Origin: Aromatoleum buckelii
GTDB lineage: Bacteria; Pseudomonadota; Gammaproteobacteria; Burkholderiales; Rhodocyclaceae
NCBI RefSeq assembly: GCF_012910785.2
Contig: NZ_WTVH02000009.1
Location: 682,001-746,000, forward strand
Reading direction: 5' to 3'
DNA length: 64,000 nucleotides
Positions 1-64,000 of the stretch are shown piece by piece. The notes below the pieces were generated by a model, which saw only the letters and a list, made by a program, of their open reading frames with translations, searched no databases and was not told the DNA's origin. Position 1 is the stretch's first letter. Each line of letters begins with the position of its first letter. Both the position numbers and the translations under genes were made by a program.

Positions 1-1280
1 ACCTGTGGGTCGCGAAGACGTTCAGCCTCGGCGACCGTCGCGGCAAGGTGAAAGTCGGCAACCAGGTGCTCTCGTGGGGCGAGGACATCTTCATCGTCGG
101 CGGCGTGAACCAGATCAACGCGATCGACCTGCAGAAATTCCACGTGCCGGGCACGCAGCTGAAGGAAATTTTCATCCCGGCGCAGATGATTTCGGCTTCG
201 ATGGACCTGACCGAGCAGCTCGGCGTCGAGGGGTACTACCAGTGGCGCTGGAACGGCTTCAAGTTCGACCCGTCCGGCACGTTCTTCTCGACGGTCGACG
301 TGCTCGGCAAGGGGCGGCGCATCGCATACGTGCCGACGAGCATCATCGAGGACTTTGCCGGCGTCGGCGCCTGCGCAGGCCTGCCGAACGGTCGCTGCGG
401 TGACGATCCCGGTCTTCCCGATGCCGATCTCATCGCCGAAGGCCTGGCAGTGCCCTATCTCGGCCAGGACGAGCCGAAGAAAGGCGGCCAGTACGGCGTG
501 AATTTCCGCTACAACGCCGAGGAGATCGACACCGAGTTCGCGTTCACGTATCAGCGCTACCACGACAAGCTGCCGTTCCTCGGCTTCACCGGCACTCCGG
601 AAGGCGCCGTCACCGGCTACTTCCTCGCGTACGGCGAGGACAAGGACCTGTACGCGATCTCGGCGAACACCAAGCTGATGAACATCGCCGTCGGTGCGGA
701 ATTGTCTTACCGGCCCGACGACAGCGTCGGCGTCGACCCGACGGTGCCGTTCGCGGGGAGGTTCAGCAGCTACGAGAACGGCAGGCATCCCGGTTTCGTC
801 GAGGAGGAGAAATACCAGTTCCACCTCACCGGCTTCTACACGTTCTCGCACAACGATCCGCTCGGCGGCATCGCGAAGGCGCTGGGCGCGGTCGACGGTT
901 TCATCCTCGCCGAGGCCGCGGTCGCGCATTACCCGGGTCTCGACCGCAGCGGCGTGACGCCGTACTTCCTGCCCGACTATTCGCTGCCGGACAAGACCTC
1001 GTGGGGCTACGTCGTCGAAGCGGCGCTGAACTACCCGAACGCGTGGGGCACCGGAGTCACGCTGACGCCGCAGATCGACTGGTACCACGACGTCAATGGC
1101 ACGACGCCGAACGGGCTGCCGTTCGTCGAAGGGCGCAAGGCGCTGACGCTGTCGCTGTTCGCGAACTACCGCGACAACTGGAAAGGCGGGATCCAGTGGG
1201 TCAACTTCTCCGGCGGCGGCGCGAACAACCTGATGCGCGACCGCGACTTCCTGGCCGCGAGCATTTCGCGTTCGTTCTGA
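1..1280 (+). CDS. DUF1302-type outer-membrane protein, 5' partial
   Basis: The reading frame is open from the left edge (first full codon at position 3), so the N-terminus and signal peptide lie outside the window. The visible part, about 425 residues, has many aromatic-ended beta-strand-like stretches and closes with SISRSF, a C-terminal Phe as in outer-membrane barrels. Phrases such as WGEDIF and YYQWRW resemble the DUF1302 family, which often accompanies DUF1329 and RND-type exporters in degraders of hydrophobic compounds. It is followed after 57 bases by such an exporter. Family assignment is from memory of its sequence style; substrate unknown. Confidence 0.75.
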   Translation, partial: LWVAKTFSLGDRRGKVKVGNQVLSWGEDIFIVGGVNQINAIDLQKFHVPGTQLKEIFIPAQMISASMDLTEQLGVEGYYQWRWNGFKFDPSGTFFSTVDVLGKGRRIAYVPTSIIEDFAGVGACAGLPNGRCGDDPGLPDADLIAEGLAVPYLGQDEPKKGGQYGVNFRYNAEEIDTEFAFTYQRYHDKLPFLGFTGTPEGAVTGYFLAYGEDKDLYAISANTKLMNIAVGAELSYRPDDSVGVDPTVPFAGRFSSYENGRHPGFVEEEKYQFHLTGFYTFSHNDPLGGIAKALGAVDGFILAEAAVAHYPGLDRSGVTPYFLPDYSLPDKTSWGYVVEAALNYPNAWGTGVTLTPQIDWYHDVNGTTPNGLPFVEGRKALTLSLFANYRDNWKGGIQWVNFSGGGANNLMRDRDFLAASISRSF

Positions 1281-1337
1281 GTTAGAGCGCCGGCGCGGCG
1301 GGAGCTTTCCGCCGTGCCGGCCTGACGGATACCCAAC

Positions 1338-3701
1338 ATGATCGAGACACTGGTGCGTGCGTTGCAGCAGGCGTGCTTCCGGCACCGCCCGATGATCCTG
1401 CTCGCGCTGCTTGGCTTCACCGTGGTGATGGCGGTGTTCGCTTCCCGCCTCGAAATGAGCGCCGGCTTCGACAAGCAGCTGCCGCAGGACCATGAATACA
1501 TTCAGACTTTCAACCAGTACCGCGATGTGCTGTTCGGCGCCAACCGCATCATCGTCACCGTCGAGGCGAAGAACGGCGACGTCTGGAACGAGAAGGCGCT
1601 GACGAAACTCCACGATGTCACCCAGGCGGTGTTCTTCATGAAGGGCGTCGACCGCCGCACGGTGACGTCCCTATGGACCCCGAACGCGCGGGCGGTGCAG
1701 ATCACCGAGGAGGGCATGCGGGCCGAGGACGTGATCGGCGGCGACGTCACCGTCAAGGCGCTCACCGACGACAACATCGCGGCGATCCGCGAGCGCACAA
1801 TCGTCGGCGGCTTCATCGGCAGCCTCGTCGCGAACGACTCGTCGTCGGCGATGGTCGTCGCCGAACTGGCCGATCCCGATCCGCAGACCGGTGAACGGCT
1901 CAATTACCAGGAATTCAGCGAGCGCCTCGAGCGCGAAATCCGCGACGCCTTCACCGACGACGACATCCGCATCCGCATCATTGGCTTCGCGAAGCAGATG
2001 GGCGACATCTCGGAAGGGGCGACCAGCGTCATCGAGTTCTTCGCGCTCGCGTTCCTGCTCACTGCCGCGGCGGTCTACTGGTACACCCGCTCGCTGATGC
2101 TGACTTTCCTGCCGCTCGCCTGCTCGCTGGTGTCGGTGGTATGGCAGTTCGGCACGATCACGCTGCTCGGCTTCGGCCTCGACCCGCTCGCGATCCTGGT
2201 GCCGTTTCTGGTGTTCGCGATCGGCGTGTCGCACGGCATCCAGCAGGTGAACTACATTGCCAAGGAGGTCATCAACGGCGCCGACGGCTACACCGCAGCG
2301 AGCCGCAGCTTCACGGGCCTGTTCGTGCCCGGCACGCTCGCGCTGATCACCGCCTTCGTCGGCTTCGCGACGCTGGTGCTGGTGCCGATCCCGATGATCC
2401 GCGAGCTCGCGATCACCGCCTCGGTCGGCGTCGCCTACAAGATCGTCACGAACCTGATCATGCTGCCGGTGGTCGCGAGCTATTTCCGCTTCGACGACGC
2501 TTTCGTGCTGCGCGCGGGCAAAGTCGAGGCGATGCGCAACCGCATGATGTCGACGCTCGGTGTGCATATCGCAAACCCGCGCAACGCCGCGATTGGCACG
2601 CTGGTGTGCCTCGTGCTGATGGGCATCGCAGTCTGGCAGAGCCAAGGCCGCCACGTCGGCCACGTGCTGCCCGGTGCACCGGAACTGCACGACGATTCGC
2701 GCTACAACCAGGACGTCGAAGCGGTCGTCGGGCGCTACGGCCTCGGTCTCGACTTGCTGACGGTGGTCGTCGAATCGCCTGCGGACGGTTGCTACCGCCA
2801 CGACGTCATGAGCTATGTTGACCGCTTGACGTGGTATCTCGCGAACGTGCCCGGCGTGCTGTCGGCGCAGTCGCTGCCGAGCATGACGAAGCTCGCCGCG
2901 TCCGGAGTCAACGAGGGCAACCCGAAATGGGCCGCGCTGCCGCGCGAGGAGCTGACGCTCGGCGAAGCGGTGCGCCAGGTGCCTGAAGGCATGCGGCTTT
3001 TCAACGCCGACTGCACGCTGCTGCCGGTGAATCTTTATCTGGCCGACCACAAGGCGTCGACGATCGAAGGGGTCGTCGCCGCAGTGAAGCATTTCCGCGC
3101 GATGCAGCCGTTCGACGGCGTCACCGTGCGGCTCGCGAGCGGCAACGCCGGCGTGCAGGCGGCGACGAACGAAGTCGTCGAGCATTCCGAACTCCCGATG
3201 ATGCTCTACGTGTATGCAACGATCTTGGTGCTGGTGTTCGCGGTGTATCGCGACTGGCGCGCGATGATCGCGTGCTGCGTGCCGCTGACGTTGGCGACTT
3301 TCCTCGGCTACTGGTTCATGAAGGAGCTCGACATCGGGCTCACGGTCGCGACCTTGCCGGTGATGGTGCTGGCGGTCGGGATCGGCGTCGACTACGCGTT
3401 CTACATCTACAACCGCCTGCAGATGCACCTCGCGCATGGCGACGACATCGTCACGGCGTTCAAGCAGGCGCTGCGCGAGATCGGCGTCGCGACGGTATTC
3501 ACCGCGGTGACGCTGTCGATCGGTGTCGCGACGTGGTCGTTCTCGGCGCTCAAGTTCCAGGCCGACATGGGGATGCTGCTGACCTTCATGTTCATGATGA
3601 ACATGATTATGGCGATCACGCTGCTGCCGGCGCTGGCGGTCACGATCGACATGCTGATTCCGCGCCGCGGCCCGGTCCGCGCGCCGCTGATGGCTCACTG
3701 A
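1338..3701 (+). CDS. RND/MMPL-family exporter
   Basis: A 787-residue inner-membrane protein with the RND plan in one chain: a TM helix near residues 15-35, a large extracytoplasmic loop, a TM bundle near 230-400, a second helix near 415-430, a second loop, and a second TM bundle near 625-775 ending in a short basic tail. The length fits the MMPL/hydrophobe-exporter branch rather than the ~1,000-residue drug pumps. It sits between a DUF1302-like barrel and a YCF48-like propeller, a trio seen around transport of hydrophobic substrates. No membrane-fusion protein is adjacent. Substrate is unknown. Confidence 0.85.
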   Translation: MIETLVRALQQACFRHRPMILLALLGFTVVMAVFASRLEMSAGFDKQLPQDHEYIQTFNQYRDVLFGANRIIVTVEAKNGDVWNEKALTKLHDVTQAVFFMKGVDRRTVTSLWTPNARAVQITEEGMRAEDVIGGDVTVKALTDDNIAAIRERTIVGGFIGSLVANDSSSAMVVAELADPDPQTGERLNYQEFSERLEREIRDAFTDDDIRIRIIGFAKQMGDISEGATSVIEFFALAFLLTAAAVYWYTRSLMLTFLPLACSLVSVVWQFGTITLLGFGLDPLAILVPFLVFAIGVSHGIQQVNYIAKEVINGADGYTAASRSFTGLFVPGTLALITAFVGFATLVLVPIPMIRELAITASVGVAYKIVTNLIMLPVVASYFRFDDAFVLRAGKVEAMRNRMMSTLGVHIANPRNAAIGTLVCLVLMGIAVWQSQGRHVGHVLPGAPELHDDSRYNQDVEAVVGRYGLGLDLLTVVVESPADGCYRHDVMSYVDRLTWYLANVPGVLSAQSLPSMTKLAASGVNEGNPKWAALPREELTLGEAVRQVPEGMRLFNADCTLLPVNLYLADHKASTIEGVVAAVKHFRAMQPFDGVTVRLASGNAGVQAATNEVVEHSELPMMLYVYATILVLVFAVYRDWRAMIACCVPLTLATFLGYWFMKELDIGLTVATLPVMVLAVGIGVDYAFYIYNRLQMHLAHGDDIVTAFKQALREIGVATVFTAVTLSIGVATWSFSALKFQADMGMLLTFMFMMNMIMAITLLPALAVTIDMLIPRRGPVRAPLMAH

Positions 3702-3711
3702 GGAGATGCCC

Positions 3712-4692
3712 GTGAAAAGATCGAACCGATTCACGCGCGGCATCGTGGTACTGGGCCTGGCGATCGGCGCCTTGGCGTGCGCGGCCGCCCCGGCCGCTCC
3801 GGACAGCATCACGACGACCGTGCCGGCGATGAAAGCAAGGCTCGCAGCGAAAGTGCCGCTGACCGGCATCGCACGCGCCGGCAACACGCTCGTCGCAGTC
3901 GGCGACTACGGCATGGTCGTGCGCTCGACTGACGGCGGCAATACCTGGCAGCAGGCCGAAGGGCCCGTCAGCGCGCTGCTGACAGCGGTGCATTTCGTCG
4001 ATGAGCGGCACGGCTGGGCGGTCGGCCATGGCGGTGTGATCCTCGGCAGCGACGATGGCGGCGCGAGCTGGAAGCTGCTCGAGGTGCTCGACGAGCGCCC
4101 GGTGCTGCTGTCGGTGCATTTCCTCGACGCCAAGCGGGGCTACGTCACGGGTGCCTACGGCGTGGCGTTCCGCACCGCGGACGGCGGGCGCAGCTGGACG
4201 CCGATGGCGGTGGGCAGCGGCCAGGATGCCGACTACCACCTCAACCACCTGTTCTCGGTGCGCGACGGCACGCTGTTCATTGCGGGCGAAAGCGGCCTGG
4301 CGTTCCGCTCGACCGATCGTGGCGCGAGCTGGACGAAGCTCGATACCGGCGTGTCCGGCTCGCTATGGAGCGGATTCGAGCTCGGCGGCGGCGAAGTCGT
4401 GTTGCTCGGCATGAGCGGCAAGGTCATCACGAGCCGGGACGGCGGCGATACCTGGCAGGCGCGAGACACCGGCACCGAGCAGTCGCTGACTTCCGGCATC
4501 ACGACGACCGACGGCGGCGTGATCGTCGTCGGAGCGGGCGGCGTGGTGTTGCGCGGCAAGGGCAGCGGCCCGCTGCAGCTGGAAATCCGGCCCGACCGGC
4601 AGAACCTCGCCGCGGTGATGACGGCCCCGGACAGCGGTGGCGTCGTCGTGGCCGGACAACTCGGCGTCGAGCGGCTCGTGCCGGCGCGCTAA
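3712..4692 (+). CDS. YCF48/HCF136-like beta-propeller protein
   Basis: An exported protein with repeated S-D-G-G-x-(T/S)-W motifs (STDGGNTW, DDGGASW, ADGGRSW, STDRGASW, SRDGGDTW), typical of BNR/YCF48 propellers. The GTG at 3712 is preferred over the in-frame ATG at 3706 because AGGAG (3701-3705) lies 6 bases before GTG but touches the ATG. The N-terminus (MKRSNRF, a hydrophobic run, then an Ala-rich cleavage region) looks like a signal peptide. It follows the RND exporter after 10 bases, so the two are probably cotranscribed; such propellers often accompany MMPL exporters. Exact role unknown. Confidence 0.8.
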   Translation: MKRSNRFTRGIVVLGLAIGALACAAAPAAPDSITTTVPAMKARLAAKVPLTGIARAGNTLVAVGDYGMVVRSTDGGNTWQQAEGPVSALLTAVHFVDERHGWAVGHGGVILGSDDGGASWKLLEVLDERPVLLSVHFLDAKRGYVTGAYGVAFRTADGGRSWTPMAVGSGQDADYHLNHLFSVRDGTLFIAGESGLAFRSTDRGASWTKLDTGVSGSLWSGFELGGGEVVLLGMSGKVITSRDGGDTWQARDTGTEQSLTSGITTTDGGVIVVGAGGVVLRGKGSGPLQLEIRPDRQNLAAVMTAPDSGGVVVAGQLGVERLVPAR

Positions 4693-4719
4693 TTCAGGAC
4701 ATTCCGTGGAGACCTCCGC

Positions 4720-5202
4720 ATGTTGACAAAACTGATGGCGCTGCTGTCCGGCGAACTCCAGCCCGAAGGACTGGAAACCGGTCCGTTCGAGCGACGCCAT
4801 ATTGCCGTCGCAGTCCTGCTGCTCGAGGCGATGTACATCGACCATCGCGCCACCGAGCGTGAGCACGCGGCTGTCGGCCGCCTGCTGCACAAGCATTTCG
4901 GCCTGGCGGAGGACGTCGCACGCCAGCTCGTGGCCATCGCCGACGAACGTTTCGCCGAGGTGCTCGACGACTGGGAGTTCGCTGAAGCGGTGCGTGCGGG
5001 CTTCGACGCGGCCGAGCGGCAGGAGGTGCTGACGATGTTGTGGGAGGTGGCCTATGCGGATGGCGATCTCGTCCGTCTCGAGGACCGCCTGATGAACCGG
5101 CTCGCGAAGCAGCTCGAAATCGGGCCGCAAGCGGCGGATGCGGCTCGAGCCGCCGCGGTGGCGCGCGCCGGGCTGCTCGACGATGGTGCCGGCGGAAGCT
5201 GA
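4720..5202 (+). CDS. TerB-like protein
   Basis: A 160-residue, mainly helical, acidic protein. The pattern LLLEAMYIDHRATEREHAAV near residues 33-52 and a second EVAYADGD(L)xxLED block near 108-120 match the two-fold TerB/DjlA-like fold with paired acidic residues. It starts 27 bases after the propeller gene with GGAGA upstream of ATG. TerB-like proteins are named for tellurite-resistance loci, but members at other loci have no agreed function and there are no other ter genes here. It may belong to the exporter operon or to the amine dehydrogenase operon that follows. Confidence 0.75.
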   Translation: MLTKLMALLSGELQPEGLETGPFERRHIAVAVLLLEAMYIDHRATEREHAAVGRLLHKHFGLAEDVARQLVAIADERFAEVLDDWEFAEAVRAGFDAAERQEVLTMLWEVAYADGDLVRLEDRLMNRLAKQLEIGPQAADAARAAAVARAGLLDDGAGGS

Positions 5203-5272
5203 CAGGGACGAGAGGCGCAACGATGAGCATTCCTCAAAATAAAGAACCACTTGGGTGGAAACGGAGGGCGAT

Positions 5273-6919
5273 GTGAAGGCGCAAATGAGCGAGGCGTTTC
5301 GCGAAGGGGTTCGCGACGGGATTCGCGACGCAATGCAGTATGGGGCGAGGATCGCGGGCGTTCTGGCCGTCGCGACAGGCGTGGCCGGTGTGGCGCACGC
5401 GGCGAACGGTGACGCCGCGGCGCAGCAGCTGCTCGAGGCGAAGTGCGGCGCCTGTCACTTGGACAACGGCAAGCTGAACCGCATTTCGGAGATCCGCAAG
5501 AGCCCGGAAGGCTGGGACATGACGGTCGTGCGCATGGGCATCTGGCACAAGGTCGAGCTGACGCCCGGTGAGCGGCAGACGATCGTCAAATACCTCGCCG
5601 ACCGACAGGGCCTCGCGCCGTCGGAGAGCGCGGCCTACCGTCCGCTCACCGAGCGCCAGCCGAACATGCAGGACACTGCGCCCGACGAGGAACTCGCGCA
5701 GATGTGCGGACGCTGCCACAGCTATGGACGCGTCGCGCTGCAGCGGCGTGACGAAGGCGAATGGCGCAAGCTGATGCACACGCACCTGGGCCAGTTCCCG
5801 AGTGCGGAATACTCGGCGATGGGCCGCGACCGCAACTGGTGGGAGATCGCCCGCGATCAGATGCCCGTGCGACTGGCAGCGCTGTACCCGAAGGACACGC
5901 CGGCCTGGCGCGAATGGCGCAGCGCGAAGCATCGCCCTGCGACGGGGAACTGGGTCGTCGCTGGCGAGCGCCCGGGCTGGGGGGCGTACACCGGCACGAT
6001 GACGGCGCGCGCGGCCGGGCCGGATCGCTACGAAGTCAGCTACGAGCTGCGCTTTGGCCCCGGCAACACGGTGCGCGGGCAGGGCGACGCGATCGTCTAC
6101 ACCGGCTACGAATGGCGCGGCTCGGCGAAGCTCGGCAACGAGGACACGCGCTCGATCTTCGCGCTGAGCCCCGATGGTTCGCGCATGTCGGGACGCTGGT
6201 TCCTCAAGGGAGCCGACGAGATCGGTGCACGCTTCGAAGCGGTGCGCGCCGACGACGCGGTGAAGAACGAGCTCGTCTCGGTCACGCCGCGGATGCTGCG
6301 CAACGGCGCGACGGCGGACCTGACGCTCGCCGGCGTCGCGCTCGACGCGAAAGTCGACTTCGGCCCCGGCATCGAAGTCGTCGAATGGCTCGGCACATCG
6401 CCCGGCGGGCTGAAAGTGCGCGTCCGCGTCGCGGCCGATGCGCCCGAAGGGGTGCGCAAGGTCGTCGTCGGCGGCCGCGAGTCCGCGCAGACCGTCGCGG
6501 TGTTCAAACGCTTCGACGCAGTGCGCGTCGAGCCCGCGTTTGCGGTCGCGCGGCTCGGCGGCGGCACCGTGGCGCCGATGAGCGCGCAGTTCGACGCCAT
6601 CGCCTTCCTCAACGGCGCGGACGGCAAACCGGGAACCGACGACGACATCCGCCTCGGCAGCGTGCCCGCGAAATGGTCGACCGAGCCGTTCGACGACCGG
6701 GCGCGCCACGACGAGGACGCGCGCTACGCCGGTCACATGGCGCCGCACGGCCAGTTCGTGCCGTCGTTCGGTGGTCCCAATCCGCTACGACGCGGCGGCA
6801 TCAACAACGTCGGCAACCTGTCGGTCATCGCGACGGTCGCCGACGGCGACCAGACGCTTAACGGCAAGGGCCAGCTGATGGTGGTTGCGCAGCGCTGGAA
6901 CCCGACACCGCTGCGCTGA
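5273..6919 (+). CDS. qhpA: Quinohemoprotein amine dehydrogenase alpha subunit
   Basis: The dihaem subunit of periplasmic QHNDH, which oxidises primary amines to aldehydes and passes electrons to a c-type cytochrome or azurin. Two c-haem motifs are visible: CGACH (Cys58, Cys61, His62) and CGRCH (Cys145, Cys148, His149), followed by a long beta-rich C-terminal region. A signal-like hydrophobic run ends near residue 43 (VAHA). GTG 5273 is chosen because GGAGGG lies 5 bases upstream; an in-frame GTG at 5255 and ATG at 5285 are alternatives. It is the first gene of the set alpha, radical SAM, gamma, beta. Phenylethylamine is a plausible substrate by analogy with related denitrifiers. Confidence 0.93.
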   Translation: MKAQMSEAFREGVRDGIRDAMQYGARIAGVLAVATGVAGVAHAANGDAAAQQLLEAKCGACHLDNGKLNRISEIRKSPEGWDMTVVRMGIWHKVELTPGERQTIVKYLADRQGLAPSESAAYRPLTERQPNMQDTAPDEELAQMCGRCHSYGRVALQRRDEGEWRKLMHTHLGQFPSAEYSAMGRDRNWWEIARDQMPVRLAALYPKDTPAWREWRSAKHRPATGNWVVAGERPGWGAYTGTMTARAAGPDRYEVSYELRFGPGNTVRGQGDAIVYTGYEWRGSAKLGNEDTRSIFALSPDGSRMSGRWFLKGADEIGARFEAVRADDAVKNELVSVTPRMLRNGATADLTLAGVALDAKVDFGPGIEVVEWLGTSPGGLKVRVRVAADAPEGVRKVVVGGRESAQTVAVFKRFDAVRVEPAFAVARLGGGTVAPMSAQFDAIAFLNGADGKPGTDDDIRLGSVPAKWSTEPFDDRARHDEDARYAGHMAPHGQFVPSFGGPNPLRRGGINNVGNLSVIATVADGDQTLNGKGQLMVVAQRWNPTPLR

Positions 6920-6931
6920 AGGAGACATCCC

Positions 6932-8365
6932 GTGACGACATTGCAGGTGCAGGCCCACAACTATCGTTCGATCCGCTCCGGCGGCCGGCATGTCCTGCTG
7001 CACGTGCCGACGACGTCGATCTTCGAGCTCGATCCGGCCGCGACCGACCTGCTCGGGCTGTTCGAGTCGACGCCCGCGGTCGCCGCCGACGACATCCAGG
7101 CGCGCTTCGACGGGCGTTATTCGCCGGGTGAGCTGTGCGACAGTCTCAGCGACTTCATCGAGCTGGGGATCGTCGCACCGCAGCCGAAGCACTACGAGAT
7201 CCCGCCGCGGCTGGTCGAGCGCTCGCCGCTGAAGACCCTCGTGCTGACGCTGACGACCGGCTGCAACCTCGGCTGCAGCTACTGCTACCGCGAGGACCTG
7301 ACGTCGCCGAAGAACTCGTCGGTGATGGACTACCAGACCGGCACGCGCTCGATCGATCTGCTGCTCGCCGAAGCGAGCGAGAACGAGCGCGTCGCAGTGG
7401 TGTTCTTCGGCGGCGAGCCGCTGACGCGCATCGCGGTGATCCGCGACCTCGTCGAATACGCCGAACAGAAGGCCGCGGCCGCCGGCAAGGACGTCGAGTT
7501 CTCGCTGACGACCAACGCGACGCTGCTCACCGACGACGTCATCGATTTCCTCGATGCGCACCGCTTCGGCATCACCGTCAGCATCGACGGCGGCGAAGCG
7601 CAGCACGACCGGCATCGCCGCACGATCGCCGGCGGCGGCACTTACAAGACGGTCGCGATGCGCGTGCAGCGCCTGCTCGAACGCTACAAGTCGCGCCCGG
7701 TCGGCGCCCGCGTGACGCTCGCCTCGGGCAACGTGGACGTCGCCGGCATTTACCGGCACCTGCACGACGAGCTCGGCTTCTTCGAAGTCGGCTTCGCGCC
7801 GGCGACCGCGGGGCCGGATTCCCCGGTCGGGCTGTCGCCGCAGGAGCTCGACGAAGTGTTCGCGGCGATGCAGGCGCTCGGCCGCGAATACGTCGGCGAA
7901 GCCAAGCGCGGCCGGCGCCACGGCTTCGGCAACATGCACCAGCTGATGACCGACCTGTGGATGGGTACGCGCAAGGTGCTGCCGTGCGGCGCCGGCGTCG
8001 GCCTGCTCGCGGTCGGGACGACCGGCAAGATCTCGCTGTGCCACCGCTTCACCGGCTCCGACTCCGACCTCGCCGGTTTCGGCGACGTGACGAGCGGCAT
8101 CGCGCGCGAGTCGCTGTCCGGTTTCGTCACCGCCGCGCAGAACCCGCATGCCACGTGCCGCACGTGCCCGGCGCGAAGCCTGTGCGCCGGCGGCTGCTAC
8201 CACGAATCGTATTCCCGCTACGGCGACCCGTTCCTGCCGACTTTCGAGTACTGCGAGCAGATCCGTGCGTGGATCGCGTTCGGCCTCGAAGCCTTCGGCG
8301 AGATCGCGATCGCCAATCCGGCCTATTTCAACGCCTCCAACGGACAAAGGAGTGCCAGACAATGA
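6932..8365 (+). CDS. qhpD: Radical SAM/SPASM maturase of QHNDH gamma subunit
   Basis: A 477-residue cytoplasmic enzyme of the QhpD family, which forms the Cys-Asp/Glu thioether bridges in the gamma subunit before export. The radical SAM motif is Cys111-x3-Cys115-x2-Cys118 ([11 protein letters not shown]). The C-terminal SPASM region carries many cysteines ([34 protein letters not shown]) for auxiliary Fe-S clusters. GTG 6932 has AAGGAG about 8 bases upstream. The gene ends in an ATGA overlap with the gamma-subunit gene, its protein substrate, which implies translational coupling. Confidence 0.95.
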
Positions 8366-8682
8366 AACGCTTGCGAGCCCTCAACCACAAGGCACAGCTG
8401 CTCGAACACGCTGTGCAGGAAGGCAACGGCGAGGAAGTGCAGCTGATGAGCAGCGTCGTCGGCTGCACGACGACTTTCGATCCGGGCTGGGAAGTCGACG
8501 CCTTCGGCGGACTGGCCAGCCTGTGCCAGCCGATGGAGGCGGATCTCTACGGCTGCACCGATCCGTGCTGGTGGCCGGCGCAGCTCGCCGACGGCCTGAA
8601 CAGCGCGCGCGACTGGACCGACGGCAAGAACTCGGCGCTGCGCGACTGGCGCGAGCTGCAGACCCTGTTCCCGGGAGATTGA
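8362..8682 (+). CDS. qhpC: QHNDH gamma subunit, CTQ-bearing peptide
   Basis: A 106-residue precursor of the catalytic subunit. With a 28-residue leader removed (mature chain from Met29), every modified residue of the Paracoccus denitrificans subunit has its counterpart: Cys35-Glu44, Cys55-Asp61 and Cys69-Asp77 for the three thioether bridges, and Cys65-Trp71 for cysteine tryptophylquinone. The leader has no hydrophobic core, so it is not a Sec signal; in the known pathway it is cut by QhpE and the peptide exported by QhpF. ATG 8362 overlaps the qhpD stop. The Paracoccus numbering is recalled from the literature. Confidence 0.95.
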
Positions 8683-8687
8683 GCATC

Positions 8688-9761
8688 ATGAAGAAACTGC
8701 TCGTTGCGCTGTGCTGCATTGCGGCATCGGCGTCCGCGATCGCCGCGGAATACCTGCTGACGGTGACGCGGCCGAACACCTTGCACGTCATCGACCCGGC
8801 CAAGCGCGAAGTCGTGCGTTCGATCACGATCCCCGGCGATGGCGTGCCCGGCACGATCACGGTGCCGAAAGATGGCAAAGTCGCCTACGTGCTGACCAAC
8901 CGCATGGAAAGCGTCGTCGGCATCGACCTCGACAGCGGCAACCAGGTTTTCCGCGCCGACTTCTCGAGTCCCGGCAAGCGCATCAAGGGCTTTTTTGCCG
9001 CCGCCGTCAGCGAGGACGGGCGCGAGCTGTACGTGCACCAGGCGCCGGTCGTGCTCGGGCGCTCCGAGTACCAGGTCGAGGACACTTACATCGCGGTGTT
9101 CGACACCGCCGACGGCGTCGGCGCGAAGCCGCGCCGCACGTTCCCGGCGCCGCGCCGCATCAGTCTCCTCGCGCCGACCGGCAACAAGGACCACCTGCTC
9201 GCGCTCGGCTGGGACATGTATCTGTTCAACACCCGCAGCGGGACGATCGAGAAGACTTTCCCGATCCGCCACTGGGATCGCCCCGGCCTCGGTGAGCCGG
9301 ACGTCCTGGCGATGTGGGGAACGTTCGAGCAGGCGCGCGCGCTGAGCACGCCGTATTTCGTCGCCAACACCGCTGCCGCGCCCGATTCCGCGGACGCGTT
9401 CAAGGCCGGCATTGCGGTGTTCGACCTCGACGCCGAGACGCTGAAGACGGTCGAGTTCGAGAACGCGCAGACGGCGATGTTCTCGTCGGTGATCAATCCG
9501 GCCGCTCGCAACGAAGCTTTCCTCGTCATGAACCAGCTGTCGAAAGTCGATACCGAAACCGGCAAGCTGATCAAGCGCGTCGACCTCGAGCAGACGTTCT
9601 ACGCCGTCAATATCTCGGGCGACGGCAAGGAAGTCTATATCGGCGGGGCGCTCGACAAGATCGCGATCCACGACGCCGAGACACTCGAGAAAACCGGCGA
9701 GATCATGATGCCGGGCGGGGCGGATCAGTCGATCGGATGGCTGCGGGTCGTGAAGCGCTGA
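8688..9761 (+). CDS. qhpB: Quinohemoprotein amine dehydrogenase beta subunit
   Basis: A 357-residue secreted propeller subunit. It begins with a clear signal peptide (MKKLLVALCCIAASASAIAA, cleavage near residue 20) and continues with YVTN-like blades (TITVPKDGKVAYVLTN, VSEDGRELYVHQ, ISGDGKEVYIGG). In known QHNDH this subunit encloses the CTQ site and supplies the base residue. It starts 5 bases after qhpC and is followed closely by the exporter gene, so the genes are one operon. Length and composition fit the family. Confidence 0.93.
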   Translation: MKKLLVALCCIAASASAIAAEYLLTVTRPNTLHVIDPAKREVVRSITIPGDGVPGTITVPKDGKVAYVLTNRMESVVGIDLDSGNQVFRADFSSPGKRIKGFFAAAVSEDGRELYVHQAPVVLGRSEYQVEDTYIAVFDTADGVGAKPRRTFPAPRRISLLAPTGNKDHLLALGWDMYLFNTRSGTIEKTFPIRHWDRPGLGEPDVLAMWGTFEQARALSTPYFVANTAAAPDSADAFKAGIAVFDLDAETLKTVEFENAQTAMFSSVINPAARNEAFLVMNQLSKVDTETGKLIKRVDLEQTFYAVNISGDGKEVYIGGALDKIAIHDAETLEKTGEIMMPGGADQSIGWLRVVKR

Positions 9762-9774
9762 CGAGCGTCGCCGC

Positions 9775-11493
9775 GTGATCGCGCTGCGGAAAAAAGGATC
9801 GCTGCCGCTGCAGGCGCTCGCGTGGGCGTGGCCGACCGTGCGCGGCCGCGCGGGCGCCGTAGGCGGCATTGTCGTGCTGTCCTTCCTCGCGTCGGGCGCC
9901 GCGCTGCTGCCGCCGTATCTCACGCAGCGCCTCGTCGATGACGGTATCGTCGGCGGGCGCATGGACGTGGTGCTGCAGCTGTGCGGCGCGTTCCTCGCGC
10001 TGCTCGTCGCCGGCGTCGCGATCGAAGCCGTTTCCCGGCTCGCGTATCTGAAGCTGTCCGCGCACGTGCTGTTCGGCCTGCGCGAACAGATCTACCGCCA
10101 CCTCCAGACGCTCGCGCCGACTTACTACGCGCGCACCCGCGGCGGCGAGATCCTGTCGCGGCTCGACGGCGACGTCGCCGAAGTGCAGCGTTTTGCGATC
10201 GACGCGCCGATGGGGCTCCTCAATGCGGCGTTCTCGCTGGTCGTCGCGCTGGCGCTGATGCTGTCGCTGAGCCCGCTGCTGACCGCGCTGGTGTTCGCAC
10301 TCGTGCCGCTACATGTCGCGGCGCTGCTCGGGTCGCGCGGATGGCTCGAGCGCAGCGCCCAGGCGGTGCGGCAGCAGAGCGCGGCGATGTCGAGCTTTTT
10401 CGTCGAATCGCTGCGTGCAATGAAGTTCATCCAGGCGACGAATGCCGGCGCGCGCCAGGAGGCCGAGCTGCGCGCGCATCATGGCGACTATTTCGCGGCG
10501 CTGCGGCGCTCGCAGGTCGCTTCGCTCGGCGCCGGGGGCGTGCAGCGCATCCTGTCGGGGCTCGGCGTGTTGCTGGTGTTCGCGGTCGGTGGCAGCCTCG
10601 CGGCGGCGGGCGAACTGACCGTCGGCGTCGTCGTCGCGTTCATTGCCTACACGACTCGCGCCGCCGGTCCGCTGCAGACTGCGGCCGGCGTTTTCATGGG
10701 CTGGCAGCGGGCGAAAGTCAGCCTGCAGCGGATCCGCGAACTGGCCGCCGAACTGCCGACGGTCACGTCGCCGGCCGAGCCCGTCGCGCTCGCCCGGCCG
10801 GTGCGCGGCGACCTCCGCCTCGTCGGCGTGCGTTTCGGCTACGGCGAGACGCGCGTGCTCGACGGCGCGTCGCTCGACATCCCGGCTGGCCGCAAGCTCG
10901 CCTTGGTCGGCGCGTCCGGCGCCGGCAAATCGACGCTGATCGATTTGCTGCAGCGTCATTACGATCCGGCCGCCGGACACATCCTGCTTGACGGCGTGCG
11001 GCTCGATCGGCTCGATCTTGCCGAGTTGCGGCGGCGCGTCGTCGTCGTCGATCAGGACCCGGTGCTGATGCCCGGCAGCGTGCGCGACAACCTGCGCTTC
11101 GTCGCGCCGGACGCCGACGAGCCGGCGCTGCTGCGCGCGCTCGACCTCGCCGGTCTCGCGCGCTTCGCCCACGCCGGCGGCCTCGACAAGGCAGTCGGCG
11201 CGTCGGCGTCGGCGCTGTCCCGCGGCGAACGGCTGCGCATCGCGCTCGCCCGCGCGATCCTGCAGGACCCGGCGGTGCTGATCCTCGACGAGACGACCTC
11301 CGGGCTCGATCTGCCGGTCGCCCAAGCGATCGTCATGGCGGTCGATCGCGTGTTCGCCGGGCGCACCCGTATCGTCATCACGCACAACCTCGCATCCGTC
11401 GGAGAGCTCGACGGCGTCGTCGAACTGCGTGACGGCATGCTGGTCGAGCAGCCGCCGGTGCGAGCGCCGGCGCCGCTGCTGAGGGCCGTATGA
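9775..11493 (+). CDS. qhpF: ABC exporter of the QHNDH locus
   Basis: A 572-residue half-transporter: six-TM exporter domain (about residues 25-310), then a nucleotide-binding domain with Walker A GASGAGKST (about 379), signature LSRGER (about 481, variant of LSGGQ) and Walker B VLILDE (about 501). In Paracoccus the equivalent protein is needed to deliver the crosslinked gamma subunit to the periplasm. The likely start is GTG 9775, 13 bases after qhpB. The gene ends in an ATGA overlap with the protease gene, matching the joint role of leader removal and export. Confidence 0.9.
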   Translation: MIALRKKGSLPLQALAWAWPTVRGRAGAVGGIVVLSFLASGAALLPPYLTQRLVDDGIVGGRMDVVLQLCGAFLALLVAGVAIEAVSRLAYLKLSAHVLFGLREQIYRHLQTLAPTYYARTRGGEILSRLDGDVAEVQRFAIDAPMGLLNAAFSLVVALALMLSLSPLLTALVFALVPLHVAALLGSRGWLERSAQAVRQQSAAMSSFFVESLRAMKFIQATNAGARQEAELRAHHGDYFAALRRSQVASLGAGGVQRILSGLGVLLVFAVGGSLAAAGELTVGVVVAFIAYTTRAAGPLQTAAGVFMGWQRAKVSLQRIRELAAELPTVTSPAEPVALARPVRGDLRLVGVRFGYGETRVLDGASLDIPAGRKLALVGASGAGKSTLIDLLQRHYDPAAGHILLDGVRLDRLDLAELRRRVVVVDQDPVLMPGSVRDNLRFVAPDADEPALLRALDLAGLARFAHAGGLDKAVGASASALSRGERLRIALARAILQDPAVLILDETTSGLDLPVAQAIVMAVDRVFAGRTRIVITHNLASVGELDGVVELRDGMLVEQPPVRAPAPLLRAV

Positions 11494-12206
11494 AACTGCG
11501 CGTCGGCATCGTCGATGGCGGTTTCGAGCGCGTGCCGCCGGCGGCGCTGCACGCCGCCGCGCAGTTCGCCAGCGGCGACTTCGATGGCGCCGAGTCGTCC
11601 GATGGGGGCGTACGCTGCGAAGCGCCGCATCGCCCTGCGCTGCCGCACGGCGAATGCGTCGCCGCGCTGGTCCTCGATGCGGCGCCGACCGCGTGCCTGC
11701 TCGACGCGCGCGTCGCCGCGCTCGCCCGACCCGCGACGCCGCGCCTCGTCGCCGCAGCGATCGACTGGTGCGTCGCCGAAGGGGCCCGGGTCGTCAACCT
11801 GAGCCTCGGCCTCGCCGACGACCGCCGCGTGCTGCGCGAAGCCTGCGAGCGGGCCGTGGGGCAGGGCGTGCTGCTCGTCGCCGCAGCGCCGGCGCGCGGC
11901 TCGCCGGTCTATCCGGCGCGTTATCCCGGCGTGCTCGCGGTGAGCGGTGATGCGCGTTGCGCTCCTGACCAATGGTCGCGGCTCGATCCGGCGAGCGCAG
12001 CCGGCGCCGCGTGGGGAACCTGTCCCGACGCGCCCGGCGGACGCCCCGGTGGCGCGAGCATGGCGGCGGCGCGCTTTGCCGGCATCGTCGCGAATCACCT
12101 CGTGCAGCACCCCGACGCGGGCCTTCGCGGGCTCCTCGACCACCTCGCGGCCTATGCCATCTGGCACGGGCGCGAAAACAGAAGAATCGCGGAGACCGAT
12201 TCATGA
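11490..12206 (+). CDS. qhpE: Subtilisin-like (S8) protease of QHNDH maturation
   Basis: A 238-residue compact subtilase with the triad visible as Asp9 (IVDGG), His53 (PHGEC) and Ser190 (GGASMAAARF). It has no signal or propeptide, consistent with cytoplasmic QhpE, which removes the gamma-subunit leader. The usual AAGN oxyanion segment reads AAAPARG here, so the oxyanion Asn is not obvious. The start overlaps the ABC exporter stop, and its own stop overlaps the next start (ATGA at 12203-12206), tying the UbiV-like gene to this operon. Confidence 0.88.
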   Translation: MKLRVGIVDGGFERVPPAALHAAAQFASGDFDGAESSDGGVRCEAPHRPALPHGECVAALVLDAAPTACLLDARVAALARPATPRLVAAAIDWCVAEGARVVNLSLGLADDRRVLREACERAVGQGVLLVAAAPARGSPVYPARYPGVLAVSGDARCAPDQWSRLDPASAAGAAWGTCPDAPGGRPGGASMAAARFAGIVANHLVQHPDAGLRGLLDHLAAYAIWHGRENRRIAETDS

Positions 12207-13114
12207 CCTCGACCTCAACCCCGACCGCTTCGATTACGCCAAACCCTCCTGCTGGTCCGATCGAGCTCGGCTTCGCGCTCGTCGACGAGCGTGAGCTGGC
12301 CGCGTTCGCGCGCCATGAGCGTGTCACGCGCGACGACTATCTCGAACAGCTCGGCGACGCGCGACAGTGCGTCACGCTGCCCGACGACGCCGAGCCGACG
12401 CATTTCTTCCTCGGCAGCGAGTTCTGCGAGCACCTGCTGCCGAGCGTCGAGGCGATCGATCGCGCCGTGGCCCTGTGCGAGCGCTGGGGAGTCACGTTCG
12501 GCCTCGTCACGCCGATCGCCTGCGACAGCCTGTTCGAGCCGCTTCGCGCCGCGTTCGCGCGCCTGCCTGCGGGCGCCGAAGTGACCGTCAACGACTGGGG
12601 CGTCGCGCGCGTCGTGCAGCGCGAATTCCCGGATCTGCGGCCGGTCGCCGGGCGCCTGCTCGGGAAGATGCTGAAGGACCCGCGGCTGCCGTCCGCGACG
12701 TGGGCGCGCATGTACCCGAACGGCCTGCGCGCCGGCCCGTTCCGCGAAATCCTCGACAATCTCGGCATCGGCCGCCTGGAACTCGACTTCCCGCCGTTCG
12801 GCGCTGCCGACATGTATGCCGGCATCGATTTCCCTGTCGGCGTACGCGCGCCGTATGGCTACATCGCGAAGGGCCGCATCTGCAAGCTCGGTTCGCTGGC
12901 GCTCGATGTACCGGAAAAATTTTCGCCCGGCCACCGCTGCCGCCGCGAATGCCTCGGCTTCTCCGAAGTCGGTGCCCGCCCCGGCACGCGTGAGCTGCAG
13001 ACTTCACAGCGCGGCAACACGATGTATTACCGCCACGCGCCTGGCATGACGGCGGCAATCGCCGAGGCGGTTGCGAATGGCTGGGTCAGCCGTATCGTCC
13101 TGTCGGGAGCCTGA
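12203..13114 (+). CDS. UbiV-like U32-family protein in the qhp operon
   Basis: A 303-residue protein of the peptidase U32 superfamily. It resembles UbiV: FFLGSEFC (Cys75) aligns by eye with E. coli UbiV YLGEAVC (Cys39), and Cys227-x18-Cys246-x3-Cys250 parallels the Cys180/Cys193/Cys197 ligands of its [4Fe-4S] cluster. TVNDWGV (residues 128-134) is typical of the family. UbiV works with UbiU in O2-independent hydroxylation during ubiquinone synthesis. Here the gene starts in an ATGA overlap with the QHNDH protease gene, and no ubiT-like gene is near. A role in cofactor hydroxylation on QhpC is inferred; anaerobic ubiquinone synthesis is the main alternative. Confidence 0.75.
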   Translation: MTSTSTPTASITPNPPAGPIELGFALVDERELAAFARHERVTRDDYLEQLGDARQCVTLPDDAEPTHFFLGSEFCEHLLPSVEAIDRAVALCERWGVTFGLVTPIACDSLFEPLRAAFARLPAGAEVTVNDWGVARVVQREFPDLRPVAGRLLGKMLKDPRLPSATWARMYPNGLRAGPFREILDNLGIGRLELDFPPFGAADMYAGIDFPVGVRAPYGYIAKGRICKLGSLALDVPEKFSPGHRCRRECLGFSEVGARPGTRELQTSQRGNTMYYRHAPGMTAAIAEAVANGWVSRIVLSGA

Positions 13115-13118
13115 CATG

Positions 13119-13183
13119 AAGCCCCCACGCTCGCTTTGTTCGCTGCCCCCCGAGGGGGTTGAGGCCTCCCTTGGGGGCGGCCC
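13119..13183 (+). repeat. GC-rich palindromic intergenic repeat (REP-like)
   Basis: A 65-base element made of complementary C- and G-runs: GCCCCC near 13121, a tight CCCCC-CGA-GGGGG hairpin at about 13146-13157, then CTCCC and TTGGGGGCGGCC. Sequences of this style recur between genes in betaproteobacteria. It occupies most of the 81-base space between the two U32-like genes and could act as a stem-loop that reduces readthrough or stabilises mRNA. Only one copy was noticed here, so the repeat call rests on recollection. Confidence 0.6.
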
Positions 13184-13195
13184 TACGGGAGTCCT

Positions 13196-14230
13196 ATGAA
13201 AATCACTGCACCGATCAGCACGCCTGCCGAAGTCGAACCGCTGGTGCGGGCCGGCGCGCGCGAACTGTATTGCGGCGTCGTGCCGCCGGACTGGATCCGG
13301 CGTTTCAACACTTCGGGCGTCAATCGCCGCGTGTTCGGCAACCTCAACGGCTATGCCGACCTCGAGCGCGTCATCGACAACGCGCACACGCTCGATGCCG
13401 AAGTGTTCCTCGTCCTCAACGCGCAGCAATACGGCGAGCAGCACCTCGACGCGCTGACCGAAATCGCCGCGCACTTTCGCAGCATCGGCGGCAACGCCGC
13501 GATCGTCGCCGACATCTCGCTGATCGCCTCGCTCACGGCGAACGTCCCGGATCTCGCGATCCACGTCAGTTCGGTCGCGACCTGCCGCAACGTCGAATCG
13601 GCGCGCTTTTTCGCGCAGCTCGGCGCGCGCCGCATCATCCTGCCGCGCGACGTCACCGTTGCGGAAATCTCCGCGATCGCAACCGAACTCCCCGAGCTCG
13701 ACATCGAAGCCTTCGTCCTCAACGACGGCTGCGTGTTCGAGGAGGGCACGTGCCACACCGTGCATCTGCCGATGAACAAGGGCGGACCGATCTGCATCGA
13801 CAACTACCAGTTCGAATACCGCGCGGCGAGCGGCGAAGCGCCTGCCGAACGGGCGCTGCGGCGGCTGGAAAAAAACGACCAGGACTACAAGCGCTGGCTG
13901 TGGTATCGCTTCGGCAACGGTTTTTCGGTCGCGCCGAACGGCTACCCGTGGGGCCCGTGCGGCCTTTGCGCAATGCCGGCGATGCACGCGGCAGGGGTGC
14001 ATTCGGTGAAGATCGCCGGGCGCGAAGGGGCGAGCGAGCGCAAGGTGAAGAGCGTCGAGCTCGTCCATGAGGTGTTGCGCCGCATCGAGGACGGCGAACC
14101 GGAGACGAAAGTCCGCGAATGCGCAGTCGGACTGCGCGACGCGCCGAGCCACTGCGCGAGCGGTTACATGTGCTATTACCCGGAGAAGCGCAGCCAGCCG
14201 GAGATCCCCGTTCACGCACAACCCGCCTGA
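13196..14230 (+). CDS. UbiU-like U32-family protein
   Basis: A 344-residue U32-superfamily protein. The N-terminal GARELYCG block is typical of the fold. Cys179-x6-Cys186 matches the Cys169-x6-Cys176 spacing of E. coli UbiU, and Cys200 and Cys255 (or 258) stand for UbiU Cys193 and Cys232, so a [4Fe-4S] site is likely. HSVKIAGRE (269-277) parallels the UbiU segment ASVKIEGRQ. A Cys-containing tail (RECAVGL, HCASGYMC) goes beyond the core. It lies 81 bases after the UbiV-like gene on the same strand, so the two probably form a heterodimer, perhaps modifying the QHNDH cofactor. Family call is firm; the job is inferred. Confidence 0.78.
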   Translation: MKITAPISTPAEVEPLVRAGARELYCGVVPPDWIRRFNTSGVNRRVFGNLNGYADLERVIDNAHTLDAEVFLVLNAQQYGEQHLDALTEIAAHFRSIGGNAAIVADISLIASLTANVPDLAIHVSSVATCRNVESARFFAQLGARRIILPRDVTVAEISAIATELPELDIEAFVLNDGCVFEEGTCHTVHLPMNKGGPICIDNYQFEYRAASGEAPAERALRRLEKNDQDYKRWLWYRFGNGFSVAPNGYPWGPCGLCAMPAMHAAGVHSVKIAGREGASERKVKSVELVHEVLRRIEDGEPETKVRECAVGLRDAPSHCASGYMCYYPEKRSQPEIPVHAQPA

Positions 14231-14237
14231 AGTCGCT

Positions 14238-14254
14238 GCCGGAGCGCCTCCGGC
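14238..14254 (+). terminator. Short GC hairpin after the U32 pair
   Basis: GCCGGAG (14238-14244), loop CGC, CTCCGGC (14248-14254), starting 8 bases after the stop codon. There is no U-tract, so it is only a weak candidate terminator or mRNA-end hairpin. Confidence 0.4.
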
Positions 14255-14445
14255 ATCGGACGTGCTGTCATCCCGCCGCGACCGGATCGCTTCCGAAGTT
14301 CGTCACGAACGATGTCCTGGCCGCTCCTGCAAGCGCTGGTTGCTGCCGACACTTTCGTTCGGCCTCGGGCAGCGGCGCGGCGCATCCTGCATCAGGTTTT
14401 TCTGACATACTATTTACATCGTGGCCGTCTCCTCCGGGAGGTTTC

Positions 14446-15918
14446 ATGGATACCCTTTCCGCTGCCTTTGTCCCGCTCCTTTACGGCGGGCTCGGCAACC
14501 TCGCGGCGTATCTCGCGGCACACGTGCTTCTTTGCCTGCTGCCGGCTTTTTTCATTGCCGGCGCGATGGCGGCGCTGATCCCGAAGGAAACGATCACGCG
14601 CTTTCTCGGACGCAATTCGAGCAAGGCCGTGTCGTATCCCGCCGCCGCTGCGGCAGGCTCGCTGCTGGCGGTCTGTTCGTGCACGATCGTTCCGCTGTTC
14701 GCGGGGATCTACCGGAAAGGCGCCGGCCTCGGCCCTGCGATCACGTTCCTGTTCTTCGCCCCGGCGGCGAACATCCTCGCCCTGGTCTATACGGGCGGCA
14801 TCATCGGCCCCGATCTCGCAGCGGCCCGCTTCATCCTGTCGCTGACGTTCGGCATCGGCATCGGGCTGATCATGGCGCTCGTCTTCCGTGCCGACGACGC
14901 CGCGCACGACAAGGCGACCGACACCCTGTTTTCGGCGCAACGCGCAGCGGGTATGCAACACGCAGCGCTGCTGTTCCTGCTCGTCTGGATCGCGCTGCTG
15001 CTGGCTGGCACGCTCAAGTTGAGCGTCCTGACGGGGACGGCGTTTTCGTTCGATCTCCCCGCGGCGAACGCCGCCGGCTGGCAGGCTGCGCTCGACCGCC
15101 TCGTCCCTTATGACGCAGCCAGAGGCGAAGAAGGGGTGTCGGTGCAGGGCGTCGTGCTGATCGCGCTGCTCGTTGCGATCGGCTTCACCGCATGGCGGGG
15201 CTTCGAGAACATCCAGGACGGCGTCACCGCCTGGACCCGCGCGAGCCTCGCGCTGATCGGCGTGACCCTGCTGTTTGCGGCGCTGTCGCTGCAGGCCACC
15301 CCGGAGGGCCTGCGCGTCGGCCTGACCGGCAAGTTCTTCGGCGTGGCGGCTGCGCTCGCCGTCCTGTATCACGTCGGCTCGCGCCGGCTCGCAACGGAAA
15401 ACGTTCAGGACTGGCTGTGGGAATCGTGGCGCTTCGTCAAGCAGATCTTTCCGTTGCTGGTGATCGGCGTCTTCCTCGTCGGCGTCATCCGCGTCCTGAT
15501 TCGGCCGGAATGGATCGAAGCTATCGCCGGCACCAATTCGCTTTCCGGCAACTTGGCAGGCGTCGCCTTCGGCGTGTTCATGTACTTCCCGACGCTCGTC
15601 GAAGTTCCCATCGCGAAGATGTTCCTCGATCTCGGGATGCATCGCGGGCCGCTGCTTGCGTACCTGATGTCCGATCCCGAATTGTCGCTGCAGAGCATCC
15701 TGATCATCTCGGCGATTCTCGGCAGGAAGAAAACCGCGGTCTACGTCGGCCTCGTTGCGCTGTTCAGTGCCGCGGCCGGCCTGACCTACGGTGCGTGGAT
15801 CGACGGGATGCCGCTGTTGATCATCACGCTGTGGCTCGCGGCGTTCATCGGGTTGCTCGTGACGTCGGTCAATTTCATGAGCCGCAATACGAAAGCCAAA
15901 GCTCTCGGGGGAGTCTGA
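14446..15918 (+). CDS. YraQ/DUF318-type permease
   Basis: A 490-residue membrane protein with about ten hydrophobic segments. SLLAVCSCTIVPLFAGIY carries the Cys-x-Cys and conserved proline region of the DUF318 (YraQ, ArsP-like) permeases; a second half repeats the motif loosely as YFPTLVEVPIAKMF. ATG 14446 is chosen because GGGAGGT lies just upstream and the hydrophobic protein begins there; an open frame extends upstream to 14119 inside the previous gene. It is followed after 2 bases by a CxxC thioredoxin-like gene, the common partner of these permeases. Substrate is not evident (metal or metalloid handling has been proposed for relatives). Confidence 0.83.
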   Translation: MDTLSAAFVPLLYGGLGNLAAYLAAHVLLCLLPAFFIAGAMAALIPKETITRFLGRNSSKAVSYPAAAAAGSLLAVCSCTIVPLFAGIYRKGAGLGPAITFLFFAPAANILALVYTGGIIGPDLAAARFILSLTFGIGIGLIMALVFRADDAAHDKATDTLFSAQRAAGMQHAALLFLLVWIALLLAGTLKLSVLTGTAFSFDLPAANAAGWQAALDRLVPYDAARGEEGVSVQGVVLIALLVAIGFTAWRGFENIQDGVTAWTRASLALIGVTLLFAALSLQATPEGLRVGLTGKFFGVAAALAVLYHVGSRRLATENVQDWLWESWRFVKQIFPLLVIGVFLVGVIRVLIRPEWIEAIAGTNSLSGNLAGVAFGVFMYFPTLVEVPIAKMFLDLGMHRGPLLAYLMSDPELSLQSILIISAILGRKKTAVYVGLVALFSAAAGLTYGAWIDGMPLLIITLWLAAFIGLLVTSVNFMSRNTKAKALGGV

Positions 15919-15920
15919 TC

Positions 15921-16163
15921 ATGATCACCATCAAGGTTCTGGGGCCCGGTTGCGCGAATTGCCGCAAGCTGGAGGAGGTCGCGCGACAGGCGGTGGCGTC
16001 GGTCGGCGTCGAAGCGGACATCGTCAAGATCACCGACATGGCCACGATCATCGACTACGACGTCATCCAGACGCCGGGTCTCGTCATCAATGAAAAGCTC
16101 GTTTCGTCGGGGCGGATTCCGACCGCCTCGACGATCGCCGAGTGGATCAGGACGAGCAGCTGA
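15921..16163 (+). CDS. Small thioredoxin-like redox protein
   Basis: An 80-residue thioredoxin-fold protein with the active site GCANC near residues 10-14 and cis-Pro region QTPGLVIN, like the redox-active-disulfide-protein-2 family found beside YraQ permeases. ATG 15921 follows the permease stop directly, so the two are cotranscribed and probably act together. Electron donor and substrate are unknown. Confidence 0.85.
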   Translation: MITIKVLGPGCANCRKLEEVARQAVASVGVEADIVKITDMATIIDYDVIQTPGLVINEKLVSSGRIPTASTIAEWIRTSS

Positions 16164-16565
16164 CTGGAAGGGTCGCCGCTCGGGAGCGATCCGGCAATCG
16201 AACATCGGACAGTCAATTTGTAACGATGTGTTTCGGCAGCTGTTTGGTGTCGCGAAGCCGACTGCATAACGCATAGGCGTAATGCCTGCCGAAGTCTGGC
16301 AGCGCGGGGCGCCCCACGGACTGTCCTGCGCGAACGTCATCGTAGTGGCGGGGCGCGCGAAAGTTGCTCGCGAATGGCTGCTGGGAAAGAATGCTTCACC
16401 GCACAAAAATACTGCGTGTGCGGTAGCAATAATCGAGGGTGCAGCGGGGCGGTCACAGCCCGGCACGCTGCACTCGAAGCTGAACCCGGCGGTTCGCGCC
16501 GCCACATAGCAGGCCCTGCCCGGACCCTCCGACGGTCCTATTCGGGGCTGAATCCCGGATCGTCG
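16164..16565. other. Intergenic stretch, no gene recognised
   Basis: About 400 bases between the thioredoxin-like gene and the FtsH-like gene. Reading frames here are short and show no recognisable protein, and the base composition is less GC-rich around 16200-16260. A promoter for the FtsH-like gene is expected here but no convincing -35/-10 pair was found. Confidence 0.5.
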
Positions 16566-18497
16566 ATGAAGCTATTCTCTGCCTGGCCCCGCTGGGTCCA
16601 AATCCTTTTTTCCGTCGCCGTGTTTTTCACCGTTGTCGCCGGCTGGGTCGCGTTCGACTACCACAGCCACGCGCCGAGCGCGGCCGGCAAGACCGAACTC
16701 GCTCGCCAGTTCGAGTCCGGCCCCCGCATGTGGCTCGATCACCCGCTCGACGCCTCGGTCTTCGCGGACAAGCTTCGACAGGGCGAGATCGCCGCGGCCG
16801 GCGTCGATGGCCAGCGCGTGCTCGCGACGACCCGCAGCGGCGAGCAAATCAGCACCGAACTCGTCGCCGGCGACGAAGGACTGCTGGCCGGCCTCGAAAC
16901 CGCAAGCCGGCAGCAGGGTTTCGCGCTGACCCGCATCAGCATCGACTCGCGCACACTCGGCGAACGCATCCTCGCCAGCACGGGCAGCGTGCTCGAGCGG
17001 CTCTTCACGCTGTTGACGGTCGCCGCGATGGTGGTGCTCGGCATCTATCTGCTGCGGCAAGGCACAATGGGCGGCAGCGCGAAAGCCAAGCTTGCCGAGA
17101 AGCCGCAGACGAGTTTCGCGGACGTCGTCGGCGCGTCGGATGCCAAGACCTCGCTTCAGCAGGTGACTGCCTTCATGCGTGACCCGCAGAAATATCTCGC
17201 GCTCGGGGCGAAGCCGCCGCGCGGCGTGCTTCTCGAAGGTCCGCCCGGAACCGGCAAGACCTTGCTGGCCCGGGCGCTCGCCGGCGAATGCAAGGCCAAC
17301 TTCATCGCTGTCGATGGCTCGCATTTTTCGAGCATGTTCTACGGCCAAGGCATCGCGAAGGTCCGCGAGCTGTTCGCAACCGCCCGCAAGAATGCCCCCT
17401 GCATCATTTTTATCGACGAGTTCGACGGCATCGGCAAGCGCGCGAGCGGTGCGAAAGTCGAGGGCGGGCAGTCCGAAGAGAACCGCATCATCAACAAGCT
17501 GCTTGTCGAGATGGACGGTTTCTCGACTTCCGACCACATCATCGTCATCGGCGCGACGAACCACGTCGGCAACGTCGACGAGGCGCTGCGCCGCCCCGGC
17601 CGCTTCGACCTCGTCGCGCGCGTCAATCTGCCCACTGTGCACGATCGTCGCGAACTGTTCGAGCTGTGTCTCGCCCGCGTCCGGGCCGAGCCCGCAGCGA
17701 TCGACGCGGAGGCGCTCGCGCGCGCGAGCAGCGGCCTGTCGCACGCCGACATCACCAACATCGTCAATCGCGCGACGGTGCTGGCGGCGGAGTCTGGCAG
17801 CGCTTCGGTGACCCAGGCTCACCTGCACCGTGCGCTCGAGACGCATCAACTCGGCGGCGAAGTCTCGAGCCTCAAAGCCGCGTTCACCGAAACGCACCGC
17901 GAGCGCATTGCGGTGCACGAGGCAGGCCACGCGCTGGTTGCCCATGCACTGAAAGCGGGCCGTGTCGAGCGCATCAGCATCGAGCCCCGCGGCCAGGCGC
18001 TCGGCGTGACCTTCGTCAGCCGCGAGGACGAAGTGCCGCTGTATGGCGAGCGCGAACTGAAGGCGCGGCTGTCGATGCTGCTGGCCGGCCGTGAGGCCGA
18101 ACTGATGAATTACGGCAACACGACGTCGGGCGCGGCCGACGACCTCAAGCGGGCCTCGGAACTGGCGATCGAGATGGTCAGCTCGATGGGGTTTTCGAGC
18201 CATTTCGGGCTGCTGAGTCTCGCCGGCGTACCCGAAGCCCTGGTCGGGCCGCACATCCAGGAGCGGGCGCTCGGCGAAGCGCGCGCGATGCTCGAAGCGG
18301 CGCAGCGTGCGTGCCGCGAGACTCTGGAACGCCATCGTCACGTGCTGCACGCCGTGACCGCAGCGCTGCTGAAGGACGACACGGTTTCCGGCGCGCTGCT
18401 GCGCGAGATGTTGCCGGTGCATGATTTCCATATCGACGCGGCAAACGATGCGGCGGCACTGCGTGTTGCGATGGAGACGGCCCCGGGGCCCGTGTAA
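16566..18497 (+). CDS. FtsH-like AAA+ zinc metalloprotease
   Basis: A 643-residue membrane-anchored ATP-dependent protease: TM segments near residues 10-30 and 140-160 around a periplasmic loop, an AAA+ domain with Walker A GPPGTGKT (about 225), Walker B IIFIDEFDGIG and RRPGRFD, and an M41 protease domain with zinc motif HEAGH (about 451). ATG 16566 starts exactly at the basic/hydrophobic anchor; upstream in-frame sequence is not protein-like. The weakly conserved N-terminal half and absence of neighbouring ftsJ or folP suggest a paralogue rather than the main housekeeping ftsH. Substrates are unknown. Confidence 0.87.
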   Translation: MKLFSAWPRWVQILFSVAVFFTVVAGWVAFDYHSHAPSAAGKTELARQFESGPRMWLDHPLDASVFADKLRQGEIAAAGVDGQRVLATTRSGEQISTELVAGDEGLLAGLETASRQQGFALTRISIDSRTLGERILASTGSVLERLFTLLTVAAMVVLGIYLLRQGTMGGSAKAKLAEKPQTSFADVVGASDAKTSLQQVTAFMRDPQKYLALGAKPPRGVLLEGPPGTGKTLLARALAGECKANFIAVDGSHFSSMFYGQGIAKVRELFATARKNAPCIIFIDEFDGIGKRASGAKVEGGQSEENRIINKLLVEMDGFSTSDHIIVIGATNHVGNVDEALRRPGRFDLVARVNLPTVHDRRELFELCLARVRAEPAAIDAEALARASSGLSHADITNIVNRATVLAAESGSASVTQAHLHRALETHQLGGEVSSLKAAFTETHRERIAVHEAGHALVAHALKAGRVERISIEPRGQALGVTFVSREDEVPLYGERELKARLSMLLAGREAELMNYGNTTSGAADDLKRASELAIEMVSSMGFSSHFGLLSLAGVPEALVGPHIQERALGEARAMLEAAQRACRETLERHRHVLHAVTAALLKDDTVSGALLREMLPVHDFHIDAANDAAALRVAMETAPGPV

Positions 18498-18536
18498 AGG
18501 GCGGTTCCGGGACCTGCCTTCAGGTGATGGCGGGTG

Positions 18537-19133
18537 TCAGAGACGCTTTGTCGCGACGATCGCGCCGCGGATCTCCCCTTCCTTGTAACCGGTGGCGCGG
18601 TCGTCGGGATAATGCTCGTCGATGACGGCCCTGACTTCGGGCTTGAGCTGGTCGCGCGGGCCGTGGCAGCTCAGGCATAGCGCCTGCGTCGGCAGGGCCT
18701 TCGCGTAGCGATAGACGGGCCTGCCGGCAGCCTCGACCACTTCCCCTTTCTCCAATGCCGCAGGGTTTTCGCCCGCAGCGGCGCGGCGGTCGAATTCTTC
18801 CAGCGCCGCTTTTTCCCACGCGTCCGGCGTGGCGCGCTGCGCGTTGCGCGGCTTCAGGCTCACGCGCTTGAGCTGCCAGCCGGTGCTTGCCGCGACTTCT
18901 TTGGCCATCGCCGGCGCCATGTCCTTGCACACCGGGATCGCCCCTTCGGGACCCACCGCGGCGATTTTCTCGTTCAGCGCGGCCAGCAGCTTCGGCGGCA
19001 GCGAGGACGCCGCTGCCCGCGCTTCCGCGATCCTTGCGTCGTCGGCAGCGAGCGCGGAAAACGACAGGCAGGCACAGCCGAGCGCGACGGCCACGGGGGT
19101 GGGGAGGCACTTGAGGGCGGGAATGAGTTTCAT
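18537..19133 (-). CDS. Exported DUF3365/Tll0287-like haem c protein
   Basis: A 198-residue periplasmic protein with a signal peptide (residues 1-29, ending SFSALA) and a single c-haem motif CLSCHG near residue 153. The DAWEKAALEEFDRR block and the position of the haem motif fit the DUF3365 family, which resembles haem-containing sensor domains. GAGGAGA lies just upstream of the ATG. It is transcribed alone, convergent with the FtsH-like gene. It could be a small electron carrier or a redox/NO-sensing protein. Confidence 0.85.
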   Translation of the reverse strand: MKLIPALKCLPTPVAVALGCACLSFSALAADDARIAEARAAASSLPPKLLAALNEKIAAVGPEGAIPVCKDMAPAMAKEVAASTGWQLKRVSLKPRNAQRATPDAWEKAALEEFDRRAAAGENPAALEKGEVVEAAGRPVYRYAKALPTQALCLSCHGPRDQLKPEVRAVIDEHYPDDRATGYKEGEIRGAIVATKRL

Positions 19134-19452
19134 CGGAATCTCCTCGTCTGTCGTATAAAAGAAAACTCTAATATTACGCCCGATTTCCTTCGCGTGCGAT
19201 CGGCACGATGGCGCTTCACGTCCGGCCGCGACCTGGACGGGGCGCTGTGCAGCAAGTCACCCGCTTCGTATGGGTAAAAAAGCGCTATCGCCGGCCGTTC
19301 CGCAAACCGGATCGGAGGCCGGGAAACCGCCGCTGGAGCGCCGGCGATGCAGCGCCTGGCTTATTCCGTGGTGCACAAAAGGCCGGGCCTTTTGTGGTAT
19401 CTTGGCCAAAAATGAATGGTTTGCAGACTTTTTTTCCCCGACCTCCCCCTGA
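19134..19452. other. Divergent intergenic region with perfect inverted repeat
   Basis: A 319-base gap between the haem c gene (-) and the CobD-like gene (+). An AT-rich stretch at about 19152-19182 may hold the leftward promoter. At 19374-19396 there is a perfect 10-bp inverted repeat, CACAAAAGGC/GCCTTTTGTG with a 3-base loop, 56 bases before the CobD-like start. It could be an operator or a leader hairpin. No cobalamin riboswitch signature was recognised. Confidence 0.5.
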
Positions 19453-20379
19453 ATGACGCTTTTCTCGCTGATCGTTGCACTGCTTATCGAGCAGCTGCGC
19501 CCGCTGCCGGTCCGGCAGGTTGTTCTGGATCCGCTCAGGCGGTTTTCCGGCGTACTCGTTGACCGCTTCAACGACGGCCGGGCGCGCAACGGAACGATCG
19601 CGTGGTGGTTGCTGATGCTTCTCGCGGTCTTGGGAGGCGCGCTGGTCTTCGTCCTGCTGTGGCTGATCCACCCGACGCTCGCGTTCGCATTCAATATCGG
19701 CGTGCTGTATCTGACGATGGGCTTTCGCCAGGAGAGCCATTACTTCACCGACATCCACCTCGCGTTGCGCATGGAAGAGCTTGCGCGCGCCCGCACGCTC
19801 CTCGGCGAATGGCGCGGCGGACAGTATTCCGAAGCGAGTTCGAGCGAGGTCGCGCGGCTCGCGATCGAGAAAGCGCTCGTCGCCGCGCACCGTAACGTGT
19901 TCGGTGTCGTGTTCTGGTTCATCGTCATGCCCGGACCGACGGGCGCGATTTTCTATCGGCTGGCGCGCTTCCTCGGCGAGGAATGGGGGCAGCGTCGCGA
20001 TATCGAATTCGGCGAGTTCGGCCGCTTCGCGAGAAAAGCGTTCGCCGTCATCGACTGGCTGCCGGCACGCCTGACCGCAGCGTCGTTTTCGGTCGTCGGC
20101 GATTTCGAGGATGCCGTGTTTTGCTGGCGCACCCAGGCCATGCTCTGGGGCGAAAGGGCGTCCGGTATACTGATTGCAGCGGGTGCGGGAGCGCTGGGAG
20201 TGCGCTTAGGGATGCCCGTGCACGAGTCCGGCGAGATCGTCGAGCGGCCGGAAATGGGCGTCGGCGCGGAAGCCGATGCCGATTACATGCAGAGTACCGT
20301 GGGCCTGGTATGGCGAGCGCTGGTGCTTTGCTTGTTAATGCTCGCTTTGGTTGTGATAGCCGGCTGGGTTGGTCGTTGA
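19453..20379 (+). CDS. CobD/CbiB-family integral membrane protein
   Basis: A 308-residue protein with an N-terminal helix, two further TM segments near 55-90, a pair near 145-170 and a C-terminal helix (VLCLLMLALVVIAGWVG). The arrangement, including DPLRRFSG, the ARTLLG(E)WR segment and the VFWFIVMPGPTGAIFYRLARFL block, fits the CobD/CbiB-AmpE superfamily found in betaproteobacteria. CobD attaches aminopropanol to cobyric acid, but no other cobalamin genes are nearby, so a biosynthetic role is uncertain. The next gene, a thiolase, starts 22 bases later. Confidence 0.7.
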   Translation: MTLFSLIVALLIEQLRPLPVRQVVLDPLRRFSGVLVDRFNDGRARNGTIAWWLLMLLAVLGGALVFVLLWLIHPTLAFAFNIGVLYLTMGFRQESHYFTDIHLALRMEELARARTLLGEWRGGQYSEASSSEVARLAIEKALVAAHRNVFGVVFWFIVMPGPTGAIFYRLARFLGEEWGQRRDIEFGEFGRFARKAFAVIDWLPARLTAASFSVVGDFEDAVFCWRTQAMLWGERASGILIAAGAGALGVRLGMPVHESGEIVERPEMGVGAEADADYMQSTVGLVWRALVLCLLMLALVVIAGWVGR

Positions 20380-20401
20380 TTTTTGAGGAGGGAGCACTGA
20401 G

Positions 20402-21583
20402 ATGGCGAATCGTGAAGTAGTGGTTTTGAGTGCGGTACGTTCGGCGGTCGGCGGTTTCGGCGGTTCGCTGAAGGACATGGAACCGGCTGAACTCGGCGCT
20501 GTGGTCGTCAAGGAAGCGATTGCCCGCTCCGGGGTGGACGCGAAGCAGATCAGCTTCGCCGCGGTCGGCAACTGCATCCCGACCGAGTCGCGCTACGCGT
20601 ACGTCGCGCGCCTGGCGACGGTCCAGGGTGGCATGTCGATGGATTCGGTCGCCTTCGCGGTCAACCGCCTATGCGGATCGGCGCAGCAGGCAATCGTCAA
20701 TTCGGCCCAGGCCATCATGCTCGGCGACGCGGATTTCGCGATCGGCGGCGGCGTCGAAGTGATGTCGCGCGGCGCGTACCTGATGCCGGCGCTGCGCAGT
20801 GGCGCGCGCATGGGAGACACCAAGGCGATCGACGCGATGGTTGCCGTCCTGACCGATCCGTTCGGTGTCGGGCACATGGGTGTGACCGCAGAAAACCTGA
20901 CGACGAAGTGGAACATCAGCCGCGAGGAGCAGGACGCGTTCGCGCTGGAGTCGCAGAACCGTGCGGCGGCGGCGATCGCCGATGGCCGTTTCAAGAGCCA
21001 GATCGTGCCGATCACGTTCGAGACGCGCAAGGGACCGGTCGTCTTCGACACCGACGAGCATCCGCGCATGACGACGATGGAAGCGCTGGCGAAGATGAAG
21101 CCGGCCTTCAAGAAGGATGGCTCGGTGACCGCCGGCAACGCCTCGGGCATCAACGACGCTGCGAGCTTCCTGGTGCTGGCCGAGGCGGGCAAGGCTGCGT
21201 CGGCAGGCCACAAACCGATCGCGCGCCTGGTCGCTTACGCGATCGCCGGGGTGCCGAACGACGTGATGGGTGAAGGCCCGATTCCCGCTTCGAAGCTCGC
21301 GCTGCAGCGCGCCGGGCTGACGCTGGACAAGATCGACGTGATCGAATCGAACGAAGCGTTTGCCGCTCAGTCGATCGCCGTCAATCGTGGCCTCGACCTC
21401 GACCCGAAGAAGACGAACCCGAACGGCGGCGCGATCGCGCTCGGCCATCCGGTCGGTGCGACCGGCGCGGTGATCATCACCAAGCTGCTGCACGAGCTGA
21501 TCCGCGTCAATGGCCGCTACGGCATGGCGACGATGTGCATCGGCGGCGGCCAGGGCATCACGACGATCTGGGAACGCGTCTGA
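20402..21583 (+). CDS. Acetyl-CoA acetyltransferase (thiolase)
   Basis: A 393-residue thiolase. The nucleophilic Cys91 lies in RLCGSAQQA; the C-terminal catalytic blocks are NEAFAAQ, GHPVGATGA and CIGGGQG. It condenses or cleaves acyl-CoA thioesters (acetoacetyl-CoA or longer beta-ketoacyl-CoA) in beta-oxidation or polyhydroxyalkanoate precursor supply. GGAGGG lies upstream of ATG 20402, and a strong terminator follows at 21607. No phaB or phaC is adjacent, so the specific pathway cannot be fixed. Confidence 0.93.
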   Translation: MANREVVVLSAVRSAVGGFGGSLKDMEPAELGAVVVKEAIARSGVDAKQISFAAVGNCIPTESRYAYVARLATVQGGMSMDSVAFAVNRLCGSAQQAIVNSAQAIMLGDADFAIGGGVEVMSRGAYLMPALRSGARMGDTKAIDAMVAVLTDPFGVGHMGVTAENLTTKWNISREEQDAFALESQNRAAAAIADGRFKSQIVPITFETRKGPVVFDTDEHPRMTTMEALAKMKPAFKKDGSVTAGNASGINDAASFLVLAEAGKAASAGHKPIARLVAYAIAGVPNDVMGEGPIPASKLALQRAGLTLDKIDVIESNEAFAAQSIAVNRGLDLDPKKTNPNGGAIALGHPVGATGAVIITKLLHELIRVNGRYGMATMCIGGGQGITTIWERV

Positions 21584-21606
21584 TCGCGTTTCGCGACCGG
21601 TAAGAG

Positions 21607-21630
21607 ACCCCGCTGCGGCGGGGTTTTTTT
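21607..21630 (+). terminator. Rho-independent terminator of the thiolase gene
   Basis: ACCCCGC (21607-21613), loop TGCG, GCGGGGT (21618-21624), then a run of T to 21630. A strong intrinsic terminator lying 24 bases after the thiolase stop and 41 bases before the end of the convergent rsgA. Confidence 0.93.
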
Positions 21631-21670
21631 CGCCTGTAATTCTCCGCGGTCCGGAGGACGGCGGGACGAA

Positions 21671-22633
21671 TCACCAGCCCTGCGTTTGCCGTTTCGCGTG
21701 CGTGATCTCTTCGCGGATGACGCGAAAGTGCTCGAAGCGTCGCGCATCGATCGCTCCCGCTGCAATCGCCGCCCGCAGCGCGCAGCCCGGTTCGGATTCG
21801 TGCAGGCAGTCGCGGAAGCGGCATTTTCCCAAGTGCGGCGCGAACTCGACGAAGCTCGCCGCCAGTTCGTCGGCAGTCAGGTGCGCGAGACCGAAGGCCT
21901 GCAGGCCGGGACTGTCGATCAGCCACCCGCCGTCGAGCGCATAGAGACGCGCGAACGTCGTCGTGTGCTTGCCGCTGTTCAGCGCTTCCGAAATTTCCCG
22001 CGTCGCTGCCTGCGCCTCGGGTATCAGGGCGTTCGTCAGCGTCGATTTGCCCATGCCGGACTGGCCGACGAGGATGCTCCGTTGGCCCGCGAGGAAAGGG
22101 CGCAGCGCTCCGGCCCCTTCGCGCGCACTGAGTTCGACGATGCGGTAATCCAGTTTCTCGAACGGCGCGAGGATTCGCCGGGCGGCCGGCAGCTGATCGC
22201 GCAGATCGGCCTTGTTCAGCACGATCAGGGTACTGATCTGCTGGCTTTGCGCTGCGGCGATGCAGCGCGAGATCAACCGATCCGAAAACCCCGGTTCGGT
22301 CGCGACGACGACCACGACCTGCGTGAGGTTCGCGGCGATGAGCTTTTCGCGGAACGCGTCCGAACGCCACAGCAGGTTGCGGCGCGGGTGCAAGCGGTTG
22401 ATGACGCCCTGTCCGCTGCCGGTAGGGTTGATCTCGACTTCGTCGCCGCACGCAAAGACGCTTTTCTTGCCGCGCGGATAGCACTTCAGCCGCGGCTGCG
22501 CCGGATCGGAGCCGCTTGCAGCGTGAGGTGCGGCGATATCGACTTCATAGTGACGGCCGAACGCGGCGGTGATGACGCCGTTCAGGCTTGCGCCGCTGTC
22601 GGGCGAGTGGGATGCAGTCAATTGGGTTCGCAA
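21671..22633 (-). CDS. rsgA: Ribosome small-subunit-dependent GTPase RsgA
   Basis: A 320-residue circularly permuted GTPase acting in late 30S maturation. An N-terminal OB-fold (residues 15-90) precedes the GTPase domain with the permuted order: G4 VLNKADL (about 157-163), then P-loop GQSGMGKSTL and the DSPGLQ switch region. The C-terminal zinc site is CRFRDCLHESEPGC. The gene lies 3 bases after the M48 protease gene on the same strand, so the two are cotranscribed. Confidence 0.95.
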   Translation of the reverse strand: MRTQLTASHSPDSGASLNGVITAAFGRHYEVDIAAPHAASGSDPAQPRLKCYPRGKKSVFACGDEVEINPTGSGQGVINRLHPRRNLLWRSDAFREKLIAANLTQVVVVVATEPGFSDRLISRCIAAAQSQQISTLIVLNKADLRDQLPAARRILAPFEKLDYRIVELSAREGAGALRPFLAGQRSILVGQSGMGKSTLTNALIPEAQAATREISEALNSGKHTTTFARLYALDGGWLIDSPGLQAFGLAHLTADELAASFVEFAPHLGKCRFRDCLHESEPGCALRAAIAAGAIDARRFEHFRVIREEITHAKRQTQGW

Positions 22634-22636
22634 GCC

Positions 22637-23935
22637 TCAGGTGCCCGCGCGCAGGCGCGAAACCCGCAGCGAAGCTGGCGGGTGGGAATCGAAAAAGCGT
22701 GAATACAGCGGATCGGGCGTCAGCGTCGAGGCGTTGTCGCGATACAGCTTGACCAGCGCTGCGGCGAGATCGGCTGCGCTCGCTTGCCGGGCCGCGTACG
22801 CGTCGGCCTGGAACTCGTGCACCCGTGACCAGTGGCTCATCAGCGGTCCGAGCGGAAACGCGAACACCGGCAGCACCAGCGCGAACAGCGCCAGGGCGGC
22901 CGCAGTGCTGCCGGCCCCGTCGTCGACACCGAGTCCGGCGAAGAACCAGGACTGTTCCATCAGCCAGGCGAGCAGCCAGAGCAGCGCGAGGCTCGTCGCG
23001 GCGATCACCGCGAGCCGCTTCCAGATGTGGCGGTGATGGAAGTGCCCGAGTTCGTGCGCGAGAACGGCCTCGACTTCGGCGGGGCTGAGCTTGTCGAGCA
23101 GCGTATCGAAGAACACGATGCGCTTGGCGGCGCCGAAGCCCGTGAAATAGGCGTTGCCATGTGCCGAACGACGCGAGCCGTCCATGACGAACAGTTCCCG
23201 CGACCGGAAGCCGCAGCGCGCGAGAAGGTTTTCGACGCGCTTTCGCAGCGCTTCGTCGGCGAGCGGGGTGAACTTGTTGAACAGCGGGGCGATGAACGTC
23301 GGCCAGACGAACAGTCCGAGCAGGTTGAATGCGAACCAGAACAGCCACACCCACAGCCACCACTGCTCGCCCATCGCGCCCATCAGCCACAGCACCGCGG
23401 CGAGCACCGGCAGGCCGATGAGCGCGGCAAGAAGCGCTTCGCGCGCGACGTCGGCGGCGTACAACGCCGGAGTCATCCTGTTGAAACCGAAGCGTTTTTC
23501 GATGACGAAAGTGCGATACAGCGCGAACGGCACTTCGATGAGCCAGCCCAGGACGCCGAGCGCGGCGAGCAGCGCGATGCCGTGTGCGAGTCCGACAGGG
23601 TCGAACCATCCGGCAAGGGCGCGGTGCATCGCCTGCAGGCCGCCGCCGAGCGTCAGTGCCAGCACGAACGCCGCACCGACCGTGGCGTCGACGACGCCCA
23701 GTGCCATCCGTGCGCAGGTGTAGTCGGCAGCCTTGCGGTGCGATTCGACACTGATCGAGTCCGCGAACGGCGCAGGCACCTGATCCCGCCGCGCCCGCAC
23801 GTGATGCCTCTGGCGCAGCATCAGCCCGACCTTGATGAAAAGGGTGGCGAGAAGCGCAGCGACGAACAGGGCTGAGAAGGTGTCGGGGCCATGCGGGAGG
23901 GGGTGGAAAGCGGGGTGCGGCGATTTATGCCACAA
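22637..23935 (-). CDS. M48 family metalloprotease (Ste24/CAAX type)
   Basis: A 432-residue membrane protease with several TM helices and the zinc motif HELGH within [13 protein letters not shown], plus a downstream glutamate region ([13 protein letters not shown]) typical of Ste24/HtpX-like enzymes. Homologues usually begin near the segment [14 protein letters not shown], about 17 residues in, but no closer start codon exists, so ATG 23935 is kept. The start is 31 bases from the divergent orn gene. It presumably acts in membrane protein quality control. Confidence 0.88.
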
Positions 23936-23966
23936 TCTGCGCTTTGTTAAACCGGGCCGAAGGATT

Positions 23967-24518
23967 ATGGCACAGGATCAGAACCACCTCATCTGGCTGG
24001 ACATGGAGATGACCGGCCTCGAGCCCGATTCCGACCGCATCATCGAGATTGCGATCGTGATCACAGACTCCCAGCTCAATATCGTCGCCGAAGCGCCGGT
24101 CATCGCCGTCCATCAGCCCGACCGCGTGCTCGACGCAATGGACGAGTGGAACCGGAACACGCACGGCAAATCAGGCCTGACCGATCGCGTCAAGGCGTCG
24201 CTGATCGGTGAAGCCGACGCCGAAGCGCAGATGCTCGCGTTCCTGCAGCAACACGTGCCGGCGCGCACGTCGCCGATGTGCGGCAATTCGATATGCCAGG
24301 ACCGCCGCTTCCTGGCACGCTACATGCCGCAGCTCGAAGCCTGGTTCCACTATCGCAACCTCGACGTCTCGACGCTGAAGGAACTCGCGAAACGCTGGCG
24401 GCCCGAGGTGTACAAAGGGGTCGAGAAAAAGGGCAAGCACGAAGCGCTCGCCGACATCTACGAGTCGATCGCCGAACTGCGCCATTACCGGGACAATTTC
24501 CTGCGCCTCGTGCCGTGA
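23967..24518 (+). CDS. orn: Oligoribonuclease
   Basis: A 183-residue DEDDh exonuclease that degrades 2-5-nt RNAs, including pGpG from c-di-GMP turnover. The motifs are WLDMEMTGL (DxE), an internal [10 protein letters not shown] (Asp), and KHEALADI (His/Asp). ATG 23967 follows AAGGA. The length is standard. It is divergent from the M48 gene and convergent with pgi. Confidence 0.96.
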
Positions 24519-24540
24519 TTTCCGGCCGAGCCGGGTGCGA

Positions 24541-26175
24541 TCAGCTGCGGTCGGAAGTACGCCGCATCGCCTCGGCTGCCGCCATAAGGCCTGCCGTCGA
24601 AGCGTCGTGCTTCTCCCGCAAGCCCGCCGAAAGACTGCGCGCCATCTCCTTGCCCAGCTCGACGCCGTACTGGTCGAAGCTGTTGATTCCCCAGATCCAG
24701 CCTTGCACGAACACCTTGTGCTCGTACAGGGCCATCAGCTGGCCGAGCGAGAACGCATCGAGTGCGGGCAGCAGTACTGTCGTGCTCGGCTGGTTGCCCG
24801 GACATGCAAGATGCGGCGCGAGCGCTGCCGCTTCGCTTTCCGCAAGTCCTTTCGCGCGCAGCCCGGCGAGCGCGGTGTCGAGGCTGCGCCCCGCCATCAG
24901 CGCGGCCGCCTGAGCGAACGCGTTCTCGACGAGGGCGCGCTGGGACGCGTCGTCCGCCCCGACCGGGACGATGAAATCGAGCGCGACGCGACGCGTGCCC
25001 TGGTAGAACAGCTGGTGGAACGCATGCTGGCCGACGGTGCCGACGCCGCCCCACACGATCGGCGAAGTGGGGACGGTGCTCGCGGAGCCGTCGCGCAGGC
25101 AGCGCTTGCCGTTGCTTTCCATTTCCAGCTGCTGCAGCCACGCGGCGAAACTGCGCAGGCCGTGCGCATAGGGCAGCAGCGCGAGGCTTTCGATGCCGAG
25201 GAAATCGGTATTCCACAGGCCTGCCAAGCCCATCAGGACCGGGAGATTTTCGCCCGGCGGCGCGGTGCGGAAGTGTTCGTCCATCGCGCGCGCGCCGGCC
25301 AGGAACACGTCGAACTCGCTCGCACCGATTGCGAGCATCAGCGGCAGCCCGATCGTCGACCATACGGAATAGCGCCCTCCGACCCACTTGGGCAGCGGGA
25401 AGACGCGTTCCGCGGCAATGCCGAACGCGGCCGCAGCGTCGGTCGCATTGCTGACTGCCGCGAAATGCAGCGCCGGGTCACAACCGGCTCCCAGGCCGGC
25501 CTGCAGCCAGGCCCGGGCTGCCTGCGCATTGGCCAGGGTTTCGGCGGTCGCAAAGCTTTTCGAGGAGACGATGAACAACGTGCTTGCCGGGTCTGCGTCG
25601 GCGAGCGCTTCGTCGAGCTCACGCCGATCGATGTTCGCGACAAAGCGGACTTCCGGTGTCGCCTGCAACCCGGTCGGTACGAGTGCCTGCGCCGCCATAC
25701 GGGGGCCGAGGTCGGAGCCCCCGATGCCGAGGTTGACGACGATGCGGATCGGTTTTCCGCTCGCGCCGGTGATCGTTCCGCTGCGCAGCGCCGCCGCGAA
25801 AGCACGCATGCGCTGTTGCGAGTGCGCGAGCGTTGCCGCGTCTTCGGGCGGGGCCGCGCAGGCGCCGCGCAGTGCCATGTGCAGCACCGCGCGATTTTCG
25901 GTGAAATTCAGATGTTCGCCGGCGAAAAGCGCTTCGATACCGTCGAACAGGCGTGCCTGGCCAGCGAGATCGACGAGGGCAGCGAGGGCGGGCGCGTCGA
26001 TCGATTGCTTCGACAGGTCGAGCAGCAGGCCGCGGTGACCGAAGGACAAGGTCGCGAAGCGCAAGGGGTTGCGCTCGAACAGTTCCGCGACGTGCGTTGT
26101 GCGCAAGCGGGCAGCGTGGTTTTCGAGCGCACTCCAGGCGGGCAGCCGATGCGCAGGGGTAAAGGGTTCAGTCAC
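24541..26175 (-). CDS. pgi: Glucose-6-phosphate isomerase
   Basis: A 544-residue enzyme interconverting glucose-6-phosphate and fructose-6-phosphate. PGI signatures are visible: NLGIGGSDLGP, VSSKSFATAET, KWVGGRYSVWST, and the C-terminal WGINSFDQYGVELGK. It starts 5 bases after the glycosyltransferase gene on the same strand, so it is translated from the same message. Sugar supply to envelope polymers is a reasonable link between the two. Confidence 0.97.
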   Translation of the reverse strand: MTEPFTPAHRLPAWSALENHAARLRTTHVAELFERNPLRFATLSFGHRGLLLDLSKQSIDAPALAALVDLAGQARLFDGIEALFAGEHLNFTENRAVLHMALRGACAAPPEDAATLAHSQQRMRAFAAALRSGTITGASGKPIRIVVNLGIGGSDLGPRMAAQALVPTGLQATPEVRFVANIDRRELDEALADADPASTLFIVSSKSFATAETLANAQAARAWLQAGLGAGCDPALHFAAVSNATDAAAAFGIAAERVFPLPKWVGGRYSVWSTIGLPLMLAIGASEFDVFLAGARAMDEHFRTAPPGENLPVLMGLAGLWNTDFLGIESLALLPYAHGLRSFAAWLQQLEMESNGKRCLRDGSASTVPTSPIVWGGVGTVGQHAFHQLFYQGTRRVALDFIVPVGADDASQRALVENAFAQAAALMAGRSLDTALAGLRAKGLAESEAAALAPHLACPGNQPSTTVLLPALDAFSLGQLMALYEHKVFVQGWIWGINSFDQYGVELGKEMARSLSAGLREKHDASTAGLMAAAEAMRRTSDRS

Positions 26176-26180
26176 GGGGT

Positions 26181-27818
26181 TTAGTCACGGCGATAAAGAC
26201 GGAATATTTCGAGTTGTTTGCCACCGCCCCGACGATACTCCCAGATCTGCTGCCATTCCTGGGCGGGCCGGAGCGCGGTGGGGCTGCGGCTATCATATAC
26301 CAGCAAAAAACTGCAGGCCGTTTCATTGCCGGAAACCCTCTCGGGCCGCACGCCGGCGAAATAATGGAACGATGCGCGCTGGCTTGGCGACAGTCCGAGC
26401 ATCGCGACGCAGTCGCTCCTTTCCCCGGCCAGCGCGATCCCGAGCGATGTCGCAACCGGCCGGTAGCTACGGTCGTAGTCGAACCACGGCATCAGCAGCA
26501 CGACCGCGAGGCACCACAACGTCGTCATGCCCATCGCCCAGCTTGCCGGGCCGCGATTGAAGGAGCGCGGCAGGCGCCACATCAGCACGACCCAAGTCAC
26601 GCAGATGCCGATCCCGGCCAGCGCCTGCGACACGCTCCCTTTGAGTTCGAAGCCCGGGGCGACTCTTGCGACGTGGCGCGCAAGCCCGGGGGGCCAGGAG
26701 ACGGCCTGGGCCGTCCATGCGATCCAGACCAGCAGCGCGAAGACGACGAAGGTCATCACCGCAAACCAGTCGAAAGCATTCGCTGCGCCGCGGCGCAACG
26801 TGGGAATGCCAGCCGCCGCGAGCAATGCGAGCGGGGGGATCAGCGGGAGCATCGTTGCCTGCGCGAGGCTGCCGTTGGCGATGATCCAGCTGCCGGCAAG
26901 CAGCGCTGACGCGATCGGCAGGAGCCAGGAAATCCGCATCAGCTGGCGGCGTGCCCGCCATAACGACCACAGCGTGATCGGCCACAACGGCCAGGCGAAC
27001 CAGCCGAACAGTTCGACGAGGCGTGAAAACTCGTCGGGCCGCAGCGGGTCCGCGCCGAACTCGAGCCATTCCCTGCGCCACCACAGCGCGAGCAGTTCGG
27101 GAGCCTGATAGTGAAGAACCAGCGGCCACAGCGCGCCGGCTCCCACGGCAAGGCTCAGGCCGAGAATCAGTCCGCCGCTGGCGCGCGGGTTGCGGCATTC
27201 CGGGCATGCAATGACGACGACGAGAAACAGCGGCAGCGTCAGCATCACGCCGGGGAGGCCGCCGGCGAGAAATGCGAGCACCGAACCGGCAGCGGCCTGC
27301 AGGCTGCCGAGTGCGGGCCGCGTCGGGATCAGCGACAGGCCGGCAAGGGTCATCGCGACGAACGACATCACGGCGATCATCGGCTGGGTTTCGTGCGCGT
27401 GGAGCACCAGTCCCAGCGTGCCCAGCGTCAGCAGCGCGGCCGGAGTGCGCGTGTGCTTGCCGTACAGCCGCGCGGAAGCGCGGGCGATCCAGAAGATCGC
27501 GAGCGCCGTGTATAGCGTAGTGGCGAGGCGAGCCGCATCGTGCGGCGGCAACAGCCAGCCGAACAGCAGCGCAAACACTGAACCGGTCCAGTAATACAGC
27601 GGCGGGAAACTTGTGGACGGTTCGCCGGCGATCAGCGGGAACAGAACGCCGTTGCCCTGCAGCATCTCGAAGATCGGGCCGAAATGCCGGGCGTCGTCGC
27701 CGCGCCACGGGACGTGGCCGGTCAGGCCGACAAGAAGATACAGCGCGACGAGCACGGCCAGCCCGGCTGCTCCGTAAAGGTGCTGCTTCGGCAGGGGAGA
27801 GTTGGGGGTGCGAGTCAT
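26181..27818 (-). CDS. ArnT/PMT-like membrane glycosyltransferase
   Basis: A membrane protein of about 545 residues with roughly ten TM helices. The first loop has DDARHFGPIFEM after WRG, the acidic position of GT-C glycosyltransferases, and the Phe-rich segment FPPLYYWTGSVF is ArnT-like. ATG 27818 (MTRTPNS) is preferred; an in-frame GTG at 27869 would add 17 residues. It transfers a lipid-linked sugar to an envelope acceptor, presumably lipid A or protein. It precedes pgi by 5 bases. Confidence 0.8.
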   Translation of the reverse strand: MTRTPNSPLPKQHLYGAAGLAVLVALYLLVGLTGHVPWRGDDARHFGPIFEMLQGNGVLFPLIAGEPSTSFPPLYYWTGSVFALLFGWLLPPHDAARLATTLYTALAIFWIARASARLYGKHTRTPAALLTLGTLGLVLHAHETQPMIAVMSFVAMTLAGLSLIPTRPALGSLQAAAGSVLAFLAGGLPGVMLTLPLFLVVVIACPECRNPRASGGLILGLSLAVGAGALWPLVLHYQAPELLALWWRREWLEFGADPLRPDEFSRLVELFGWFAWPLWPITLWSLWRARRQLMRISWLLPIASALLAGSWIIANGSLAQATMLPLIPPLALLAAAGIPTLRRGAANAFDWFAVMTFVVFALLVWIAWTAQAVSWPPGLARHVARVAPGFELKGSVSQALAGIGICVTWVVLMWRLPRSFNRGPASWAMGMTTLWCLAVVLLMPWFDYDRSYRPVATSLGIALAGERSDCVAMLGLSPSQRASFHYFAGVRPERVSGNETACSFLLVYDSRSPTALRPAQEWQQIWEYRRGGGKQLEIFRLYRRD

Positions 27819-27970
27819 TCGGGACGGGTGTCGGGCAGCACTTTCAGGTGCGGGGACCACCACGGACACGTTCGCGACGCACCGTCGTCGTCAGGGCGGA
27901 ATTCTAGCCGGCAAACGGTCGGGCGCGCTGTGGCGAGCGACGGGGGCCGACGGCGCGGCAGCGGTTGAAT

Positions 27971-27996
27971 AAAAAAGGCAGCCGAAGCTGCCTTTT
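27971..27996 (-). terminator. Terminator of rpmE
   Basis: On the minus strand AAAAGGCAGC, loop TTCG, GCTGCCTTTTTT: a 10-bp stem closed by a UUCG tetraloop and ending in a T-run. It lies 19 bases after the rpmE stop. Confidence 0.92.
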
Positions 27997-28014
27997 CTAG
28001 ACTTTGGCCACGAA

Positions 28015-28233
28015 TCAGCCGAGGCGCTGGACGCTGCCGTATTTCTGGCGGAAACGTTCGACACGGCCAGCGGTGTCGACGATCTTCTGCTTGCCCGTGT
28101 AGAACGGATGGCAGGCCGCGCACACTTCGACGTGCAGCGCCGGCTTACCGAGCGTCGAGCGCGTCTCGAAGGTGTTGCCGCAGGAGCAGGTCACCTGGAC
28201 TGCGGCGTATTTGGGATGGATGTCCGCTTTCAT
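28015..28233 (-). CDS. rpmE: 50S ribosomal protein L31
   Basis: A 72-residue zinc-type L31 with Cys16, Cys18, Cys37 and Cys40 (CSC and CAAC). It begins MKADIHPKY, the usual L31 start; an open frame extends 20 codons upstream but is not conserved-looking. A clear terminator follows. The zinc-binding form is the standard paralogue. Confidence 0.97.
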
Positions 28234-28642
28234 GATGATTCCCTTGTACGAGCGGGCGGTGACTGTGGCCGCCCTGAGAGCTGATGGAAACATAGAATTA
28301 TCGGGGATGAAAGGAGCAAAAGCAAGGATCGGCGCACGACTGCGGGCAACCGAGCGGCTACGCCTGTGCCGCTCCCACTCGCCTGCGCTGGCGCGCGATT
28401 GCCCCTACAATACGCAGCTTTCTTGCCGGAGCTTCGTGTGCGGCTCGTTTTCGCGCCGATAAAGGCGTCCCCCAACATGCGCCCGGCACCGGACAGTGGC
28501 CGAACCGGCTGTCCAGGAATCATCCTCGCGCGGGCAACCTTTTCCAGGAGATCCCTTCGATGCGCCATCGGGCTGAAATCGACTCTCTCGTGACGTGTCG
28601 CGGGAGAGTCGGTCCGGCGCTTGCCGCCGGAGTCCCGAGTCG
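28234..28642. other. Intergenic stretch with two hairpins before the TrmB-like gene
   Basis: About 400 bases with no convincing gene. At its right end are two adjacent stem-loops: CGACTCTC/GAGAGTCG (28580-28587 with 28604-28611) and CCGGCG/CGCCGG (28614-28619 with 28625-28630). They end 12 bases before ATG 28643, so they could fold in the 5' leader and occlude its ribosome-binding site. Confidence 0.5.
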
Positions 28643-29356
28643 ATGAGCTACGCCAATTCCCGCATTCCCGCGAGCGCCCAGTCCGGCATCCACGAGCAGC
28701 TGTTGCGTCGCGTCGAGCGCCATCTCGCCGAGCCGTTCCGCAAGCCTTACGCCGACTACAATCGGGCGGCTTTCGCCGCGAGCCTGGAACGGTGGGACGG
28801 AACGGCGCCGCTTATCCTGGATGCCGGGTGCGGCGTCGGGCACAGCACGATCCAGCTGGCGCGCAGCTTTCCCGACCACTGGGTGATCGGTGTCGACCAG
28901 TCCGAGGACCGCCTGAGCCGGCGCAAGCCCTACCCGCAGGCGCTGTTGCCGACGAACATGGTGTTCGTGCGCGCCGATCTCGTCGACTACTGGAGACTGT
29001 GTTGCGATGCCGGCCTGACGCTTGCCCGCCACTACATCCTGTATCCGAACCCGTGGCCGAAGATCGGGCATCTGGCGCGGCGCTGGCACGCCCATCCGGT
29101 GTTCCCGTTCATCCCGCGGCTCGGCGGCGTGCTGGAGTGCCGCAGCAACTGGCATGTCTATATCGAGGAGTTCGCGTGTGCGCTGCGGCGCGTGACCGGC
29201 CGCGAAATCATCCCGGAGGAATTCGAGGCGCCGATGCCGCTGACGCCTTTCGAGCGCAAATATCGGGACTCCGGCCAGCAACTGTATCGCGTCGTCTGCG
29301 ACCTCGGCCCTGCGGCTTGCGCGCCGTTGCCCGAAGGCGCACCCTGCGTGCCTTGA
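28643..29356 (+). CDS. TrmB-like SAM-dependent methyltransferase
   Basis: A 237-residue Rossmann methyltransferase with the SAM motif ILDAGCGVGHST and the TrmB-type block YILYPNPWPKIGHLARRWHAHP. TrmB makes m7G46 in tRNA. The region between motifs is shorter and less basic than in standard TrmB (no KKRHxKRR), so this may be a second, divergent paralogue. ATG 28643 is used; an in-frame GTG lies 48 bases upstream inside a predicted hairpin. The next gene follows after 13 bases. Confidence 0.75.
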   Translation: MSYANSRIPASAQSGIHEQLLRRVERHLAEPFRKPYADYNRAAFAASLERWDGTAPLILDAGCGVGHSTIQLARSFPDHWVIGVDQSEDRLSRRKPYPQALLPTNMVFVRADLVDYWRLCCDAGLTLARHYILYPNPWPKIGHLARRWHAHPVFPFIPRLGGVLECRSNWHVYIEEFACALRRVTGREIIPEEFEAPMPLTPFERKYRDSGQQLYRVVCDLGPAACAPLPEGAPCVP

Positions 29357-29369
29357 CGGAGAAGAAACG

Positions 29370-30098
29370 ATGAATATCGAAGCAGCGCCCCAGGACGAAA
29401 CGCCGAACTCGCATCTGCTCGACGACGCGCAGTTCGAAGCCCTCGAAGAACTGCTCACGTCCGACGCGGTGCCCGAAGACTGCATGGACCTGGAGATGCT
29501 CGACGGATATCTCGTCGCGGTGCTGGCGTCGCCGCGGCGGATCGCCCCCGAACGGTGGCTGCCCGAGGTGTGGTCCGCACACGGCGAGGACGCGTCGTTC
29601 GGTTCGGGAAGCCAGATGCAGCGAGCGATCGGACTGGTGCGGCGCTATTACAACGAGCTGGCGACCACGATCGGCGAGCCCGAAGGGTGGGAGCCTTTTT
29701 GCTACGCGGCAAGCGACGGCGATTCGCTGCGTATCGGCGAGGAATGGATCGAAGGCTTCGCCCAGGGGCTCGAGCTGTGGTCGGACGATTGGGACCGGAG
29801 CGTGCCCGAGGACGCGGCGCAGGCCGTGCGGGATGCGATCGATACCATGATGGCGCCCTGGGCCGACGAAGCGGCGGCCAGCGCGGCTGACGATGCCACC
29901 CGGTTGCAATGGCTCGAACTCGCTGTCACCAGCGTCGGGCAGATCATCGGGCAGTGGCGAAAGCTCGGGCTCGCACCGGTCGAGCTGCTGTCGGTCGATG
30001 AACCGGCTGCACCGGCACCGGCAAGTGCGGGGCGCAACGAGGCTTGTCCGTGCGGCAGCGGCAAGAAATACAAGAAATGCTGCGGCGCCCCGCGATGA
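29370..30098 (+). CDS. UPF0149/YecA-like protein with SEC-C zinc motif
   Basis: A 242-residue acidic protein. The N-terminal part (LEELLTSDAVPEDCMDLEMLDGYLVAV) is YecA/UPF0149-like, followed by an Ala-rich linker and a C-terminal SEC-C zinc-binding motif CPCGSGKKYKKCC. SEC-C motifs bind ribosomes or SecB/SecA-type partners. GGAGAAG precedes the ATG. Molecular function is unknown. Confidence 0.88.
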   Translation: MNIEAAPQDETPNSHLLDDAQFEALEELLTSDAVPEDCMDLEMLDGYLVAVLASPRRIAPERWLPEVWSAHGEDASFGSGSQMQRAIGLVRRYYNELATTIGEPEGWEPFCYAASDGDSLRIGEEWIEGFAQGLELWSDDWDRSVPEDAAQAVRDAIDTMMAPWADEAAASAADDATRLQWLELAVTSVGQIIGQWRKLGLAPVELLSVDEPAAPAPASAGRNEACPCGSGKKYKKCCGAPR

Positions 30099-30159
30099 CG
30101 GCCAGTTCGGCCTGTCGGGCTTTTGTCATCGAAGGCAGGGCGCGCGGTACGGCAAGCCG

Positions 30160-30492
30160 ATGAGCGACGACCACTGCACCCGCTGCGGCGCGTGTTGCGC
30201 GGCTTTTCGGGTGGATTTTCATCGTTCCGAGCTGGCGAGTGCGACGGCCGGCGGCGTGCCCGACGGCATGACCGTGCCGGTGACCGGCGCGCTCGTGCGC
30301 ATGCGGGGCACCGACGAAGAGCCGCGCTGCGTGGCCTTGGCGGGCGAGATCGGCGTGCGCGCCCAGTGCACGATCTATTCGAGCCGGCCTTCGCCGTGCC
30401 GCGACTTTGCGCCCTATGCGGCGCTCGGGATCGGCGAAGATGGGTGCGGCCGGGCGCGTGCCCGGCACGGCCTGCCGCCGCTGCAATCCTGA
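30160..30492 (+). CDS. YkgJ-family cysteine-cluster protein
   Basis: A 110-residue protein with CTRCGACCAAF at the N-terminus and CTIYSSRPSPCRDF further on, the pattern of the YkgJ/UPF0153 family of putative Zn or Fe-S binding proteins. Its start is 62 bases after the SEC-C gene. Function unknown. Confidence 0.85.
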   Translation: MSDDHCTRCGACCAAFRVDFHRSELASATAGGVPDGMTVPVTGALVRMRGTDEEPRCVALAGEIGVRAQCTIYSSRPSPCRDFAPYAALGIGEDGCGRARARHGLPPLQS

Positions 30493-30550
30493 AGCGGCTC
30501 GGCACGCCGGCACGTCCGCCGGTGTCGGCTCCGGGTGTTTCCGGTTTCGA

Positions 30551-31426
30551 TCACGCGGGAAAACCGACCGACGCCAGCAGGTGCAGCGGGCCGATGCGGC
30601 GCACGACGTCGATCTGTTCGGGGCGGCGCACGAACAGCGATCCCGCGAAACCCAGCGCGTTCACCGAAATGCCTTGATGCTGCTCGCGGCTGCGCGGAAC
30701 CACGACGAGCCAGCCGCTGCCGGTCAGCATGTTGTAGGGCGGCATCGGGTCGCGGTCCGCAGCGATGCCGAGGGCGGCACAGGCGGCCTGGAAAGCCTGG
30801 TGCAGGGCTGCTCCGTTGAGGGCCGCGGAATCGCTGCCCGGCGGCGCAGGCCGAAGACGCATGAAACGATGCCGCCACGGCAGCTTCGCGTCGAATATGG
30901 CCTCACCAGGCCCGACTGCGGGCAGGCGGGCCGTGATCCGGTTGAAGTTCGAGCTGGCCGGAGTGGTGGCGGGAACCCACTGCAGATGCTTGTGGCGCTG
31001 GCTCGCGCCGGCTTCGGCGCCGCCATTGTAGAAACCGAGCCCGCCGAGCTCGGTGGTGACGCGCGCGAGGGCGACGAAATCCGCAAGGCTGAGCGGCATC
31101 GTCTGGGATTCGAACGTGCGCGTGACGATGAGCAGATGGCGCTCGATCACCGGATATTTGTTCAGCACCGCGAGATGGTGTTTGCCGACCGGCCCGACGT
31201 TCAGGTCCTCTTCGGGTGGCAGGAAAGGATTATGGTCCGGGTCGCGGCGCAACGCTGCGCTGACCCGGCCGGCATCCTTCAGCGCGAGCGAAGATACCCA
31301 GCGAACGGTGAAGTCGAAGTCTTCGTCGCGGATCAATGCGCGCTCGGTGCGGATCGGCTGCAGCGCCCCCGATTTGTTCGCGTGGACGTACGTGCGGTCG
31401 ATTCTCGGCAGGAGCGGCAGCGGCAT
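30551..31426 (-). CDS. Ap4A phosphorylase/ATP adenylyltransferase-like protein
   Basis: A 291-residue HIT-superfamily nucleotidyltransferase. The N-terminal part with NPFLPPEEDL, the HLLIVTR strand and the histidine motif SQRHKHLQW fit yeast Apa1/Apa2-type Ap4A phosphorylases. These split diadenosine tetraphosphate into ATP and ADP. The C-terminal part (PYNMLTGSGWLVVVPRS) completes the domain. It is convergent with the YkgJ gene and divergent from the S4 gene. Confidence 0.87.
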   Translation of the reverse strand: MPLPLLPRIDRTYVHANKSGALQPIRTERALIRDEDFDFTVRWVSSLALKDAGRVSAALRRDPDHNPFLPPEEDLNVGPVGKHHLAVLNKYPVIERHLLIVTRTFESQTMPLSLADFVALARVTTELGGLGFYNGGAEAGASQRHKHLQWVPATTPASSNFNRITARLPAVGPGEAIFDAKLPWRHRFMRLRPAPPGSDSAALNGAALHQAFQAACAALGIAADRDPMPPYNMLTGSGWLVVVPRSREQHQGISVNALGFAGSLFVRRPEQIDVVRRIGPLHLLASVGFPA

Positions 31427-31533
31427 GTTTCTCGTTCGCGGAAGCGGCAGACGGTGAGCTGGCAGTGTAGGCTCGCGGCTTCCGATCGATCAATTGATTC
31501 GCGCAGCTCGAGAGGGCGGTGCGGGAGTATGCA

Positions 31534-31755
31534 ATGACAATTTCCTTTGCCGTGCGCGGCGAATACATCCAGCTCGACCAGCTGCTGAAAGCAACCGGCC
31601 TCACCGGAACCGGCGGCGAAGCGCATGCCGCGGTCGAAGGCCAGCGGGTCCTCGTCGACGGGCGGGTCGAATCGCGCAAGCGGGCCAAGCTGCGCCCAGG
31701 CCAGACGATCGCTTTCGGCAACGAGACGGTCGTCCTCGTCGCTGCGCAGGGCTGA
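31534..31755 (+). CDS. S4-domain RNA-binding protein (YbcJ-like)
   Basis: A 73-residue protein that is almost entirely one S4 domain: IQLDQLLKATGLTGTGGEA, then VLVDGRVESRKRAKLRPGQTI. It resembles E. coli YbcJ. ATG 31534 is preferred to the upstream ATG 31519 because MTISFAVRGEYI is where homologues begin. It probably binds structured RNA; the target is unknown. Confidence 0.88.
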   Translation: MTISFAVRGEYIQLDQLLKATGLTGTGGEAHAAVEGQRVLVDGRVESRKRAKLRPGQTIAFGNETVVLVAAQG

Positions 31756-31761
31756 ACCCCC

Positions 31762-33501
31762 TCAGCGTTCGTGCGCGGCCGGACTTGCCACCGGAGCGCG
31801 CGAGAATTTCTCCCACAGCCATCCTCCCGGCAGATCCCGTCCGGTCAGCACATAGGTGAGGGCGTGTTCGTTCGATAGCGTCAGGTCGAATTCACGCCTC
31901 GCCTCCTGCCGGCCGACCAGCAACAGTTCGTCGCCAGCGCGGATTTCGGTGTCGGGATCGGGCAGCAAAAGGTGATCGTCGTCGTCGCGGTGCAGGTACA
32001 ACACCTCGCACGCGAGTTCATCGTTGCGGTTCGAAGGGGCGCGCAGGATTTCCCGCAGCGTGATCGTCGCGCCATGCATCAGCTTGCGGTGGAGCGCCGG
32101 TGCCTGCATGAAGCTGATGCGTTCGCTCCAGACGCGGGGCACCTGCCAGCCGAACCGTCCGGTCAGCCGGTCGAGCAGCGCCGCGCACCAGGGTTCGTCG
32201 CGGCGCTTGACCTCGTTCAGGAAGGGCACGAGCAGCGGCGTCGTCAGGATCGCCAGGCATTCGTGCGCAATGATTTCACTGGGCACGACGTCGACGTCGG
32301 AATCGTAGGCCTCGAACAGTGAGCGGTTGGCATAGTGGTTCTGGCGCAGGATCACGAACAGCTCGGGATTCAGTTCGCGCGCGGTGACCGCGATCGACAG
32401 GTTGTCGACGTCGTTGCCGGTGCCGGCGATGATGCCGGCAGCTTCGCGCACGCCCGCCTGCTCGAGCGCCGGGGCGCCGGTGCCATCCCCCTGCACCCAG
32501 CGGTGGTGAGGGTTGTCGGACGACTCGCGGTCGATGATCGTGATCGATACCGCCGATTCCTGTTCCATTGCCTGCACCAGCACCCGGCCGAAGCGCCCGT
32601 GGCCGCATACGATCCAGTTGCCCGACGGCGGATCCCGCTCGCGCTCGACGGTCGTCCCCGGCAGTCCCGTCAGCCAGGTCAGCAAATGCCACGCGGCCGG
32701 CGCGTGCAACGCGAGCGACAGGTATTCGGCGAACTTCTCGAACGGGTTAATGATGTGACGTGTGCCGAACGAGGCCATGTTGGCAGCGGTCTCCGGCGTC
32801 TCGGCGCGGCACAGCGCCGGGATCTTCGGCGCGAGCAGGCGGGCGGCGATCGCGATCGCGAGGTTCGCGCTGTCGTCGTTCGTCAATGCGATCACGCCGA
32901 TGCAATATGGATGGGTGAGGCCGGCGAACTGCAGCAGCTCGGGGTTGCGCGCATCGGCGCACATCGTCGGCACGTCGGCCCGGTAGCTGTGCAGGTCGAT
33001 TTCCCCGGCCTTGACTTCGTCGCATTCGACGACGACAGCGCGATAGCCGAGCTGGTCGAGCGCGCTGCAGATCAGCCGTCCGGTCTCGCCATATCCGCAC
33101 ACGATGTAGAACGGCTCGCGCAGGCGCTTGACTGCGCGCAGGAAGCGATGCGTGCGGATCGCGAGCTGCAGGCTGCGATCGGCGAGCAGCGCAAAGACGG
33201 TGCCGATGCTGTACGCCCAGCCGATCACCGACAGGTAGATGCACAGCGTCACCCACAGGCGCTGCTGGTCTGAAAATGCGTACGGAATCTCGCCGAAGCC
33301 GATCGTCGTCGCCGTGTAGCTCATGAAATAGAGCGCGTGGAAGAAGCTCAGGTAGTGGAGCCTGCCTTCGTCGTCCACGCCCGGCGCGAGCGTCAGCCCG
33401 AGCACCGAGATCGCAAGGATGCTGATGAGCAGGATCAGCGGCGCCCGCAGGCGGCGCATGATCAGCAGAATGATGCTGTGATGGCGCAGCAGAGGCGTCA
33501 T
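31762..33501 (-). CDS. K+ channel with TrkA-type RCK domains
   Basis: A 579-residue protein: two to three N-terminal TM helices around a pore loop with filter-like TATTIGFGE, then two RCK/TrkA-N domains whose nucleotide-binding glycine motifs are CGYGETG and CGHGRFG, and a C-terminal TrkA-C-like part (EIRAGDELLLVG). The architecture is that of ligand-gated potassium channels regulated by nucleotides. The upstream DUF6394-like gene ends 16 bases before its start. Confidence 0.88.
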   Translation of the reverse strand: MTPLLRHHSIILLIMRRLRAPLILLISILAISVLGLTLAPGVDDEGRLHYLSFFHALYFMSYTATTIGFGEIPYAFSDQQRLWVTLCIYLSVIGWAYSIGTVFALLADRSLQLAIRTHRFLRAVKRLREPFYIVCGYGETGRLICSALDQLGYRAVVVECDEVKAGEIDLHSYRADVPTMCADARNPELLQFAGLTHPYCIGVIALTNDDSANLAIAIAARLLAPKIPALCRAETPETAANMASFGTRHIINPFEKFAEYLSLALHAPAAWHLLTWLTGLPGTTVERERDPPSGNWIVCGHGRFGRVLVQAMEQESAVSITIIDRESSDNPHHRWVQGDGTGAPALEQAGVREAAGIIAGTGNDVDNLSIAVTARELNPELFVILRQNHYANRSLFEAYDSDVDVVPSEIIAHECLAILTTPLLVPFLNEVKRRDEPWCAALLDRLTGRFGWQVPRVWSERISFMQAPALHRKLMHGATITLREILRAPSNRNDELACEVLYLHRDDDDHLLLPDPDTEIRAGDELLLVGRQEARREFDLTLSNEHALTYVLTGRDLPGGWLWEKFSRAPVASPAAHER

Positions 33502-33517
33502 CGGCGCGCCTCGCCGC

Positions 33518-33901
33518 CTAGCGGCGCTGCATGATCGTTTCGGCGATCAGGATCGCCACCGACACGACGTTCGCGAACAGCGCTCCGCCCGACAGTGAAA
33601 CCACCCGGGCGACCATCTCCGGCGTCACTCCACCTGCGGAGACATGCGCGGCATAGCCCCATACCATTGCGGCCGCGGTGAGCTGCAGGTCCGCCACCAG
33701 GCTCGTCGCCAGGTGGACCGCGCCGATCTGGGTACGGTCGCCGAACTTGAGGACGGTCGCGACCAGGCTCACGACGATCGCTGCGAAAAGCTCGTAGATG
33801 TCGTGATGCGAAGGATCGTCGATGTCGCCGACGAAGAAACCGAAGTTGAGGGTGGCGGCGAGCACGATGAAGAAGCCGAAGATGACTTTTTCGAGGTTCA
33901 T
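33518..33901 (-). CDS. Small membrane protein, DUF6394-like
   Basis: A 127-residue protein with four predicted TM helices, the first starting at residue 6 (VIFGFFIVLAATLNFGFF). DDPSHHDIYELFAA after the first helix is the most distinctive stretch. It is directly upstream of the TrkA-type channel gene on the same strand and may be an accessory membrane subunit. No function is known to me. Confidence 0.75.
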   Translation of the reverse strand: MNLEKVIFGFFIVLAATLNFGFFVGDIDDPSHHDIYELFAAIVVSLVATVLKFGDRTQIGAVHLATSLVADLQLTAAAMVWGYAAHVSAGGVTPEMVARVVSLSGGALFANVVSVAILIAETIMQRR

Positions 33902-34010
33902 GTTTTTCTCGTTGCCGGATCGCCCTGCGGCTCGTCGGTTGTCATCGGAATTAAGTCAAACGGGATATTTCCGGGCAATTATAGGGGCCGGGGAGCGCCG
34001 CGTGACGGCT

Positions 34011-34406
34011 TCACTCCTGAATATCGCCCTCCACATACTGCCAGCGGCCCTCGGTGCGCACGAATCGGCTCGTCTCGTGCAGGCGATGAGCGCGGCCGCC
34101 GACGCGGTATCGCGCGACGAACTCGACGACGGCGGTATCTGCACCGGTCTGGACGTGTTGGCGGATTTGCAGCCCGATCCATTTTCGCGCCGGCTCCGCC
34201 GTGAAATCGATGGCTGCCGGCCGGCTCGACGGATGCCAGCTGGCGAGGAGATACGCCTCGTCGCCCAGCGTGAACGCCGTGTAGCGGCTGCGCATCAGCG
34301 CCTCCGCGGTGTCGGGCAGCAGCTGGCCGGCGATGAGCGGAGCGCAGCAGTCGTCGAACGATCTGCCCGACTGGCAGGGGCAGGGCGGGGCGGCGGTTCG
34401 TCGCAT
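34011..34406 (-). CDS. YchJ-family SEC-C protein
   Basis: A 131-residue protein starting with a SEC-C-like zinc motif (CPCQSGRSFDDCC) followed by a small alpha+beta NTF2-like domain (ALMRSRYTAFTLGDEAYLLASWH). The order and length match YchJ. It lies 9 bases downstream of acnA on the same strand. Function unknown. Confidence 0.9.
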   Translation of the reverse strand: MRRTAAPPCPCQSGRSFDDCCAPLIAGQLLPDTAEALMRSRYTAFTLGDEAYLLASWHPSSRPAAIDFTAEPARKWIGLQIRQHVQTGADTAVVEFVARYRVGGRAHRLHETSRFVRTEGRWQYVEGDIQE

Positions 34407-34415
34407 CGGCGAATT

Positions 34416-37133
34416 CTATTGCACGCGCCCGAGAATCTCCCGCAGCACGTACGGCAGGATGCCGCCATGACGGTAGTAATCGACCTCGACCGGCGTGTCG
34501 ATGCGGCACAATACCGGCACCTCGATCCTCTCGCCATTGCGCCGGTGCGCGACCAGCGACAGATCCTGCTGGGGTTGGAGCGTCGCATCGATGCCGAGGA
34601 CGTCGAACGTCTCGTCGCCGACGAAACCGAGGCTCTCCCACGAGTCCTGGCCCTTGAACTGGAGCGGCAGCACGCCCATGCCGACGAGGTTCGAGCGATG
34701 AATCCGCTCGAAACTTCTGGCGATGACGGCCCTGACGCCGAGCAGCTGCGTGCCTTTCGCGGCCCAGTCGCGGCTCGAGCCGGTGCCGTACTCCTCGCCG
34801 GCGAAGATCACAGTCGGCGTGCCGGTCGCCATGTATGCGGTCGCGGCGTCGAACACCGTCGTCTGCCGGTCGTCGAGAAGCGTATAGCCCCCTTCGACGC
34901 GCGAGCCGTCCTGTTTCGGCGGCAGCATCATGTTCCTGATCCGAACGTTGGCAAAAGTGCCTCGCACCATCACGTCGTGATTGCCGCGTCGTGAGCCGTA
35001 GGAGTTGAAATCCTGCTTCGCGACGCCTTTGGCGATCAGCCACTGCCCCGCCGGAGTCGTCTCCCTGAACGAGCCGGCCGGCGAGATGTGGTCGGTCGTG
35101 ACCGAGTCGCCGAGCATCAGCAGCACGCGCGCGCCCTTGATGTCGGCGACAGCACCCGGTTGCGGCAAGAAACCTTCGAAGAACGGCGGACGCGCGATGT
35201 AGGTCGATTCCGGCCATGCGTACACCTGCCCCGCCGGCGCCGAGATCTCGTTCCACAGGTCGTGGTCTTTCGTGAAGTCGGAATACAGGCGCGTGAACGT
35301 CGCCGGGTCCATCGCAAAAGGCATCACCGCGGCGATCTCGTCGGAAGTCGGCCAGATGTCCTTCAGGTACACATGGTGGCCGTCCGATCCGGTGCCCAGC
35401 GGGTTCTCGATGAGATCGACGTTGGCCCGCCCCGCGATCGCGAACGCGACCACGAGCGGCGGCGACGCGAGAAAGTTGGCGCGGATGTTCGGATGAATGC
35501 GCGCTTCGAAGTTGCGGTTGCCCGACAGCACCGCGGCGGCGATGACGTCGTGCTCGTTGATTGCATCGTTGAGTTCCGGCGCGAGGTCACCCGAGTTGCC
35601 GATGCAGGTCGTGCAGCCGTAGCCGGCCAGCGCGAAGCCGAGCTCGGCGAGCGGTTCGAGGAGCCCGGCCTTCTGCAGGTAGTCGGTGACGACGCGCGAG
35701 CCCGGCGCGAGCGACGTCTTGACGTGGGGTTTCACGCGCAGCCCTTTCGCGACCGCTTTCTTCGCCAGCAGGCCGGCGGCGATCAGCACCGCCGGGTTGC
35801 TGGTGTTCGTGCAGGACGTGATCGCCGCGATCAGGATGTCCCCATGGCCGAGGTCGACGTCTGGCAGCTTCGTCGGAAAACGCGTGCCGAGGGCAGCTTC
35901 CGGCTGGCCGAAGCCGTTTTCGCTTGCCGGCCGGGAGAACAGCCGGTCGAACATCTCTTCCATGTCGGACAGCGGGATGCGGTCCTGCGGCCGCTTCGGC
36001 CCGGCGAGCGACGGGACGATCGACGCGAGGTCGAGCGTGACCGTCTCCGAATAGTCGATCTCGCCCGCCTGCGGCACGCCGAACAGCTGCTGCGCCCGGA
36101 AATAGGCTTCGAACAGTTCGCACTCAATGTCGCTGCGGCCGGTGCCGCGCATGTACGCGACGGTCTTGTCATCGACCGGGAAGAAGCCCATCGTCGCGCC
36201 GTACTCGGGAGCCATGTTGGCGATCGTCGCCCGGTCGGTGACGGTCAGGCTGGCAGTGCCTTCGCCGAAGAACTCGACGAACTTGCCGACGACCTTGTGC
36301 CGGCGCAGCAGTTCGGTGACGGTCAGCACGAGGTCGGTCGCCGTGACGCCTTCGTTCAGTCGCCCCTTCAGTTCGACGCCGACGACGTCCGGCGTCAGCA
36401 GGTAGACCGGCTGGCCCAGCATGCCGGCTTCGGCTTCGATCCCGCCGACACCCCAACCGACGACGCCGACGCCGTTGATCATCGTCGTGTGCGAGTCGGT
36501 GCCTACGAGCGTGTCCGGGTAATACAGCATGCCATCCCCGGTGTCGTGCCCGCGCACGCCGCGGAACAGATATTCGAGATTGACCTGGTGGACGATGCCG
36601 ATGCCCGGCGGCACGACGCGGAACGTGTCGAATGCCTGCATCCCCCATTTCATGAACTGGTAGCGCTCGCGGTTGCGCTGGAATTCGAGTTCCATGTTCT
36701 GCCGTAGCGCGAGCGGTGAGCCGTAGTGGTCGACCTGCACGGAATGGTCGACGACCAGATCCACCGGCACCAGCGGTTCGATCAGCTTCGGGTCTTTGCC
36801 CATGTCGGCTGCGACGTTGCGCATCGCGGCGAGATCGCACAGCAGCGGCACGCCGGTGAAGTCCTGCAGCACGACGCGGGCGACGACGAACGGAATCTCG
36901 GCGGTGCGCGGCGCGTTCGCTGTCCAGCCGGCGAGCTGGCGCACGTGTTCTTCGGTGACTTTCCTGCCGTCGCAATGGCGCAACACGGCTTCCAGCACGA
37001 TGCGGATCGACACCGGCAGGCGCGAGATCGTCGCGACGCCGGCGGTTTCCAGGGCCGGCAATGAATAATAGCGGCCGCTGCGCCCGGTGGGGGTGGAGAA
37101 GGTCTGGAGCGTGTCGAACAGAGTATGGAGCAT
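34416..37133 (-). CDS. acnA: Aconitate hydratase A
   Basis: A 905-residue [4Fe-4S] TCA-cycle enzyme isomerising citrate and isocitrate. Cluster cysteines are seen in [10 protein letters not shown] and [10 protein letters not shown]; other signatures are [15 protein letters not shown] and [19 protein letters not shown] 37133 ([10 protein letters not shown]) is used because GGGAG precedes it and family length is matched; the open frame continues 81 codons further with no similarity. It is divergent from acnB across a 334-base region. Confidence 0.95.
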
Positions 37134-37467
37134 GGTTCGTCTCCCGATGAATGGGACTTCGTCGAAGGGCGCGAGGTGCCGCCGCCGGTTGCACAGCCAC
37201 CATTGGAGCCCTTGCTGGCGGCGCTCGTTCCCGTCGTGCTCCTTGCCCTGTTTAGTCGAAAGCGCTGCCCAAAGCAATGACGGCGTGATGAGGGGGCGCC
37301 AGCCGGCCCGCAACCGGAGCGGGAAGAGTAGAATCCCGGCGCGGCAACGGGATGACCCGGATGCTGCATCGCACACCAGGTCTTATAAAAGACATATAAT
37401 CACAGAGTCCCGTTCGGGTACGCACCCGGACGCCCTGCCACCGCCACGATATTGGAAGGAATCGCCC
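37134..37467. promoter_or_regulatory. acnA-acnB divergent promoter region
   Basis: A 334-base gap serving both aconitase genes. TATAAT at 37395-37400 in an AT-rich stretch (37381-37402) is a likely -10 for acnB, about 68 bases before its start; no good -35 hexamer lies 17 bp upstream, so an activator may be needed. The acnA promoter was not identified. Confidence 0.6.
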
Positions 37468-40065
37468 GTGCTTGAAGCCTACCGTGCCCATGTCGCCGAA
37501 CGTGCCGCCCTCGGAATCCCGCCGCTGCCGCTGTCGAAGCAGCAGACCGAGGAGCTGGTCGCGTTGCTGAAGAATCCCCCGAAGGGCGAGGAAGAGTTCC
37601 TCGTCGAACTCCTGACCTACCGCGTGCCGGCGGGCGTCGACGATGCCGCGAAGGTCAAGGCGGAATTCCTCGCCGAAGTCACGAAGGGTGAGGAGACGTG
37701 TGCGCTGGTGTCCCGCACGAAGGCCACCGAACTGCTCGGCACGATGCTCGGCGGCTTCAACATCAAGCCGATGATCGACCTGCTCGGCGACGCCGAAGTC
37801 GGCGCGGTCGCGGCCGAAGGGTTGAAGAAGACCCTGCTGATGTTCGATTACTTCCACGACGTCAAGGACCTGGCCGTCGCCGGCAACGCGAACGCGAAAG
37901 CCGTGATGCAGTCGTGGGCCGACGCCGAGTGGTTCACGAGCCGTCCGGAAGTGCCGGCGTCGCAGAAGCTCACAGTGTTCAAGGTCACCGGCGAAACCAA
38001 CACCGACGACCTGTCGCCCGCGCCGGACGCCTGGTCGCGCCCCGACATCCCGCTGCACGCGCTGGCGATGCTGAAGAACCCGCGTCCGGGCATCACGCCG
38101 GAAGAATCGGGCGTGCGCGGCCCGGTGAAGTTCCTCGAAGAGCTGCGCGCGAAGGGCAACCTGGTCGCCTACGTCGGCGATGTCGTCGGCACCGGTTCCT
38201 CGCGCAAGTCGGCAACCAACTCGGTGCTGTGGTTCACCGGTGAGGACATCCCGTTCGTGCCGAACAAGCGTTTCGGCGGCGTGTGCCTGGGCTCGAAGAT
38301 CGCCCCGATCTTCTTCAACACGATGGAAGACGCCGGCGCGCTGCCGATCGAGCTCGACTGCGGCCAGCTCGACATGGGCGACGAGATCGAGCTGAAAGTC
38401 GACGCGACCACCGGCAAGGTCACCGCGCTCAAGAACGGCGCCGTGGTGTCCGAATCGCAGCTCAAGACCCTCGTGATCCTCGACGAAGTGCGCGCCGGCG
38501 GCCGCATTCCGCTGATCATCGGCCGCGGTCTCACGGCCAAGGCGCGCGAAGCGCTGGGCCTGCCCGTGAGCACGCTGTTCCGCCTGCCGCAGGCCCCGGC
38601 GGACTCCGGCAAGGGCTTCTCGCTGGCGCAGAAGATGGTCGGCCGCGCCTGCGGTTTCCCGGAAGGCCAGGGCGTGCGTCCGGGCACCTACTGCGAACCG
38701 AAGATGACCACCGTCGGCTCGCAAGACACCACCGGTCCGATGACTCGTGACGAGCTGAAGGATCTGGCCTGCCTCGGCTTCTCCGCCGACCTGGTGATGC
38801 AGTCGTTCTGCCACACCGCCGCCTATCCGAAGCTGGTCGATGTCCGCATGCACCGCGAACTGCCGTCCTTCATCTCGACGCGCGGCGGCGTCGCGCTGCG
38901 TCCGGGCGACGGCGTGATCCACTCGTGGCTGAACCGCCTGCTGCTGCCCGACACCGTCGGAACAGGCGGCGACAGCCACACCCGCTTCCCGATCGGCATC
39001 TCCTTCCCGGCCGGTTCCGGCCTCGTGGCGTTCGCGGCGGCGACCGGCGTGATGCCGCTCGACATGCCGGAATCGGTGCTGGTGCGCTTCAAGGGCAAGC
39101 TGCAGCCGGGCGTGACGCTGCGTGACCTGGTCAATGCGATTCCCTACTACGCGATCAAGCAGGGCCTGCTGACGGTCGAGAAGAAGGGCAAGAAGAACAT
39201 CTTCTCCGGCCGCGTGCTGGAAATCGAAGGCCTGCCCGACCTGAAGGTGGAACAGGCGTTCGAGCTGTCCGACGCTGCCGCCGAACGTTCGGCCGCCGCC
39301 TGCTCGGTGCACCTGGATAAAGAGCCGATCATCGAGTACATGCGCTCGAACATCACGCTGATGAAGTGGATGATCGCCAACGGCTACCAGGACGCCCGCA
39401 CCCTGGGCCGCCGCATCAAGGCGATGGAAGCGTGGATCGCCGATCCGAAGCTGCTGAAGGCCGACGCCGATGCCGAATACGCCGCCGTGATCGAGATCGA
39501 TCTGGCCGACGTGGCCGAGCCGATCGTCGCGTGCCCGAACGACCCGGACGACGTGAAGCTGCTCTCCGAAGTCGCCGGCGACAAGATCGACGAAGTGTTC
39601 ATCGGCTCGTGCATGACGAACATCGGCCACTTCCGCGCCGCGGGCAAGGTGCTCGAAGGCAAGTCGGACATCCCGACCCGCCTGTGGATCGCCCCGCCGA
39701 CGAAGATGGACGCGATGATCCTCAACGAGGAAGGCTACTACGGCGTGCTCGGCAAGTCCGGCGCACGCATGGAGATGCCGGGCTGCTCGCTGTGCATGGG
39801 CAACCAGGCGCAGATCCGCAAGGGCTCGACGGCGATGTCGACTTCGACGCGCAACTTCCCGAACCGGCTGGGCATCGACACGCGCGTCTATCTCGGTTCG
39901 GCCGAACTTGCCGCAGTGTGCGCGCTGTTGGGAAAGATTCCGACAGTCGCGGAGTACATGTCGCAGGTGGAAGTGGTCAACGCGAAGGCGAAGGACGTCT
40001 ATCGCTACATGAACTTCGATCAGATCGAGGAGTTCAAGAGCGTGGCCGACACCGTCACGGTCTGA
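37468..40065 (+). CDS. acnB: Bifunctional aconitate hydratase B/2-methylisocitrate dehydratase
   Basis: An 865-residue AcnB: an N-terminal HEAT-like domain, swivel domain ([16 protein letters not shown]), then the cluster domains with the Fe-S cysteine regions [13 protein letters not shown] and [18 protein letters not shown] 37468 fits the usual [12 protein letters not shown] start and has GGAAGGA 7 bases before; an open frame upstream runs antisense through the acnA start and is not used. It is the main aconitase of many proteobacteria and the length is standard. Confidence 0.96.
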
Positions 40066-40114
40066 TGCAGGAAGCCGGGCCGATCGGGTTCGCCTGATCA
40101 GTCGCTTCACCACG

Positions 40115-40146
40115 ACGCCCCTGTCCGGGAAACCGGGCAGGGGCGT
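40115..40146 (+). terminator. Terminator of acnB
   Basis: ACGCCCCTG (40115-40123) pairs with CAGGGGCGT (40138-40146); inside, CCGG-GAAA-CCGG extends the stem with a GNRA tetraloop. A T-rich tail (TTCTGTTTGGTTT) follows. Located 50 bases after acnB. Confidence 0.85.
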
Positions 40147-40312
40147 TCTGTTTGGTTTGACGCACCGTGCACGCTCGTTCCACCCCCGGAACGGCCAGCC
40201 CGGTCGAATGCGTGGCTCCGCTGTTGTACTACGATGAAAACCAGGCGACCGAGGTATCCGGCGCCGAGTCCGCACCCGACAGTGAAACTCCGACTTGCAA
40301 AAGGAGCACGCG

Positions 40313-40729
40313 ATGCTACTCAACCCCTACCTGACGTTCGATGGCCAGTGCGAGGCCGCTTTCCGCTTCTATGCCGATTGTCTTGGCGGCACCGTGACGG
40401 CGTTGGCCCGTTTCGGCGAAGCGCCTCAGTGCGACGAGGTGCTGACGCCGGAGCAGCGTGATCGGATCATGCATGCGCGCCTGGCGGTCGGCGACCAGGT
40501 GCTGATGGGCTCGGACACGACTCCCGAGCACCCGTACGAAGGCATCCACGGCTGTGCGGTATCGCTGAACGTGGACTCCATTGCCGAGGCCGAACGCATC
40601 TTCAGAGCGCTGGCCGAAGGCGGTACGGTGCAGATGCCGCTGGCGCAAACGTTCTGGGCAGCGCGCTTCGGCATGTGCCTCGATCGCTTCGGCGTGCCGT
40701 GGATGATCAACTGCGAGAAGAACCAGTGA
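40313..40729 (+). CDS. VOC-family (PhnB-like) protein
   Basis: A 138-residue protein of the PhnB/3-demethylubiquinone-like branch of the vicinal-oxygen-chelate superfamily: LNPYLTFDGQCEAAFRFYADCLGG at the start and FWAARFGMCLDRFGVPWMIN at the end. AAAGGAG lies 7 bases before ATG 40313. Family members are often annotated as glyoxalase-like, but the activity cannot be read from the sequence. Confidence 0.88.
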   Translation: MLLNPYLTFDGQCEAAFRFYADCLGGTVTALARFGEAPQCDEVLTPEQRDRIMHARLAVGDQVLMGSDTTPEHPYEGIHGCAVSLNVDSIAEAERIFRALAEGGTVQMPLAQTFWAARFGMCLDRFGVPWMINCEKNQ

Positions 40730-40844
40730 GACACCCGTGAGGCGCGGGGCAATGTACTGCGCCAGAGTTGGACATCTTCTGTAGATAGCGAGCGCTTCGC
40801 GGCTTCGCCACATGAGCATTCAATGAGCAACGACGTCACGATCG

Positions 40845-41000
40845 GCGAACCCGTCGATCGTGCTGACCTTCATCGACGTGAAGATGCTCATTGCCCCCTG
40901 GTATCACGTCCCGGTTGCCGCATCGTTGACGATCGTCGCCGTGCTGATCGGATCGAGCGTAATCGTCAGCCTGCTGGCGACACGCCGGCCTTCGGCCTGA
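40845..41000 (+). pseudogene. TerC-family C-terminal remnant
   Basis: This frame reads NPSIVLTFIDVKMLIAPWYH followed by a hydrophobic helix and ends TRRPSA-stop at 40998-41000, matching the C-terminal end of TerC/YkoY membrane proteins (VLxFIGxKMLLxxWYHIP). Only about 50 residues remain; no start codon or upstream TM helices exist, because the VOC gene ends 115 bases before. It is a decayed fragment, probably left by a deletion. Confidence 0.7.
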
Positions 41001-41065
41001 CGGGGCGAAAACCTGCAAGCCCTGCATTGATCGCTGTCGCATAAAATATTTGTGCAAAAGCAATT

Positions 41066-41074
41066 TGCTATAAT
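41066..41074 (+). promoter_or_regulatory. Extended -10 promoter for the NAGGN operon
   Basis: TGCTATAAT at 41066-41074 is a perfect extended -10 element (TGn-TATAAT). The surrounding 41041-41074 is strongly AT-rich compared with the rest of the window. Transcription would begin near 41081, giving a leader of about 230 bases before asnO. No good -35 was seen, as is usual with extended -10 promoters. Confidence 0.6.
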
Positions 41075-41309
41075 GGCTTCCACTTTCGCGCCGGAGCGCG
41101 GCAACGTCCGAGCCGGCGCTTCGTCACAATCGAGATCCGGTGTGCTGCCGGAGATTCCGATCCTTGCTTCCCGACACGAGGTTTCGGCCGTGTGTTGCGA
41201 AGACCCGGACTGAATGGACCGCGTGATCCGGTGCCGTGCCTCCGATGGGGCGCGTCCCGGCACCTGGACGATGAGCGCCGATTCACGCGGACGAAGGAGG
41301 GGACAAAAC

Positions 41310-43082
41310 ATGTGCGGTATTGCAGGTGAAATCAGATTCGATGGACAGTCGCCTGACGTGGCGGCGCTGGAGCGGATGAATGCGCGACAGCGCGTGCGCG
41401 GCCCCGACAGCGGCGGGGTGTTCGTGCAGGGCGCGCTCGGCTTCGGCCACCGCCGGCTGAAGATCATCGACCTGTCCGAATCGGCGCAGCAGCCGATGTT
41501 CGATCCGGCGCTCGGCCTGGGGATCGTCTTCAATGGAGCGATCTATAACCACGGCGCGCTGCGCCGCGAGCTCGAGACCCTCGGTTACCGGTTCTACTCG
41601 ACGGGCGACACCGAAGTCCTGCTGAAGGCCTACCACGCGTGGGGGCAGGATTTCGTGCAGCGGCTCAACGGCATGTTCGCTTTCGCGATCTGGGAGCGGG
41701 ACAGCGGCCGCGTCGTGCTCGGCCGCGACCGGCTCGGCATCAAGCCGCTGTATTACAACGAACAGCCCGGCCTGCTGCGCTTCGCGTCGAGCCTGCCGGC
41801 GCTCGTTGCCGCCGGCGGCGTCGATACCACGGTCGATGCCGTCGCGTTGAACCACTACCTCTCGTTCCATGCGGTCGTGCCGGCTCCACACACGATTCTC
41901 GCCGGCGTGCGCAAGCTGCCGCCCGCGACGCTGATGACGGTCGACACGGACGGGCGCCGCAGCGAACACAGCTACTGGTCGCTGGCCTATTCGCACGACC
42001 CGAACGACGCGGCGCGCAGCTTCGAGGAATGGACGGAAATCCTGCTCGAAGGCTTGCGCAGTGCGGTCGGCCGGCGCCTGGTCGCGGACGTACCGGTCGG
42101 CGCGCTGCTGTCGGGCGGCGTCGACTCGAGCCTGATCGTCGGACTGATGGCACAGGCTGGCGTGCAGGGCCTGAGAACTTACAACGTCGGCTTCGAGGAC
42201 GTCGGCGGGGAAAAGGGCAACGAGTTCGAATATGCCGACATCGTCGCCGAGCGTTTCGGCACGATCCACGAACGCATTTTCGTGCCCGAGGCGCAACTTC
42301 TCGCGCGGCTGCCGGAAGCGGTCGCGGCGATGAGCGAGCCGATGGTGAGTCATGACTGCATCGGGTTTTTCCTGCTGTCGGAGGCGGTGTCGCGCCATTC
42401 GAAAGTCGTGCAGAGCGGGCAGGGGGCGGACGAGGTGTTCGGCGGCTACCACTGGTACCCGAAGCTCGCTGGCAGCGTCGACCCGGTTGCCGATTACCTC
42501 GCGGCATTTCGGGACCGCGACTACGACGAGTATTCCCGCACGGTTGCCGCGGCACATCGTGCCGACGACTGCAGCGCTGCGTTCGTCGCCGCCCACTTCG
42601 ACCTGCCCGGTGCAATCGACCCGGTCGACAAGGCGCTGCGTCTCGACACCACCGTGATGCTCGTCGATGACCCGGTAAAACGCGTCGATAACATGACGAT
42701 GGCGTTCGGCCTGGAAGCCCGTGTGCCTTTCCTCGACCATGAACTCGTCGAGCTGGCGGCACGCATTCCTGCGCGCCACAAGCTCGCGCACGGTGGCAAG
42801 GGCGTGCTTAAGGAGGCGGCGCGCCAGATCATTCCTTCCGCGGTCATCGACCGGCCGAAAGGCTATTTTCCGGTGCCGGGGCTGAAATACCTGCAAGGCC
42901 CGGTGCTCGAGCGGGTGCGCGACGCGCTGACGAATCGCGCCGCGCGGGAGCGCGGCCTGTTCCGCCGGGAATACGTCGACATGCTGCTCGCCGATCCCGG
43001 CGCGCACATCACCCCGCTGCGCGGCTCCAAGCTCTGGCAGCTCGGGCTGCTCGAATGGTGGCTGCAGACCCATGTCCGCTGA
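41310..43082 (+). CDS. asnO: N-acetylglutaminylglutamine amidotransferase (AsnB family)
   Basis: A 590-residue asparagine-synthetase-type enzyme. Cys2 of MCGIAGE is the glutaminase nucleophile; the synthetase domain has the PP-loop LLSGGVDSS near residue 267. With the next two genes it forms the NAGGN system known from Sinorhizobium and Pseudomonas, where it amidates N-acetylglutaminylglutamine to the osmolyte NAGGN. GAAGGAGGGG precedes ATG 41310. The pathway call rests on the neighbouring GNAT/ATP-grasp fusion. Confidence 0.9.
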   Translation: MCGIAGEIRFDGQSPDVAALERMNARQRVRGPDSGGVFVQGALGFGHRRLKIIDLSESAQQPMFDPALGLGIVFNGAIYNHGALRRELETLGYRFYSTGDTEVLLKAYHAWGQDFVQRLNGMFAFAIWERDSGRVVLGRDRLGIKPLYYNEQPGLLRFASSLPALVAAGGVDTTVDAVALNHYLSFHAVVPAPHTILAGVRKLPPATLMTVDTDGRRSEHSYWSLAYSHDPNDAARSFEEWTEILLEGLRSAVGRRLVADVPVGALLSGGVDSSLIVGLMAQAGVQGLRTYNVGFEDVGGEKGNEFEYADIVAERFGTIHERIFVPEAQLLARLPEAVAAMSEPMVSHDCIGFFLLSEAVSRHSKVVQSGQGADEVFGGYHWYPKLAGSVDPVADYLAAFRDRDYDEYSRTVAAAHRADDCSAAFVAAHFDLPGAIDPVDKALRLDTTVMLVDDPVKRVDNMTMAFGLEARVPFLDHELVELAARIPARHKLAHGGKGVLKEAARQIIPSAVIDRPKGYFPVPGLKYLQGPVLERVRDALTNRAARERGLFRREYVDMLLADPGAHITPLRGSKLWQLGLLEWWLQTHVR

Positions 43083-43091
43083 GGTGACGCG

Positions 43092-44822
43092 ATGATCCGC
43101 AAACAGCTTGCCCGGTCGCTGCGCACCGGAAACCCGCCGCTGCACCTGCCTGCCGGCCAGCCCGAGGCCCAGGCGATGCCCGACAACGTCGTGATCGAGT
43201 GCGGCTGGGGACGACTGCTGCCCGGCCAGACGTGGCGCGAACCGGCGCTGCTCGCGACGGAACTGCTGCAGGAGCGACCCGGCCAGCGCGACATCGCGTT
43301 CTACGTCGAGAAGCCGCACGTCGTGGTCGCGGCAGCGCCGCAGCAGCTCTTCGTCGATCCTTCCGAAGCTTTTCGGCTGTCGCTCGGCGGTTATCGCAGC
43401 GCCCGCCAGACGAGGCGGGGCTTCACGTTGCGACGCCTGCGCACGCGCGCCGATGTCGCCGCGATCAACGTGCTGTACCGCAGCCGTGGCATGGTGCCGG
43501 TCGATACGCAGCGCGTGTGGCGCGAGCGCGCGAGCAGGGCGATTACCTACGCGATGGCCGAAGACCGCACGAGCGGCGAGATCATCGGCGTCGCGATGGG
43601 ACTCGACCATGTCGAGGCGTTCGCCGACGCGCAACACGGCGCGAGCCTGTGGGCGCTCGCCGTCGCCCCGCAAGCCGCCCATCCCGGCGTCGGCGAGTCG
43701 CTCGTGCGCTACCTCGCCGAGCATTACCAGGCGCGCGGGCGGATAAGCCTCGACGTGTCGGTGATGCATGACAACAGCCAGGCGATCGCGCTGTACGAAA
43801 AGCTCGGGTTCCAGCGCATCGCAGCGTTCGCCGTGAAGCGGCGCAACGCGATCAACGAACCGCTCTTCACCGGCCCGGAAAACGGCGCGCAGGACCTCAA
43901 TCCTTACGCCCGCCTGATCGTGACCGAGGCGCGCCGGCGCGGCATCCTCGTCGAAGTGCTCGACGCGGAAAACGGCTATTTCCGCCTCACGCTGGGCGGG
44001 CGCAGCATCGTCTGTCGCGAGTCGCTGTCGGAGCTGACCAGCGCGATCGCGATGAGCCGCTGCCAAGACAAACGGGTGACGCTGAAGCTGCTGCGCGAAG
44101 CGGGGCTGCACGTCCCGGCGCAGGCGGACGCGACGGATGCCGAGGCCAACGAGCGCTTCCTCGCCGAGCACGGCGTGGTCGTCGTCAAGCCCGTCGAAGG
44201 CGAACAGGGCAAAGGCATCAGCGTGGATCTGCGCTCGCCCGACGAGGTCGCGGCTGCGATCGAGCGCGCTCATCATTTTTGCGACCGCGTGATTCTCGAG
44301 CAGTATTGCGAGGGCGAGGATCTGCGCATCGTCGTCATCGACTTTCGCGTCGTCGCTGCGGCGGTGCGCCGTCCGCCGGTTGTCGTCGGTGACGGGCGTT
44401 CGACGGTGCTGGAGCTCATCGAGAAGCAGAGCCGCCGGCGCCAGGCCGCTACCGGCGGCGAGTCGAGCATCCCCGTCGACGAGGAGACCGAGCGCTGCCT
44501 GCGCATGCAGGGACATGGTCTCGAGGACGTGCTCGCCCAAGACGTGCAGGTCAGGGTGCGAAATACCGCGAACCTTCACACCGGCGGGACGATCCACGAT
44601 GTCACGGATGAGCTTCATCCGGCGCTGCGCGACGCGGCCGAAGCGGCGGCGCGGGCGCTCGACATCCCGGTCACCGGGCTGGATTTCCTGGTGCCGGCGG
44701 TCGACCGCGGCGATTACGTGATCATCGAGGCGAACGAGCGCCCGGGCCTGGCCAACCACGAGCCGCAGCCGACCGCGGAGCGCTTCATCGACCTGCTGTT
44801 CCCGCGCACCCGGGCCGCCTGA
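43092..44822 (+). CDS. ngg: N-acetylglutaminylglutamine synthetase (GNAT/ATP-grasp fusion)
   Basis: A 576-residue fusion: an N-terminal region with a GNAT acetyltransferase core (LWALAVAPQAAHPGVGESLV near 190-210), then an ATP-grasp ligase half with VVVKPVEGEQGKGISVD (about 355-372) and DYVIIEANERPGL near the end. This arrangement is specific to the NAGGN dipeptide synthetase, which acetylates Glu/Gln and ligates a second Gln. It lies 9 bases after asnO and 18 before the peptidase gene. Confidence 0.92.
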   Translation: MIRKQLARSLRTGNPPLHLPAGQPEAQAMPDNVVIECGWGRLLPGQTWREPALLATELLQERPGQRDIAFYVEKPHVVVAAAPQQLFVDPSEAFRLSLGGYRSARQTRRGFTLRRLRTRADVAAINVLYRSRGMVPVDTQRVWRERASRAITYAMAEDRTSGEIIGVAMGLDHVEAFADAQHGASLWALAVAPQAAHPGVGESLVRYLAEHYQARGRISLDVSVMHDNSQAIALYEKLGFQRIAAFAVKRRNAINEPLFTGPENGAQDLNPYARLIVTEARRRGILVEVLDAENGYFRLTLGGRSIVCRESLSELTSAIAMSRCQDKRVTLKLLREAGLHVPAQADATDAEANERFLAEHGVVVVKPVEGEQGKGISVDLRSPDEVAAAIERAHHFCDRVILEQYCEGEDLRIVVIDFRVVAAAVRRPPVVVGDGRSTVLELIEKQSRRRQAATGGESSIPVDEETERCLRMQGHGLEDVLAQDVQVRVRNTANLHTGGTIHDVTDELHPALRDAAEAAARALDIPVTGLDFLVPAVDRGDYVIIEANERPGLANHEPQPTAERFIDLLFPRTRAA

Positions 44823-44840
44823 ATCACGAAAGGAGGGATG

Positions 44841-46112
44841 ATGATTCCGCTCGCCAATGCATTGCCGGAGATCGACTACGACTACCTCGAGGAGACGATG
44901 CTGCAGCTCCTCGCGATCCCGAGCCCGGTCGGACTGACCGATGCAGTCGTGCGCTATACCGCCGCCCGGCTCGAGGCGCTCGGGATTGAGTACGAGCTCA
45001 CGCGGCGCGGCGCGATTCGCGCGACCCTGGGCGGCCGCGAGGCGCAGCCGGCGCGCGCGGTCGTCACGCACCTCGACACGCTGGGCGCGATGGTTCGGGA
45101 GATCAAGCCGAACGGGCGGCTGGGGATCGCGCCGATCGGTCACTGGTCGGCGCGATTTGCCGAGGGCTCGCGCCTAACAGTGTTCACCGACCACTGCCAG
45201 CTGCGCGGCACCTGTCTGCCGCTGAAAACTTCGGGGCACGCCTTCGGCAGCGAGATCGACACCCAGCCGGTCGGCTGGGACCACGTCGAAGTGCGGGTCG
45301 ACGTGCCGGCAACGACGGCGTTGGAGCTCGAACAGGCCGGCCTGCACGTCGGCGACTGGATCGCGTTCGATCCGCAGACCGAAGTCCTGCCCGGCGGCTA
45401 CATCAACTCGCGCTACCTCGACGACAAGGCCGCCGTGGCGGCTCTGCTCGCTGCATGCAAGGCGGTCCGCGACCATCGCCTGCCCCTTGCGGTGGACGTC
45501 CACCCGTTGTTCACGATCACCGAGGAAGTCGGCTCGGGCGCGTCCGCGGCGCTGCACGGCGAGATCGCGGAGATGGTCAGCCTCGACATCTCGATCGCCG
45601 CCCCAGGCCAGAATACGTCGGAGCATGCCGCGACGATCTGCGTGCAGGACATGTCGGGGCCGTTCGACTACCACCTCACGCACAAGCTGATCGCGCTCGC
45701 GCGCGAGCATGACATCCCGCACCGGCGTGACGTGTTCCGCTTCTACCGCTCGGATTCGGCCGCAGCGGTCGAGGCAGGCAACGATATCCGTACGGCGCTG
45801 ATCGGCTTCGGCGGTGATGCGTCGCACGCGCAGGAACGCACCCACCGCGACGCGCTGGTCGCGTTGACGCGGCTCGTGGTCGCCTACATGACGAGCGAAC
45901 CGGTGACGCGGCGCGACCGGTGCACGATGAGTTCGTTGGCCGGCTTCACCGAGCAGCTGCGGCCCGAGGACATGGTCGTGCCGTCGACGCCGCTGCCGGT
46001 GCCGGGCGAATTTCTCGAGGGCGGCCGGCAGGACGCCAGCGTGGACAGCGGCGGCGAGGCGCGGGATTGTGAGACACCGCAACGCGAACCCGGAGGCGAT
46101 CCGAAAACTTGA
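44841..46112 (+). CDS. M42-type peptidase of the NAGGN system
   Basis: A protein of about 423 residues in the M42/M20 metallopeptidase group: THLDTLGAMV (metal His/Asp), YLDDKAAVAALLA, FTITEEVGSGAS (catalytic Glu pair) and a later Asp in MVSLDISI. A member always seems to accompany asnO and ngg; its role may be turnover of the osmolyte. Two ATGs are adjacent; 44841 is better spaced from AGGAGG (44831-44836) than 44838. The extended hydrophilic C-terminus after residue about 380 is Gly/Asp-rich and probably disordered. Confidence 0.88.
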   Translation: MIPLANALPEIDYDYLEETMLQLLAIPSPVGLTDAVVRYTAARLEALGIEYELTRRGAIRATLGGREAQPARAVVTHLDTLGAMVREIKPNGRLGIAPIGHWSARFAEGSRLTVFTDHCQLRGTCLPLKTSGHAFGSEIDTQPVGWDHVEVRVDVPATTALELEQAGLHVGDWIAFDPQTEVLPGGYINSRYLDDKAAVAALLAACKAVRDHRLPLAVDVHPLFTITEEVGSGASAALHGEIAEMVSLDISIAAPGQNTSEHAATICVQDMSGPFDYHLTHKLIALAREHDIPHRRDVFRFYRSDSAAAVEAGNDIRTALIGFGGDASHAQERTHRDALVALTRLVVAYMTSEPVTRRDRCTMSSLAGFTEQLRPEDMVVPSTPLPVPGEFLEGGRQDASVDSGGEARDCETPQREPGGDPKT

Positions 46113-46122
46113 TTCGCCCCTG

Positions 46123-46725
46123 CTACGGGCGCTCGTCGCCTTCGTGCAGGAAGCGTCCCGTCGCGAGGAAAGCTGCGACCTGGCGCGCGCAGGCTTTCGA
46201 GAACAGCATTTCGGAATGGGCGACGTGCAGCGTGAGGGAGTCGGTCGCACCGGCAAGCTGCGTCTCGGCGACCGCGACGATGCCGTCATTGGGTTTCGGC
46301 AGGCCGAACAGCAGCGGTCCCGTGCCGACGCCGCGATCACCCGCAATGACGCCGATCTCCACCCCGGCGGCGAGCGGCCGCGGGATTCCCCGCCAGTCCT
46401 GCATGGAGTGTCCGACGATCCGCGCGCATCCGGGAATCCCTGCCAGCATGGTCGCACAATGCGATCCGCGACATGGCGTTCCCATCAACACGGCACGGCC
46501 CCTGTGCGGCAGGGCAGGCCGTGACAGCAGGTTCAATATCAGCAATCCCCCCAGGCTGTGCCCGACGAGGTGCACTGTTTCGGCCTCCCGGGCGGCGACG
46601 AAGTGCGCGAGCAGATCGGTGTTCGCCGCAAGACCGCGACGCACTGACGGATAGGAAAAGGTCTCCACCCGAAAACCGCAGCGCATGAGCGCTTGCCGCA
46701 GAAAATGAAAGACGATCCCGTGCAT
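46123..46725 (-). CDS. Lipase-like alpha/beta hydrolase, start unresolved
   Basis: The frame encodes a serine hydrolase with nucleophile motif VGHSLGG and a likely His late in the chain (LHVAHSEML). The first ATG (46725) falls inside the conserved oxyanion segment: in-frame sequence upstream reads GETVILVHGLWMHG, where the last M is that ATG. Upstream coding-like sequence reaches 46833, directly after a TGA, with no ATG, GTG or TTG. Either a CTG start is used (one lies at 46833-46831), or translation passes from the preceding ORF in the same frame, or the gene is damaged. Confidence 0.7.
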   Translation of the reverse strand: MHGIVFHFLRQALMRCGFRVETFSYPSVRRGLAANTDLLAHFVAAREAETVHLVGHSLGGLLILNLLSRPALPHRGRAVLMGTPCRGSHCATMLAGIPGCARIVGHSMQDWRGIPRPLAAGVEIGVIAGDRGVGTGPLLFGLPKPNDGIVAVAETQLAGATDSLTLHVAHSEMLFSKACARQVAAFLATGRFLHEGDERP

Positions 46726-46833
46726 CCATAACCCATGGACCAGGATGACGGTTTCGCCGCGCTGCGGGCGCGGTGGCTTTTCAGTTGGAGACAGGGTGAA
46801 TCGCGTACCGCGGGAGTATTGCAGGCCTGCCAG

Positions 46834-47103
46834 TCAATCCTGCCGATCGACCTCGAACATATGGAGGACCGAATTGAAGGCATCGGCGCTGACGCACGGG
46901 TCGTAGCGCGAGAGAAGTTCGAGCTGGCGGACTTTCGTTGCCGACTGGGCGAGATCGATGATCAGCTGCCGCTCGGCGGCAATCTCGTCGCGCATGCGGC
47001 TGGTGACGAACAGGAACGGAATCGGTATGTAAAGATCATCCGGCCCCTGCGTGTGATAGCGAAGATTCGTGATGCGTGTCTCGTTGTCGGTATGTCTTTT
47101 CAT
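46834..47103 (-). CDS. Small unknown protein divergent from bzdR
   Basis: An 89-residue ORF starting MKRHTDNETR and ending in VDRQD. It has mixed helical character (RMRDEIAAERQLIIDLAQSA) and no recognised domain. It shares its reading frame with the hydrolase downstream, separated by one TGA codon. Its start is 208 bases from bzdR, with which it shares an upstream region. Coding status is moderately likely from amino-acid composition. Confidence 0.55.
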   Translation of the reverse strand: MKRHTDNETRITNLRYHTQGPDDLYIPIPFLFVTSRMRDEIAAERQLIIDLAQSATKVRQLELLSRYDPCVSADAFNSVLHMFEVDRQD

Positions 47104-47243
47104 TGTTGCGCCTTTTTGTTGACGTTCGGAGCACATCTAACTCTGCGAGTCCAATCGCCGAAAAGCGTTGATGTACCGCAAGAAATCTTGAAGGCACGTA
47201 TCGGTCCGCACAATACCCATTTTCGCGCAATTGCCATAAGCGG

Positions 47244-47277
47244 TTGCAAAGATGCGAAAACCGTGCACTATAATGCA
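47244..47277 (+). promoter_or_regulatory. bzdR promoter with TGCA operator sites
   Basis: TATAAT at 47269-47274 is a consensus -10, about 38 bases before bzdR. TGCA tetramers flank it at 47264-47267 and 47274-47277 and a third sits at 47245-47248 within the -35 region (TTGCAA 47244-47249, 19-bp spacer). Since BzdR of Azoarcus sp. CIB is known to bind TGCA-containing operators, the arrangement suggests autorepression. Confidence 0.7.
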
Positions 47278-47311
47278 TCGATATGAATCATCCTTCCAAC
47301 GGTGAACGCTC

Positions 47312-48211
47312 ATGCACAGCGAAAACAGTGGCGAAAGACTGAAGCGGCCCGATTTGACGGTCGAAGAAAACGGCTATCTGCTGATGCTTGGCGAGCGTAT
47401 ACGCGAACTGCGTGCCCGGCGCGGAATGACGCGCAAAGCGCTGGCGCAACAGTCGGGGGTGTCGGAACGCTACCTCGCTCAACTGGAAACCGGGCACGGC
47501 AACATCTCGATCATCCTGCTGCGACAGATCGCGTTGGGCATGGGTCTGCCGCTCGTCGACCTGGTGCGCGAAGAGCCCGAGCAACCGGCCGAGCTGACGC
47601 TGCTGGTGCAATACCTGAGCCGGTTTTCACCGAAAAAGCTGAACTGGGCGCGCGGCCTGCTGGAAAACGAACTTGAATCGTCCGGCAAGGCCGGGCGGCG
47701 TGAGCGGATTGCGCTGATCGGACTGCGCGGCGCCGGCAAGACGACGCTAGGTTCCCTGCTGGCGAAAAATCTCGAAGTGCCATTCTTCGAGCTGGCGAAG
47801 ACCATCGAACAGGAAGCAGGGGCCGAGCTTTCGGAAATCTTTTCGCTCTACGGGCAGGGCGCCTACCGGCGCTACGAGCGCCGCAGCCTCGAGTCGATCA
47901 TAGAGAACAACGAGCGCTTCGTGCTCGTTCCGGGCGGAAGCATCGTCTCCGAGCCGGCAACGTTCGAATTCCTGCTGTCGTCGTGCTACACGGTGTGGCT
48001 CAAGGCTTCGCCCGAAGAGCACATGGAGCGCGTCGTCGCACAGGGCGATTATCGCCCGATGAAGGACAGTCAGGAGGCGATGGACGACTTGCGCCGCATC
48101 ATTGCCGGCCGTATCGCGATGTACAGCAAGGCCGACGCGATCGTCGAAACATCGGGCATGACTGTTGAGCAGAGCCTGGCTGCGCTGCGTGAAGTCGTCG
48201 TTTCGGCCTGA
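47312..48211 (+). CDS. bzdR: BzdR-type repressor of anaerobic benzoate genes
   Basis: A 299-residue two-domain regulator: an XRE-type HTH (residues 27-83: GERIRELRARRGMTRKALA, SERYLAQLETG) and a C-terminal shikimate-kinase-like domain with P-loop GLRGAGKTT (137-145). In Azoarcus sp. CIB BzdR represses the bzd operon and is released by benzoyl-CoA binding the kinase-like domain. BoxR, of the aerobic pathway, has the same build, but the location immediately before benzoyl-CoA reductase genes favours BzdR. The operator elements found upstream of bzdN and bzdR agree. Confidence 0.93.
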   Translation: MHSENSGERLKRPDLTVEENGYLLMLGERIRELRARRGMTRKALAQQSGVSERYLAQLETGHGNISIILLRQIALGMGLPLVDLVREEPEQPAELTLLVQYLSRFSPKKLNWARGLLENELESSGKAGRRERIALIGLRGAGKTTLGSLLAKNLEVPFFELAKTIEQEAGAELSEIFSLYGQGAYRRYERRSLESIIENNERFVLVPGGSIVSEPATFEFLLSSCYTVWLKASPEEHMERVVAQGDYRPMKDSQEAMDDLRRIIAGRIAMYSKADAIVETSGMTVEQSLAALREVVVSA

Positions 48212-48433
48212 ACTGCCCACGGTCGGCGTCACCGGCCGTGCCGCTGCCATTCTCCGGCGGCCTCTTTTCCCCGCCGCTCCTCGCGCCGCCGAAATTTTCC
48301 CCCTCCCGCCTTCGCGGGGGCCCCGGCGAGCCCAGCAATCTCCCTCAACGCTTCATCCCTGCGTGCCGTTTCCAAGAGGACTCCGGGCTCTCCAGAGGCG
48401 TTTTCACGCTCCGCTTGGTCCGATTTATCTTGC

Positions 48434-48582
48434 TGCAATGCACAAAATTGCATGTCCGGAGAAAATGCCGACGAAAAATGCACGGGAGTGCAGTTTTCCT
48501 GTGCCGCATTTGATCTATGTCAACAGCGGCTGCACTGGAGTGCGTACTATGCGCAATCATGCAGGGCCGGAAAAATAATGCA
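48434..48582 (+). promoter_or_regulatory. BzdR operator array (TGCA cluster) upstream of bzdN
   Basis: Eight TGCA tetramers lie in 149 bases, at 48434, 48439, 48449, 48479, 48489, 48531, 48560 and 48579 (start positions). Roughly 0.6 would be expected by chance. Several form pairs of spaced direct or palindromic repeats. This matches the kind of operator described for BzdR and covers the promoter core and start region, so it should repress by occlusion. Confidence 0.82.
48510..48558 (+). promoter_or_regulatory. bzdN promoter: FNR/AcpR-type box and -10
   Basis: TTGAT-CTAT-GTCAA at 48510-48523 is an excellent FNR-type site. TACTAT at 48545-48550 is a -10 element. A start at 48558 puts the FNR box centre (48516.5) at -41.5 and the hexamer at -13 to -8, the class II activator geometry. 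In Azoarcus sp. CIB the equivalent promoter is activated by the FNR-like protein AcpR under anoxia. The bzdN start codon is 77 bases downstream. Confidence 0.85.
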
Positions 48583-48634
48583 GCAGCCGCGGGGTCGGTA
48601 CAGGCGTCGCGGATAAATCAGAGGAGATAGTTCG

Positions 48635-51107
<2,473 letters not shown>

Positions 51108-51139
51108 TCAGAACTGAGAACTCAAGGAGGACACGAAGA

Positions 51140-51949
51140 ATGATTACCGCAGGAATCGACATGGGCTCGCGCAGCGTCAAGGTGGTGCTGCTCGAAGAGA
51201 TCAAGGTGGATGGCGCGCCGCAACTGAACTACGCGGTCAAGAAAGCGCACCTGATGATGCCGGGCGACATCGACGCCGACCAGGCGGCCGAGAAGGCTTT
51301 CACCGAAGCGCTGGCCGCGGCCGGCGTGTCGCGTGACCAGGTGAAGTCGGTGTTCGCGACCGGCGCCGGGCGCAAGCAGGTCGAGTTCGCGACCGAAGGC
51401 GTCACCGAGATGACCGCGGGTGCTCGCGGCGCGGTGTACATGTACCCGCAGGCGCGCACCGTGGTCGACGTCGGTGCCGAGGAAGGTCGCGGCATCAAGA
51501 CCGACTCGGACGGCAAGGCGATCGACTTCGCCGGCAACGAGAAGTGCGCCGCCGGGGCGGGTTCGTTCGCCGAGGCGATGAGCCGCGCGCTGCAGCTCAC
51601 GCTCAAGGAATTCGGCGAAGCGAGCCTGCGCTCGGACAAGTCGATCCCGATGAACGCGCAATGCACGGTGTTCGCGGAATCCGAAGTGGTGTCGCTGATC
51701 CACTCGGCGACGCCGAAGGAAGACATCGCCAAGGCGGTGCTCGACGCGGTGGCGAGCCGGGTGTGCGCGATGGTGCGCCGCGTCGGCATCGAAGGCAACG
51801 TCGTGCTGATCGGCGGCATGGTGCACAACCCCGGCTTCGTCCAGTCGCTCAAGAACGCGATGGACGTCGATCAGGTGCTGCTGCCCGAGTTGCCCGAATT
51901 CGTCAGCGCTTTGGGTTGCGCGCTGATTGCGGCCGAGCGCCAGCACTGA
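51140..51949 (+). CDS. bzdP: Benzoyl-CoA reductase ATPase subunit BzdP
   Basis: A 269-residue ASKHA ATPase (GIDMGSRSVKVVLL phosphate loop; LIGGMVHNPGFV adenosine loop). The cluster cysteines are in NEKCAAGAG and MNAQCTVFAE, which bind one [4Fe-4S] shared with the partner subunit BzdQ. It hydrolyses ATP to drive low-potential electron transfer. AAGGAGG lies 9 bases before ATG 51140. It corresponds to one of BcrA/BcrD; which is not settled here. Confidence 0.93.
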   Translation: MITAGIDMGSRSVKVVLLEEIKVDGAPQLNYAVKKAHLMMPGDIDADQAAEKAFTEALAAAGVSRDQVKSVFATGAGRKQVEFATEGVTEMTAGARGAVYMYPQARTVVDVGAEEGRGIKTDSDGKAIDFAGNEKCAAGAGSFAEAMSRALQLTLKEFGEASLRSDKSIPMNAQCTVFAESEVVSLIHSATPKEDIAKAVLDAVASRVCAMVRRVGIEGNVVLIGGMVHNPGFVQSLKNAMDVDQVLLPELPEFVSALGCALIAAERQH

Positions 51950-51983
51950 ACCGCCAAACGACACGGATAAAGGAGCGATCAAA

Positions 51984-52901
51984 ATGAATGCAGAAGTTGC
52001 TGCGGCATCGGTGGCAGAAGCGGCCCCCGAGAAGAAGGAATTCTGGCGTTGGCAGGAAAACACCGTCTGGGACGAGAACAAGGACTGGCGCGACGCGAAG
52101 ATCATCACCTGCGGCATCGACGTCGGTTCGGTGTCCTCGCAGGCGGTGCTGGTCTGTGACGGCGAGCTGTACGGCTACAACAGCATGCGCACCGGCAACA
52201 ACTCGCCGGACTCGGCGCGGAACGCGCTGCAGGGCATCATGGACAAGATCGGCATGAAGCTCGAGGACATCAACTATGTCGTCGGCACCGGCTACGGCCG
52301 GGTGAACGTGCCGTTCGCCCACAAGGCGATCACCGAGATCGCGTGCCACGCTCGCGGCGCCAACTACATGGGCGGCAACAAGGTGCGCACGATTCTCGAC
52401 ATGGGCGGGCAGGACTGCAAGGCGATCCACTGCGACGAGAAAGGCAAGGTCACGAACTTCCTGATGAACGACAAGTGCGCGGCCGGTACCGGGCGCGGCA
52501 TGGAAGTCATCTCCGACCTGATGCAGATCCCGATCGCCGAACTGGGCCCGCGCTCGTTCGACGTCGATGTCGAGCCGGAAGCGGTATCGTCGATCTGCGT
52601 CGTGTTCGCCAAGTCCGAAGCGCTGGGTCTCTTGAAAGCCGGCTACACCAAGAACAAGGTGATCGCGGCCTACTGCCAGGCGATGGCCGAGCGCGTCGTG
52701 AGCTTGCTCGAGCGCATCGGCGTCGAGGAAGGCTTCTTCATCACCGGCGGCATCGCGAAGAACCCGGGTGTCGTGAAGCGCATCGAGCGCATCCTCGGCA
52801 TCAAGCAGGTCGAGACCAAGATCGACAGCCAGATCGCCGGCGCGCTGGGCGCAGCGCTCTTTGGCTACACGCTGATGCAGAAGCAGGCGAAAGCCGCCTG
52901 A
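51984..52901 (+). CDS. bzdQ: Benzoyl-CoA reductase ATPase subunit BzdQ
   Basis: A 305-residue ASKHA ATPase pairing with BzdP. It has a 40-residue N-terminal extension (FWRWQENTVWDENKDWRDAK) before GIDVGSVSSQAVLV. Cluster cysteines are in NDKCAAGTGRG and SSICVVFAKSE. AAGGAGCG precedes ATG 51984. Together the two subunits form the electron-activating module of the reductase. Confidence 0.93.
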   Translation: MNAEVAAASVAEAAPEKKEFWRWQENTVWDENKDWRDAKIITCGIDVGSVSSQAVLVCDGELYGYNSMRTGNNSPDSARNALQGIMDKIGMKLEDINYVVGTGYGRVNVPFAHKAITEIACHARGANYMGGNKVRTILDMGGQDCKAIHCDEKGKVTNFLMNDKCAAGTGRGMEVISDLMQIPIAELGPRSFDVDVEPEAVSSICVVFAKSEALGLLKAGYTKNKVIAAYCQAMAERVVSLLERIGVEEGFFITGGIAKNPGVVKRIERILGIKQVETKIDSQIAGALGAALFGYTLMQKQAKAA

Positions 52902-52919
52902 AGTCGGGGCTGAAGCAGC

Positions 52920-52977
52920 GCCGGCCGTCTCGGGGAAACGCCGCGAGTGAACGCGGCGGTTTTTCCGGACGGCCGGC
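52920..52977 (+). terminator. Hairpin in the bzdQ-bzdM gap (attenuator-like)
   Basis: A nested structure: outer stem GCCGGCCGTC/GACGGCCGGC (52920-52929 with 52968-52977) and inner stem CGCCGCG/CGCGGCG (52939-52945 with 52952-52958) followed by GTTTTT. The inner hairpin with its short T-run resembles an intrinsic terminator, but the bzd operon continues downstream. It may attenuate or stabilise the upstream reductase mRNA. Confidence 0.7.
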
Positions 52978-53010
52978 AGCCTACGACTCAATTCACAGGA
53001 GAGAACGGAC

Positions 53011-53295
53011 ATGATCGCGAACTACGGCTACAAGGACGGTTCCGGCGAGTATTACATCAGCATCGACACGGACAAGTGCATCGACTGTACTGCGGCGCGC
53101 GCCTGTCTGACCGCCTGCCCGAAGAATATGTTCGAAATCATCACCGATGATTACGATGACGAAGTGGCATGGGTGAAGAAGGAATCCACGCGTACGCTCG
53201 CTTACAGCTGCGCCGAATGCAAGCCGGCCGGTGGCTACACCAGCCTGCCCTGTATCACCGCCTGTACCCCGGGCGCGATCAAGCATTCCTGGTAG
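53011..53295 (+). CDS. bzdM: 2[4Fe-4S] ferredoxin, electron donor to benzoyl-CoA reductase
   Basis: A 94-residue ferredoxin. Cys23, 26, 32, 36 (CX2CX5CX3C) and Cys67, 70, 81, 85 (CX2CX10CX3C) bind two clusters. Both enlarged loops are typical of the low-potential ferredoxins of aromatic degraders. AGGAGAG lies just before ATG 53011. It receives electrons probably from BzdV and passes them to the BzdPQ module. Confidence 0.92.
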   Translation: MIANYGYKDGSGEYYISIDTDKCIDCTAARACLTACPKNMFEIITDDYDDEVAWVKKESTRTLAYSCAECKPAGGYTSLPCITACTPGAIKHSW

Positions 53296-53305
53296 GCCGG
53301 ACGAG

Positions 53306-53632
53306 ATGAAAGGCGTGACGACGGAGGGTTCCGCAGTGAACGTGAAGAAGATGATCCCGATCAAGCTTGCTTCAGCGAATGAAGAAGAGGAAATCGAAGA
53401 CCGTCTGTTGCGCCAGGGTTGGAAGCGACTGACGACGATCGGCGAACCGCGGTTGTCGGAGATCGCCGAGGCTTATCGGGGCATGGGTTTCGAGGTGCAC
53501 GTCGAGACTTACAAGAGCGAAGGCGACGGCTGCAACACCTGCCTCGACGCCGACCAGGAAATGGGCAAGATCATCGGCACGGTATACACGCGCCGCGCGG
53601 CTGTGCCGCAGAAGGATGACGAGTTGTTCTGA
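53306..53632 (+). CDS. bzdS: bzd-operon protein BzdS, function unknown
   Basis: A 108-residue protein with an acidic-helical start (KLASANEEEEIEDRLLRQGW), a GDGCNTCLDADQE motif with two cysteines, and no recognised domain. ATG 53306 starts 10 bases after bzdM; an in-frame GTG at 53336 is an alternative with better homologue-like start. Its operon position implies a role connected with electron transfer or reductase assembly. Confidence 0.85.
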   Translation: MKGVTTEGSAVNVKKMIPIKLASANEEEEIEDRLLRQGWKRLTTIGEPRLSEIAEAYRGMGFEVHVETYKSEGDGCNTCLDADQEMGKIIGTVYTRRAAVPQKDDELF

Positions 53633-53686
53633 ACGGCGTGCGACGCGCGTCCAGCGCGAAGCCGCGATACCCAAGGAGGAGTGCAG

Positions 53687-54139
53687 ATGGCCGAACAGAA
53701 GCGCGTAATGCGGGTGATGAACAAGGACGACCTGAATGCGATCGTCGAGATCGATGCCGTGGCTTCGAAGCAGAATCGTCGCGATTACTACGAGCGCAAG
53801 CTCGAAACGATCCTGAACCCGAAGCACAACATCAATGCCTCGCTCGTCTGTGAGATCGACGGCAAGGTCGCCGGTTTCGTCATGGGCGACATCTATTTCG
53901 GTGAATTCGGGATTCCGGAAAGCACCGCGACGATCGACACGATCGGCGTCGACCCGCGCGTCCAGAACCATGGCGTTGCAAGCGAGCTGCTCGAGCAGTT
54001 CATGATGAACATGAAGGCGGGCGGCGTGAGCAAGGTCTACACGCTGGTGAACTGGGACGACTTCGCACTCGAGAAATTCTTCTCGCGGCAGAAGTTCGTG
54101 CCTTCCAAGCGCATCAACCTCGAATACACGGTGGTCTGA
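53687..54139 (+). CDS. bzdT: GNAT-family acetyltransferase BzdT
   Basis: A 150-residue GNAT protein: an N-terminal VMNKDDLNAIVEIDAVA, central beta strands VCEIDGKVAGFVMGDI, and the acetyl-CoA loop VDPRVQNHGVASEL (a variant of RxxGxG). AAGGAGGAG precedes ATG 53687. It may acetylate a protein of the pathway. The acceptor is unknown. Confidence 0.87.
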   Translation: MAEQKRVMRVMNKDDLNAIVEIDAVASKQNRRDYYERKLETILNPKHNINASLVCEIDGKVAGFVMGDIYFGEFGIPESTATIDTIGVDPRVQNHGVASELLEQFMMNMKAGGVSKVYTLVNWDDFALEKFFSRQKFVPSKRINLEYTVV

Positions 54140-54165
54140 GAAACGACTGCGCGGAGCCCATCCCC

Positions 54166-54804
54166 ATGTGGATCGATTGCCACTGCCACACCAAATACTC
54201 GTACGACAACTGGCTGGAGCCGGTGAACCTGATCCGGCGTGCCCGTGAGCTCGGGCTCGATGCGGTTTGCATCACCGAGCATTACTCGTACGAGGCGTCG
54301 GAGCCGGTCGAGCAGGTCGGTCGCGACGAGGGGATGCTGGTTCTGCGCGGCGTCGAGATTGCGACGGACCGCGGCCACATGCTGGCCTACGGCGTCGAAG
54401 ACGACAGCTGGAACATCTGGGGGCGTGACAACTACCTCCCGCTGGCCGCAGTCGTCGAGCGCATCAATGAAATCGGCGGCATCTGCGTGCCGGCCCATCC
54501 GTTCCGCGAAGTCGGGGCGTGCCTGCTCGAAAGCGTGCTCGACCTGACGGGTCTTGCAGCAGTCGAGACGCACAACGGCGGCAACCGCGAGAGCGACAAC
54601 GAACTGGCGATCTCCGCCGCGCGGCACATGGCGCTGCCGTCGCTCGGCGGCAGCGATTGCCACAAGACCGAAGCGGTCGGCCGCTGCGCGACGCAGTTCC
54701 TGCAGCCGGTGACCGACATGAAGAGTTTCATCGCGGCGGTGCGTGCCGGAGCGTGCCAGGGAGGGTACTTCCCCGGTTTCACGCAGGCAGCACTCGCAGC
54801 CTAG
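54166..54804 (+). CDS. bzdU: PHP-domain metal-dependent phosphoesterase-like protein BzdU
   Basis: A 212-residue PHP protein with metal ligands in DCHCHTKYSYDN (HxH), CITEHYSYE, CVPAHPFRE and GGSDCHK. The family includes phosphatases and phosphoesterases. Its presence in an anaerobic benzoate operon is conserved but unexplained. It follows bzdT by 26 bases and is followed by a 150-base gap before bzdV. Confidence 0.88.
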   Translation: MWIDCHCHTKYSYDNWLEPVNLIRRARELGLDAVCITEHYSYEASEPVEQVGRDEGMLVLRGVEIATDRGHMLAYGVEDDSWNIWGRDNYLPLAAVVERINEIGGICVPAHPFREVGACLLESVLDLTGLAAVETHNGGNRESDNELAISAARHMALPSLGGSDCHKTEAVGRCATQFLQPVTDMKSFIAAVRAGACQGGYFPGFTQAALAA

Positions 54805-54954
54805 CCCGGACGCTGCCCGGCATGGTCCGGCAGCGAACACCGCACCACCGCACAATCGAACGCAACCTGGCCCCGCCGACCCGGAGCCTGGAGCAAGAAC
54901 AGCGCAAAACGACGCCGGAAAGCGAAAACCGGCGATAGCAGAGGGACGAGAGAC

Positions 54955-57504
54955 ATGGAAGCCGTACAGACATCCGAGATCAGGTGGTGGAAGGCCAGCC
55001 GGCCGGTCGATATGCCGGAGTTCGGCGCCCCGGTGCAGTTCAGCATCGACGGCGTCGAGGTCGAAGCGCCCGCCGGCGCGTCGGTCCTCAATGCCGCGAC
55101 GGCGGCCGGCCTCTACATTCCCGCGCTGTGCGCGCATCCCGATCTGCCGCCGGCCGGCCAGCGTGGCGCCGGAGACGGCGGCTGCAACCTGTGCATGGTC
55201 GAGGTCGAAGGCGAAGAGGGGCTGCGCAAGGCCTGTTCGATGCCGGTCAAGGCCGGCCTCGTCGTCAAGACCCAGTCGCCCGCGATCCAGGAATCGCGCC
55301 AGGCGAGCCTCGCCAAGATCCTCGGCCCCCATCCGCACGTCTGTCTGACCTGTCCGCAGCGCGAAGGCTGTTCGCGCTCGCAGTGCTCGTACGGCAACCC
55401 GCAGGAGACGCGCTGCTGTTCGATCTTCTCGAGCTGCGAGCTGCGCAAGGTGTCCGACTACATCGGCATCCCGAACACGACTCCGCCGTACAAGCCCGCG
55501 CAGCTGCCGATCGTCCTCGACGAGCCGTTCTTCGACCGCGACTACAACCTCTGTATCGACTGCCGCCGCTGCCTCGTCGCCTGTAACGACGTGCGCGGCG
55601 TCGGCTGCCTCGAAGTCAAGGAAGTCGAGACGCCGCAAGGCAAACGCACCTATGTCGGCACGATCGCGCCGACACTGATCGAATCCGGCTGCACGTTCTG
55701 CCAGGCCTGCGTGACCGTGTGCCCGACCGGTGCGCTGATGGACCGCACGCTCGACCCCGCCCGCCGCGAGGAATCGATGGTGCCGTGCAAGTCCGCGTGC
55801 CCGGCCGGCATCGACGTGCCGCGTTACGTGCAGCTCGCTGCCGAAGGCAAGTATGGCGAGGCGATCGCGGTGGTGCGCGAAAAACTCCCGTTCCCGGGCA
55901 TCCTGGGCCGCGCCTGTTTCGCGATGTGCGAGTCGGCCTGCCGCCGCAAGGACCTCGACGACCCGCTGTCGATCCGCAACCTCAAGCGCATCGCCGCCGA
56001 TAACGACACCGGCATCTGGCGCGAATTCGCCAAGAAGCTTCCCGCGACCGGCAAGAAGGCCGGCGTGATCGGCGCCGGGCCGGCAGGCCTGACCGTCGCG
56101 TACTACCTCGCGAAGCAGGGTCACGCGGTCACGGTTTTCGACGCCCAGCCGGCCGCTGGCGGCATGGCGCGCTACGGCATCCCGTCGTACCGCGTGCCGG
56201 CCGAAGTCATCGACGACGAAGTCAGCGAGGTCGCGGCGCTCGGCGTCGAGTTCCGCTACGGCGCGAAAGTCGAGAACGTCGATGAACTTTTCAATGACGG
56301 CTATGGGGCGGTGTTCGTCGGCATCGGCGCGCAGGGCGGCGACAGGCTGGGCATCCCCGGCGACGACCTGCCGGGCGTCGTCGACAGCCCGACTTACCTG
56401 AAAGCGGTGACGATGGGCCTCGTGAATACGCCCGAGGGCATCCAGACCGGCAAGAAGGTCGCGGTTATCGGCGGCGGCAACGTCGCGACCGACAACGCGC
56501 GCTCGTCGCGCCGCTACGGCGCCGAAGTCGACATGGTCTATCGCCGCACCCGCGAGGAAATGCCGGCGCGCCTCGAAGAGTTCGAAGGCTGCGTCGAGGA
56601 AGGCGTGAATATCCGCTACCTGCTCGCGCCGAAGAAGATCGAGCCGGGCACCAACGGTTTCCGACTGCAGATCACGTACGCGAAGATGGCGCTCGGCGAA
56701 GCGGACGCTTCCGGCCGCCGTCGCCCGGTCGAGACCGGCGAGGAAATCGTCGAAGGCGTCGATCTCGTGATCGGTGCGATCGGCCAGTTCCCGAACCGCT
56801 TCGAAGGCTTCGGCGTCGAGACCGACCGCAAGGGCCGCATCACGGTGCGCGAGGATTCGATGCTGACGAGCCGGCCCAAGGTCTATGCCGGCGGCGACTG
56901 CGTGCTCGGACCTTCGACGCTGATCGAGTCGGTCGCTCAAGGCCGGGTTGCGGCCTCGGCGATGGACAAGGCGCTCGGCGGCGATGGCGACATCTCCGAA
57001 GTGCTGCTGCGCGACGGCTGGGAAACCAACCCGTGGATCGGTCGCAAGGACGGCTTCAACACGACGCGCAAGTTCCACCCGATCATGCTTGCGCCGGAAC
57101 AGCGCACGGGCTGGGACGAAGTCGAACTCGGCTTCGACGACGCGACTGCCCGTCTGGAGGCTGCGCGCTGCTTCAAGTGCAACCTCGCGCCGAAGATCGC
57201 CGAAGCGGTGCTGCCGCCGGAATCGTCGCTGACTTTCGACGCCGCGGCGATCGCCGCAGTGCCGACCGAAGCCGGCGTGTTCCAGCTGCTCGACGGTGAC
57301 AAGAACGTGCTGATGATCAAGGGCGTCGAGAACCTGCGCGAAGGGCTGATGGAACAGCTCGAACGCGGCGGCGACGCGACGAACTTCGTGTTCGAGGAAG
57401 CGGCGATGTTCACGTCGCGCGAAAGCCAGATGATCCAGGCTTACCTGCAGCAGTACGGCAAGATGCCGGGCGGCGGCTCGGACGAACTCGACGACCTGTT
57501 CTGA
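54955..57504 (+). CDS. bzdV: NAD(P)H:ferredoxin oxidoreductase-like fusion BzdV
   Basis: An 849-residue iron-sulfur flavoprotein. Order: [2Fe-2S] NuoG-type domain (20-100; CAHP, GGCNLC), a cysteine-rich block CLTCPQREGCSRSQC, two [4Fe-4S] motifs (CIDCRRCLVAC, CTFCQACVTVC), a GltD-like cluster domain (CKSACPAGID, CESACRRK), the FAD fold GAGPAGLTVAYYLAKQG and the NADPH fold VIGGGNVATDNARSSRR. It presumably reduces ferredoxin BzdM with NAD(P)H. The N-terminal half resembles the hydrogenase/complex I gamma subunit; the second half, glutamate synthase beta. Confidence 0.88.
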   Translation: MEAVQTSEIRWWKASRPVDMPEFGAPVQFSIDGVEVEAPAGASVLNAATAAGLYIPALCAHPDLPPAGQRGAGDGGCNLCMVEVEGEEGLRKACSMPVKAGLVVKTQSPAIQESRQASLAKILGPHPHVCLTCPQREGCSRSQCSYGNPQETRCCSIFSSCELRKVSDYIGIPNTTPPYKPAQLPIVLDEPFFDRDYNLCIDCRRCLVACNDVRGVGCLEVKEVETPQGKRTYVGTIAPTLIESGCTFCQACVTVCPTGALMDRTLDPARREESMVPCKSACPAGIDVPRYVQLAAEGKYGEAIAVVREKLPFPGILGRACFAMCESACRRKDLDDPLSIRNLKRIAADNDTGIWREFAKKLPATGKKAGVIGAGPAGLTVAYYLAKQGHAVTVFDAQPAAGGMARYGIPSYRVPAEVIDDEVSEVAALGVEFRYGAKVENVDELFNDGYGAVFVGIGAQGGDRLGIPGDDLPGVVDSPTYLKAVTMGLVNTPEGIQTGKKVAVIGGGNVATDNARSSRRYGAEVDMVYRRTREEMPARLEEFEGCVEEGVNIRYLLAPKKIEPGTNGFRLQITYAKMALGEADASGRRRPVETGEEIVEGVDLVIGAIGQFPNRFEGFGVETDRKGRITVREDSMLTSRPKVYAGGDCVLGPSTLIESVAQGRVAASAMDKALGGDGDISEVLLRDGWETNPWIGRKDGFNTTRKFHPIMLAPEQRTGWDEVELGFDDATARLEAARCFKCNLAPKIAEAVLPPESSLTFDAAAIAAVPTEAGVFQLLDGDKNVLMIKGVENLREGLMEQLERGGDATNFVFEEAAMFTSRESQMIQAYLQQYGKMPGGGSDELDDLF

Positions 57505-57515
57505 GCGGCACCGAC

Positions 57516-57698
57516 ATGGGACAAGTCATCGATTTCTGGTCGGCGGAGGAACTCCGCCCGACGATCTCGGCGGAGGCCAAACGCCGCTGCACGAATTGCG
57601 GCGCCGACTTGTGGCACATCAGCTGTGACGGCGAAGTGTGCTGTGCGGACTGCGACGCCGTGTGCCCGTACCGCCTGCAGGTAAAGAACGAAAACTGA
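57516..57698 (+). CDS. Small cysteine-rich bzd-operon protein
   Basis: A 60-residue ORF with CTNC, CDGEVCCADC and AVC, eight cysteine-region residues of zinc-ribbon or Fe-S type. It begins 11 bases after bzdV and ends 48 bases before bzdW, with good coding composition. I do not know a name for it. A metal-binding accessory to BzdV or to the reductase is possible. Confidence 0.75.
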   Translation: MGQVIDFWSAEELRPTISAEAKRRCTNCGADLWHISCDGEVCCADCDAVCPYRLQVKNEN

Positions 57699-57746
57699 AC
57701 ACGATCCAACCGCACGACCCGGAAAAAACGGGAAACGGGAGACACC

Positions 57747-58526
57747 ATGACGCAAGCGCAATTCAAGTTCATTACCTACAGCGTCGCCAATGGCCTGGCG
57801 ACGCTGACGATCAACCGGCCGCCGTTCAACGTGCTCGACATTCCGACGATGGAAGAAGTCAACGTCGCGCTCGAACAGTGCCTCGTCGCGACTGACGTCA
57901 AGCTGCTGATGATCACCGGCGCCGGTGAAAAGGCGTTCTCGGCCGGTGTCGAGGTCGCTGACCACACGCCGGACAAGGTCGACCGGATGATCGAAGTGTT
58001 CCACGGCATTTTCCGCCGCCTGCAGGAACTGCCCGTGCCGACGCTCGCCGCGGTCAACGGCGCGGCGCTCGGCGGCGGCATGGAAGTGGCGATCGCGTGC
58101 GACATGATCGTCGCCGCGGCGAATGCCAAGTTCGGCCAGCCCGAAATCAAGCTCGCGGTGTTCCCGCCGATCGCGGCGGTGCTGCTGCCGCGCCTGGTGC
58201 CGCCGGCGCGGGCGATGGAACTGCTGCTCGGGGGCGAGAACATCGCGGCCGAGGAAGCCCGTGCGATCGGACTCGTGAACCGCGTCTTCGCGAAGGAAAC
58301 TTTCGCCGCCGACGTGCAGGCTTTCGTCGCGCCGTATCTCGCGCTTTCGCGCGCCGCGCTGGTGAGCACGCGCAAGACGATCCGCGCGACCAGCGGCAAG
58401 CCGTTCGGGCAGGCGCTCGATGTCGCCGAAAACATCTATCTGAACGAACTGATGGCGACCGAGGATGCGAAAGAAGGTCTCGCCGCCTTCCTCGAAAAGC
58501 GCAAGCCGGTGTGGCGTCACCGCTGA
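57747..58526 (+). CDS. bzdW: Cyclohexa-1,5-diene-1-carbonyl-CoA hydratase
   Basis: A 259-residue crotonase with oxyanion-hole segments EKAFSAGVEVADH and NGAALGGGMEVAIACD. It adds water to the dienoyl-CoA made by the reductase, giving 6-hydroxycyclohex-1-ene-1-carbonyl-CoA (Dch). The start is at ATG 57747 after GGGAGA. Function is assigned from position between the reductase and BzdX. Confidence 0.92.
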   Translation: MTQAQFKFITYSVANGLATLTINRPPFNVLDIPTMEEVNVALEQCLVATDVKLLMITGAGEKAFSAGVEVADHTPDKVDRMIEVFHGIFRRLQELPVPTLAAVNGAALGGGMEVAIACDMIVAAANAKFGQPEIKLAVFPPIAAVLLPRLVPPARAMELLLGGENIAAEEARAIGLVNRVFAKETFAADVQAFVAPYLALSRAALVSTRKTIRATSGKPFGQALDVAENIYLNELMATEDAKEGLAAFLEKRKPVWRHR

Positions 58527-58557
58527 CCGCCGCGATCGATCGAACGACACTGATTTA

Positions 58558-59637
58558 ATGGAGACAAGCGTGATTCCGCAATTCATCGATACCTGGCAGA
58601 TGACCGAGCCGGGCAAGCTGCAAAAGACGCGCGTGCCGATGCCCGAACTCGGACCGGGCGACGTCGTCGTGAAGATCGCCGGCTGTGGCGTGTGCCACAC
58701 CGACCTGTCGTATTTCTACATGGGCGTGCCGACGGTGCAGAAGCCGCCGCTGTCGCTCGGCCACGAGATCTCCGGCACCATCATCGGCGGCGAAGCCTCG
58801 ATGATCGGCAAGGAAGTCATCGTCCCTGCCGTGATCCCGTGCGGTGAATGCGAGCTGTGCAAGACCGGTCGCGGCAACCGCTGTCTCGCGCAGAAAATGC
58901 CGGGCAACTCGATGGGCATCTATGGCGGCTATTCGAGCCACATCGTCGCGCAGTCGAAGTACCTGTGCGTGGTCGAGAACCGCGGCGACACGCCGCTCGA
59001 GCATCTCGCGGTGGTCGCCGACGCGGTCACGACGCCCTACCAGGCTGCCGTGCGCGCGGACCTGAAGAAGGACGACCTCGTGATCGTCGTCGGTGCGGCG
59101 GGCGGCGTCGGCAGCTTCATGGTGCAGACTGCGAAAGGCATGGGTGCGAAAGCCGTCATCGGCATCGACATCAACGAAGAAAAGCTCGAGATGATGAAGG
59201 GCTTCGGCGCCGATTTCATCATCAACCCGAAGGACAAGAGCGCCAAGGAAGTGAAGGAGCTCTTCAAGGGGTTCTGCAAGGAGCGCGGCCTGCCGTCGAA
59301 CTACGGCTGGAAGATCTTCGAGGTCACCGGCAGCAAGCCTGGCCAGGAGTTGGCGCTGTCCTTGCTGTCCTTCACCGGCAAGCTCGTCATCGTCGGCTAC
59401 GGCACGGCCGAGACGAACTACATGCTGTCGAAGCTGATGGCCTTCGATGCCGAAATCATCGGCACCTGGGGTTGCCCGCCGGACCGCTATGCCGCCGTGC
59501 GCGACATGTGCCTCGACGGTCGCATCCAGCTCGGACCGTTCGTCGAAACGCGTCCGATGAGCGAGATCGAACACGTGTTCGACGAGGCGCACCACGGCAA
59601 ACTCAAGCGACGCGTCATCCTGACGCCCGATTTCTGA
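58558..59637 (+). CDS. bzdX: 6-hydroxycyclohex-1-ene-1-carbonyl-CoA dehydrogenase
   Basis: A 359-residue zinc-type alcohol dehydrogenase: catalytic zinc region GCGVCHTDL and GHEISG, structural zinc cysteines CGECELCKTGRGNRC, NAD loop VVGAAGGVGSF. It oxidises the hydroxy ester to the 6-oxo compound (Had). ATG 58558 has no Shine-Dalgarno sequence; GTG 58570 has GGAGA 5 bases upstream and may be the true start. Confidence 0.93.
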   Translation: METSVIPQFIDTWQMTEPGKLQKTRVPMPELGPGDVVVKIAGCGVCHTDLSYFYMGVPTVQKPPLSLGHEISGTIIGGEASMIGKEVIVPAVIPCGECELCKTGRGNRCLAQKMPGNSMGIYGGYSSHIVAQSKYLCVVENRGDTPLEHLAVVADAVTTPYQAAVRADLKKDDLVIVVGAAGGVGSFMVQTAKGMGAKAVIGIDINEEKLEMMKGFGADFIINPKDKSAKEVKELFKGFCKERGLPSNYGWKIFEVTGSKPGQELALSLLSFTGKLVIVGYGTAETNYMLSKLMAFDAEIIGTWGCPPDRYAAVRDMCLDGRIQLGPFVETRPMSEIEHVFDEAHHGKLKRRVILTPDF

Positions 59638-59672
59638 ACCACGCTGACAACTGTAAAAACAGGAGACATTTC

Positions 59673-60803
59673 ATGGCACTCGATTGGCTGCCCCGCGACA
59701 ACGAAATCAAGGATCACGCCCTGCTGGGCGAAGAGCACTTCGGTACCGAGGCTCCCTCGGTCCTGTTCGAGAAGCGCCCGGTGACGGATCCGCAGGGCAA
59801 CGTGGTTCCCGGCCTGTACGCAGCGTGGATCATTCTGAACAACCCGAAGCAGTACAACTCCTACACCACCGAAATGGTGAAGGCGATCATCGCTGGCTTC
59901 CAGCGTGCGTCGTCCGACCGCACGATCGTCGCGGCTGTGTTTACCGCCGTCGGCGACAAGGCGTTCTGCACCGGCGGCAACACCGCCGAGTACGCGTCCT
60001 ACTATGCACAGCGCCCGAACGAGTACGGCGAGTACATGGATCTGTTCAACGCGATGGTCGACGGCATCCTGAACTGCAAGAAGCCGACGATCTGCCGCGT
60101 GAACGGCATGCGCGTTGGCGGCGGCCAGGAAATCGGCATGGCGACCGACCTCACGGTCACCTCCGACATGGCGGTGTTCGGTCAAGCCGGCCCGAAGCAC
60201 GGCAGCGCGCCGGACGGCGGCTCGACCGACTTCCTGCCGTGGATGCTGAACATGGAAGACGCGATGTACAACTGCATCTCGTGCGAGCCGTGGAGCGCGT
60301 ACAAGATGAAGTCCAAGAACCTCATCACCAAGGTCGTGCCGGTGCTGAAGAAAGATGGCGAATGGGTGCGCAACCCGCTGGTTCGCACCGACGCGTATGT
60401 CGATGACGGCGAGCTGGTCTACGGTGAGCCGGTCGCCGCCGACAAGGCCAAGGCGGCGAAGGAACTGATCGCGCAATGCACGACCGACTTCGCGAAGCTC
60501 GACGAAGCCGTCAATGCGCTGGTGTGGAAGTTCACGAACCTCTTCCCGCAGTGCCTGATCAAGTCGATCGACGGCATCCGCGGCAAGAAGAAGTTCTTCT
60601 GGGATCAGATGAAGCTCGCGAACCGTCACTGGCTCGCCGCGAACATGAACCACGAGGCATACCTCGGCTTCACCGCCTTCAACAACAAGAAGGCAACCGG
60701 CAAGGACGTCATCGACTTCATCAAGTTCCGCCAGCTCGTCGCCGAAGGGCATGCGTTCAACGACGCCTTCGCCGAGCAGGTCCTGGCCAAGCCGCAGTCC
60801 TAG
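59673..60803 (+). CDS. bzdY: 6-oxocyclohex-1-ene-1-carbonyl-CoA hydrolase
   Basis: A 376-residue crotonase-superfamily ring hydrolase (Oah), longer than ordinary hydratases. Oxyanion segments are DKAFCTGGNTAEYA and NGMRVGGGQEIGMATD. It opens the alicyclic ring with two waters to 3-hydroxypimelyl-CoA. AGGAGA precedes ATG 59673. A strong terminator-like structure follows it. Confidence 0.94.
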   Translation: MALDWLPRDNEIKDHALLGEEHFGTEAPSVLFEKRPVTDPQGNVVPGLYAAWIILNNPKQYNSYTTEMVKAIIAGFQRASSDRTIVAAVFTAVGDKAFCTGGNTAEYASYYAQRPNEYGEYMDLFNAMVDGILNCKKPTICRVNGMRVGGGQEIGMATDLTVTSDMAVFGQAGPKHGSAPDGGSTDFLPWMLNMEDAMYNCISCEPWSAYKMKSKNLITKVVPVLKKDGEWVRNPLVRTDAYVDDGELVYGEPVAADKAKAAKELIAQCTTDFAKLDEAVNALVWKFTNLFPQCLIKSIDGIRGKKKFFWDQMKLANRHWLAANMNHEAYLGFTAFNNKKATGKDVIDFIKFRQLVAEGHAFNDAFAEQVLAKPQS

Positions 60804-60824
60804 AGTCAAAAGTCTCTCCCTTCT

Positions 60825-60872
60825 CGGGGTGGGGGCGACGGTGATCCGTCTTTAACCCACCCCGTTTTTTTT
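60825..60872 (+). terminator. Terminator-like structure between bzdY and bzdZ
   Basis: CGGGGTGGG (60825-60833) pairs with CCCACCCCG (60856-60864), with an inner hairpin GACGG-TGAT-CCGTC (60837-60850) and eight T from 60865 to 60872. An outer CTCTCCC/GGGAGAG (60814-60820 with 60878-60884) adds to it. By its form it is a full intrinsic terminator, 21 bases after bzdY, inside what is usually regarded as one operon. Confidence 0.85.
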
Positions 60873-60942
60873 CGCCTGGGAGAGAGCGAAATCCCTGGCT
60901 GTACCTAATTCAGTAGCCGCGTCCGCAACAAGGGGAGCAGAC

Positions 60943-61689
60943 ATGCAATTGAAGGACAGAGTCGCCATCGTCACCGGCGCCGGGCAGGGCATCGGCGCCA
61001 CGGTGGCGAGGGCCTACGCCCGCGAGGGCGCGAAAGTGGCGGTAATCGATCTGAACATCGACGCCGCCAATGCCGTTGTGGCCGAGATCGTCGCGAACGG
61101 CGGCGAGGCGCTCGGCGTCGCGTGCGACGTGTCGAACCGCGACCAGGTGCTGGCGATGGCCGAGCAGGTCACGGCCAAATGGGGACGCGTCGACATTCTC
61201 GTCAACAACGCCGGCATCACGCGCACCGCGATGCTCAACAAGATGACACCCGAGCAGTGGCAGCAGGTCCTCGGCGTGCATCTGACTGGCGCCTTCAACT
61301 GTCTTCAGGCGGTCGTCGGCGGCATGATCGAGCGCCAGTACGGCCGCATCATCTACGTCACCTCGACGGCTGGCCTGCTGGGCACGATCGGTCAGATCAA
61401 CTACAGCGCCGCGAAGGCGGGCATCCTCGGCATGACGAAGAGCACCGCGAAGGAGCTGGCGCGCTACAACATCACGGCCAACGCGATCGCGCCGGGCGCG
61501 GCGACGCCGATGACGGAAACCATCCGCACCGACGAGCGTTTCAAGGAAAAGTATCTCGATCGCATTCCGCTCGGACGTTGGGCCGAGCCGGAAGAGATCG
61601 CCCCGGTGTTCCTGTTCTTCGCCTCCGACGCGTCGAGCTACGTGACCGGACAAATACTGGCAGCTGACGGCGGCATGACGATCCGTTAG
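60943..61689 (+). CDS. bzdZ: Short-chain dehydrogenase BzdZ
   Basis: A 248-residue classical SDR: NAD motif TGAGQGIG (11-18), NNAG near 89, catalytic Ser in VTSTAGL and YSAAK. A 3-oxoacyl-ACP/CoA reductase-like FabG enzyme; in this pathway it could be a dehydrogenase for a hydroxy-pimelyl-CoA-type intermediate. ATG 60943 has AGGGGAG upstream. It lies after the terminator-like structure and may have its own promoter. Confidence 0.88.
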   Translation: MQLKDRVAIVTGAGQGIGATVARAYAREGAKVAVIDLNIDAANAVVAEIVANGGEALGVACDVSNRDQVLAMAEQVTAKWGRVDILVNNAGITRTAMLNKMTPEQWQQVLGVHLTGAFNCLQAVVGGMIERQYGRIIYVTSTAGLLGTIGQINYSAAKAGILGMTKSTAKELARYNITANAIAPGAATPMTETIRTDERFKEKYLDRIPLGRWAEPEEIAPVFLFFASDASSYVTGQILAADGGMTIR

Positions 61690-61805
61690 CCACTGCGCCA
61701 CCGTGCGAACGCGCGGCATCGACGCGGCGGGTCGAAACGATTGGGCGGGATTCGGATCGCGTCGGTGAAAGAAATCGTCAATCGAGTCGAATTGGAGGAC
61801 AGACC

Positions 61806-63407
61806 ATGCCAGAACTGAGTACCGCCGACCACACGTCGAGCCCCCCGCACATCACGATCCCGCGCGACTACAACGCTGCCCACGATCTGATCGAGCGCAA
61901 CCTGCGTGCCGGCCGCGGCAACAAGATCGCGGTGATCGACGACGCCGGCCAATACACCTATGCGCAGCTGGCGGAGCGCGTCGACCGCTTCGCCCACGCG
62001 CTCGGCGAGATGGGCGTGCGGATGGAAGAGCGGGTGCTGCTATGCCTGCTCGACACGGTCGATTTTCCGACGGCGTTTCTCGGCTGCATCAAGGCCGGCG
62101 TCGTCCCGGTGCCGATCAACACGCTGCTGACCTCGTCCGATTACAGCTACATGCTGCGCGACAGCCGCGCCCGCGTGCTGGTGGTGTCGTCGCTGCTGCT
62201 GCCGGCGTTCGCGAATGCGATCGAGCAGAGCCCGTTCGTCAAGAACGTCGTCGTATCCGGCGGAGATGAAGGCGTCAGGGGCAGCCATCTCGATTTTGCC
62301 GATCTCGTCGCCGCACCGCGCCCGCCGTTCGAAGCCGCGCCGACGTGTGCCGACGATCCCTGTTTCTGGCTCTACTCGTCGGGCTCGACCGGCGCGCCGA
62401 AGGGCACGGTCCATCTGCATTCGAGCCTGATCAACACGTTCGAGCTGTACGCACGGCCGATCCTCGGGGTGCAGGAAAGCGACGTCGTCTTCTCCGCCGC
62501 CAAGCTGTTTTTCGCCTATGGTCTGGGCAACGGCCTGACTTTCCCGCTGGCGGCGGGCGCGACGGCAGTGCTGATGTCCGAGCGCCCGACGCCTGCGTCC
62601 GTCTCCCGCGTGCTGCGCCAGCACCAGCCGACCGTGTATTGCGGCGTGCCGACGCTGTACGCATCGATGCTTGCGAGCCCGGAACTTCCCGGGCGCAGCG
62701 AAGTGTCGATCCGCCGTTGCGCGTCCGCGGGCGAAGCCCTGCCGGCCGAAGTCGGCAAGCGCTGGACCGAGCACTTCGGGGTAGAGATCCTCGACGGCCT
62801 CGGTTCGACCGAGATGCTTCACATCTTCCTGTCGAACCGGCACGGCGAGGCGCGCTACGGCACCAGCGGAAAGCCGGTGCCCGGCTATGAGCTTCGCCTC
62901 GTCGGGGACGACGGCGAACAAGTCGCGCCCGGCGAATCCGGCGAACTGCAGGTGCGCGGTCCGACCAGCGCGGCGCTCTACTGGAACAACCGCAGCAAGA
63001 GCCGCGACACCTTCATGGGGCAGTGGACGCGCAGCGGCGACAAGTACAGCCAGGACGCCGACGGGAATTTCGCCTACGCGGGCCGCAACGACGACATGCT
63101 CAAGGTGGGCGGCATCTACGTCTCGCCGATCGAAGTCGAGTCCGCGCTGATCACTCACGAGGCAGTGCTCGAAGCTGCAGTCGTCGGCAAGGCCGACGTC
63201 GACGGCCTGATCAAGCCGCTCGCGTTCGTCGTGCTCAAGCCCGGCCTGCGCCCGTCCGCCGGCCTCGGCGACGAACTCAAGCTGCACGTGAAATCGAAAC
63301 TCGCGCCGTACAAGTATCCGCGCTGGCTCGAATTCGTCGATGAGCTGCCGAAAACCGCGACCGGAAAAATCCAGCGATTCAAGCTGCGCGCCGCGTCCTC
63401 CGTGTAA
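61806..63407 (+). CDS. bzdA: Benzoate-CoA ligase
   Basis: A 533-residue adenylate-forming ligase. The P-loop-like motif is YSSGSTGAPKGTVH (about 192-205), with the family GLGSTEMLH, RSGDKYSQDADG and C-terminal GKIQRFK blocks. It activates benzoate to benzoyl-CoA with ATP, the entry step of the pathway. GGAGGAC precedes ATG 61806; 116 bases separate it from bzdZ. Confidence 0.93.
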   Translation: MPELSTADHTSSPPHITIPRDYNAAHDLIERNLRAGRGNKIAVIDDAGQYTYAQLAERVDRFAHALGEMGVRMEERVLLCLLDTVDFPTAFLGCIKAGVVPVPINTLLTSSDYSYMLRDSRARVLVVSSLLLPAFANAIEQSPFVKNVVVSGGDEGVRGSHLDFADLVAAPRPPFEAAPTCADDPCFWLYSSGSTGAPKGTVHLHSSLINTFELYARPILGVQESDVVFSAAKLFFAYGLGNGLTFPLAAGATAVLMSERPTPASVSRVLRQHQPTVYCGVPTLYASMLASPELPGRSEVSIRRCASAGEALPAEVGKRWTEHFGVEILDGLGSTEMLHIFLSNRHGEARYGTSGKPVPGYELRLVGDDGEQVAPGESGELQVRGPTSAALYWNNRSKSRDTFMGQWTRSGDKYSQDADGNFAYAGRNDDMLKVGGIYVSPIEVESALITHEAVLEAAVVGKADVDGLIKPLAFVVLKPGLRPSAGLGDELKLHVKSKLAPYKYPRWLEFVDELPKTATGKIQRFKLRAASSV

Positions 63408-63468
63408 CATCACGTTCCAATAAACGTATCGAGCCGAATGATCGGCCAACCACCGGAGGAGTCCCGCC

Positions 63469-64000
63469 ATGAGTCATGAAGTCAATCGTCGCCAGTTTCT
63501 GATCTCCAGCGCCGCGGTCGCAGCAGGCCTGGCGTTGCCGTCTGCGCCGCTGTTCGCGCAGGGCGCGAGGAAGGTGCGGGTCGGGCTGATGCTGCCCTAT
63601 ACCGGCACCTATGCGGCGCTCGGCAATGCGATCACCAACGGCTTCAAGCTGGCGGTCGAGCAGGGCGGGGGCAAGCTCGGCGGGAGCGAGGTCGAATACT
63701 TCACCGTCGACGACGAGTCGGATGCGGCGAAGGCGCCGGAGAACGCGAACAAGCTGATCAAGCGCGACAACGTCGACGTGCTCGTCGGCACGGTCCACTC
63801 CGGCGTCGCGCTGGCGATGACGCGCGTCGCGCGCGAGGCCAAGGCCTTGCTGATCGTGCCGAACGCCGGCGCCGACGAGATCACCGGCCCGCTGTGCGCG
63901 CCGAACATCTTCCGCACGTCGTTCTCGGCGTGGCAGCCGGCCTATGCGATGGGCAACGTGATGGCCGAGCGCAAGCACAAGAACGTCGTCACGTTGAGCT
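63469..64000 (+). CDS. ABC transporter substrate-binding protein, 3' partial
   Basis: The first 177 residues of a periplasmic type-1 (LivJ-like) binding protein. The N-terminus MSHEVNRRQFLISSAA is a Tat-type signal (RRQFL). Then VGLMLPYTGTYAALGNAITNGFKL and DDESDAAKAPENANKLI follow the branched-chain/aromatic binding protein pattern. CCGGAGGAG lies 6-9 bases upstream. It probably begins a transporter for benzoate or other aromatic acids beside bzdA; the sequence is cut by the window edge. Confidence 0.9.
   Translation, partial: MSHEVNRRQFLISSAAVAAGLALPSAPLFAQGARKVRVGLMLPYTGTYAALGNAITNGFKLAVEQGGGKLGGSEVEYFTVDDESDAAKAPENANKLIKRDNVDVLVGTVHSGVALAMTRVAREAKALLIVPNAGADEITGPLCAPNIFRTSFSAWQPAYAMGNVMAERKHKNVVTLS

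Follow-up and report, generated by a model that had tools for sequence, protein, structure and literature searches.

How can the amine dehydrogenase QHNDH acquire its built-in quinone cofactor, CTQ, in cells that live without air? In the system studied, QhpG was described as a tryptophan dihydroxylase, and both CTQ oxygens were reported to come from O2, the precursor residue being Trp43 in the QhpC of Pseudomonas (PMC7876137). The title of Schmitt et al. 2019 places two QHNDHs in the anaerobic amine degradation of Aromatoleum aromaticum EbN1. The same question is raised by the window analyzed here, a 64,000-nucleotide stretch of the Aromatoleum buckelii genome, in which qhpADCB, an ABC transporter gene and qhpE are followed by two genes, V2 (UbiV-like) and U2 (UbiU-like) (Table 1). 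QHNDH maturation is said, in the abstract on the EbN1 enzymes, to need no O2.

Table 1. Genes of the qhp operon and the U32 pair that follows it (positions in the window). The start codon of qhpA is provisional, with the TIGR03908 model spanning residues 49-553.
Feature	Position	Strand	Evidence
qhpA, QHNDH alpha (di-haem) subunit	5255..6919	+	NCBIfam TIGR03908, 787.8 bits (cut-off 274.35)
qhpD, radical SAM maturase	6932..8365	+	TIGR03906, 781.5 bits (cut-off 453)
qhpC, gamma subunit, CTQ-bearing substrate	8362..8682	+	NF037958, 161.1 bits (cut-off 50)
qhpB, beta subunit	8688..9761	+	TIGR03907, 518 bits (cut-off 223.2)
ABC transporter, taken as qhpF	9775..11493	+	generic ABC models only
qhpE, subtilisin-like protease	11490..12206	+	NCBIfam NF049966 QhpE, 233.9 bits (cut-off 165)
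V2, divergent UbiV-like protein, 303 aa, proposed [4Fe-4S] subunit (Cys75, 227, 246, 250)	12203..13114	+	ATGA overlap; cysteines; hhalign to UbiV
U2, UbiU-like U32 protein, 344 aa, proposed [4Fe-4S] subunit (Cys179, 186, 200, 255)	13196..14230	+	Pfam Peptidase_U32; hhalign; tree

As shown in Table 1, qhpA, B, C, D and E all scored above their equivalog cut-offs; the QhpC sequence retains CWWPAQ. The ABC gene, presumably qhpF, has a counterpart in most of the relatives' qhp loci. The ATG of V2 overlaps the TGA of qhpE (ATGA) and U2 comes next, just as the first-pass annotation had described, and its statement that the window holds no qhpG was borne out by a search that returned no QhpG match there at E<=1e-3. 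A scan for FNR boxes found none before the operon and three sites with one mismatch elsewhere in the window. The same scan of 12 stretches gave no site in 10; in L031 a one-mismatch site lies 32 bases 5' of qhpA, with six such sites across its 21 kb, and L032 carries an FNR-like site with two mismatches.

U2 matched Pfam Peptidase_U32 (PF01136) with 151.7 bits (cut-off 22.4) and aligned with UbiU in hhalign (99.9%, E 7.5e-31), and its predicted fold resembles 5d88. With the UbiU model NF047963 it scored 84.1 bits, below the cut-off of 440, and two other U2 proteins scored 67.2 and 83.1 bits. The 12 U2 rows form a single clade in the tree (support 100/100), and the 7 UbiU rows form their own (98/95). 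For V2, searches of NCBIfam and Pfam gave chance-level matches only, and none of eight V2 members was matched at E<=10 by the UbiV model NF047965, to which the UbiV of the same genome scored 384.5 bits. V2 aligned with UbiV in hhalign at a probability of 21.8% (E 0.00098; earlier, under other settings, 5.6% and E 0.002), and this comparison yielded E values of at least 0.012 for seven unrelated qhp families and of 0.057 for UbiU. Because V2 has no family match, it is called UbiV-like on the strength of its cysteine pattern, its predicted fold and its U2 partner, together with this weak hhalign result. A PDB sequence search with U2, V2, UbiU and UbiV returned nothing at E<=0.1. Judged by score and tree, U2 and V2 are not members of the UbiU and UbiV families; they appear to be a new U32 variant.

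Four cysteines in the UbiU/V pattern had been assigned to each protein by the first-pass annotation. Cys75/227/246/250 are invariant in all 10 V2 rows of the alignment and, in the weak hhalign profile alignment, fall on Cys39/180/193/197 of E. coli UbiV. The assigned U2 cysteines, Cys179/186/200/255, are likewise invariant (12 of 12 rows), and the first three align with E. coli UbiU Cys169/176/193 in 19 of 19 rows; the last, Cys255, did not align with UbiU Cys232 but is a nearby counterpart of it in another column, and in the window protein both are preceded by GYP. Four further U2 cysteines, 130, 258, 320 and 326, are also invariant and had gone unmentioned before. In the predicted models, pLDDT is below 50 at residues 178-206 of U2 and at residues 224-226 and 229-233 of V2. 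The retained cysteines suggest that V2 and U2 probably bind [4Fe-4S] clusters.

Another contig of the genome carries a separate ubiT, ubiU and ubiV (132.2, 557.6 and 384.5 bits), all above their equivalog cut-offs, and because a genuine set is present there, V2-U2 is not the ubiquinone pair. A first genome search for qhpG, run without its own positive control, came back empty. In a second search the best match in A. buckelii reached 25.8 bits; the same profile scored 417-698 bits in half of the genomes searched (13 of 26, including 7 Aromatoleum). The proposal that the U32 pair provides an O2-independent route to CTQ, made from the window alone, is thus supported: two findings that would speak against it were looked for, qhpG elsewhere in the genome and the lack of another ubiUV, and neither occurred.

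More than 1300 species are reported to have qhpD (PMC7876137). All 26 qhpD genomes surveyed here have at least one of the two systems: 13 have the pair only, 8 have both, 5 have qhpG only, and none has neither. The mutually exclusive pattern that had been predicted was not found, since with both systems present in 8 genomes there is no simple swap; the distribution of pair and qhpG is complementary and non-exclusive. In 5 of these 8 genomes the pair and qhpG occur at different places only. One Sedimenticola operon reads qhpE-V2-U2 and the other qhpE-qhpG-V2-U2, and in Motiliproteus, which carries two sets of qhp genes, each system accompanies one of them. Three changes are needed on the QhpD tree to account for the pair-only operons. 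In A. aromaticum EbN1 (G666), the pair is found at both qhp loci (L047 and L044). Paracoccus pantotrophus, which comes from a denitrifying plant, has qhpG, and the pair was not found within its retrieved locus.

In line with the predicted link to oxygen lifestyle, the pair keeps company with genes for anaerobic ubiquinone synthesis: all 21 genomes with the pair, 16 of which belong to one genus, had a UbiU scoring above its cut-off, versus 3 of 17 qhpG-only genomes. UbiU and qhpG occur together, with the pair not found, in one Aromatoleum (G676), and G740 and G747 are qhpG-only genomes that also have UbiU. For these counts, U2 in the 26 and in a further 12 genomes was called from the UbiU profile search and the loci. 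Loci L007-L012 come from genomes also present in G665-G680 and were counted once; L012 and L056, from one genome whose contig ends after qhpE, were set aside, and L033, which is not qhp, was dropped. L014 and L021, on short contigs, were left unclassified for qhpG, and UbiU was below cut-off in both genomes.

In random samples that include the window's own genome, qhpD was found in 3 of 300 genomes of the order and 2 of 369 of the class. A search of the class with the U2 profile, scoring at most five candidates per genome, gave matches at E<=1e-30 in 2 of 369 genomes, A. buckelii itself and G628; the same two hold qhpD, the two class samples being taken as identical from their equal counts and handles. 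G628 is unrelated, no qhpG was found in it, and its pair lies about 28 kb from the qhp operon, near nitrate reductase genes. U2 appeared without detected qhpD in G690, a genome 76% complete in 220 contigs with a contig end within V2, and in G677 U2 alone was seen, on another contig. Among 30 plasmid records with qhpD, five were retrieved, four having qhpG and lacking the pair; in the fifth (L066) the sole QhpG-like match has 48 bits. No V2 was found on plasmids. There are 129 U2-like plasmid records, of which the 40 listed share 27.8-29.8% identity; we took these as ordinary UbiU, several lying beside SCP2 genes.

Taken together, the gene neighborhood and distribution indicate that V2-U2 is very probably an O2-independent peptidyl-tryptophan hydroxylase that replaces or complements QhpG. 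Because the pair is tied to qhp, a protein tryptophan is its likely substrate. QhpD would first install the thioether crosslinks in QhpC, whereupon V2 and U2, expected to associate as the two [4Fe-4S] subunits of a U32 hydroxylase, would hydroxylate the CTQ-precursor tryptophan of crosslinked QhpC without O2. The oxygen donor is probably prephenate, by analogy with the proposal for UbiU-UbiV, and the pair may add both oxygens or the first only. QhpE would next cut the QhpC leader, with subunit maturation in the periplasm. As a hydroxylase working without O2, the pair would therefore be, in anoxic cells, the equivalent of the O2-dependent flavoprotein QhpG in air. In its fullest form, toward which we incline, V2-U2 would be the first U32 enzyme to hydroxylate a protein residue, a prephenate-dependent peptidyl-tryptophan dihydroxylase making an in-protein quinone cofactor for QHNDH maturation under anoxia.

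A possible, if less likely, version of this reading, overlapping with it in probability, is that the pair adds the first hydroxyl only and the second oxygen enters from water after an oxidation, for example by the QhpA haems in the periplasm. The TTQ and LodA/GoxA systems are described as adding two oxygens in separate steps, unlike QhpG, which adds both (PMC7876137); the present data fit one oxygen as well as two. It is improbable that the pair acts as a chaperone or electron-transfer partner of QhpD rather than as a hydroxylase. QhpD does require low-potential electrons. Moreover, QhpG is reported to assist QhpD as well (PMC7876137), a role that a replacement could share; yet the 13 pair-only genomes would then be without a known hydroxylase, and qhpG-only operons manage without the pair. 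Hydroxylation of some small molecule formed when amines or aromatics are broken down would suit hosts that degrade aromatics anaerobically and a family whose oxidases are described as having varied substrates (PMC11574389), but it is very unlikely for genes that overlap or follow qhpE, adjoin qhpG in Sedimenticola and accompany qhp in several genera. Equally doubtful is an over-divergent qhpG, or another oxygenase, acting in Aromatoleum: absence was judged by sequence search, and weak partial QhpG matches of 25.7-29.5 bits occur in 3 of the 13 pair-only genomes, but the same profile readily detects qhpG in Aromatoleum, and an oxygenase could not function without O2. That the pair is a second UbiUV, serving ubiquinone or another quinone and lying beside qhp by chance, is barely credible despite the kinship of U2 with UbiU, given the genuine UbiT/U/V of the genome and a separate U2 clade that tracks qhpD.

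A V2-U2 hydroxylase would be a concrete answer to how tryptophan is hydroxylated in the anaerobic QHNDHs of EbN1, given that QhpG needs O2, and, if true, it would explain how a built-in cofactor can be made in the absence of air. For tRNA, matched O2-dependent and O2-independent hydroxylases reportedly exist; CTQ would be another such case, beside ubiquinone and tRNA. U32 oxidases, whose characterized members are described as serving ubiquinone biosynthesis or modifying RNA (PMC11574389), would be extended to proteins.

Among known systems, UbiU-UbiV resembles the pair in its two adjacent genes, in the company of anaerobic respiration, in the cluster cysteines (four of four matched by V2, three of four aligned in U2) and in the profile homology of U2 to UbiU. 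It differs in that U2 lies far below the UbiU cut-off (84 versus 440 bits) in its own clade, V2 lacks a family match, U2 has four extra invariant cysteines, and the ubiT of this genome adjoins the genuine pair whereas V2-U2 is tied to qhp. UbiU-UbiV is a heterodimer with two [4Fe-4S] clusters, about 8 Fe and 8 S (PMC6747719), an arrangement that is only predicted for V2-U2. The prephenate-linked RNA hydroxylases TrhP and RlhA share the U32 family and the proposed donor, but they act on RNA and fall outside the U2 clade. QhpG is an unrelated protein that uses FAD and O2, yet the same QhpC step is proposed for the pair, and of the two Sedimenticola operons one has qhpG placed after qhpE and before V2 and the other lacks it at that spot. 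Compared with the QHNDH operon qhpADCBEFG, the window has the structural genes, qhpD, qhpE and the ABC gene, lacks qhpG and has V2-U2 added.

The two genes that end the quinohaemoprotein amine dehydrogenase (QHNDH) operon of the window, the UbiV-like V2 and the UbiU-like U2, are interpreted here as the enzyme that hydroxylates tryptophan anaerobically in CTQ biogenesis. The host genus is Aromatoleum, and the window qhpD shares 98% identity with that of A. anaerobium. The genes are arranged in the order qhpA, qhpD, qhpC, qhpB, an ABC transporter gene that we take to be qhpF, qhpE, V2, and U2, and the products of qhpA, qhpD, qhpC, qhpB, and qhpE all exceeded their NCBIfam equivalog cut-offs. The first-pass annotation had placed the V2 start in an ATGA overlap with the protease gene, and this was borne out, that gene being qhpE. 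A search of NCBIfam and Pfam with V2 and seven aligned relatives yielded nothing beyond three unrelated families (E 0.12-0.31). The CWW precursor motif is kept in the window QhpC, the CTQ-bearing subunit, as it is in 57 of the 58 QhpC rows listed (repeats included and operon types pooled).

Features of the gene pair in the window
Feature	Position	Remark
V2	12203-13114	start in ATGA overlap with the qhpE stop
U2	13196-14230	U32 protein by Pfam

U2 also carries four invariant cysteines (130, 258, 320, and 326) beyond the UbiU-like set, which are perhaps a second metal site. A DUF1302-MMPL-YCF48-TerB block lies ahead of the qhp genes (window 48-5202) and precedes them in all six Aromatoleum/Azoarcus loci L007-L012; in locus L013, DUF1302 and MMPL are found downstream of qhp.

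QhpG, the O2-dependent flavoprotein, was recognized in other loci through the solved enzyme 7ctq (E 4e-123) and the NCBIfam QhpG model. A search of the window's genome with a single QhpG gave no match, and a seven-member profile, which picked out qhpG at 417-698 bits in 13 of the 26 genomes searched, reached at best only 25.8 bits over 57 positions there. The absence of qhpG claimed for the window extends to the entire genome as far as strong matches are concerned. The same genome holds a separate ubiT-ubiU-ubiV set, as the first-pass annotation had proposed to check, on a different contig (132.2, 557.6, and 384.5 bits, all above cut-offs), and this rules out V2-U2 as the ubiquinone pair.

Survey loci comprised 27 from one search (one of them not qhp), those of further genomes, and 5 of 30 qhpD plasmid records, and operons were scored with profiles built for this analysis. 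In 26 qhpD-bearing genomes, the whole genome was searched for qhpG, and U2-type genes were taken from a UbiU profile search and the loci. Thirteen contained the pair without a strong qhpG (10 Aromatoleum, one Rhodocyclaceae MAG, Sedimenticola selenatireducens, and G628, a genome of the window's class); qhpG alone was present in five (G676, an Aromatoleum, and the genomes of loci L017, L024, L025, and L030), and none lacked both. The pattern is not the mutually exclusive one suggested earlier, as the remaining 8 of 26 have both systems (six Aromatoleum, Motiliproteus, and Sedimenticola hydrogenitrophicus). Twelve additional genomes combined a qhpG at the locus with the lack of any U2-type match in the UbiU search. 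The qhp locus fetched for Paracoccus pantotrophus, which came from a denitrifying plant, contained qhpG but not the pair. In a qhp-like locus on a Novosphingobium plasmid (L066, 12574-13863), the sole QhpG-like protein is distant (48 bits).

All 17 Aromatoleum genomes carry qhpD, with the pair only in 10, both systems in 6, and qhpG only in 1. V2-U2 follows qhpE in the first-type operon of 15 genomes out of 16; the exception is G677, whose contig breaks off past qhpE and where U2 alone was detected, through a match on another contig. Four of the six genomes with both systems have a strong qhpG (575-594 bits) apart from other qhp genes (L077-L080 in G671, G679, G672, and G678), with no further qhp gene within the fetched 12-20 kb. 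In the other two, qhpG belongs to a second qhp operon, which also has an extra copy of the pair, divergent from qhpA in L044 and upstream on the same strand in L045. These second-type operons share a stretch of about 45 bases upstream of V2 (CGATTCTTGATAGCCCT ... GTGGCCGTTTC), possibly a regulatory site. A cluster of four more U32 genes, unlike UbiU, UbiV, TrhP, or V2-U2, occurs in L098 (G671:C1:4850000-4865000, at 5894-10709), and the UbiU profile search found similar clusters in 10 of the 17 genomes.

Closely related Sedimenticola operons differ by qhpG, reading qhpE-V2-U2 in L031 and qhpE-qhpG-V2-U2 in L027, and in Motiliproteus one of the two sets of qhp genes is accompanied by the pair and the other by qhpG (L082, L083). 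A one-mismatch FNR-box-like site stands 32 bases before qhpA in L031 (S. selenatireducens, 8259-8272), a locus with six such sites. In a quick tree built from 45 QhpD rows, with several long branches flagged (L041 and L013 among them) and with G628 and the cut-off L056 entered as pair-only, the pair-only label needs 3 changes and the three labels together 5. In G628 the pair is found some 28 kb past the qhp operon, in the neighbourhood of genes for a molybdopterin oxidoreductase and the beta subunit of a nitrate reductase (L081/L100; remaining nar genes named by inspection). U2 and a cut-off V2 adjoin the same genes in G690 (L092), a 76% complete MAG of the same genus in which qhpD was not found; the pair is thus near nitrate reductase genes and away from qhp in two genomes of one genus.

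Among 369 genomes of the class, with at most five candidates scored per genome, the U2 profile at E<=1e-30 matched only the window's own genome and G628, the same two that have qhpD, which amounts to one independent co-occurrence against 367 genomes with neither. UbiU above cut-off, which is a sign of anaerobic ubiquinone synthesis, was found in 21/21 pair genomes versus 3/17 qhpG-only genomes; 16 of those 21 belong to one genus, and counted by lineage the figure for the pair is 5/5. G676, G740, and G747, with UbiU and qhpG and no pair found, count against a simple rule, as does P. pantotrophus.

No paper naming both QHNDH and U32 was found among the open-access papers searched, nor was tryptophylquinone among the matches listed for papers there on UbiU, U32, prephenate, or oxygen independence; since subscription papers were mostly outside the search, an earlier mention of the link is possible in them. 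Genome G666 is A. aromaticum EbN1, as a 6-kb stretch from its contig of 207,355 bases matched the EbN1 plasmid NC_006823.1 of equal length (100% covered, 99.7%). This strain has two qhp operons (L047 and L044) with V2-U2 at each and qhpG at the second only. Schmitt et al. (2019) reported two QHNDHs in its anaerobic amine degradation. CTQ maturation in it reportedly has no need for O2. V2-U2 would hydroxylate the CTQ-precursor tryptophan without O2, adding one or two oxygens. Passages of one paper describe U32 oxidases in hydroxylation without O2 and prephenate as the source of the hydroxyl in anaerobic ubiquinone synthesis, and state that direct evidence for U32 proteins catalyzing prephenate-derived hydroxylation is lacking (PMC11574389); by analogy, prephenate may be the oxygen donor for V2-U2. 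QhpG is described as drawing both oxygens from O2 (PMC7876137), and it should therefore not serve under anoxia.
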